A stretch of 33,723 nucleotides of DNA from Pseudomonadota bacterium (GTDB lineage: Bacteria; Pseudomonadota; Gammaproteobacteria; Burkholderiales; Burkholderiaceae_C). Below, piece by piece: positions 1-33,723 of this stretch (positions within the stretch are counted from its first letter, which is position 1; each line of letters starts with the position of its first letter). The notes beneath the pieces are model-generated. The model did not search any database and was not told the origin of the DNA. It saw only the letters and a list, made by a program, of their open reading frames with translations. Both the position numbers and the translations under genes were made by a program. Location of the stretch: contig JAJZEB010000025.1 of the NCBI GenBank assembly GCA_021805805.1, positions 1 to 33,723 on the forward strand, given 5' to 3'.

Positions 1-120
1 GGGGGCTGAACGCGGCTTCGGAGCGGCCGTGCGCCGCGTTCATGGTTGTGCCCCCGGCGCTGCGCGCCGCCCCCCGAGGGGGCTGAACGCGGCTTCGGAG
101 CGGCCGTGCGCCGCGTTCAT
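1..120. repeat. 43-base direct repeat with GC-rich linker
   Basis: The same 43 bases occur at 1-43 and 78-120. The 34-base linker contains C-rich and G-rich inverted runs around 71-82. Each copy holds an inverted repeat (GAACGCGGC near its start, GCCGCGTTC near its end) that could form a hairpin. The second copy runs into the stop codon of cpoB. There is no T-run, so this is not a classic intrinsic terminator, although hairpins here could protect or end the tolB-pal-cpoB transcript. It looks like a REP-type intergenic repeat of the kind common in Burkholderiales. The left copy may be cut by the window edge. Confidence 0.8.
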
Positions 121-902
121 CGCCGCAGCTTGGCCAGGCGGTCGTGCGCGGTCTGCGCGGCCTCGGATTTCGGGAACTGCCGGATCAGGTGTTCGAGGGT
201 GAGGCGCGCGGCGCGCACTTCGCGCAACTCGACCTGGCAGTTGGCCAGGCCCAGCATGGCGTCGGGCACGCGCGCGCTGTCCGCATGACCGGAGATCAGG
301 GCGTCGAACACCGCAGCGGCGTCCTTGTAGCGCTGCAGCGCGAACAACGAGTTCGCCTGCCAGTATTCGGCGCCAGGCAGGTAGGGACTGGCCGGATACT
401 GTTCGACGAAGGCCTTGAACTGGCTCGCCGCGGCGTCGAACTGCGATGCGCGGAACGCGGTCATCGCGGCGGTGTACGCATTCTTCTCGGCCGGCTGCAC
501 CGTCACCGTCTGGCCGTCGATCTGCACGCTGACCGGCTCCAGCGGCGCGATGCGCTGGGCCAGATCCTTCTGGCCCGCTTCGACCGTGGCGATGGACTGG
601 TTGAGCTGCTGCACCGTGGTGTCCTGCTTGCCCCGCAGTTGCGCGATTTCGCCCTTGAGCTGGTCGATCCGGCCGCTGAGGTCGAGCAGCGAGTTGCGGA
701 TCTGCTGGATCTGCTGGTTTTGCGCTTGCTGCGCCTGTTGCATCTGAGCGAACTGGCTGCGCAGTTCCAGGATCGCGCGGCGCGCGTCGTTGTCGGCGAA
801 CAGGTCGGCGTGCGCCGGAAGCACGGCGCCGAGGCCAAGGCTGAGCGCGACGAGGGTTTGACGCCAGGCCCGAGCGGGCAGCTGTATCGATTTCATGATC
901 AT
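117..902 (-). CDS. cpoB: Tol-Pal accessory protein CpoB (YbgF)
   Basis: This 261-residue periplasmic protein coordinates outer-membrane constriction with septal peptidoglycan synthesis in characterised relatives. A Sec signal peptide covers about residues 1-32, ending Ala-His-Ala. It is followed by a Gln-rich coiled coil (about 40-115) that forms the trimerisation region in the family, and then by TPR-like helices (about 140-255). The ATG at 902 overlaps the pal stop by four bases (ATGA), so translation is probably coupled. A second in-frame ATG lies two codons downstream. The order tolB-pal-cpoB is the standard one. Its tail touches the 43-base repeat. Confidence 0.93.
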   Translation of the reverse strand: MIMKSIQLPARAWRQTLVALSLGLGAVLPAHADLFADNDARRAILELRSQFAQMQQAQQAQNQQIQQIRNSLLDLSGRIDQLKGEIAQLRGKQDTTVQQLNQSIATVEAGQKDLAQRIAPLEPVSVQIDGQTVTVQPAEKNAYTAAMTAFRASQFDAAASQFKAFVEQYPASPYLPGAEYWQANSLFALQRYKDAAAVFDALISGHADSARVPDAMLGLANCQVELREVRAARLTLEHLIRQFPKSEAAQTAHDRLAKLRR

Positions 903-1462
903 TTGTAGACGATGTCGACGCGGCGGTTTTCAGCGTACGCCGCTTGCGTATGGCCCTCGGCCTTGGGTTTTTCCTTGCCGAAACTCACGGCTTCGAGCTG
1001 CGACGGCGACACGCCGAGCACTTCGAGGCCCTTCATCACCGCGTCGGCGCGCTTCTGGCCGAGCGCCAGGTTGTACTCGCGGCTTCCGCGCGCGTCGGTG
1101 TTGCCCTGCAGCTGCGCGTGCGCGTCGGGGTTGTTGGTCAGGTACTGCGCATTGGCCGCGAGCACCGGGCGGTACTTGTCGTCGACGACGTAGCTGTTGT
1201 AGCCGAAGTACACGCTGCGGGCGACGTCCGCAGCGGGGCCGGCGCCGCCGCCGGACGCGCCCGCGCCTCCGCCGACCGGAGCCAGCGGTGTGGCCTGCAG
1301 CGGCGCGACCGCCGCCTCGCCCTGGCTGGTCGCACCGCTCTTGATCGCGCCGGCCGAGGCGGCGTTGCCGGCTTCCACCGGGGCCTTGTTCAGCCGCACG
1401 GACGAACAGCCGCCCAGCGCCAGCGCGGCGGCGGCCAGAACGAGCAAGTGGCGAGGGGTCAT
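899..1462 (-). CDS. pal: Peptidoglycan-associated lipoprotein Pal
   Basis: Outer-membrane lipoprotein of 187 residues that binds peptidoglycan and TolB. The N-terminus is a lipoprotein signal with the lipobox Leu-Gly-Gly-Cys and lipidated Cys19. A Gly/Ala-rich linker follows, then an OmpA-like domain from about residue 85 to the end with the peptidoglycan-contact segment NTDARGSREYN. A GGAG ribosome-binding site lies 8 bases before ATG 1462. The gap from tolB is 43 bases and cpoB overlaps at the 3' end, so the three genes read as one unit. Confidence 0.96.
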   Translation of the reverse strand: MTPRHLLVLAAAALALGGCSSVRLNKAPVEAGNAASAGAIKSGATSQGEAAVAPLQATPLAPVGGGAGASGGGAGPAADVARSVYFGYNSYVVDDKYRPVLAANAQYLTNNPDAHAQLQGNTDARGSREYNLALGQKRADAVMKGLEVLGVSPSQLEAVSFGKEKPKAEGHTQAAYAENRRVDIVYK

Positions 1463-1505
1463 CGTCGATCTCCGGTGGTGGCCCGTCGGCGGGCGGTGGA
1501 ACAGG

Positions 1506-2819
1506 TCAGATCATCGCGGTCCACGGACCCCAGCTGGGTTCGCGGACCTGCTGGCCATGGGTCGCCAGGGTGGTGCGCACGGCGCCGTCGATCGACACCG
1601 TCTTGAGCACCTCGGCTCCACCTTCGGTGGCCGAATACAGGATGATCTGGCCGTTGGGCGCGAAAGTCGGTCGTCCGTCGTTGGGGCCGTCGCCCAGCGC
1701 GGTGGTCTGGCCGCTGGCCAGGTTCTGCACCCAGATCTGGAAGTCGCCGCGCCGGCGTGAGGCGTAGGCCAGGGTCGTGCCGTCGGGGCTGATCGCCGGG
1801 CTGACGTTGTAGTCGCCGCTGAAGGTGATGCGCTGCAACTGGCCACCGTTTCGCCCGATCCTGTAGATCTGCGGCGACCCGTCGCGGTCGCTGACGAAAT
1901 ACAGGCTCTGGCCGTCGGGCGAGAACACCGGCTCGGTGGCGATCGAGCCGCTGTCGGTCAGCCGATGCGGCCTGCCGCCTTCGCTCGGCAGCAGGTAGAC
2001 CTGTGATTCGCCTCCCAGCGTCAGCACCACGGCCAGGGTGCGGCCGTCGGGTGAGAACGCCGGCGCGCTGTTGCTGCCGCGGAAGTCGGCGACCGCGCGG
2101 CGAACGCCGCGGCGGATGTCCTGCACGAACACCACCGGCTTGCCGGTCTCGAACGACACATAGGCCACGCTGCCGCCGTCCGGCGACCAGGTCGGCGACA
2201 TCAGCGGCTCGCGGCTGCGCAGCGCAGCCCGTGCGTTTTCGCCGTCGCTGTCGGCCACGACCAGCCCGAAGGCATTGCGCCCGCCCTTGTCGATATAGGC
2301 GATGCGGGTGGCGAAGACGCCACGTTGCCCCGTCAGCTTCTGGTAGATGAAATCCGCGATGCGGTGCGCCACCAGCCGCAGGTCGCCGGCGACGACCGTG
2401 TAGGCCTGGCCGCCGAGGTCGGCTTGCTTGACCGCGTCCCACATCCTGAAACGCACGATCCAGTGCCCGTCCGGCGTCTGCGCCACGCTGCCGCCGGCGG
2501 CAGCGTCGAGTCCTGCCGCGTGCCATGCGGCGTACGCCGCCGGCCCCTGTTCGGTGAACGGTGCCCCGCCGGGGATCGAAACCCGGAACTGGCCGCTGCG
2601 CACCAGGTCGGCTCGCACGATGTCGGCGATCTGCTGCGGGCAGCCCTTCTGGCCGACGAAATCCCCGATTCCGACCGGGATCTGCGTCGCGCCGATTCCG
2701 GCCACGTCGATCTTGAACTGGGCCTGCGCCAGCGTCGGCGCGAGCAGCGCGGCGCCGGCGCCGAGCGGGCGCCACAGCGGGGAAGTCAGGCCATGGCGCA
2801 GGAACTGGCGACGTTTCAT
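1506..2819 (-). CDS. tolB: Tol-Pal translocation protein TolB
   Basis: Periplasmic beta-propeller protein of 437 residues linking Pal to the inner-membrane TolQRA motor. An N-terminal domain (about 35-165) precedes repeated PD40/WD40-like blades containing SPDG-type motifs (SPDGRTLAV, SPDGQSLYF, SPDGTTLAY). I chose ATG 2819 because the next residues form an export signal. The start at 2864 would add 15 residues with no role. The signal begins KRRQFLRHG, which resembles a twin-arginine motif. tolB does not follow tolA here, so it needs its own promoter or reads through from the glycosyltransferase genes. TAAAAT on the minus strand at 2897-2892 is a possible -10 element, but no clear -35 element is visible. 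Confidence 0.95.
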   Translation of the reverse strand: MKRRQFLRHGLTSPLWRPLGAGAALLAPTLAQAQFKIDVAGIGATQIPVGIGDFVGQKGCPQQIADIVRADLVRSGQFRVSIPGGAPFTEQGPAAYAAWHAAGLDAAAGGSVAQTPDGHWIVRFRMWDAVKQADLGGQAYTVVAGDLRLVAHRIADFIYQKLTGQRGVFATRIAYIDKGGRNAFGLVVADSDGENARAALRSREPLMSPTWSPDGGSVAYVSFETGKPVVFVQDIRRGVRRAVADFRGSNSAPAFSPDGRTLAVVLTLGGESQVYLLPSEGGRPHRLTDSGSIATEPVFSPDGQSLYFVSDRDGSPQIYRIGRNGGQLQRITFSGDYNVSPAISPDGTTLAYASRRRGDFQIWVQNLASGQTTALGDGPNDGRPTFAPNGQIILYSATEGGAEVLKTVSIDGAVRTTLATHGQQVREPSWGPWTAMI

Positions 2820-2894
2820 GGTGGGCGGGAAGGGGATTGAGGTCAACCGAGCGGGCGCCCGCAAGGGCGCACGCCGACATCTGCCGCGGCTATT

Positions 2895-3809
2895 TTATGT
2901 CGCGCCGCTCCGGCCGGTCCCGGGCACGCGAGCGTCGTGCGATTCGGCGTCGATCAGCACCGTCACACGTGCCGTGTCGCGGCTGCGCAAGGGGTTGTTC
3001 ATGCCACGCTCGGCGCGCATTCGGTCCGCTCCGCCGCGCAGGCGGTCGACGACACGCTGACGGTTCACCGACTCGGTGTCGCGCGCGGCTTCGCGGTGCC
3101 ACAGATGCAGCACTTCTGTGGCCCAGTAGCCGTCCACCCGAGACAGCCCGGCCGCGTGCAGTCGGGCGACGAAATCCGCGTCTTCGTGGCCCCAGCCGCT
3201 GAAGGTCTCGTCGAAGCCGTCGACGCGCACGTAATCGTCGCGCCACAGCGCCATATTGCAACTGCGGATGCCGCGCCAGCGAAACGCCGCGCGCGTCCGC
3301 CGCCAGCGCGTCGGCCAGCGCAGGCACAGCGGCGCGAGCTTGTTGATTGCGCCGCGCAGGCGCTCGCGCAGCATGCCGAGGCCGCAGCGCGGTACCGCGC
3401 TGCGCCGCTCGACGATCGCCGCGCTCAGCGCCGGGCCGAGCAGCACGCGGCTGCCGTTGACGAAGCTGCCGCGGCGCGCCAGCGCGCGGTGGCGGGCAAC
3501 GAAGTCTGTTTGCGCAATGCAGTCTCCGTCGAGGAAGACGAGGTAGTCGCCTCGCGCTTGCAGTGCGCCGAGGTTGCGTACCGCCGCTGCCGTGAAGCCG
3601 ACGTCGGGGTGCCAGGCGTGGCGCAGCGGGAAGTTCCAGTCGGCGCGGTGCGCGAACAGCGCATCGACGTGCTCGTCGCGGGATCCGTCGTCGGCGACGA
3701 CGACTTCGAAGCCGCGGTCGCGCTGCCGAGCCAGGCCGTCGAGCACTGCGCACAGCGCATCGCTGCGGTTGTACGTCGACACGATGACGCTGATCAGGGT
3801 CGGACGCAT
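2895..3809 (-). CDS. Family 2 glycosyltransferase
   Basis: Predicted GT-A fold transferase of 304 residues. The nucleotide-sugar binding N-terminus starts ISVIVSTYNRSDAL, the metal-binding DxD is FLDGDC, and the C-terminal motif GWGHEDADF resembles the galactosyltransferase-type domain seen in LPS and capsule enzymes. The ATG at 3809 begins directly before the domain and leaves a 7-base gap after the upstream gene. ATG 3827 is also possible and would overlap it. It is the last gene of the surface-glycan block. The sugar donor and acceptor cannot be read from the sequence. Confidence 0.85.
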   Translation of the reverse strand: MRPTLISVIVSTYNRSDALCAVLDGLARQRDRGFEVVVADDGSRDEHVDALFAHRADWNFPLRHAWHPDVGFTAAAVRNLGALQARGDYLVFLDGDCIAQTDFVARHRALARRGSFVNGSRVLLGPALSAAIVERRSAVPRCGLGMLRERLRGAINKLAPLCLRWPTRWRRTRAAFRWRGIRSCNMALWRDDYVRVDGFDETFSGWGHEDADFVARLHAAGLSRVDGYWATEVLHLWHREAARDTESVNRQRVVDRLRGGADRMRAERGMNNPLRSRDTARVTVLIDAESHDARVPGTGRSGAT

Positions 3810-3816
3810 CGCGTGC

Positions 3817-4599
3817 TCAACGCGCATCGTGCCGTTGCTGCAGCAGCCACAGCTTGACGTAGCGGTAATAGGTGCCGTGCGCATTCGACAGCGCCAGCGC
3901 CAACCCCATGCGGCCATCGAGGAATCCGGCACGCAGCACGTAGCCGCGGAAGAAGGTCCATGCGCCGTGCGCGAGCGCACGCCCAATGCTGCCGCGGCGG
4001 CCGCGCGCATGCGCCTTGGCGGCGCCGGCAGTCGAGTAGGCGTCGATCTTGCGCAGCACCTGTTCGAAGTCGCGGAAGCTTTCGTGGCGCAGGTCGTGGC
4101 GCAGGTCGCCGATCGCGCCTCGGCACTGCACCGTCTCGTGCACGATGTCGTCGGAAAAACGCCCGCAGTCGCGCCGGAACAGCCGCAGCACGCGGTCGGG
4201 GTACCAGCCGCCGTGGCGCATGAAGCGGCCGCAGAAACTCGACAGCCGCGGCATGCGGTAGCCGGTGTACGCAGCGCCGCTGGTCACAGCGTCGCGGATC
4301 TCGGCGGCGAGCTCGGCGTCGACGCGCTCGTCGGCGTCGATCGACAGCACCCAGTCGCAGCGCGCGTGCTGCAGCGCGCGGTTCTTCTGCGGCCCGAAGC
4401 CGGGCCAGTCGGCGCTGACCTCCACACGGGCGCCGGCGTCGCGCGCGATGCGCAGGGTGTCGTCGGTGCTGCCACTGTCGAGCACGACGATCTCGTCGCA
4501 CCAGGCCAGTCCGGCGAGGCAGTCGGGCAGGTTGCGCGCTTCGTCGCGGGTGATGATCACCGCGCTGATCGTCGGCCTGGCGTCGGGCGACGCGCTCAC
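3817..4599 (-). CDS. WaaE/KdtX-type LPS core glycosyltransferase
   Basis: Family 2 glycosyltransferase of 260 residues, resembling WaaE/KdtX enzymes that add glucose to the heptose region of the LPS inner core. Visible motifs are the N-terminal SAVIITRDEARNL, then VVLDSGSTDDT, and the metal-binding SIDADERV. The C-terminal half is aromatic and basic, typical of membrane-associated LPS enzymes. The start is a GTG at 4599 that overlaps the previous gene's stop by four bases (GTGA). The open frame continues far upstream, but that part overlaps the neighbour and does not look like protein. The exact linkage made is inferred from similarity only. Confidence 0.85.
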   Translation of the reverse strand: MSASPDARPTISAVIITRDEARNLPDCLAGLAWCDEIVVLDSGSTDDTLRIARDAGARVEVSADWPGFGPQKNRALQHARCDWVLSIDADERVDAELAAEIRDAVTSGAAYTGYRMPRLSSFCGRFMRHGGWYPDRVLRLFRRDCGRFSDDIVHETVQCRGAIGDLRHDLRHESFRDFEQVLRKIDAYSTAGAAKAHARGRRGSIGRALAHGAWTFFRGYVLRAGFLDGRMGLALALSNAHGTYYRYVKLWLLQQRHDAR

Positions 4600-5504
4600 G
4601 CCTGCGGCTCCGCGTCGGTCAGCAGGTGGCGGCCCGGTGCCGGATCCCAGGCGCCGAGGTCGCCGAGCGGAAAATCGCCGCCGACCGCGTAGGCAACGCG
4701 CTTGAAACGACCGGCCGCGGTGCTCGCCGGCAGCCCGGGGTCGATGCGTGCGCCGGGGTCGCTGCGCAGCAGGAACCCGCGCTTGAACTCGCCCTGGGTG
4801 ATTCCCCACTTCATCGCGAACGTGCGCGCGCCCTTGTTGCGCCGCACGCGGCCGGTGCTGCGGCACGCGAAGTGGTAGACGCGGCTGTCGCCGAGCACCT
4901 TGAAACGCCGGCAACCCGCGACCCACAGCTTCATCAGCAGGTCGTCGTCGGAACTCATGCCGGGGCCGAACTCGATGCTGTAGCCACCGACCATGTGCCA
5001 CCAGCGCCGGCTGATGACCGTCGGCTGCGACGCGCAGCCCCAGCGATCGCCGGCCGGCAGCCGGGAATGCTCGCGCGCGAAGCGCTGCGCGTCGAAAACA
5101 TCCGGCGTACGGCCGAAATCGTCGACCAGCACGAGTTCGTTGCCGGTGCCGCTCGGCTCGATCAGGGTCGACGACAGCAGCATCAGGTCGTCGTCGTGGC
5201 GCGCGATCTCGGCGGCGAACGCGGCGTCCCAGCCGGGGGCGCAGACCATGTCGTCGTTGAGGTAGACCAGCCACGGCTGGGTGGCTTGCGCGGCGAGCAG
5301 GTTCACGCTCAGGCAGACCCCGATATTGACGGGCGCGTGGATGTGGCGCAGGCGCTGCGCGCGCACCCAGTCCAGCGTGCCGTCGCTGCCGTCGTTGACG
5401 AGGACGATGATCTCGTGGTCGACGCTCGAGTTGCGGCGAATCGCGTCGACGCAGAGTTCCAGGTAGGCGAGGTTGTTCCAGCTCGGGATCAGGATGCTGA
5501 ACAT
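4596..5504 (-). CDS. Family 2 glycosyltransferase (O-antigen/core type)
   Basis: A 302-residue protein starting MFSILIPSWNNLAYLELC, a standard GT-A N-terminus. It continues with a nucleotide-binding VNDGSDGT block and a YLNDDM motif in place of DxD. The middle contains a GPGMSSDDDLLMKLW segment similar to the acceptor-side ED/DD motif of GT2 enzymes. ATG 5504 lies 10 bases after the stop of the O-antigen-ligase gene and the gene overlaps the next by four bases, so it sits inside one operon. The substrate is unknown. It probably acts on the cytoplasmic face of the inner membrane. Confidence 0.82.
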   Translation of the reverse strand: MFSILIPSWNNLAYLELCVDAIRRNSSVDHEIIVLVNDGSDGTLDWVRAQRLRHIHAPVNIGVCLSVNLLAAQATQPWLVYLNDDMVCAPGWDAAFAAEIARHDDDLMLLSSTLIEPSGTGNELVLVDDFGRTPDVFDAQRFAREHSRLPAGDRWGCASQPTVISRRWWHMVGGYSIEFGPGMSSDDDLLMKLWVAGCRRFKVLGDSRVYHFACRSTGRVRRNKGARTFAMKWGITQGEFKRGFLLRSDPGARIDPGLPASTAAGRFKRVAYAVGGDFPLGDLGAWDPAPGRHLLTDAEPQA

Positions 5505-5514
5505 CGGCGTGGGC

Positions 5515-6846
5515 TCAGGATTCGTGGGCGGGGCGCAGAGTGGCGGCAAGCAGGACCGCGCTGCTCAGCGCGTAGAACGCGGCGTTCATCGTCAGGTCGA
5601 AGGTCTCGACGGTCAAGCCGTACACCAGGAATCCAAGGCTCAGCGCCAGGCCCATGCGCGCCGGGACCGCCGCGTCGCCGCGCAGCCGGCGGGCGAAGAT
5701 CGCTGCCGGCACGAGGTACAGCGCGACGATCGCGACCAGCCCGGGCACGCCGAGCGCGCAGGTCTTGTCGAGGATTTCGTTGTGCACTTCACCGCGGCCG
5801 AACTGCGCGGCCAGCGGGGTCAACCAGCCGGCCTGCTGCATCGGTGTCATCGCGGCCTTGAACCCTCCGGGGCCGACGCCGAACCATGGATGCTGCACCC
5901 ACAGGTGCAAGGCCACCCGCCAGAGTTGCAGCCTGATGCCGACCGAAGTGTTGAGGTCTCCGCGCTCGAAGGCCTGCATATTGCTGAGCACCAGTCCGGC
6001 GCGCTCGTGGATTTCCGGCACGAGCCAGTAGCCCAGCGCCGCCAGCGCGAGCGCGCCCGTCGTGATCCACGCCACGCGGCGCAGATCGCCGCGGTGCGCG
6101 CGGCCGGCAAGGCCGATGCCGAGGAACAGCGGCAGCGCTACCCAGCCGCCGCGCGAGCCGCTGACCACGGATGCGGCAATTCCTGCGAGCAGCGCTGCCA
6201 GCTTGAGGGCGTGGCGCCAGCGTGGCTCCGGGCCCAGCCAGCCGATGCTCAGCGCGGCGAGCACGCCGATCAGCAAGGCCATATTGCCGAAGGTGATCAG
6301 GTCGATGAACCCGGTCGAGATGCGGCCGAACGGGTCGCGGTGCGGCGCCACCACCAGACCGACGGCGATCAGCAGCGCGCCGGCGATCAGCCCGTACTGC
6401 AGGGCCGCGAGACGCCGCTGATCGACGCGCCTGAGTGCGAAGTACACCGGGATCGCGAGCACGAAACGCGCCGGCGCATCGTCGTGGCGCCAGACCCAGC
6501 TGCCATGCACCGATTGACTGAGCAGGGTCGCCATCGACACGCCGAGCATCGCGGCGACCCAGGCGCGCACGCGATTGCGCTCGGCTGGCGCCATGGTCGC
6601 TGCAGGCAGCGTGGTCAGCATCGCCACGCTGAGCAGCGCGAGCAGAATCAGCGCAGCGTTGACCGCGCCGCGCACCAGCAGCAGCAGCGCCGGATACGCG
6701 ATCAAGGCGAATGCCACGGCGACTCCGGCGGCCGGCCGCTGCGGCCACGGCTGCCGGGGCGCGCCGGAGTGCGCGCGCGCATCGTGCGGTTCTGGGGTGC
6801 TGGGCATCTGGCGAGGCAGTAGGCGTGAGCGGCGGGAGCTTGCCAT
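5515..6846 (-). CDS. waaL: O-antigen ligase-like membrane protein (Wzy_C family)
   Basis: Predicted multi-pass inner-membrane protein of 443 residues with about ten to twelve hydrophobic segments. It has the two landmarks of the Wzy_C/WaaL family: a GSRGGW motif in the centre and a large periplasmic loop ending GRGEVHNEILD. In known WaaL enzymes this loop and its conserved Arg/His take part in transfer of O-antigen from undecaprenyl diphosphate to lipid A-core. The related O-antigen polymerase Wzy or an oligosaccharyl ligase cannot be excluded. Start choice is uncertain: ATG 6846 is the first ATG, GTG 6858 lies upstream, ATG 6807 is nearer the first membrane helix, and none has a clear Shine-Dalgarno site. 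Confidence 0.8.
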   Translation of the reverse strand: MASSRRSRLLPRQMPSTPEPHDARAHSGAPRQPWPQRPAAGVAVAFALIAYPALLLLVRGAVNAALILLALLSVAMLTTLPAATMAPAERNRVRAWVAAMLGVSMATLLSQSVHGSWVWRHDDAPARFVLAIPVYFALRRVDQRRLAALQYGLIAGALLIAVGLVVAPHRDPFGRISTGFIDLITFGNMALLIGVLAALSIGWLGPEPRWRHALKLAALLAGIAASVVSGSRGGWVALPLFLGIGLAGRAHRGDLRRVAWITTGALALAALGYWLVPEIHERAGLVLSNMQAFERGDLNTSVGIRLQLWRVALHLWVQHPWFGVGPGGFKAAMTPMQQAGWLTPLAAQFGRGEVHNEILDKTCALGVPGLVAIVALYLVPAAIFARRLRGDAAVPARMGLALSLGFLVYGLTVETFDLTMNAAFYALSSAVLLAATLRPAHES

Positions 6847-6875
6847 CGTAGCGGGCACGCGCGCCGGGGCGCGGC

Positions 6876-7922
6876 TCAGCCCGTGTACGCCGCCAGTTCG
6901 GCGAGCAGCGCGCGCACGCGGTGGTCGCAGCTGTGCCGGAGCAGCACTTCGCGATGTCCGCGCTCGGCGATGCGCGCGCGTTCGTCGTCGTGCTCGAGCA
7001 GCCAGCGCAGCCGCTGCTGCATCTGCGCGTGGTCGCGGTATACGCTCAGGTGCTCGCCGTCGACGAAGTGCTCACCAAGCTCTGCGGCTTCGTCGGTGAG
7101 CAGGCAGGCACGGGTGGCCAGGACTTCGAAGTAGCGCATGTTGAGCCCCAGACGAACCGTGCGGTCGGCGTTGAGGACGACGCGTGCCCTGTTGTAGAGG
7201 ACATTCAGCTCGGTGCCGAGGATCAGGTCGCCTCGATGAATCTTGCGCAGGAGCTTTTTCGGCAACCGGCTTTTCCGCAGCCAACTATGTCCGTATAACG
7301 CAATGTCTTCGGTCACTTCAAAGACCCGGGCGATGATCTCGTCGCGCCACGGGCTCCACGCACCGACGAAGGCGACGTCGACATCCTTGGCGCAGTCGTC
7401 GAGCGGGTGATGCTGGCGCAGGTTCGCGCCGTGCAGCAGGTGGAACGATGCACGCTGGTTGCAAGCCAGCGCGTCGACGATCTCGCGCGAGAACGCGCCG
7501 TAGACGTCGAAGTGACGCGACGCGGATTCCAGCACCGGCCAGGAATCGTTCTGCTCGACCCACCAGCCGACCTTCAGCGCGGCCGCGCCGCGCAGCGGTT
7601 CGATGTCGATGGGCTTGCCGTGTATGCACAGCACGACGTCGGGCGCGTACGCCGCCACCGCGGCGGCCAGCTGCGCCGCCGGGTACCTGGCATCGCTCCA
7701 GCGATGGTTGCGGAATAGATCGGTGCCGCGGCGCACCAGCCGCAGCGCGCGGGCGAGCTTGTTGACGCGGCGGAAGACGTAGCGCTGCACCCAGTGGACA
7801 TGGTCGTCGACGATGAAAGTCCTGGCATCGATTCCGGCATGCGCGAATGCGTCGGCATAGTCTTCGGCCAGCGGCGGGAACCGCGGGTGGGCGATCAGGA
7901 TCCGGGAAATCTTTGGGTGCAT
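6876..7922 (-). CDS. GT-B glycosyltransferase, CgeB-like
   Basis: A 348-residue protein starting MHPKISRILIAHPRFPP. The N-terminal half has Rossmann-like segments (VVLCIHGKPIDIE, WWVEQNDSW). The C-terminal half matches the family with a spore-maturation CgeB-like or Glyco_trans_1_2 domain, with VAFVGAWSPWRDEI followed by GLNMRYFEVLATRACLLTDE and repeated short helices at the end. This is typical of enzymes that modify LPS or glycoproteins. ATG 7922 is preferred. An open frame continues to 7973 but would add a His-rich stretch encoded by an 11-base direct repeat. It is the first gene of the minus-strand glycan block and diverges from msbA. Confidence 0.75.
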   Translation of the reverse strand: MHPKISRILIAHPRFPPLAEDYADAFAHAGIDARTFIVDDHVHWVQRYVFRRVNKLARALRLVRRGTDLFRNHRWSDARYPAAQLAAAVAAYAPDVVLCIHGKPIDIEPLRGAAALKVGWWVEQNDSWPVLESASRHFDVYGAFSREIVDALACNQRASFHLLHGANLRQHHPLDDCAKDVDVAFVGAWSPWRDEIIARVFEVTEDIALYGHSWLRKSRLPKKLLRKIHRGDLILGTELNVLYNRARVVLNADRTVRLGLNMRYFEVLATRACLLTDEAAELGEHFVDGEHLSVYRDHAQMQQRLRWLLEHDDERARIAERGHREVLLRHSCDHRVRALLAELAAYTG

Positions 7923-7949
7923 CGGAGATCTTGGCGCGGCGAGTCGAGG

Positions 7950-7973
7950 TGGTGGTGCATGATGGTGGTGCAT
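7950..7973. repeat. 11-base direct repeat, 13-base period
   Basis: TGGTGGTGCAT occurs at 7950-7960 and 7963-7973 with a two-base GA spacer, in the intergenic space between the divergent glycosyltransferase and msbA genes. Each copy holds a minus-strand ATG (GCA followed by TGG on the plus strand reads as ATGC on the minus strand), which extends the apparent reading frame of the glycosyltransferase upstream. A regulatory role is possible but nothing else supports it. Confidence 0.7.
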
Positions 7974-8008
7974 TAGGTTAATCCAACGGACGCCAGGGGA
8001 CTGGACCC

Positions 8009-8014
8009 TAGAAT
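8009..8014 (+). promoter_or_regulatory. Possible -10 element for msbA
   Basis: TAGAAT ends six bases before the msbA ATG at 8021. If used, transcription would begin at or next to the start codon and give a leaderless or nearly leaderless message. No good -35 hexamer is visible at the expected 16-18 base spacing, so this rests on the -10 match alone. Confidence 0.35.
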
Positions 8015-8020
8015 CACGGG

Positions 8021-9769
8021 ATGTTGCCCAATCCCCGTACTCTTTTGCTGGCGTGGTTCAACGCCCAGCCGCGCAACCGCGTCGCAGCGCTGCTCGTCGT
8101 GCTGTGCGCGGCGGTCGTCGCGATGACCGAGCCGGTGTTGCCGGCGCTGATGAAGCACGTGCTCGACGTCGGCTTCACGCCGCGGCGCGATTTCGCACTG
8201 TGGACCGTACCGGCCGTGCTGCTCGGGCTGTTCTCGGTGCGCGGCATCGCCTGGCTCGGGTCGCAGTTCCTGACGCAGTGGATCACGCAGAACGTGCTCG
8301 CGCGGGTGCGCACCCTGGTCTACGCACAGGTGCTGCACGCCGAGCTCGGTGTCTTGCAGCGCGAGAGCGCAAGCAGCCTGATCGGGGCATCGGTCTACGA
8401 AGCCCAGCAGGCGCTGGGCATGATCTTCCCCGGGCTGTTGACGCTGACGCGCGACACGCTGACGCTGACCGCGCTGTTCGGCTACCTGCTGTGGATCAAC
8501 TGGAGCCTGACGCTGCTGACGCTGGCCATCCTGCTGCCGCTGCTCGTGACGATGCGTGCGATCAGCCGCCGCGCGAAGCGGCTCAATGCGCAGATGCAAA
8601 AGGCCGCCGAGCAGGCCGCCTATGCGCTCGAGGAAGGCATGCTGGCGGCGCCGGTGATCCGCGTGCACAACGCGCAACCGACGTTCGCGGCGCGTTTCGA
8701 CCGCATGAACCAGGGGCTGCGGCGGATGACGGTGAAGGCGATGGTGTCGGGCTCGAGCACGACGCCGGTGTCGCAGTGGCTGTCGGCGCTCGCAGTGTCG
8801 GTGGTCATCGTCTACGCCTTGCACCAGGCGCAGCTGCCCGGGCGGCACAGCGTCGGCAGTTTCGTGTCGTTCATCACGTCGATGCTGATGACGCTGTCTC
8901 CGCTGCGACGCGTCTCCGACATCGTGCAGCCGATGATGCGCGCGATGTCGTCGCTCGACAGATTGCGCGGAATCATCGCGGCGCCGAAGGAGGCCGACAC
9001 CGGCCGGCACGCTGTGGCGCGTGCGCGCGGCGACATCGAATACGACTCGGTCGGCGTTCGCTTCGCCGGGCAGGACCGCGCGGTGCTCGACGGCGTCACG
9101 CTGCACGTGCGCGCCGGCGAGAGTCTGGCGCTGGTCGGACCGTCGGGGGCAGGCAAGACCACGCTGGTGCGGTTGCTGCCCCGCCTGCTCGAGCCCACCG
9201 GCGGATCGATCCGGCTCGATGGCGTGGCGCTGCGCGACTGGAGCCTGGCGGCGCTGCGGGCGCAGATCGCGCTGGTCAGCCAGGACGTGGTGCTGCTCAA
9301 CGACAGCGTCGGCGCCAATGTCAGCTTCGGCGACGCGGTCGACCCGGCGCGGGCCTGGGCCGCGCTGGAGGCGGCTGCGCTGGCCGAATTCGTGCGGGGA
9401 CTTCCAGGCGGGCTCGATGCACCGATCGGGCATAACGGCTCGCAGCTCTCCGGTGGACAGCGCCAGCGGCTGTCGATCGCGCGCGCGCTCTACCGCGACG
9501 CGCCGCTGCTGATTCTCGACGAGGCGACCAGCGCGCTCGACGCCGAGAGCGAGCGCCTGGTGCAGCACGCCGTCGACCGTCTGATGCGGGGGCGCACGAC
9601 CATCGTCATCGCGCACCGGCTGGCGACCATCGCGCATTGCAACCGCATCGCGGTGCTCGACGAGGGCAGGCTGGTCGAACTCGGCACGGAGGCCGAGCTC
9701 CTCGTCGCCGACGGCTTGTACGCGCAGCTGCACCGCATGCAGTTCCGCGAGCAGCAAGCAAGCGCTTGA
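8021..9769 (+). CDS. msbA: Lipid A export ABC transporter MsbA-like
   Basis: Half-transporter of 582 residues, the usual length for MsbA, which flips lipid A-core across the inner membrane using ATP. Six membrane helices occupy about residues 20-300. The nucleotide-binding domain has Walker A GPSGAGKT at about 373-380, a Q-loop VSQDVVLL, the ABC signature LSGGQRQR from about 476, Walker B LLILDEATS at about 495-503, and the switch histidine in VIAHRLA. It fits the neighbouring core and O-antigen genes: those enzymes build on lipid A-core and this pump moves the substrate to the periplasmic face where the ligase acts. The start is ATG 8021, with at most a weak ribosome-binding site. Confidence 0.9.
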   Translation: MLPNPRTLLLAWFNAQPRNRVAALLVVLCAAVVAMTEPVLPALMKHVLDVGFTPRRDFALWTVPAVLLGLFSVRGIAWLGSQFLTQWITQNVLARVRTLVYAQVLHAELGVLQRESASSLIGASVYEAQQALGMIFPGLLTLTRDTLTLTALFGYLLWINWSLTLLTLAILLPLLVTMRAISRRAKRLNAQMQKAAEQAAYALEEGMLAAPVIRVHNAQPTFAARFDRMNQGLRRMTVKAMVSGSSTTPVSQWLSALAVSVVIVYALHQAQLPGRHSVGSFVSFITSMLMTLSPLRRVSDIVQPMMRAMSSLDRLRGIIAAPKEADTGRHAVARARGDIEYDSVGVRFAGQDRAVLDGVTLHVRAGESLALVGPSGAGKTTLVRLLPRLLEPTGGSIRLDGVALRDWSLAALRAQIALVSQDVVLLNDSVGANVSFGDAVDPARAWAALEAAALAEFVRGLPGGLDAPIGHNGSQLSGGQRQRLSIARALYRDAPLLILDEATSALDAESERLVQHAVDRLMRGRTTIVIAHRLATIAHCNRIAVLDEGRLVELGTEAELLVADGLYAQLHRMQFREQQASA

Positions 9770-9781
9770 CCAGATGCGCGA

Positions 9782-10915
9782 TCAGGCGCTGGCTTTGTCG
9801 CGCTGCATCCAGCGCAGGCTTTGCTGGCGCACCACTTCGGGAAGGTGGTGTTCGCGGGCGAAGGTCTCGCGAATCCATTGCGCATCGTTGCCGCGGCCGC
9901 CGATGTCGGCGAGCAGCTCGCGGAGCGCGCCGTCGGACTTCAGCGCGATCGCGTGCGGCTCCAGCCGCACCAGGGTGCGCATGATGTCCTCGCGCAGCGT
10001 GCGGTGTTCGCGCGTGGCCGGATCGACGAACGTGCCGTCGAAGCCGAAGCGGCAGGCCTGGAAGCGGTTGAAGGTGTAGACCAGGTAGTCGTCTTCCTGC
10101 GGCTCGAACGGACGTTCGAACTGGATCCAGCGGCCCAGAGTCTGGATGTACGCGGCGATTCGCGCGGCCTTGGTGATCGTCAGCGGCGTGTCCATCACCC
10201 GCACCTCGATGGTGCCGTATTCGGGCTTGGGCCGGATGTCCCAGTAGAAATCCTTCATGCTCTTGACCACCCCGGTGGCGGTCATCTTGTCGAAGTAGCG
10301 CTCGAATCCCTCCCAGTCGAGCACGAACGGCGCACGTCCCGACAGCGGGAACGCGAATACCGAATTCAGCCGTGCCGACTGGAATCCGGTGTCCTCGCCC
10401 TGCACGTACGGCGACGACGCCGACAGCGCGATGAAATGCGGGATGGTGCGCGACAGGCAGTGCAGCGTGTACAGCGCGGTGTCGGCGTCGGGGCAGCCCA
10501 GGTGCACATGCTGGCCGAACACCGTGAACTGCTTGCTCAGGTAGCCGTACAGCTCGGACAGTTGGTGGAAACGCGGGCGGTCGAAAATGCGCTGCTGCGC
10601 CCAGTGCTGGAATGGATGGGTGCCGCCGCCGGACAGGCCGACGTCGAGGCGCTCGGCGGCGCGGGCAAGCGCGCCACGAATGTCCTCGAGCTGCGCCAGC
10701 GCGTCGTCGTAGTCGCGGCAGATTCCGGTCGACAGCTCGATCATGCTCTCGGTCATTTCCGGCGTGACGTTGCCGGGAAGCTTGACGTGTTCGAGCAGCC
10801 GCAGCAAATCGGGCGCGCACGGCATCAGGTCGTAGTTGTGCCGGCCGACGATTTGCAGTTCCAGCTCGATTCCCATGCTCAGCGCGCTGGACGTCGTGAA
10901 CGTGCCCAGACTCAT
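9782..10915 (-). CDS. YbdK-type carboxylate-amine ligase (weak glutamate-cysteine ligase)
   Basis: A 377-residue protein of the GCS2/YbdK family, ATP-dependent ligases related to glutamate-cysteine ligase; E. coli YbdK has weak gamma-glutamyl-cysteine ligase activity. Visible are the N-terminal strand [10 protein letters not shown] with its metal-binding glutamates, the central [10 protein letters not shown] segment, and the Arg-containing [12 protein letters not shown] strand conserved in this fold. The ATG at 10915 overlaps the antiporter stop by four bases (ATGA), with GGAG about 9 bases upstream, so the two genes are translationally coupled. The true in vivo substrate is not known for most family members. 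Confidence 0.88.
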
Positions 10916-12132
10916 CGGTGCATCTCCGTTCCGTTGCGTGGAATGTCTCCGGAGCGGCCCAACGCCCAGCGTGCAAGCAGAGTGCCGACGATGCTCAACA
11001 TCGCGATCGCAGCGAAACCGGCGTCGAGCAGGCGTGGCGGGAAATCGCCAAGAAGCTTCTGCGTGTCGAGCAGCAGCACGAAACTGACCGCTGCGGCCGG
11101 GTTCAGCGCCAGGCCGAGCGCCAGCGACTGGCGTCGGCTCAGGCCCGAAGCCGGTCCGAGCAACAGCGGCGCGACGAGCTTGGCCAGCGCGCGCGCGGCA
11201 ATCAGCACCAGGCCGATCAGCGCGCCGTCGCGCAGCGCGTTCCAATCCATGCACAGGCCGACGATCATGAACAGCAGCACGATCAGCACACCGCCCGCGG
11301 TGCCGAAATGCCGAGGCCACACGCGCGGGCGCTCGTTGTGCGCGCGCAGCAGCAGGCCGGCCAGCAGCGGGGTCAGCATCGACGACCAGTGCAGCATCCG
11401 CGTCACCGACAGCACGAGCAGGATCAGGCCGACGAGCAGCAGCGCAGCGCCCTCGTCGGCGAAATCGAAATGGCGCTCGACCCAGTTCACGGCCCACGCC
11501 AGCGCGGCCGCGGCGATCACCGCGCCGCCGATCGCATAGCCCTGCTGCAGCAGCGCATACCACCAGTGGCGTCCGATCTGCGCGCCCATCCAGGCGTCGA
11601 GCAGTCCGACCGCCAGGATCGACAGAATGCTGCCCAGAGTCGCCAGCAGCAGCATGCGCTCGGTGACCTGGCCGCGGGCGTTGAACTCGCCTGCCAGGCG
11701 CAGCGCCACTGCCGGTGAAGTGCATGCCAGCGCCGCCGCCACGGCAAGGCCGTGCAGGCCGCCGAGCGCGAACGCGTGCAGCGCAGCCCAGCCCAGCACC
11801 AGCGCCAGCGCCCATTCGCCGATGCTGATGAACACCAGCCATGGGTTCGCGCGCAACCAGCGCAGGTTGACGCGGTGGCCGATTTCGAACAGCAACACGG
11901 CCATCGCCGCGTCGATCACCGCGCGCGCTCCGGCCTGCAGCTCGAACGCGGGCAGCGCGCCGCCGCCCACGGCGATCAGCAAGCCGGTTCCCAGGTAGCC
12001 GATCAGGCGCGGCCAGCGCAGCAGGCGCAGCACCGATTCGCCCATCAGCGTGGCCAGCACCAGCGCGAGCCCGACCCACAGCACGCCATCGGCGTGCATC
12101 GCGATCGGGGGCAAGGCGGACATGTGAATCAT
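10912..12132 (-). CDS. Cation/proton antiporter (CPA2/Kef-like)
   Basis: An integral inner-membrane protein of 406 residues with about twelve hydrophobic segments, matching the Na+/H+ exchanger family of Kef-type transporters. Recognisable segments are [46 protein letters not shown] and the C-terminal [16 protein letters not shown]. No soluble TrkA/RCK regulatory domain follows, so it is the short form. Coupling to the GCS2-type ligase recalls Kef systems that respond to glutathione, but that functional link is only an inference. The start may be ATG 12132 or ATG 12123. Confidence 0.85.
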
Positions 12133-12342
12133 GGTGCTGGCGCGGCGGCGAGGGGCGCATGGCGCCCCGGTGCGAGGTGGACCGGGGAGGACGCGCGATT
12201 ATAGGAATCGGCAACGTCCGCGACGGGACCGTACCACGCCTGGCGGACGTCCCGATGAAACGGGCCGCGACGCAGGTCGTGCGGGGGCCCGGCGAGGCCA
12301 TTTTGCACGCTTGTCCATGGCGCCGCAAACGGCGCGCCTTCC

Positions 12343-12348
12343 TACAAT
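12343..12348 (+). promoter_or_regulatory. Possible -10 element for dnaE
   Basis: TACAAT ends six bases before the dnaE ATG at 12355. With usual spacing, transcription would start at or beside the A of ATG, giving a leaderless message. No Shine-Dalgarno sequence lies between the two. No strong -35 element is seen at 17 bases. Confidence 0.4.
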
Positions 12349-12354
12349 GCGGCC

Positions 12355-15828
<3,474 letters not shown>

Positions 15829-15841
15829 ACGCGCCGCGGCG

Positions 15842-16759
15842 TCAATGCCGGTCGCGCGGACCGGCCTGCACGTCCATCGGCGAGTACCACTGCCCGTGGT
15901 CCGAAGGGAAGCTGCCGACGCGCTCGACCGCGCGCTTGGCCGCCTCGTCCCAGCTGGGTACGCCGCTCGAGCGCTTGATGCGGACGCTGATGATCTGGCC
16001 GTTGTTGGTATCCAGCGTCACGCTCAGCAGCACCTGAGGGTTGCCCTGGACCTGGTTGATTTGCGGGTAGACGGTGTTCTCGCGCACCAGCGTTGCCAGC
16101 CGCGCGCCATAGCTGCCCGAAGGCCCCGACGCGCGCGCCGCGGTTCCTGTGCTTCCGGCGGCGCCGTCTCCGGCCTGTGCCATCAGGCTCTTCATGTAGG
16201 CATCGCGCGCGGCCTTCTGTTCGCGTGCGAGTTCCTGAGCGCGTTTTTTCTGCTCGGCGAGCTTTTTCTGCTGCGCGAGTTCCTTTTGTTGCTCGAGTTT
16301 CTTCTGTTCAGCCAGCTTCTGTTCGAGCTTCTTCTGCTCGGCAAGCTTCTGCTCGGCAAGCTTCTGCTCGGCAAGCTTGCGCTGCTGCGCGCGCAGTCGC
16401 TCGGCGCTTTGCTGCTGTTCGAGCTTTTTCAGCTGCTCCTGTTTCTTGCGCTGCAGCGCGATCTGCGCCTCGTCGGGCGAAGGCGCGGGCTGCACCTTCG
16501 GTGCGGGCGGTGGCGGGGGCGGTGGCGGCGCCGGGTGCGGCGTGGGCTGCGGCTGCGGCCGCGGCCTGGGAGCTGGCGGCGCGGCCAGGTGCGCGGTCGG
16601 CGCCCACAGTTCGGCTTCCACCGCCTCGGGCTCGTGGCTGCGCCAGTGCACGCCGACTGCGAGCAGCGCGACCAGCAGCAGATGCACCAGCAGCGCGAAC
16701 AGCAGCGCGCGCGACAGGCCGCGTTCACGCGGCGGGCGAAGCTTGTCCGATGCGTTCAT
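15842..16759 (-). CDS. tolA: Tol-Pal energy-transducing protein TolA
   Basis: Inner-membrane-anchored periplasm-spanning protein of 305 residues. One membrane helix lies at about 18-40. A Pro-rich linker (70-95) and a long charged coiled coil rich in Ala, Glu, Gln, Lys and Leu (about 97-190) follow. The C-terminal domain (about 215-305) of TonB/TolA type contains TLVRENTVYP, LLSVTLDTNNGQI and the SSGVPSWDEAAKRAV helix. In the family TolA uses the proton-motive force through TolQR to reach Pal/TolB at the outer membrane. The coiled coil is encoded partly by exact 15-base tandem repeats. It ends the ybgC-tolQRA group; tolB does not follow. Confidence 0.95.
   Translation of the reverse strand: MNASDKLRPPRERGLSRALLFALLVHLLLVALLAVGVHWRSHEPEAVEAELWAPTAHLAAPPAPRPRPQPQPTPHPAPPPPPPPPAPKVQPAPSPDEAQIALQRKKQEQLKKLEQQQSAERLRAQQRKLAEQKLAEQKLAEQKKLEQKLAEQKKLEQQKELAQQKKLAEQKKRAQELAREQKAARDAYMKSLMAQAGDGAAGSTGTAARASGPSGSYGARLATLVRENTVYPQINQVQGNPQVLLSVTLDTNNGQIISVRIKRSSGVPSWDEAAKRAVERVGSFPSDHGQWYSPMDVQAGPRDRH
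16337..16379. repeat. 15-base tandem repeat within tolA coiled coil
   Basis: CTCGGCAAGCTTCTG and phase-shifted equivalents repeat three times in tandem in the coiled-coil part of tolA, encoding the five-residue unit AEQKL. The number of units could change by slippage and lengthen or shorten the TolA rod in steps of five residues without breaking the frame. Confidence 0.85.
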
Positions 16760-16777
16760 TGCTCGAGCGGCGCGATT

Positions 16778-17245
16778 TCAGTGCATGCCGGTGGCCTGCA
16801 CGGCCAGGCCGACGCGTTGCACTCCGCCTGCCTTGAGGCGGTTGAGCACCTGCATCACGACGTTGTATTTGACGTTGCGGTCCGCGGCGATCAGCACCGG
16901 CATTGCCTGCGCGTCGCTGCCGGCCTGCTGCGCGAGGGCGGTCACGGTCTGCAGCAGTTGCGGCAGCGCCACGGTCTGCTCGGTGAGTCCAGGCGCGCCT
17001 GGCTTGGCCTTCGGGTCGCGCAGCCGGATCGACATCGTCTGGTCGGTCTTGATGTCGACCTCGACCACCGTGTCGGGTGCGCGCGAAGCCTCGCCGACGC
17101 TGGGCAGCTTGACCAGACTGGGCGTGATCAGCGGTGCCGTGACCATGAAAATGATCAACAGCACCAGCATCACGTCGATGTAAGGCACCACGTTGATTTC
17201 GGCCAGCGCGCGCCGGCGCCCGCCGCGTTGCTGCAACGCGCCCAT
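16778..17245 (-). CDS. tolR: Tol-Pal inner-membrane protein TolR
   Basis: ExbD/TolR family protein of 155 residues. The single N-terminal membrane helix contains the proton-path aspartate Asp24 (EINVVPYIDVMLVLLIIF). The rest is the periplasmic dimer domain, ending in the conserved segment VLIAADRNVKYNVVMQVLNRLK. A central insert (about residues 80-92, KAKPGAPGL) is longer than in E. coli TolR. The gene starts two bases after the tolQ stop and ends 18 bases before tolA, so tolQRA are co-transcribed. Confidence 0.96.
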   Translation of the reverse strand: MGALQQRGGRRRALAEINVVPYIDVMLVLLIIFMVTAPLITPSLVKLPSVGEASRAPDTVVEVDIKTDQTMSIRLRDPKAKPGAPGLTEQTVALPQLLQTVTALAQQAGSDAQAMPVLIAADRNVKYNVVMQVLNRLKAGGVQRVGLAVQATGMH

Positions 17246-17247
17246 GC

Positions 17248-17958
17248 TCAGTGCGCTCCGCCGTCCTGCCCGCGCGCGCCCGCGGCGTGCGGCGCGACCT
17301 GCCGGTGCAGGATGTTGGAGAACTCCTCCATGAACGCATCGAAACGGATCGCCAGGCGGTCGATGTCACGGGCGAAGAAGTTGTACGCGATCACCGCGGG
17401 AATCGCCGCGAACAGGCCGATCGCAGTCGCCACCAGCGCCTCGGCGATGCCTGGCGCGACGGTGGCCAGCGTGACCTGCTGCAGATTCGACAGCCCGACG
17501 AACGCGTGCATGATGCCCCACACGGTTCCGAACAGTCCGACGTACGGCGAGACCGAAGCGACCGAGGCGAGAAACGAAAGGTTCGACTCGATGACGTCCA
17601 TTTCACGCTGCAGTGCCGCGCGCATCGCGCGGCGCGCCCCGTCGACCAGGTCGCTGGCCTCCATGCGCCGCTCGCGCAGCTTGAGGAACTCGCGCATTCC
17701 CGAGGCGAAAATGCGCTGCAGCGGGCTGCCGTGGCGTGCGTTGGCCAACGCCGCCTGATACAGCTCGGTCAGGCTGGTTCCGGACCAGAATTCCTGCTCG
17801 AATTCGTCGGTCTTGTTGCGTGCCGACTTGATCCCGAAATATTTGCGGAAGATCACGGTCCAGCTTGCCAGCGAGACCGCCATCAGCAGCGCCAGCACGA
17901 TCTGCACCACGTTGCTGGCGCCAAGCACGAGGGAGATGATCGAGAAATTCTGGTTCAT
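17248..17958 (-). CDS. tolQ: Tol-Pal inner-membrane protein TolQ
   Basis: MotA/TolQ/ExbB family proton-channel subunit of 236 residues with three membrane helices (about 15-37, 140-160 and 170-195). The conserved family block SPYVGLFGTVWGIMHAF and the following GIAEALVATAIGLFAAIPAVIAYN line the channel. ATG 17958 is chosen because AGGA lies six bases before it and the sequence begins with the typical MNQNFSII. The longer frame to 17976 has no ribosome-binding site. Order with ybgC, tolR and tolA is canonical. Confidence 0.96.
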   Translation of the reverse strand: MNQNFSIISLVLGASNVVQIVLALLMAVSLASWTVIFRKYFGIKSARNKTDEFEQEFWSGTSLTELYQAALANARHGSPLQRIFASGMREFLKLRERRMEASDLVDGARRAMRAALQREMDVIESNLSFLASVASVSPYVGLFGTVWGIMHAFVGLSNLQQVTLATVAPGIAEALVATAIGLFAAIPAVIAYNFFARDIDRLAIRFDAFMEEFSNILHRQVAPHAAGARGQDGGAH

Positions 17959-18045
17959 GCACAGTCCTGAGGTCACGGGCGCGCTCGCCCGGACGCTATT
18001 GTGCCTCGGCCGGCATGTCCGCTCCCGGCGTGCTGCGCAGCCGAG

Positions 18046-18510
18046 TCAGTTTGCGCGCGTTTGCGCAGCGGGGGCGGTCAACCGGCGCAGCGCCAGGTCC
18101 AGCACATCGGGGATTTCCGGGCGGCCTTGCGCGTTCAGCGCGGTGCCCATGACGACCGCCTGGGCGATCAACTTGCCGTCGCTGCGGCGTTCGATGGCCT
18201 GCTCGAACTGCAGCCGCAAGCGCCCGCGGCGGTGCAGCGCGGTGCGCACGACGAAGGCGTCGCCGCTGCGCAGCGATGCGCGGAAATCGATTTCGATCCG
18301 CGTCACCACCAGGCTGATGCCGCGCCGCGACAGCTCGCCGAAGCGCAGGTCGCTCGACTCGAGCAGCTTGTGCCGGGCGTGCTCCAGGTAGTTCAGATAG
18401 ACCGAGTTGTTGACCACGTGGTCCATGTCGCACTCGTAGTCGCGGACTTCGAACGCGACTTCGTGCCGCGGCTGCGGCGGGTGTTGCACAGCTGGGGAAG
18501 GCGGGCTCAT
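18046..18510 (-). CDS. ybgC: Acyl-CoA thioesterase YbgC-like, Tol-Pal associated
   Basis: Hot-dog-fold thioesterase of about 154 residues, the first gene of the Tol-Pal cluster in many proteobacteria. The active-site region DYECDMDHVVNNSVYLNYLE carries the catalytic Asp (near residue 28) and the helix-start His-Val-x-Asn-Asn pattern. The central strand SLVVTRIEIDFRASLRSGD follows as expected. The start is uncertain: ATG 18510 gives a protein of normal length, while ATG 18576 adds 22 residues and neither has a strong ribosome-binding site. The gap to tolQ is about 87 bases. Its physiological acyl substrate is not evident here. Confidence 0.85.
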   Translation of the reverse strand: MSPPSPAVQHPPQPRHEVAFEVRDYECDMDHVVNNSVYLNYLEHARHKLLESSDLRFGELSRRGISLVVTRIEIDFRASLRSGDAFVVRTALHRRGRLRLQFEQAIERRSDGKLIAQAVVMGTALNAQGRPEIPDVLDLALRRLTAPAAQTRAN

Positions 18511-18691
18511 CGCAGGCACAGGGAAGTTCGGATGCGAATGCGCCGGCGCGCGGGCGCACGCCGGCATCAGGGGCATGGGGGCAGTTTAGGCGAGCCGCAG
18601 CCGCGCCGCGCTTATGCTGTGGGATTGCGGGCCCGGCGCAGCGAGCCGGGGCCCGGACCACACCGGACCATCACCTTCGATCGGGAGCCTC

Positions 18692-19309
18692 ATGTTTACC
18701 GGACTCGTCACTGCGGTCGGCAGCATCGACCATGTCGAACCGCTCGGCGGCAGCGGGGCGGGCGTGCGCGTGCGCGTCGCTGCGCCGCCGGCCTGGCTTG
18801 CCGGAGTCGTCGAGGGCGACAGCATCTGCGTCAGCGGCGCGTGCATGACCGTCGTCGCGCTGAGTGCCGACACGTTCGACGTCGACGTATCGGCCGAGAG
18901 CCTTGCGCGCACGGTCGGGCTCGATGCGGCCGGAAGCGAGGTCAACCTGGAGCAGTCGCTGACGCTGGCGACCAAGCTCGGCGGGCATCTGGTCACCGGC
19001 CATGTGGACGGCATCGGCAGCGTCGAGCGGTTCGACCCGGTGGGCGAATCATGGCAGCTGGTGCTGGTCGTGCCGGCCGCGCTCGCGCGCTTCTGTGCAT
19101 ACAAAGGCTCGCTGACGGTCAACGGCGTCAGCCTGACCGTCAACCGGGTCGACGATGCCGACGATGGCAGCGCCCGGGTCGACATCAACTTGATTCCGCA
19201 CACCGTGCAGCACACCAACCTGCACACGTTGCGTGCAGGTGCTCGGGTCAACCTCGAGGTCGACCTGATCGCGCGCTACGTGCGGCGCATGCTCGACCCA
19301 GCGCATTGA
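18692..19309 (+). CDS. ribE: Riboflavin synthase alpha subunit
   Basis: Converts two 6,7-dimethyl-8-ribityllumazine molecules to riboflavin and a pyrimidine. The 205-residue protein has two lumazine-binding repeats, the first starting with the diagnostic MFTGLV and containing DSICVSGACMTV, the second starting about GHLVTGHVDG and containing GSLTVNGVSLTV. ATG 18692 is preferred over the upstream ATG at 18614 because MFTGLV is the universal N-terminus and GGGAG lies five bases before it. It is divergent from ybgC and no other rib genes are in the window. Confidence 0.96.
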   Translation: MFTGLVTAVGSIDHVEPLGGSGAGVRVRVAAPPAWLAGVVEGDSICVSGACMTVVALSADTFDVDVSAESLARTVGLDAAGSEVNLEQSLTLATKLGGHLVTGHVDGIGSVERFDPVGESWQLVLVVPAALARFCAYKGSLTVNGVSLTVNRVDDADDGSARVDINLIPHTVQHTNLHTLRAGARVNLEVDLIARYVRRMLDPAH

Positions 19310-19320
19310 GTCTCGGCCTC

Positions 19321-19350
19321 TTGCGAGCGCGAAGCGGCGCAGGCTATACT
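19321..19350 (+). promoter_or_regulatory. Promoter of tRNA-Asn
   Basis: TTGCGA at 19321-19326 and TATACT at 19345-19350, 18 bases apart, form a sigma-70-like promoter. The mature tRNA begins 12 bases after the -10 element, so transcription would start just upstream of it. Confidence 0.7.
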
Positions 19351-19361
19351 TCACCGCTTAT

Positions 19362-19437
19362 TCCCCGATAGCTCAGTCGGTAGAGCGACGGACTGTTAAT
19401 CCGCAGGTCCCTGGTTCGAGCCCAGGTCGGGGAGCCA
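19362..19437 (+). tRNA. tRNA-Asn (anticodon GTT), CCA encoded
   Basis: A 76-base cloverleaf. The acceptor stem TCCCCGA (19362-19368) pairs with TCGGGGA (19427-19433), the D-arm is GCTCAGTCGGTAGAGC, and the anticodon loop CTGTTAA has GTT. The T-arm contains GGTTCGAGCCC, the discriminator base is G, and the 3' CCA is encoded at 19435-19437. It is the last clearly chromosomal gene before the accessory DNA. tRNA-Asn genes are frequent integration sites, but no second copy of its 3' end lies in this window. Confidence 0.97.
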
Positions 19438-19466
19438 GAACAAAATCAAGCACTTACCGAAGAAAT

Positions 19467-19494
19467 CGGCGCCCAGTTGGCGCCGCTTTTTTTT
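19467..19494 (+). terminator. Rho-independent terminator after tRNA-Asn
   Basis: CGGCGCC (19467-19473) and GGCGCCG (19479-19485) form a perfect seven-base stem with a CAGTT loop, followed by C and eight Ts (19487-19494). It ends the tRNA transcript. Its right side may mark the border of the accessory element. Confidence 0.85.
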
Positions 19495-19497
19495 GCC

Positions 19498-19517
19498 GTT
19501 TCCGCTTCGTTTCCGCT
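19498..19517. repeat. 9-base direct repeat, 11-base period
   Basis: GTTTCCGCT occurs at 19498-19506 and 19509-19517 separated by TC, directly after the tRNA terminator. It belongs to the short close-spaced direct repeats common in the gene-poor parts of this element. It might belong to an attachment-site arm region, but that is speculation. Confidence 0.7.
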
Positions 19518-19776
19518 GAATGGCCTCGATGGGGTCAGATCTGGCGATTTCGGCGTTCTTGTGAATGCTGGGGCGCGTCAGGGCGTTTCCGCCAGTTGCC
19601 TCCGGCGGTGGACATGGAAGCAACTCCCCGACGACGCCTGCGCGTGGCATCTCCACCACAGCGGCGCCAACCATGCACTGACCGACCCCGGCGGCATCAA
19701 CTTTCAAGCGCCAAGGCGCGGCCGATCGTCACAAAGCCAGGGTAGCGTGGACAACTCGACTTCGACGGGGGCCGAC

Positions 19777-19995
19777 ATGTTCACCAGGATCATCGACTTC
19801 GTGCAGTGTGCGGGGCACCAGATTGAGGTACGAGTGGAGCGCAGCAGCCGCGGGGAGATCAAGTTCGGCTACGTGGCGCCCGGCACCAGCACCCTCGCTC
19901 CGATCGACGGCCTTGGATCGTTCGATACCGCTGATCAGGCTCTAGGCGCCGTGAGGGGCTGGGTCACCAACTGGGCGGCGAGGACATACGGCTGA
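19777..19995 (+). CDS. Small hypothetical protein
   Basis: A 72-residue protein starting MFTRIIDFVQCAGHQIEVRVERSS, with strong G/C bias at third codon positions that supports coding. It is short, mixed alpha/beta in pattern and has no signal peptide or membrane helix. I do not recognise the family. The start could also be the in-frame GTG at 19747, which has AGGG upstream; ATG 19777 is preferred because a G-rich stretch precedes it. Its 3' end overlaps a convergent minus-strand gene by 54 bases. No function can be proposed. Confidence 0.6.
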   Translation: MFTRIIDFVQCAGHQIEVRVERSSRGEIKFGYVAPGTSTLAPIDGLGSFDTADQALGAVRGWVTNWAARTYG

Positions 19996-20238
19996 CATCG
20001 ACGCCGGCGTAGAGGCGCGAGGTGGCCATTCGCATTGATCCCGTCCGAGGCCTGCAACTTGTAAGGCCCGCAACCGCTGGTCGGCCTGGAGCCACTCGAT
20101 CATGTCGCGCGCCGCCAGCCAGCGCACGATCAGCTCGCGCTCAAGCCCGGTGCACCGCTCGAGGCATTCGCGCTCGGCGACCAGATCGGCCAGGTTGTCG
20201 TCGGGCACGTCGCGCAGAGTCTTGGGGTAGGCGGCCAC
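19942..20238 (-). CDS. Small helical phage-type protein, possibly damaged at both ends
   Basis: The frame encodes KTLRDVPDDNLADLVAERE and further charged helices for about 65 residues with strong third-position G/C bias, then decays into low-quality sequence overlapping the opposite gene. The only in-frame start is GTG 20238, which has no ribosome-binding site. The frame stays open and protein-like upstream to a CTG at 20277, where an ATG would be expected, so the start may be mutated. I read it as a real but perhaps degenerate small gene of unknown function resembling short helical proteins of phage elements. Confidence 0.45.
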   Translation of the reverse strand: MAAYPKTLRDVPDDNLADLVAERECLERCTGLERELIVRWLAARDMIEWLQADQRLRALQVAGLGRDQCEWPPRASTPASMSAVCPRRPVGDPAPHGA

Positions 20239-20272
20239 AGCAGCAGCGTATAGCTGCCGGCGTGAGGGCCGC

Positions 20273-20306
20273 GTCAGCGCACCGTGACCTGGCCATCAGC
20301 GCTGAC
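20273..20306. repeat. 8-base inverted repeat
   Basis: GTCAGCGC (20273-20280) and GCGCTGAC (20299-20306) are perfect inverted copies 18 bases apart. The direct repeat TGACCT (20284-20289 and 20303-20308) overlaps them. The site lies between the minus-strand gene ending at 19942 and the plus-strand gene starting at 20399, a position suited to an operator, but no promoter is clear. Confidence 0.6.
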
Positions 20307-20398
20307 CTCCCGGCACACGCTGTAACGGCTCAGCCGGCGCCCGCCGCGTAGAGTCGGCCGGGTTTGCGCGCGACGCGCCTCGACCTCAGGGGATCTCC

Positions 20399-20686
20399 AT
20401 GGGTGCTGATCTACCGCTCTCGACGCTGCTACAGCTCGGGCTCCGCATCGCAAGCTCGCGCGACATGGACGCTGCGCGCTGGCTTGTTGCCACGGCCGGC
20501 ACCGATGCCGTGGGTCATGCCGCGCATGCGCTCGCCAGTCGCCGGGCGCCGCGCCCGCAGAAGGTCATCGCGTACCTCGGCCTCGACCGCAGGAGCATCC
20601 CGAGGCCCGATCTGCCGCCGGCCACCGCGGCACAGGTACATGCGCTCAACCGGCGGCGCGGCTGGATGGGCGAGGCCCCGCGCTGA
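20399..20686 (+). CDS. Small hypothetical protein
   Basis: A 95-residue protein beginning MGADLPLSTLLQLGLRIASS. GGGGA lies a few bases before the ATG and third codon positions are strongly G/C. The N-terminal half is a hydrophobic-patterned helix pair, and the C-terminal half is basic (SRRAPRPQKVIAYLGLDRRS, then NRRRGWMGEAPR), which could bind nucleic acid. I do not recognise a family and there is no signal peptide. It stands alone on the plus strand at the edge of the gene-poor repeat region. Confidence 0.55.
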   Translation: MGADLPLSTLLQLGLRIASSRDMDAARWLVATAGTDAVGHAAHALASRRAPRPQKVIAYLGLDRRSIPRPDLPPATAAQVHALNRRRGWMGEAPR

Positions 20687-20717
20687 AGCATCAGCCGCGC
20701 GCAGCGGAGGCGCCTCG

Positions 20718-20746
20718 GAAAAAGGAAACCCGGCGCGGTGGCCGGG
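20718..20746 (-). terminator. Probable minus-strand intrinsic terminator
   Basis: CCCGGC (20729-20734) and GCCGGG (20741-20746) form a perfect six-base stem with a six-base loop. On the minus strand the stem is followed by TTTCCTTTTT. This would end minus-strand transcription coming through the repeat region from the small gene at 21497-21709 or beyond. Confidence 0.55.
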
Positions 20747-20855
20747 CAAATGAGCACTCGCACGCACTGCTCAGGGGAACACCAGCGTAGGCGCCGCACG
20801 TTGCTGCAGGATTGCCGAGGCGTGAAGGTGTGCAGCTCGGCATGCGGCCGTGCCT

Positions 20856-21035
20856 TTGGCCTCATGGGTTGGCCCGTTGAATTGGCCGGCGCGCGGGGAA
20901 CGGGCCATTCCTTTCGCCTTGCTCTGCGGCCTACATCATGAGCCTGATTAGCAGGGCCAATGCTTCGGGCCGCGCCAGGAATGGGCCATTGAAATGGCCC
21001 ATTTCGCCCAAATGGCCCATTCTTTTGGCCCATTC
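20856..21035. repeat. TTGGCC array and AATGGCCCATT inverted/direct repeats
   Basis: Part of a gene-poor stretch (20687-21496). TTGGCC occurs at 20856, 20869 and 20882, exactly 13 bases apart. AATGGGCCATT (20980-20990) and its perfect inverse AATGGCCCATT (20993-21003) are two bases apart. The same word recurs at 21011-21021, and GGCCCATTC at 21014-21022 is repeated at 21027-21035 across a TTTT spacer, again with 13-base period. The pattern suggests iterons, operator sites or a replication or packaging signal. No protein-coding explanation is convincing. Confidence 0.75.
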
Positions 21036-21045
21036 CCGAGGCCGG

Positions 21046-21470
21046 GTAACATCGTTTCCGCGAGGCGGCGATAGCTGGGTATCTGCAGTTTTCGGCCCAA
21101 TTTTGATGTTACTGCGGCGCGGCATTTCGACAGTAACGTACACAGCAGGCCACAGGAACTTCGACGGCCTTCGGATCGTGGTAACAGCACTTCGCTGGAA
21201 GGCTGCGGGCCTGCCCATCGCTGGCCCGGCGTCGACCAGGCCGATGAATGAGCCGCTGCTCTGACCTCCAGCGACGGTCGGCGCGGCTAGTCCGATCAGC
21301 GCCATGGACGGCTCCGTTTCCCTGTTGTCGCCGAGCCGTTGCAGCGCCACTCGGTTCAGCGGGCAACACCAGCTTCTCGCAGATTTCCGGTGTTACTCGG
21401 GCCGTCCATTTTTTCAGTAACGTGGGGAGCAGGTCCCTCACAGCCTCGGAGACCGTCGGTTTCTGGTAAC
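21046..21470. repeat. GTTAC/GTAAC box cluster with two diverged unit copies
   Basis: GTAAC or GTTAC occurs at 21046, 21108, 21133, 21181, 21392, 21417 and 21466. The boxes at 21108/21133/21181 and 21392/21417/21466 have matching spacings (25 and 73 versus 25 and 74 bases), and the bases between them align (for example AGTAACGT, then AGCAGG). These are two diverged copies of one unit of about 80 bases. GTAACATC (21046) and GATGTTAC (21105) form a perfect eight-base inverted repeat. On the minus strand both copies read as LL-x-TLL-x-K, but no complete gene results. Confidence 0.7.
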
Positions 21471-21496
21471 ACCGAATCGCCTCGGCATCGCGACCA

Positions 21497-21709
21497 TCAC
21501 CAGCCTCGGCACCGTCTGACTCGCACGGACGGAACAAAGTCGCGCGCGATGCGATCGATGCCGTCGAACAGCGATGGCTGGCGCTTCGCCACCACCGAAG
21601 CGCCCATCAGGAGCCGCCGGAGCGTAGACACAATGACCACGAGGTGCTCGCCCAGCTCGCGCACGTTCCAGTGGCTGAGGCCAGCGACCAAAGTTCCGTC
21701 GAAGTACAA
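21497..21709 (-). CDS. Possible small gene with TTG start
   Basis: A 70-residue frame beginning (TTG)YFDGTLVAGLSHWNVREL with strong third-position G/C bias throughout, which argues for real coding. An in-frame TGA lies just upstream, so the only usable start is TTG 21709, preceded at six bases by GAGGG. The palindrome GTACA-A-TGTAC covers this start. Helical, no membrane segment, no family recognised. It could instead be a surviving fragment of a longer gene after a frameshift. Confidence 0.4.
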   Translation of the reverse strand: MYFDGTLVAGLSHWNVRELGEHLVVIVSTLRRLLMGASVVAKRQPSLFDGIDRIARDFVPSVRVRRCRGW

Positions 21710-21714
21710 TGTAC
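21704..21714. promoter_or_regulatory. Palindrome GTACAATGTAC between divergent genes
   Basis: GTACA and TGTAC are inverted around a central A. The site lies over the start of the minus-strand frame at 21709 and 26 bases before the plus-strand gene at 21740. Such symmetry and position fit an operator for a dimeric repressor of the element, though no promoter hexamers are clear. Confidence 0.4.
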
Positions 21715-21739
21715 GCCCTCATCCGAAACCAAGGATTGC

Positions 21740-22001
21740 CATGGCACTCGCAACGCTAAATCAAAGGGGCTACTTGGTCGTCCCGAGTTGCGTCGTTTTT
21801 GGCCCCGACAAGGCTCCAATGTCAGCGTGCGACAAAGCGACGAGCGTCACATGCACGACGCGCGAAGCGCTCTCCAGCGATACTTCGAGCGACCCGCTCG
21901 AGCAGTTCATGATAGGCGCGCGCGAGGTGTGGCACTCAACGCCCGATGCGCCCTGCGCACCGAATGCCGATGAACCGACCCAGCGCACGGCCAAGTCCTG
22001 A
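21740..22001 (+). CDS. Small hypothetical protein
   Basis: An 86-residue frame starting MALATLNQRGYLVVPSCVVFG with AAGGA seven bases before the ATG. The sequence is Thr/Ser-rich and acidic toward the end, with several cysteines. Third-position G/C bias is weak in the first 15 codons and normal after that. Convergent with the S24-like gene, 15 bases between stops. I do not recognise it; both strands are open here, so coding is only probable. Confidence 0.4.
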
Positions 22002-22016
22002 TAGTTCGATCACCGC

Positions 22017-22334
22017 CTACGCGACCGCTCTGGCGCTGATGCGGCCGCAGACGAAGTGCAGCGCGGCGACGTCGCGCCGGTCGTACACCTCCGGCGGCGC
22101 CGGCGCGTAGGTGGCCAGCGTCACGGTGGCGTGATCTTGGTCGACAAGGCGGCGCAGGACCATGCCGCCGCCTGCGAAGCGCACCAGCACCTCGTCGCCG
22201 GCGCGCACCGACTCGTCGGGGTTGATCATGGCCGTCTCGCCCGGGCGCCAGGCCGGCAGCATGTCGCCGGCGGTGACGCGCACACAGTAGATGCGTTCGG
22301 CGGCCTCGGCGCTGCTGAGATTGGCGTTCTTCAT
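22017..22334 (-). CDS. S24/LexA-like domain protein lacking catalytic Ser and Lys
   Basis: A 105-residue protein that aligns with the C-terminal peptidase fold of phage repressors and LexA. The segment AGDMLPAWRPGE corresponds to the usual GDSM-x-P-x-x-x-x-GD, with Asp where the nucleophilic Ser should be. VLRRL corresponds to the usual VKRL, with Arg for the catalytic Lys. There is no helix-turn-helix domain. I infer that it cannot cleave itself or others and may act by dimerising with another S24 protein. It is last in a six-gene overlapping cassette, one base after the previous stop. Confidence 0.7.
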   Translation of the reverse strand: MKNANLSSAEAAERIYCVRVTAGDMLPAWRPGETAMINPDESVRAGDEVLVRFAGGGMVLRRLVDQDHATVTLATYAPAPPEVYDRRDVAALHFVCGRISARAVA

Positions 22335-22335
22335 G

Positions 22336-22575
22336 TCAGGCCTGGTCGCCTCCGATCTTCAGCTCGGTCAGTTTGTCCCCGGCGGCCTCGGCGTCGCGCA
22401 TGACGGTTGCCAGCACCTCGCCGACACCCTGCACGATGTGGCCCCGCTTGTCGTTGGCCGCCAAGTCGAACATCTCGGCGTCCTCCATCGCATGCAGCGC
22501 CAGCCGCACCAGGTGCATGACGCGGTAAAGCGCCTGCTCGGCATCGCGGATGTCGTCATTGGTCGGTTCACGCAT
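22336..22575 (-). CDS. Short helical protein, fifth of cassette
   Basis: A 79-residue protein starting MREPTNDDIRDAEQALYRVM. It is built of two amphipathic helices with an intervening acidic turn (VRLALHAMEDAEMFDL ... IVQGVGEVLATVMRDAEAA). The start is fixed by GGAGG eight bases upstream and by an eight-base overlap with the previous gene. The same leader GGAGGCAGGCC precedes the gene that starts at 23519. The helical pattern resembles the C-terminal parts of its upstream neighbours, which suggests a family. Function unknown. Confidence 0.75.
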   Translation of the reverse strand: MREPTNDDIRDAEQALYRVMHLVRLALHAMEDAEMFDLAANDKRGHIVQGVGEVLATVMRDAEAAGDKLTELKIGGDQA

Positions 22576-23014
22576 GGCCTGCCTCCGGGGTGGCTTCAAC
22601 CGTCTGCAGCGCCGCCTGCGTCCGCCCGAGCAGTTCAACCAGATGGCGCAACCCATCCTCGAGGTCGGCGATGCAGTGCTCCGGCGGTCGGCCGGGAAAG
22701 TTGCTGACCAGGCGCCACGCCTCGGCATCGAGCAGGCCCAGCACACCACCGAACAGGAACCACGCATGCGCGGCTTCGCTGTTGGCTTCGATGCGCCGAT
22801 TCGTGCTCAGCGATCCGTTGATCCGAGCGGCCAGGTCGCAGATGGCCACGATGCCGACTTGCACGGAGCTCATGCCCGCTTGAATCTCACCCTCGTAGTC
22901 GCGCCGATCCGCAACAGCGGACAACGTCAGGCGCGTCAGCGCCGCCAGCCGCGCGAGGGCAGCGTCCGCGCGTGGCGCAGGAGCATCGGCAGACGGTTTG
23001 ATGCTTTCAGACAT
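22568..23014 (-). CDS. Helical protein, fourth of cassette
   Basis: A 148-residue, mostly alpha-helical protein starting MSESIKPSADAPAPRADAAL. After a flexible Ala/Pro-rich N-terminus come helices with the segments LTLSAVADRRDYEGEIQAG and AWFLFGGVLGLLDAEAWRLV, and a C-terminal leucine-rich helix. GGAG stands about ten bases before ATG 23014. It overlaps the previous stop and the next start by eight bases each. No signal peptide. Family not recognised; similar small proteins are typical of phage accessory cassettes. Confidence 0.72.
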   Translation of the reverse strand: MSESIKPSADAPAPRADAALARLAALTRLTLSAVADRRDYEGEIQAGMSSVQVGIVAICDLAARINGSLSTNRRIEANSEAAHAWFLFGGVLGLLDAEAWRLVSNFPGRPPEHCIADLEDGLRHLVELLGRTQAALQTVEATPEAGHA

Positions 23015-23519
23015 GGTGGTTCTCCAGTTCGCCGATGCGCTCGACATCCTCGCGAATCAGGCGGGCAAGCACGCCGCCGGCATAGCCGAGGCCCTCGGCA
23101 GCGTCACCAGACAGCGGGCGAGCGTGCGCGTCTCCCTCGCGAAAGTTCGATTCCTCCAGGTCGTTCCGGGTCAGGAGATCGAGGATCGTCTCCAGACCAT
23201 AGGCGCACCGGTAGATGCGCTCCAGCGAATGGCCGACGCCGGGAAGGGCGCGGGCTGCGTCGCTCCCTACGGGCGCAAGGTCGAGGGGCTTGCCCCACTC
23301 GGCGCACGCGCGGCGCGTGGCGTCGCTCGAGCAGTCAACCATGGCGATCGCACGCTCCCACGCCTGCGCCACGGTCTCGGCTGCGCCGGTGCCGACCTGG
23401 TGCAGATCGTCGCGCACCACGCTCCAGGCGAACGGCTGGCCGTCCGATTCGGATTGCCGCCAGACGTGCACCAGGTGGCCGTGCAGCGGGATGGTCTTGA
23501 TGTCAGCGGGCTTGGTCAT
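23007..23519 (-). CDS. Hypothetical protein, third of cassette
   Basis: A 170-residue protein starting MTKPADIKTIPLHGHLVHVW. The first 60 residues look like a small beta-sheet domain. The rest is helical, including RIYRCAYGLETILDLLTRN and GYAGGVLARLIREDVERIGEL, the two-helix pattern shared with its neighbours. AAGGAGG lies seven bases before ATG 23519, a nearly ideal ribosome-binding site. It overlaps the previous gene by 17 bases and the next by eight. Function unknown. Confidence 0.75.
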   Translation of the reverse strand: MTKPADIKTIPLHGHLVHVWRQSESDGQPFAWSVVRDDLHQVGTGAAETVAQAWERAIAMVDCSSDATRRACAEWGKPLDLAPVGSDAARALPGVGHSLERIYRCAYGLETILDLLTRNDLEESNFREGDAHARPLSGDAAEGLGYAGGVLARLIREDVERIGELENHHV

Positions 23520-23805
23520 GGCCTGCCTCCTTCGCCGCCGCGCCGTCCATCGCGCCCATCAGGTCGCGCACTTCCGAGACCATGCTGTGCAGCATCCACA
23601 GGTAGTTGTCCTGGTGCCTCTCGCTCATGCAACTGAACGAAGCGAAGCCATCGCCGTGGATCGCCACCAGTGCGGCGTCGAGCTGTGCCAGGCGCGCGTC
23701 GATGCAGTTGCGGAAATCTCCGAGGCTTGCCGATTGCGCGGCGGCATAGACCGTGGAAGCTTGGCCGAAACTCCGGGGCGATCCGTTTGTGGTCGTCTCA
23801 GCCAT
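23503..23805 (-). CDS. Short helical protein, second of cassette
   Basis: A 100-residue protein starting MAETTTNGSPRSFGQASTVY. The core is two helices, ARLAQLDAALVAIHGDGF and QDNYLWMLHSMVSEVRDLM. This last pattern (aromatic, Leu, then a long amphipathic helix) recurs in many short proteins of phage elements I recall, without a known role. ATG 23805 has GGAGG eight bases upstream and overlaps the first gene by eight bases. Confidence 0.72.
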   Translation of the reverse strand: MAETTTNGSPRSFGQASTVYAAAQSASLGDFRNCIDARLAQLDAALVAIHGDGFASFSCMSERHQDNYLWMLHSMVSEVRDLMGAMDGAAAKEAGHDQAR

Positions 23806-24001
23806 GGTGCACCTCCGCACCGATGCGGCCGGCGAGGGCCTGGGCTTCGGTCATCGCCTGCACCAGGTCATCCATGCGCTGGTGCCGCGCCCAAGCTTTG
23901 ACGTCGCCGAGCAGGTCGGCGAGCGCGTTCAGCGGCGCGCCATTGCGGCGCGTCGATTCCATGGGCGTGACGCCCACGGCACTACCATTGGCAGTAGCCA
24001 T
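23798..24001 (-). CDS. Short helical protein, first of cassette
   Basis: A 67-residue protein starting MATANGSAVGVTPMESTRRNG, then helices LNALADLLGDVKAWARHQRMDDLVQAM and a final helix ending EVHHG. GGAGG lies eight bases before ATG 24001, which settles the start against the longer frame to 24055. It opens the overlapping cassette 24001-22017. A gap of 111 bases separates it from the AlpA-like gene and may hold the cassette promoter, though none is obvious. Confidence 0.7.
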   Translation of the reverse strand: MATANGSAVGVTPMESTRRNGAPLNALADLLGDVKAWARHQRMDDLVQAMTEAQALAGRIGAEVHHG

Positions 24002-24112
24002 AGCTTGCACCTCCAGTGTGCAGTTGTGGTCAGGGTCGACGTGGTGCTGGAACACCGCGCCGACCCGCCTTCATCACCGGGAACCGCCCGGCAGCGGTTT
24101 GAAATCTCGGGT

Positions 24113-24319
24113 TCACGCAACCCCGGCCCACTCCTTCACTTCCTCCGCCAGCCAACGCTGCGTCTTGCCGCCAATGCGGCGCGCGCGCGGGAAGCCGGGT
24201 TGGTGGATCAGGCGATTGCGGACGTGCGAGTACGACAGGACTAGAAAGGCGGCGACGTCCTTGCAGGTCCACAGGACTTCGTCGCGGCGGACGCCAATCG
24301 GTAGATCTCTGGTTGCCAT
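24113..24319 (-). CDS. AlpA-like/excisionase-type DNA-binding protein
   Basis: A 68-residue protein with one winged helix-turn-helix domain: WTCKDVAAFLVLSYSHVRNRLIHQPGFPRARRIGGKTQRWLAEEVKEW. The pattern (helix, SYSHVRN recognition helix, PGFP turn, then K/R-rich wing and W helix) matches AlpA/HTH_17 regulators that control excision or transcription in P4-like and other integrated elements. AAGGAG precedes ATG 24319 at a good distance. The gene starts four bases after the upstream stop. No integrase lies next to it in this window. Confidence 0.82.
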   Translation of the reverse strand: MATRDLPIGVRRDEVLWTCKDVAAFLVLSYSHVRNRLIHQPGFPRARRIGGKTQRWLAEEVKEWAGVA

Positions 24320-24323
24320 AGGG

Positions 24324-24545
24324 TCACTCCTTCCTCAGTTTTTCAAGTGCGGCCACGATGCCGCGCGAAATGCTGCCGCCGCCAAGCACGCGCAGCATTG
24401 CCGCAGCCCATGGCGGTAGGCTGACATGATGGCTCTCGTTCTTGACCTCGGCGCGCGGGCGTCCTGAGCCTGGGCGAGGCCCACCCGAGTTGGGGCGCGC
24501 ACCGCCTCGGCGCGACTTCTTCGGCTGTTCGTCCTGCATGCTCAT
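24324..24545 (-). CDS. Small basic phage protein with GARPNSGGPRPGSGRP tract
   Basis: A 73-residue protein starting MSMQDEQPKKSRRGGARPN. The basic Gly/Pro/Arg-rich N-terminus resembles the flexible arm at the start of many phage small terminase and DNA-binding proteins. The C-terminal half (SLPPWAAAMLRVLGGGSISRGIVAALEKL) could be a short helix-turn-helix or ribbon-helix-helix-like fold. The ATG overlaps the upstream stop by four bases (ATGA). A DNA-binding role is plausible but not shown. The longer frame to 24833 is a shadow. Confidence 0.65.
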   Translation of the reverse strand: MSMQDEQPKKSRRGGARPNSGGPRPGSGRPRAEVKNESHHVSLPPWAAAMLRVLGGGSISRGIVAALEKLRKE

Positions 24546-24856
24546 GCCGCCAGCAGCGCATCGATGGCCAGCGCCGCGCGCGCGTTCGCCTGCGCCTTGG
24601 CCAGCGCGACGGCAGCTGTGCGCGCCGCGTGCGCCTTCGCCGCGTCCAGCATGGCGCGCGCCTCCTCGAGGTCGATCTTCTCGACGCCGTGGTGCGGCAC
24701 AAACCGATAGAGCTGCGTGCCGGCCGCGTTGCTGAGCAGGTAGGCGTCCGGGCGCCCGTCGCCAGGCGTGGCCACCACTGCGCGCACCGTGAGGCTGAGA
24801 AAGCCGACGCGGACCTGCTGGCCCGGCTGCCACTGCTGTTTCGTGTCGCGGATCAT
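24542..24856 (-). CDS. Small hypothetical protein with beta N-domain and Ala-rich helix
   Basis: A 104-residue protein starting MIRDTKQQWQPGQQVRVGFLSLTVRAVV. The first 55 residues alternate hydrophobic and polar residues like a small beta-barrel (VGFLSLTVRAVVATPGDG, then AYLLSNAAGTQLYRFVPH). The last 45 are a long Ala-rich helix. GAGG stands before ATG 24856. It begins the transcription unit that continues into the basic protein and the AlpA-like gene. Family of unknown function. Confidence 0.65.
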   Translation of the reverse strand: MIRDTKQQWQPGQQVRVGFLSLTVRAVVATPGDGRPDAYLLSNAAGTQLYRFVPHHGVEKIDLEEARAMLDAAKAHAARTAAVALAKAQANARAALAIDALLAA

Positions 24857-24929
24857 GATCGCCTCGCGTTGCTGTTTGCTGGATTATGCGCCATCAAAAC
24901 CAGCATTGCAACACAGCTATGGGGTGCCA

Positions 24930-25610
24930 TCATCCTCCGCGCAGCTTGTCCTCCTTGATCAGCGCGGCCATCATGAACAGACCTTGGTCGCTGAGCCCTG
25001 CGCTTTGTTGCGGCGTCATCTCGCCGAGGTTTTGCACTAGGTCGGCCGGGGTGACAATGCCGCCCGTTCCCTCGTAGACCTTGAGTGCGTCGTCAAAAGC
25101 AGACTTCATGCGCGGCTCGGTATCGAGTCGGCCGAGGTCGTCGGCGACGCCGAGCACCTGCAGCGCGATCTGGCGCAGCGGCACGCGGTAGCCCTTGAGC
25201 TTGAGCGCCTCCGCCGTAATTCCGAGGTATCGAAGCTCGCCGGTTGTTGGGTAGCCGCTTATTGCTCCACGCATGAGCTCGCACAGGCCGGCAGTGTCGG
25301 ACCAACTGACCATTGAACTCGAAGCCGCTTTGACGTCGTCGCTGGTCTCCTCGCAGGTGCTCATCGGCCTGTCCGCCACGGCCGCCGCTGGAGCACTGCT
25401 GCCTGACGCGATCTGAGGGGCGGACGACTTCGCCGAGTGCGATCCACCGAAGATGCTGCTCAACGCCCACAGCAGCAGAGCCGCCCCGACGACGACCGAG
25501 AAACACCCTGCTGCTGGCTTCTTGGTCGGGCTCGCAGCACCGCAGTGTGGGCACGCTTTCGCCTCGGTGCTGACCTCTTTGCCGCACTCGCGGCACTTCG
25601 TGAGCGCCAT
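24930..25610 (-). CDS. Zinc-ribbon membrane protein
   Basis: A 226-residue protein with an N-terminal zinc ribbon (Cys6, Cys9, Cys20, Cys23 in CRECGKEVSTEAKACPHCG), one membrane helix at about 35-55 (GCFSVVVGAALLLWALSSIFGG), a Ser/Ala-rich linker, and a soluble helical domain of about 150 residues at the C-terminus. The ribbon would lie in the cytoplasm and the large domain outside if the positive-inside rule holds. ATG 25610 is preceded by GGGGGA. It is divergent from the small membrane protein gene at 25704. Function unknown; the layout resembles sensors or anchors in defence and stress cargo. Confidence 0.7.
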   Translation of the reverse strand: MALTKCRECGKEVSTEAKACPHCGAASPTKKPAAGCFSVVVGAALLLWALSSIFGGSHSAKSSAPQIASGSSAPAAAVADRPMSTCEETSDDVKAASSSMVSWSDTAGLCELMRGAISGYPTTGELRYLGITAEALKLKGYRVPLRQIALQVLGVADDLGRLDTEPRMKSAFDDALKVYEGTGGIVTPADLVQNLGEMTPQQSAGLSDQGLFMMAALIKEDKLRGG

Positions 25611-25703
25611 CGCATCCCCCTGTCGAACGTAGGTCGCCCGGAATCGATCCGTGCGGCGTACCTGAGAATCTGCCTGTGAACGGCCTATGACGTGAGGGAT
25701 GCT

Positions 25704-25982
25704 ATGACGAAGCTGCGGGTTTGTGCCACATGGATCAGCGTGCTGCTGGGGGCGGTGTCCGCGTTCTGCTGGTGGCGATCGGCAGTTACGAGAGTGCCGC
25801 ACTTTGCTGGCGCGGACACGAGCGGCGCCTACGCTGATGGCTCATTTGCCGCCGACGGTGCCGATCTCGTCCGAACGATCCGCCTGCAGTCCAAGTGGAA
25901 CCGCTGGGCCGCAATCGCCGCCTCCGGTGCCGCGATCGCCGCCGCGGTCGCCCAGACGGTCAGCGCGATCGACCCGAACTGA
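25704..25982 (+). CDS. Small two-helix membrane protein
   Basis: A 92-residue protein starting MTKLRVCATWISVLLGAVSAF. A hydrophobic helix at about 7-27 ends in CWW, a polar loop contains GADTSGAYADGSFAADG, and a second Ala-rich hydrophobic helix covers about 70-90. GAGG lies six bases before ATG 25704. CTATGACG is repeated at 25685 and 25702 around this start, the first copy forming a two-codon frame (ATG ACG TGA). Family not recognised. It lies upstream of and in the same direction as the Mrr-type gene, separated by the first set of 10-base-period repeats. Confidence 0.6.
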   Translation: MTKLRVCATWISVLLGAVSAFCWWRSAVTRVPHFAGADTSGAYADGSFAADGADLVRTIRLQSKWNRWAAIAASGAAIAAAVAQTVSAIDPN

Positions 25983-26005
25983 CCCACTGGCGCCACGCGG
26001 CGAGC

Positions 26006-26158
26006 GTCAGGTTTTGTCAGGTAGTTCCGCCGAACCCCGCGACGCATGCGCGCGCCAGCGGCAGCGTGAAAAACCGTGACCTACCGGCGTCGCATCGCGG
26101 CAGCGCCGTGCATGCGCACCTCGCCTTGACAGAGTGCGCAACCTCAGCATTTCTCAGC
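26006..26158. repeat. Paired short direct repeats, 10-base period (left of Mrr gene)
   Basis: GTCAGG-TTTT-GTCAGG (26006-26021), CGTGA-AAAAC-CGTGA (26065-26079) and CTCAGC-ATTT-CTCAGC (26143-26158). In each pair the second copy starts exactly ten bases after the first and the spacer is A/T-rich. The words differ between pairs. They fill the gene-free stretch 25983-26247 between the small membrane protein and the Mrr-type gene. Confidence 0.85.
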
Positions 26159-26247
26159 CTCGGTGCGGCGGCCATAACATCGCGCATGCGGCGCCCGGGC
26201 GAGCGCTGCGGTTACGCGCACCCTTCGCATCTATCGGAATCGAGGAC

Positions 26248-26853
26248 ATGGGACGTCGATCGCGTGGCAACGAGGCTCTGATCGCGCTGGCGGTGGGTGT
26301 CGGCGCGCCGATCTACGGCGTCACTTGGCTGTACGAGCATGACCCCTGGGCCATCGTGCTTGTCGTCGTGGCCGTCGTGGTCGCGATCGTCGCCTACGTT
26401 CGCCATAGGCAAGAGCAGCTGAGGCGGTTCGATCCTTCGGCCGTCGACGTCTGGACGCTGAGCCCGACCCAGTACGAGCAGTACTGCGCGACCATCCTGA
26501 ACAAGTTCGGCTGGCGCACCACGCTCACGAAGACTTCCGGCGATCACGGTGTCGACATCGTGGCCGAGCTGGGCGCGGTGAAGGTCGCCATCCAGATCAA
26601 GCAGTATCGCAAGCGCGTCGGCAATGCGGCGGTCCAACAGGTGGTTGCCGGCAAGGCGGTGTATCGCTGCACCGCTGCGGTTTGCGTGGCCCCGAATGGG
26701 TTTACCCAGGGCGCCGAGCAACTGGCTCGAGCGAATGGCGTGCTGCTCATGGAGCATCGCGACCTTCCCGGCCTGGCGCGGCGTCTCGGACTCCGGAACG
26801 TCGCGGTCGAAGCTGACGGCGCCCAGAACCCAGGATCTCGAGTCGTTCGGTAG
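26248..26853 (+). CDS. Membrane-anchored Mrr-type restriction endonuclease
   Basis: A 201-residue protein starting MGRRSRGNEALIALAVGVG. Two hydrophobic segments (about 11-30 and 36-53) form an N-terminal membrane anchor, then a charged linker RHRQEQLRRF. The Mrr_cat PD-(D/E)xK domain covers about 70-180: LSPTQYEQYCATILNKFGW, the active-site strand SGDHGVDIV, and QIKQYRKRVGN, where Gln stands in the Glu position as in Mrr enzymes. The family cuts modified or foreign DNA. The start ATG 26248 has a close GAGG; ATG 26134 is possible but less protein-like. Repeat-rich gene-free DNA flanks it on both sides, which fits independently acquired cargo. Confidence 0.85.
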   Translation: MGRRSRGNEALIALAVGVGAPIYGVTWLYEHDPWAIVLVVVAVVVAIVAYVRHRQEQLRRFDPSAVDVWTLSPTQYEQYCATILNKFGWRTTLTKTSGDHGVDIVAELGAVKVAIQIKQYRKRVGNAAVQQVVAGKAVYRCTAAVCVAPNGFTQGAEQLARANGVLLMEHRDLPGLARRLGLRNVAVEADGAQNPGSRVVR

Positions 26854-26900
26854 CGCGGCTTCCTGCACGGCGCGCGGCGCAACGCGACCCACCACGCCAA

Positions 26901-27104
26901 GGCTAGTTTTGGCTAGCAGTCTCGCGGCTCAAAACTGAGCCGTGAGATCGGACCGTCGTGCACGCGCGCCTCTGCGGCGACCTCAACATTCTTCAACAAC
27001 CGGGCGGCGCCGCCGGCAACGCAGAACCATAACTTTCCATAACAGCCAGCGCCGAAGCCCATAGCACACGCGCGTACCGCTATCGAAACCGGAGTTTTCC
27101 GGAG
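26901..27104. repeat. Four paired hexamer direct repeats, 10-base period (right of Mrr gene)
   Basis: GGCTAG-TTTT-GGCTAG (26901-26916), TCAACA-TTCT-TCAACA (26983-26998), CCATAAC-TTT-CCATAAC (27027-27043) and CCGGAG-TTTT-CCGGAG (27089-27104). All have a ten-base period and T-rich spacers. Two are followed by CAGT, and the GTCAGG pair on the other side of the Mrr gene is followed by TAGT. I see no convincing gene in 26854-27422, so these repeats are its main content. Confidence 0.88.
26925..26942. repeat. Perfect hairpin CGGCTCA-AAAC-TGAGCCG
   Basis: A seven-base perfect inverted repeat with a four-base loop, eight bases after the GGCTAG pair. It has no T-run on either strand, so it is not a typical terminator. 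It may be an operator or an RNA hairpin. Confidence 0.75.
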
Positions 27105-27262
27105 CAGTCGCGCGCCGGCACTTGGGCGCATCCCATTGCGGTGACAAGTCGGATTTCAAAGCGCACTTTCGATCTCGGCAGCAAAGGCCATTTCTGGCTT
27201 TCGCTCCGGCGCCAGCTCGCGGCATGCGTAGGTGGCGCCACCGCGGCCCGTCTGCGTGCGCA

Positions 27263-27289
27263 GAAAAAGGTTCGAAACCGTGCTTTTTC
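27263..27289. repeat. Nested inverted repeat GAAAAAG...CTTTTTC
   Basis: GAAAAAG (27263-27269) and CTTTTTC (27283-27289) are inverted, and between them GGTT-CGA-AACC (27269-27279) is a second inverted repeat. It lies in the gene-free stretch downstream of the HGG-protein genes on the minus strand and could stop their transcript, but the stem is A/T-rich and weak. Confidence 0.5.
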
Positions 27290-27422
27290 GTTATCAGCGG
27301 CGTCGGACCCCACGACGCGCGACCGGCGGCCCGATCGACCTGGGCGGTGCTGCCCAAGACGGGCGAATGGGGCGCGTCCAATTTTGGCGAGTGCTTTGAA
27401 ATCAACGAGTTGCCGGCGCTGC

Positions 27423-27791
27423 TCACTTCGGCCGGTTCTGCACCAGGTTGGCCAGCGCGCGGGCTCGGCCTTCGTCGGTCTTCGGCCCGCTCGACGCGCC
27501 GCCATGCAGCCGACAGCGCCAGCCGTTGCCCGAGCCGAGCGCGATGCACAGCGTGCCGCGGCGGGTCCTGGCCAGGCACAGGTCGCCGTCAGTGCGCTCG
27601 ATCTTCTCCAGCAGCTTGCGGCCGCGCCCCTCGGCGGGATCGAAGCCAGCAGCGCGCACACGGTCGGCCGCCCAAGACTGCATGCGCTCCTGCTCGGCGA
27701 TCTCGGCCATGCGCTGCGCGAGGCGGCGCTGATATTCGGGGCTCGCCTCGATCTCGGCCCTCATACGGTCGTAGCTTGAAAGTCGCGCCAT
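27423..27791 (-). CDS. HGG-motif small protein, downstream paralogue
   Basis: A 122-residue protein starting MARLSSYDRMRAEIEASPEY. A charged helical N-terminus leads to a compact Cys/His domain: LCLARTRRGTLCIALG, then RCRLHGGASSGPKTDEGRARA. The pattern Cys ... Cys ... Cys-x2-His-Gly-Gly suggests a metal-binding knuckle, and the HGG-x-S-x-GP-x-T-x-x-G tail is a motif I recall in many small phage and prophage proteins of unknown function. More than half of the residues in this core are identical to the upstream neighbour, so the two arose by duplication. The ATG lies two bases after the neighbour's stop. Confidence 0.75.
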   Translation of the reverse strand: MARLSSYDRMRAEIEASPEYQRRLAQRMAEIAEQERMQSWAADRVRAAGFDPAEGRGRKLLEKIERTDGDLCLARTRRGTLCIALGSGNGWRCRLHGGASSGPKTDEGRARALANLVQNRPK

Positions 27792-27793
27792 GG

Positions 27794-28189
27794 TCAGGAG
27801 CCCACCTCAATGCGCGTGGGGTCGGGAATTTGGCCGCACGAGGACTTTCCCTCCCACCTCTTGACCCTGGCCAGCGCCAGAGCCGCCATTGCCCGCGCCT
27901 TGCCGCTGGCCGTCCTCGGTCCGGTGGACTGGCCGCCGTGGTTCTTGCAGCGGCCGCCGGCGCCGTCGCCCAGGGCGATGCACGGTGAACCCTTGCGGGT
28001 CCTGGCCTTGCACAGCCCGAGACCGGCTTTCTCCATCTTGCGCATCAGCAGCCATGCGCGATCTTCGTTCGGGTCGATGCCGGCCGCGCGCAGCTCGTCC
28101 TCGATCCAGCCGTTGCCGGCGGCGATGGCCGGGTGCACGCCGCGCAGGATGGCTGCAAGCGCTGCGGTCGGAAGGTCACAAATCGCCAT
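27794..28189 (-). CDS. HGG-motif small protein, upstream paralogue
   Basis: A 131-residue protein starting MAICDLPTAALAAILRGVHP. The core LCKARTRKGSPCIALG, then RCKNHGGQSTGPRTASGKARA, matches the downstream paralogue position by position, including all three cysteines, the His-Gly-Gly and the GP-x-T. The region before the core (ELRAAGIDPNEDRAWLLMRK) is also related (RVRAAGFDPAEGRGRKLLEK). The N-terminal ends differ. CGGAG precedes ATG 28189 by seven bases. Possibly a nucleic-acid binding protein, given the basic metal-knuckle composition, but this is inference. Confidence 0.75.
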   Translation of the reverse strand: MAICDLPTAALAAILRGVHPAIAAGNGWIEDELRAAGIDPNEDRAWLLMRKMEKAGLGLCKARTRKGSPCIALGDGAGGRCKNHGGQSTGPRTASGKARAMAALALARVKRWEGKSSCGQIPDPTRIEVGS

Positions 28190-28201
28190 CGTCAGCTCCG
28201 T

Positions 28202-28501
28202 TCATGGGGTTATTTTGCAAATGTGCCGCGCGCTGCTCAATTCCGGCCCGCTGGCGGCCTTTCGCGGCTTGGCCCTGGGGTCGGCCTTGCTTATGGGCTG
28301 CGCGGGCGCTGGCGCCGGTTCTACGCATGCCACCGCGCGCTCGGGGTCGATGTCGGCCTCCGCGCACGCCTGGGCGATCCGCTGCTCGGTTTCGGCGTCG
28401 TCGCTGCCAGCCTGCACGTACACCAGGCGGTCGACCAGCAACGGGTGCGGCTGGCCACCGGGCGAGCGGCACATCGTCGGCAGCGGCGCTTTGCGGCTCA
28501 T
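28202..28501 (-). CDS. Hypothetical protein coupled to tape measure operon
   Basis: A 99-residue protein starting MSRKAPLPTMCRSPGGQPHP. A short acidic helical centre (DDAETEQRIAQACAEADIDPERAVAC) is flanked by Pro/Ala/Lys-rich low-complexity ends. The ATG at 28501 overlaps the 53-residue gene's stop by four bases (ATGA), which fixes the start. No family recognised. Its stop lies 12 bases before the first HGG gene. Confidence 0.6.
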   Translation of the reverse strand: MSRKAPLPTMCRSPGGQPHPLLVDRLVYVQAGSDDAETEQRIAQACAEADIDPERAVACVEPAPAPAQPISKADPRAKPRKAASGPELSSARHICKITP

Positions 28502-28659
28502 CGGCGCCAGCTCCGGTGCAGGCGCGGGGCGTACGAGGCGCTGCGCCTGGCGACCTCGGCGTTGCGCAGCGCGGCGGCCGAGTGCTTGGCACGCCACCAG
28601 GCGTAGCGAGCGCACCAGGCACGCCACGCGAACCGCAGCGCACTGCGGAGTGCCTTCAT
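28498..28659 (-). CDS. Very small basic protein between tape measure and next gene
   Basis: A 53-residue, strongly basic, Trp/Ala/Arg-rich frame (MKALRSALRFAWRAWCARYA ...). It overlaps the tape measure stop by four bases (ATGA) and the next start by four bases (ATGA), the same coupling seen along the rest of this operon, which is the main reason to accept it. The N-terminal 25 residues form an amphipathic helix. It could be a membrane-active peptide or a simple translational relay. I do not recognise it. Confidence 0.5.
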   Translation of the reverse strand: MKALRSALRFAWRAWCARYAWWRAKHSAAALRNAEVARRSASYAPRLHRSWRR

Positions 28660-31600
28660 GGCCGCGCTCCCGCCAGTAGGCCGCCCGGCCGCATTTCCTG
28701 CAGCATGATCTGGCGAACGTGCTCGCCGACCATCATGCCCAGCGACTGTTGCGCGGCGTTGCCGTTGCCGCTCATCGCGGACATGCCGTTGTGCTGCACC
28801 GTGACGTTGACGTTTCCGTTGAAGTTCGACTGGTGACCGGCCAGGGCTCCCGAGCGGATCGCGTCGGCGCCCTTCTTCGGCACGATCATTTCGCCCTGGT
28901 GGATCTGCGCCACCATGTCGTGCGGCACGTAGTCGGCGCCGGCGGCGAAGCTGCTGCCGATGCTTGCGAGCCACGAACCGATCCCGCTCCAGAAACCATT
29001 CGACGCAACGGTGCTGGATGACGAGGTGTAGGCGCTGGGGTTGTTGTAGACCTGCCCGCCGGTCGTGTACGCGCCGGTGCCGTTGTTCGACGACGCGAAC
29101 ATGCCGCCGAGCCACCCGCTGACGCCAGCTCCCATCATCTTGCCGATCTGGCCCACGCCGCCCATGCTGCGCAGCGCTGAGCCGCCGGGCGTTCCCGCGC
29201 CCATCATCCCCTGCATCAGACCCTGCGCGAGCTGCTGGCTCATGGTCTGCATCATGGTGTTGGCCAGCGACTGGAAGAACGCCTCCAACTGCTGGCGCAT
29301 GGTCTTCTGGTGCTTCATCAGGCCGTCGAACAGCCCGGCGAAGGCGCTCTCGAAGCCGTTGTAGATCTTCTGCTGGAACTGGGTGAGGCCGTCGCCGTAG
29401 CGCTTGAGCCCGACGATCAGGGTGTCGATGGTCGTGGTGGACTGCCCGGCCTGCTGCTCGAGCTGCTTGACCGCCTCCGCTGCCTGCAGGATGCCCGGCG
29501 CGGCCGCGCGCTGGTCCGCCAGCGTCCGCTGCTGCGCTTGGTCGGGCGTGAGCACGCCGGCAGTCACGAGAGCCGCGTTGTACTTGGCCTTGCTCGAGAG
29601 CGCGCTTTGCAGCCCCGAGAGATTGGCCTTCGCCTGCTGCAGTTGCATCTGCAGGGCCTTCTTGCGCCCGATGGCCTGCGCCTGGGGCGCGAGAGCTCGC
29701 GTGGCCGGGTCGGTGCTCGATGCGAGTTGCGAGGCGACCTGATCCCAGTGCTGCTGCACCGCCTGCGGCGAATCGTGCTGCTGGGTTGATTGCAACTGCG
29801 CGAGCGCGCGGTCGATTGGCGCCTGCGCCGCCCGCGCCTCTGCGGCAGCCTGCTGGCTCGCACGGTGCAGATCCTGCAGGCCCCAGCCCGCGGCCAGCTC
29901 CTGCGGAGTCTGCGCGCGCTTGTGGGCAGCGCCCCCTGCCGCCACGCCGCCGAGCTGCAGCGGGTTGCCGCCGGGGATATGGGTGGCCTGCATGCGCTTG
30001 AGCAGGTCGGCGAATGCCAGCTCCTCCGGCGACGGCCCGGGCGACGTGTGGGCACCGGGCGGCATCCATCGCTTGCCGGCCGGCATCTTCGTGCCCCAGG
30101 GCGTGTAGCCATTGGCCACCAGGGCGTCGGCCTGAGCCTTCTTCGCGGCAAGCGACCTGCGCTCGCCGACATCCAGCGTGGTCGAGTGCAGCAGCAGGTA
30201 CGCCGGCAGGAACACGCGCTTCACCAGGAACGACGCGATCTCGCCGAGCGTCGTGCCGGCGAAGTCCAGCGCCTCGCCCATGCGGGTGGACAAGCTCTTT
30301 GCCGCGGCGATCGCCGTGTCGCCGAAGCTGAACAGTCGCTTGGCCGCCCAGATGCCACCGTTCGTGATCAGCTTGAATGCGCTGATCACTGGCTTGTCGA
30401 AGCCCATGAACCGGCCAAATCCCTGGAAGACCATCAGCGCACTGCCTACGGCGCCCCCGAGTTCCACGAAGAAGCTGATGACCTTGTGGTTCTGGGCGAA
30501 CCGTCCGAACCACGCTGCGGCCCGATTGATCTCACCGACGAACTTGGTCAGCGCTGGGATCACCGTCACTCCCAGCGCCAGCCCGAGGTTTTCGAGCTGA
30601 TGGTGCAGCACGTCCATGCGGCCGGCGAAGGTCTTCTGGATCTCGGCATTGATCTGCGAGGGCGACTGAACCGATCGCATCTGCTGCGCGTCTGCATGGA
30701 TCGCTGCGGCCGATGCCGGGTTGCCGAGGATCGACAGGCCCGAGCCCAGCGTCTGGCCGCCCACGCGCATCTTGCTGAGGTAGCCCGAGAGAATCGCGAT
30801 TGCGTTGGCCGCCTGCTCGATGTTGTTCAGATCTTTGGTCGAGCCGGAGTGGTAGCCGAACGTCTTCCAGTTCTGCCGGGTGTAGGCCAGCATGCGCGGG
30901 ATCATGATCTTCTGCACCCAGTCCGCAGTGTCGTTCTGCGCCATCGGCGCATCGAGGAGCGCCCCCGGCGCCAGCACCGCCATCGTGCTGCTCTTGCCGT
31001 AGGGCGTGATCGCCTTCGCGTCGACGAGGCCAATCTGCCGCATCAGCTCGGCGCCGGCCTTGGTGATCATGCCGCCATAGCTCATCTGCAGGATGGCGTT
31101 GAGCAGCGTGGCGCCCCTGGTGTTGCCGCCGGCGCCACCGCCGCCTGCCGACTTGAAGGTCTCCAGCAGCGCCATCTCGTTGCTGAAGGCGTGCATGCTC
31201 ATGGTGGTCGTCGCGGCCCGGTTGCGTGTGCGCAGGTACGTCTCGATCGACTGCAGATTGAGCTTGCCGCCGCCGCCCACCATCGCGTTGGACAGCGCGA
31301 CCATGACCGCGTGCGCCCGCTGCTTGTTGGACGCGCCGCCCATCGCGTCGACCACCCCGAAGATGTTCTGGATGCGATGCTCCAGCGAGCTTCGATCGCC
31401 GCCGATGTACTTGGCGGCCGCGGCAACCTGCAGCGCCAGCGGCATCAGTTGGGCGCGCATGTCCTGCGAGTACTTCGAGTTGCCCGGAAGCCCGGGGATG
31501 CTCGCCAGGTTCGCCTTGAGCGTGTCGTTGACGCTGTACAGCGGGTTCTCGCGTGCCTGCTGCCGTGCACGCTGCACGATTGCCTGCTGCTCGCCGGGCG

Positions 31601-32132
31601 GCAGGTTGCGCACCTGCAGGCGCAGCAGCGTCTGCTGATAGGTGGACGCGGCGCTGACGGTGCGCTTGAGTCCCTCCTCGATCTTCAGACCGGCCCAGAT
31701 CTCGGCCATCCCACGCAGCGCCGCACTCATGCTGCTGATGTGCCCGGTCGCCTCGCGCGTCTTCACGCCCGCCATCTCGATGCGATCCGAGGCGACGCCG
31801 ATCGCGCCGGCCGCCTCCCTCGCGCCGGCGGTGGCTTCGCGCATCCCCGCGCTCAATCCCGTCAGGCCGTCGACCGAGGTGCGCAGCGCTGCCTCGAACG
31901 CGCCCAGCCGCTCGCCGATGGCGCTGACGGCTTCGACCAGGCGGTTGCCGCCGGCGCTGGCCTTGTCCGACGCGGTGCCGAGAGAATCGATGCGGCGCCC
32001 CAAGATGGCGAGTTGGTCGTTCAGCGGGCGCACCGAGCGCGCCATGTTGGCCAGCAGGTCCTGGATCGACCGCAGCCCGGGGCTGGCGCCGTCCAGCAGC
32101 GTTAGGCGCATCGAAACGTTCATTTCGCTCAT
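28656..32132 (-). CDS. Phage tail tape measure protein
   Basis: A 1158-residue protein. Its length sets tail length in long-tailed phages; at roughly 0.15 nm per residue, a textbook rule, it would suit a tail of about 170 nm. The N-terminal 150 residues are repetitive coiled coil, the middle (about 500-600) has hydrophobic helices such as FFVELGGAVGSALMVF, and a second coiled coil runs about 730-900. The C-terminus has the Gly/Ala/Ser-rich region and the motif ADYVPHDMVAQIHQGEMIVPKKGADAIRSG, split here as in lambda-type tape measure C-termini. No tail tube, chaperone or tip gene lies beside it, which is abnormal. The start is ATG 32132, or 32123. Confidence 0.88.
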   Translation of the reverse strand: MSEMNVSMRLTLLDGASPGLRSIQDLLANMARSVRPLNDQLAILGRRIDSLGTASDKASAGGNRLVEAVSAIGERLGAFEAALRTSVDGLTGLSAGMREATAGAREAAGAIGVASDRIEMAGVKTREATGHISSMSAALRGMAEIWAGLKIEEGLKRTVSAASTYQQTLLRLQVRNLPPGEQQAIVQRARQQARENPLYSVNDTLKANLASIPGLPGNSKYSQDMRAQLMPLALQVAAAAKYIGGDRSSLEHRIQNIFGVVDAMGGASNKQRAHAVMVALSNAMVGGGGKLNLQSIETYLRTRNRAATTTMSMHAFSNEMALLETFKSAGGGGAGGNTRGATLLNAILQMSYGGMITKAGAELMRQIGLVDAKAITPYGKSSTMAVLAPGALLDAPMAQNDTADWVQKIMIPRMLAYTRQNWKTFGYHSGSTKDLNNIEQAANAIAILSGYLSKMRVGGQTLGSGLSILGNPASAAAIHADAQQMRSVQSPSQINAEIQKTFAGRMDVLHHQLENLGLALGVTVIPALTKFVGEINRAAAWFGRFAQNHKVISFFVELGGAVGSALMVFQGFGRFMGFDKPVISAFKLITNGGIWAAKRLFSFGDTAIAAAKSLSTRMGEALDFAGTTLGEIASFLVKRVFLPAYLLLHSTTLDVGERRSLAAKKAQADALVANGYTPWGTKMPAGKRWMPPGAHTSPGPSPEELAFADLLKRMQATHIPGGNPLQLGGVAAGGAAHKRAQTPQELAAGWGLQDLHRASQQAAAEARAAQAPIDRALAQLQSTQQHDSPQAVQQHWDQVASQLASSTDPATRALAPQAQAIGRKKALQMQLQQAKANLSGLQSALSSKAKYNAALVTAGVLTPDQAQQRTLADQRAAAPGILQAAEAVKQLEQQAGQSTTTIDTLIVGLKRYGDGLTQFQQKIYNGFESAFAGLFDGLMKHQKTMRQQLEAFFQSLANTMMQTMSQQLAQGLMQGMMGAGTPGGSALRSMGGVGQIGKMMGAGVSGWLGGMFASSNNGTGAYTTGGQVYNNPSAYTSSSSTVASNGFWSGIGSWLASIGSSFAAGADYVPHDMVAQIHQGEMIVPKKGADAIRSGALAGHQSNFNGNVNVTVQHNGMSAMSGNGNAAQQSLGMMVGEHVRQIMLQEMRPGGLLAGARP

Positions 32133-32135
32133 GGT

Positions 32136-32480
32136 TCAGCCCCTTTCGGCGCAGTAGGTTGCAAAGTCTTGGGACGGGACGCCGAGGCTCGTGAGCTCGG
32201 CGGCGATGATGTCGTGCCGCGCCACCATCCGGGCGAACTCGGCCTGGATGTGCGCCACGTCGCCCATGAGGTCGGCCATGCGACGCGCCTCCTTGGGCGT
32301 GGGCTCGCGCCCCTGCATCTGCTCGGCCAGCGCGACCGCTTCCGCCGTCAGGCGTCCGGCGCGCACGGCCATGGCGTTCGATTTGCGCCCGAGGCGGGCG
32401 CCCTCGCTCAGCAGCCTCGAGGCGCGCCAGGTGCGGCGCAGGCCGGTGGGCGCTTCGGGATTGGTCTGGTCAGGCTTCAC
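32136..32480 (-). CDS. Helical small protein upstream of tape measure
   Basis: A 114-residue protein. GTG 32480 is chosen because AGGAGG stands six to seven bases before it, a nearly perfect site; the frame to 32501 has none. The N-terminus is basic (LRRTWRASRLLSEGARLGRK) and the rest is helical, with LTAEAVALAEQMQGREPTPKEA and a C-terminal helix region ending YCAERG. It overlaps the upstream gene by 11 bases and stops three bases before the tape measure ATG. Tail assembly chaperones occupy this place in typical phages, but this one shows no similarity I can recognise and no slippery frameshift site. Confidence 0.65.
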   Translation of the reverse strand: MKPDQTNPEAPTGLRRTWRASRLLSEGARLGRKSNAMAVRAGRLTAEAVALAEQMQGREPTPKEARRMADLMGDVAHIQAEFARMVARHDIIAAELTSLGVPSQDFATYCAERG

Positions 32481-32643
32481 GGCGCACCTCCTGCGCGGCA
32501 AGGTTGAGCTTCAAGTGCCACAGCGCGGTCAGGCGCGCGGCGAGGGCAGTGCGGCGGCGATCGTCTCGGCGGCGCCGACGCGGTGGGGTTGCGAGCTGGG
32601 CGCGGGCTTGGCGCATCTCGGTCTCGATGGCGGTGGGCGTCAT
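32470..32643 (-). CDS. Very small arginine-rich protein
   Basis: A 57-residue protein starting MTPTAIETEMRQARAQLATP, with an Arg-rich stretch (PPRRRRRDDRRRTALAARL) followed by an amphipathic helix. The ATG overlaps the helicase gene's stop by four bases (ATGA), so translation is coupled. Strong positive charge suggests nucleic-acid contact, perhaps aiding the helicase, but nothing proves it. Confidence 0.6.
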   Translation of the reverse strand: MTPTAIETEMRQARAQLATPPRRRRRDDRRRTALAARLTALWHLKLNLAAQEVRREA

Positions 32644-33723
32644 GCCGTGGTCCTCTGGCTGAACTCCACAAACTGCACGCACTTGCGCCGCGGCGAATCG
32701 CAGAACTGCTGCGCACCGCGGTGCAGCCACAGCGGGATCGACCGATCCTGCACGTCGCCGTTGCGCTGCTTGGTCAGGCGCAGGCGGCCGTCCGGCTTCG
32801 ATGCGTCGTAGTCGCTGGCGTCCGGGTCGTTCTTCGCGCTCCACACGCTGAGCACGTTGTCGGCGCCATCCGTGATCTTGGAGCTGCCGGCGACGTCCAT
32901 CTTCCCGGGCTCGCGGCTCTCGTCAGCGCCCTTGCGGGGATGCGCCACCAGGTGGACGTGCACGCCGTGGCGCTTGGCGAAATCGGCGATCAACTGGACT
33001 GCCTTCTTCTGCGCCGAGAACGCGCCGGGCCCGTCCTCGGGCACGTCGACCATCATCAGGCTGTCGATCACGAACTGGTCGCAGCCGTACCGGCGGTTCG
33101 CGTAGGCGAACACCTCGAGTAGGCGTTCGAGCTTGGCCGAGCCAACCGTGGCCACAACCCACACACGCTCGCCCAGCCACGCGCCGATCGCGTCGATGTA
33201 GGCCGGCGTCGGGCGGTCGGTGCCGCTGGCCTGCTTGATCATCCGCTTGGCCTGCATCGCCGGCTGCATCTCGCCGCTGAAGACGCACCAGCGCGCGCCC
33301 ATGTGCGCCGTCTGCAGCGCCACCTGGGACAGCGCCAGGCTCTTGCCGTGGCCGTTGATGCCCGTCCAGACCGTGAACTCGCCGCGGCGGAACCGCAGCC
33401 AGTCGTGCGTCGTCGCGCCGATGCTCAGCGGATAGCTGCCATCGTCATCGGCGCCCGGCGCCGGGTAGAACATCGCCTTGACCAACGCCGTGAAGTCGTT
33501 GATCGACTGCAGCTCGGCAGGGTCGACGGGCTTGGCTGCCTTGATCGCCTCCCAGAAGAACTCGCCGTCCTCGCCCGCCTGCAGGGCCTCGTTCGCATCC
33601 TTGTAGCCGGGGAAGGTCGCGATGCGGCACCGCTCGAAACCCAGCCGCCGCGCGACCTCCTGCGCGCCCTTGCGGCCGGCGTCGTCGGCGTCGTAGGCAA
33701 TCACGATGTCGCTGAAAGATCGG
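32640..33723 (-). CDS. Toprim/DnaB-like primase-helicase, cut by window edge
   Basis: About 360 C-terminal residues of a longer protein; the N-terminus lies beyond the right edge. The visible part opens with the end of a toprim domain (DIVIAYDADDAGRKGAQEVARRLG), which in primases binds metal. A DnaB/T7 gp4-like RecA-fold helicase follows: Walker A TGINGHGKSLAL, then VFSGEM, Walker B FVIDSLMMVD and the LVAHPRKGAD segment with a likely arginine or sensor residue. Such proteins prime and unwind replication forks in phages and plasmids. It is the most upstream visible gene of the tape measure operon, an unusual partner. Confidence 0.88.
   Translation of the reverse strand, partial: RSFSDIVIAYDADDAGRKGAQEVARRLGFERCRIATFPGYKDANEALQAGEDGEFFWEAIKAAKPVDPAELQSINDFTALVKAMFYPAPGADDDGSYPLSIGATTHDWLRFRRGEFTVWTGINGHGKSLALSQVALQTAHMGARWCVFSGEMQPAMQAKRMIKQASGTDRPTPAYIDAIGAWLGERVWVVATVGSAKLERLLEVFAYANRRYGCDQFVIDSLMMVDVPEDGPGAFSAQKKAVQLIADFAKRHGVHVHLVAHPRKGADESREPGKMDVAGSSKITDGADNVLSVWSAKNDPDASDYDASKPDGRLRLTKQRNGDVQDRSIPLWLHRGAQQFCDSPRRKCVQFVEFSQRTTA

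Follow-up and report, generated by a model that had tools for sequence, protein, structure and literature searches.

What are the short direct repeats that occupy the two spacers around an mrr-like gene, and why does the repeated word change from one to the next while the spacing stays fixed? The original prediction, made on the DNA referred to here as the window (the whole stretch that was analysed, 33,723 nucleotides), had described six perfect pairs of 6–7 bases in the mrr spacers, all with a period of ten and T-rich cores, and all six are present where it placed them. A seventh pair, of five bases, has the lag of ten that was claimed for it, but its T core lies on the opposite strand (CGTGA-AAAAC-CGTGA). 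The words do differ from site to site as described, except that TCA is common, in register, to four of the seven, a sharing that is not significant (four or more sites in 2,795 of 20,000 random draws). The spacers and their sites are as follows.

25983..26247, no strand assigned: spacer 1, with sites 26006, 26065 and 26143; clear coding periodicity absent
26006..26022, minus strand: twin site GTCAGG-TTTT-GTCAGGT (17-mer); the 17-mer also occurs in terS genes and satellites
26065..26079, plus strand: twin site CGTGA-AAAAC-CGTGA; orientation inverted with respect to the other six
26143..26158, minus strand: twin site CTCAGC-ATTT-CTCAGC; minus-strand reading AAAPRLRNAEVAHSVK; TerS profile rank 5 of 54,778
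26854..27180, no strand assigned: spacer 2, with sites 26901, 26983, 27027 and 27089; clear coding periodicity absent
26901..26916, minus strand: twin site GGCTAG-TTTT-GGCTAG; by-eye translation of the minus strand gives RLLAKTSL
26919..26947, no strand assigned: strong hairpin TCTCGCGGCTCAAAACTGAGCCGTGAGA, its loop AAAA, immediately following site 26901
26983..26998, minus strand: twin site TCAACA-TTCT-TCAACA; minus-strand reading GAARLLKNVEVAAEAR; TerS profile rank 2 of 54,778
27027..27043, minus strand: twin site CCATAAC-TTT-CCATAAC; resembles a phiAH14b site, with a chance-level E-value
27089..27104, minus strand: twin site CCGGAG-TTTT-CCGGAG; minus-strand reading AGARLLRKTPVSIAVR; TerS profile rank 1 of 54,778

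All seven direct repeats in 25983–26247 and 26854–27180 (word of at least five bases, spacer of 2–6) have a lag of 10 and an A/T core. In 20,000 dinucleotide-preserving shuffles of both spacers, two A/T-core lag-10 pairs arose four times and more than two never; with any core allowed, four lag-10 pairs were reached in one shuffle of 20,000, and when the best lag from 8 to 30 could be chosen, the maximum over 1,500 shuffles was four pairs. In a control of 60 stretches from the same assembly, covering 697,420 of its 3,268,226 bases, 15 lag-10 A/T-core pairs were found, the nearest two at least 1.6 kb apart, a density that by simple arithmetic predicts about 0.02 pairs per 0.83 kb. Sixteen further loci, mostly related prophages of the genus, contain eight such pairs in 203,568 bases; an open frame encloses at least one of these pairs, that of L098. 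Neither the shuffles nor the 697-kb control therefore show such pairs at an equal frequency, the outcome that had been named as fatal to the observation, and the array is non-random and local.

Rfam has no match in either spacer, and promoter and terminator scans of 25600–27450 returned none. The suggestion that one spacer duplicates the other was rejected: shuffled spacers align as well as the real ones, whose score is 80 (ten highest of 300 shuffles: 93–105), and the numbers of common 6- to 8-mers, equalled in 31, 160 and 308 of 500 shuffles, are not significant. A repeated "GCCGRACCCCRYGACG" motif has about the frequency of its reversed control in 28 genomes, a 29-base match in another genome (G047) lies, by eye, inside an apparent gene, and a consensus, STCAVSNTTYNTCAVS, was derived from the sites themselves, so that the placement of four of its six own-genome matches in the locus is circular. 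The hairpin at 26919–26947 is an A/T run with an inverted, not a direct, repeat on its flanks. A second repeat field is located in the same element at 20860–21530, with TGGCCCATTC-TTT-TGGCCCATTC at 21013 (period 13) and AAATGGCCCATT at 20992, repeated with a lag of 18; inspection by eye adds several GTTACT / AGTAAC words.

In its right part the window resembles a prophage, and the genes around the array are listed here.

24113–24319: RDF-like protein; phrog_66, "excisionase and transcriptional regulator", E 6.9e-6
24930–25610: zinc-ribbon protein
25704..25982, plus strand: small ORF of 92 aa, a membrane protein by reading; phrog_14357, E 4.4e-6
26248..26853, plus strand: Mrr-type restriction endonuclease-like protein of 201 aa; Pfam Mrr_cat, E 2.6e-21
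27423–28189: two HGG_STG proteins
28656–32132: tape-measure-like protein; phrog_1716, E 1e-11
32640–33704: primase/helicase; phrog_239, E 4.8e-77

Of the gene set expected of a P4-like satellite (integrase, AlpA/RDF and primase, without structural genes), the window has a primase/helicase and an RDF-like protein, but a tape-measure-like protein is present as well, and the contig stops at 33723; among the window ORFs scanned, up to this contig end, no integrase was found. The related prophage of genome G010 matches to 25750 and resumes at about 27167, so that mrr and all of the sites constitute an indel between the two. The first ~16 codons of the small ORF at 25704..25982 align to the G010 prophage, where the remainder of the ORF is missing, and because G010 retains these codons, loss there is as likely as gain in the window. 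The two best relatives are without the entire mrr/site segment; empty sites with one copy of the word are therefore not visible in them. Close relatives of the Mrr-like protein occur only in genome G004 and a contig titled Thiomonas sp. (83–84%), with distant ones in 14 further genomes. The relative at 8463–8714 of L041 (G004), also seen in L044, is truncated by the contig end, and no lag-10 pair of six or more bases lies beside the G004 mrr copy.

Some words of the array do recur elsewhere. The 17-mer of site 26006 is present in at least 120 IMG/VR stretches and, within the host family, in one of 399 genomes, the window's own. Among the matches listed, it falls within an ORF for the terminase small subunit, TerS, in 84 of 120 IMG/VR loci (80 of 120 by clustering). 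One representative of these ORFs matches PHROG 51, the terminase small subunit (E 7.6e-35), and one representative of the adjoining ORF family is the terminase large subunit (E 1.2e-37); the TerS model started from that single TerS protein and was then extended through the three locus sets in rounds of protein similarity. Eight annotated records, from seven phages, contain the full 17-mer, in terS genes or satellites throughout: the terS genes of Enterococcus phage EG-TP1, Lactobacillus phage phig1e and Morganella phage IME1369_01, and the four satellites phiAH14b and Streptococcus Javan391, Javan396 and Javan408. At an E-value of 3 the number of these matches is unremarkable; it is their location that is remarkable. 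In Javan391 (L510, 11009–11025) and Javan408 (L511, 4621–4637), the 17-mer is placed in a hypothetical gene beside a primase.

Two patterns extended the comparison. The class II pattern, built from sites 26143 and 26983, found 83 IMG/VR stretches, 80 of them taken as loci, and its word lies within TerS in 55 of these 80. The class I pattern, which derives from sites 26901 and 27089 and leaves four bases free, is looser and served as a control; it gave at least 120 matches, and among the matches listed one of 120 was a full twin and one of 120 lay within TerS. The words of sites 26901 and 27089 were thus not found in terS, and this outcome counts against reading the sites as packaging-initiation (pac) sites, since the pattern was drawn from window sites and yet gave almost no twins and almost no TerS. 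Among the best 40 of 156 matching annotated records, site 26983 was found in the terS genes of two Staphylococcus phages, the remaining rows being mostly shorter or unrelated matches; the terS gene of Staphylococcus phage SA97 holds the whole 16-mer of the site.

Three phages in which its position was read have the site 121–154 bases past the terS start. A second such site within 1.5 kb is absent in 86 of the 120 loci with the 17-mer, among the matches listed, and the raised pair density near the 17-mer is not particular to lag 10, being found at lags 8 and 11 too. After removal of the seed, 200 viral loci found by the site patterns show no clear enrichment of lag 10. Twins were counted in 101 of 145 TerS ORFs and in 30 of 600 control ORFs, but this comparison was discarded as circular, the loci having been picked by the site. 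PF03592 has no match in the host assembly. The words of 26006, 26143 and 26983 thus occur inside terS genes of tailed phages, 27089 is terS-like by protein profile only, and 26065, 26901 and 27027 rest on likeness of form.

The suggestions of micro-duplication and of an insertion footprint are not supported, since unrelated phages have the same words in their terS genes and satellites have them too. A process that leaves word–T-tract–word scars would produce perfect words of varying sequence, as observed, but not identical words at a similar terS position in unrelated phages, and the genome sample contains such pairs at background level only. We regard such an origin as very improbable.

Within terS the site coincides with codons that specify a conserved peptide motif (NLTKPD, LLRNVEV and similar), and for this reason a coding explanation needs weighing: a pattern that back-translates the TerS motif matches terS genes for coding reasons alone. 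A set of TerS genes chosen without regard to the site was used, comprising 29 PF03592 genes from 26 of 299 host-family genomes. A lag-10 A/T-core twin is present in four of the 29, compared with 0.47 expected from synonymous reshuffling, and all four twins fall on the same peptide motif. The twin is absent from the other 25, and counts at other lags are one (lag 8), four (lag 9, the same as lag 10) and two (lag 11). An alignment of the 29 proteins shows the motif throughout, and a profile of 16 residues made from them was scanned over the window in six frames, at 54,778 positions. Site 27089 ranks first, 26983 second and 26143 fifth; the remaining sites rank 886 (26006), 440 (26065), 2835 (26901) and 1170 (27027), and the RLLAKTSL frame of site 26901 was outside the scan, a stop lying just upstream. 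In phiAH14b, ranks 1 and 2 of the same profile fall on twin sites as well. The best twin sites of L376 rank 10 and 12, and the 17-mer of satellite Javan391 ranks 4.

Three window sites thus resemble terS when read as protein, and 26006 is identical to terS DNA, so that four of the seven match terS-borne sequence or the TerS motif. Each window site could be a functionless terS fragment, with the twin a codon by-product of the TerS motif; three of the sites do read as TerS-motif peptides on one strand, and the motif is one that 29 aligned proteins share. Such relics would, however, have to be seven short fragments apart from one another, of which six form perfect twins of 6–7 bases, and synonymous reshuffling of real terS genes yields fewer twins than are seen. 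In addition, both copies tend to change together in the non-coding arrays described below. An origin as relics is therefore unlikely in our judgement. Since the window spacers are outside any terS gene, the sequence would be kept there for something besides that protein.

Multi-word arrays were also found in phiAH14b-like satellites, and the fullest arrays found are those of phiAH14b and similar elements. One stretch from the class II IMG/VR scan, L332, contains 19 close direct repeats with differing words and lags of 10–13 within 1.2 kb. Host-genome stretches reach up to 14 pairs per 1.2 kb when lags 9–13 are pooled, mostly at lags 9 and 12, and the 19 repeats of L332 must accordingly be read with lags 10, 11 and 13. 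L332 shares homology with L289 and with the non-coding end of Pseudomonas phage phiAH14b. In the non-coding region of phiAH14b, one twin is identical to site 26006 and one resembles 27027; the latter agreement, 19 of 21 bases, has an E-value of 10, which is chance level, and ranks behind unrelated matches. The phiAH14b paper has the word "repeat" once and neither "intergenic" nor "direct repeats" (PMC4936722).

Nineteen further elements, some on contigs of 48–56 kb, were gathered through the phiAH14b helicase. In the densest 2 kb of the 20 elements, words of at least seven bases occur 33, 39, 21, 42 and 35 times at lags 9 to 13, and five and eight times at lags 8 and 14, counts that are partly circular in that the windows were picked for lags 9–14. 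Joint change of the two copies was followed in eight elements with at least eight twins in their densest 2.4 kb, out of 15 of the 20 examined, at orthologous sites located through their flanks; the cells are not independent. A cell is a base of a word that is not the same in two elements. For lag-10 words with an A/T core, 24 of 57 cells show one and the same change in both copies (12 of 34 distinct states), compared with 13 of 148 (13 of 128) in control stretches that match by chance. Other twin classes show no joint change above the control (18 of 153 cells, 15 of 135 distinct states). Examples in which both copies changed are TGTAAGG/TGTCAGG, TGTCAGG/TCTCAGG and TGACAGG/TGTCAGG. The lag-10 A/T-core class, which is the window's class, thus tends to hold twin identity while the word alters.

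These elements contain other twins as well. D-type twins (xxxGAC-AGGC-xxxGAC-GGAT) are located at 5389–5790 of L332, 8001–8540 of L304 and 14957–15790 of L366, spaced ~130 bases apart in L304 and L332, and several have, by eye, a reverse-complement copy of the word ~110 bases downstream. G-type twins (GGTATCCAC, GGTTTCCAC, GGTTCGCAC; lag 12–13), found at 14207–14730 of L366 and in relatives, resemble replication iterons, yet with several words.

Twin sites at one helical turn are also what a phage regulator such as an excisionase/RDF would bind, and the array could consist of ordinary operators of this kind. Apl operators are six bases long and stand as direct repeats at 10–11 bp spacing (PMC7498355), and the prophage has a candidate regulator in the RDF-like protein at 24113–24319 (phrog_66, E 6.9e-6). 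Of 13 twins in P4 (word of at least seven, lags 9–14), six are annotated iterons or attP arms, which keeps an operator function alive; P4 shows no array of the kind seen here. A single regulator needs a common word, whereas the window sites differ in theirs, their shared TCA is not significant, and no one consensus word at 10–11 bp runs through them as in Apl/RDF operators. Placement within terS genes is also left unexplained. We consider operators an improbable answer.

A protein that reads the spacing and the T core was the nearest of the three ideas in the original prediction: the words of 26006, 26143 and 26983 match terS DNA, and lag-10 copies tend to change together in phiAH14b-like elements. 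We lean towards the view that the array is a set of pac-type packaging-initiation sites of different phages, recognised by TerS, through which the carrier would be packaged or would act as a decoy. The array sites would be of the kind found inside the terS genes of some tailed phages with Terminase_2/PHROG-51-type TerS: a twin word, the copies one helical turn apart, with an A/T core between them. The helix-turn-helix domains of a TerS ring could grip two equal half-sites over a bendable A/T core, and TerS would bind the array sites in this way. The remaining sites would be of the same kind as the four terS-like ones, each word would fit the TerS of a different phage, and through a non-coding array of many words several phages would recognise the carrier, which would then be packaged or act as a TerS decoy.

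That the sites serve purely to hold the TerS of invading phages and hinder packaging, with Mrr as a second defence gene, is in our estimate rather doubtful. The nuclease between the spacers, which by reading of its sequence has an N-terminal membrane segment, does resemble defence-system nucleases in PADLOC (ZorD, E 1.5e-15). The fullest arrays, however, are in phiAH14b and its kin, and phiAH14b, in which its authors found no terminase gene, is considered by them to be a satellite that uses phiAH14a capsids (PMC4936722); this dependence fits packaging better.

The published record on packaging sites bears on both sides of the pac reading. Headful packaging is described as starting at pac, which is recognised by TerS (PMC9611059, PMC4737164). 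The pac site of P22 is given as 22 bp within the TerS gene (PMC9611059), and that of SPP1 as direct repeats at the start of terS, the related SF6 having a different repeat pair (PMC4737164, PMC9611059). The DNA-binding domain of SF6 TerS is reported there to have no sequence preference for pac, with repeats of little effect (PMC4737164), attempts to detect binding of P22 TerS to pac are reported to have failed, and the mode of TerS–DNA binding is called unclear and controversial (PMC9611059). In 50 of the 55 kb of phiAH14a, the helper of phiAH14b, no lag-10 A/T-core twin was found, and its terminase region, in which terS is unannotated, has no shared word of 13 or more bases among the matches listed. 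Over this 50 of 55 kb, the one known helper thus shows no site of the kind that phiAH14b carries. The published TerS–pac binding results and the phiAH14a helper result count against the pac reading, as do the 25 of 29 terS genes that lack the twin, the equal count at lag 9, the low profile ranks of four window sites, the host assembly with no PF03592 match, the 86 of 120 listed 17-mer loci with no second site and the raised pair density at lags 8 and 11.

A broader proposition is that satellites and some prophages may hold a library of packaging tags, in which each word would be the TerS site of another phage, a single element would travel in capsids made by many phages unrelated to one another, and "any word, twice, one helical turn apart, with an A/T core" would be the recognition code of one class of TerS. 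We put it forward tentatively, with less than even confidence. Were the arrays such libraries, their words would supply a testable recognition rule, helper phages would be predictable from satellite DNA, and a single mobile element would be seen to hedge over many phages. Among titles and the starts of abstracts, in a partial coverage of the literature, there is no description of arrays of different packaging sites.

Helper-dependent satellites (SaPI/PICI, P4) carry the packaging signal of their helper. Unlike their packaging sites, those of the window element would comprise many different words in one element. Similar to the terS-borne sites discussed here, the pac sites of P22 and SPP1/SF6 are located in or at the start of terS; they differ in being described as the phage's own site, whereas the window has seven different sites in spacers outside terS (PMC4737164, PMC9611059). 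Apl/RDF operators share the six-base direct repeats 10–11 bp apart but follow one consensus, with five in a row at att or seven at pR-pL (PMC7498355). Like the window spacers, the non-coding region of phiAH14b (KU708005) contains many-word twin sites, one of them that of 26006 and one close to 27027; the difference is that phiAH14b has additional G-type (lag 12–13) and D-type (lag 10–11) twins, of which the window spacers have none. The proposed arrangement would be new, and the kind of signal, a packaging site, is already known.
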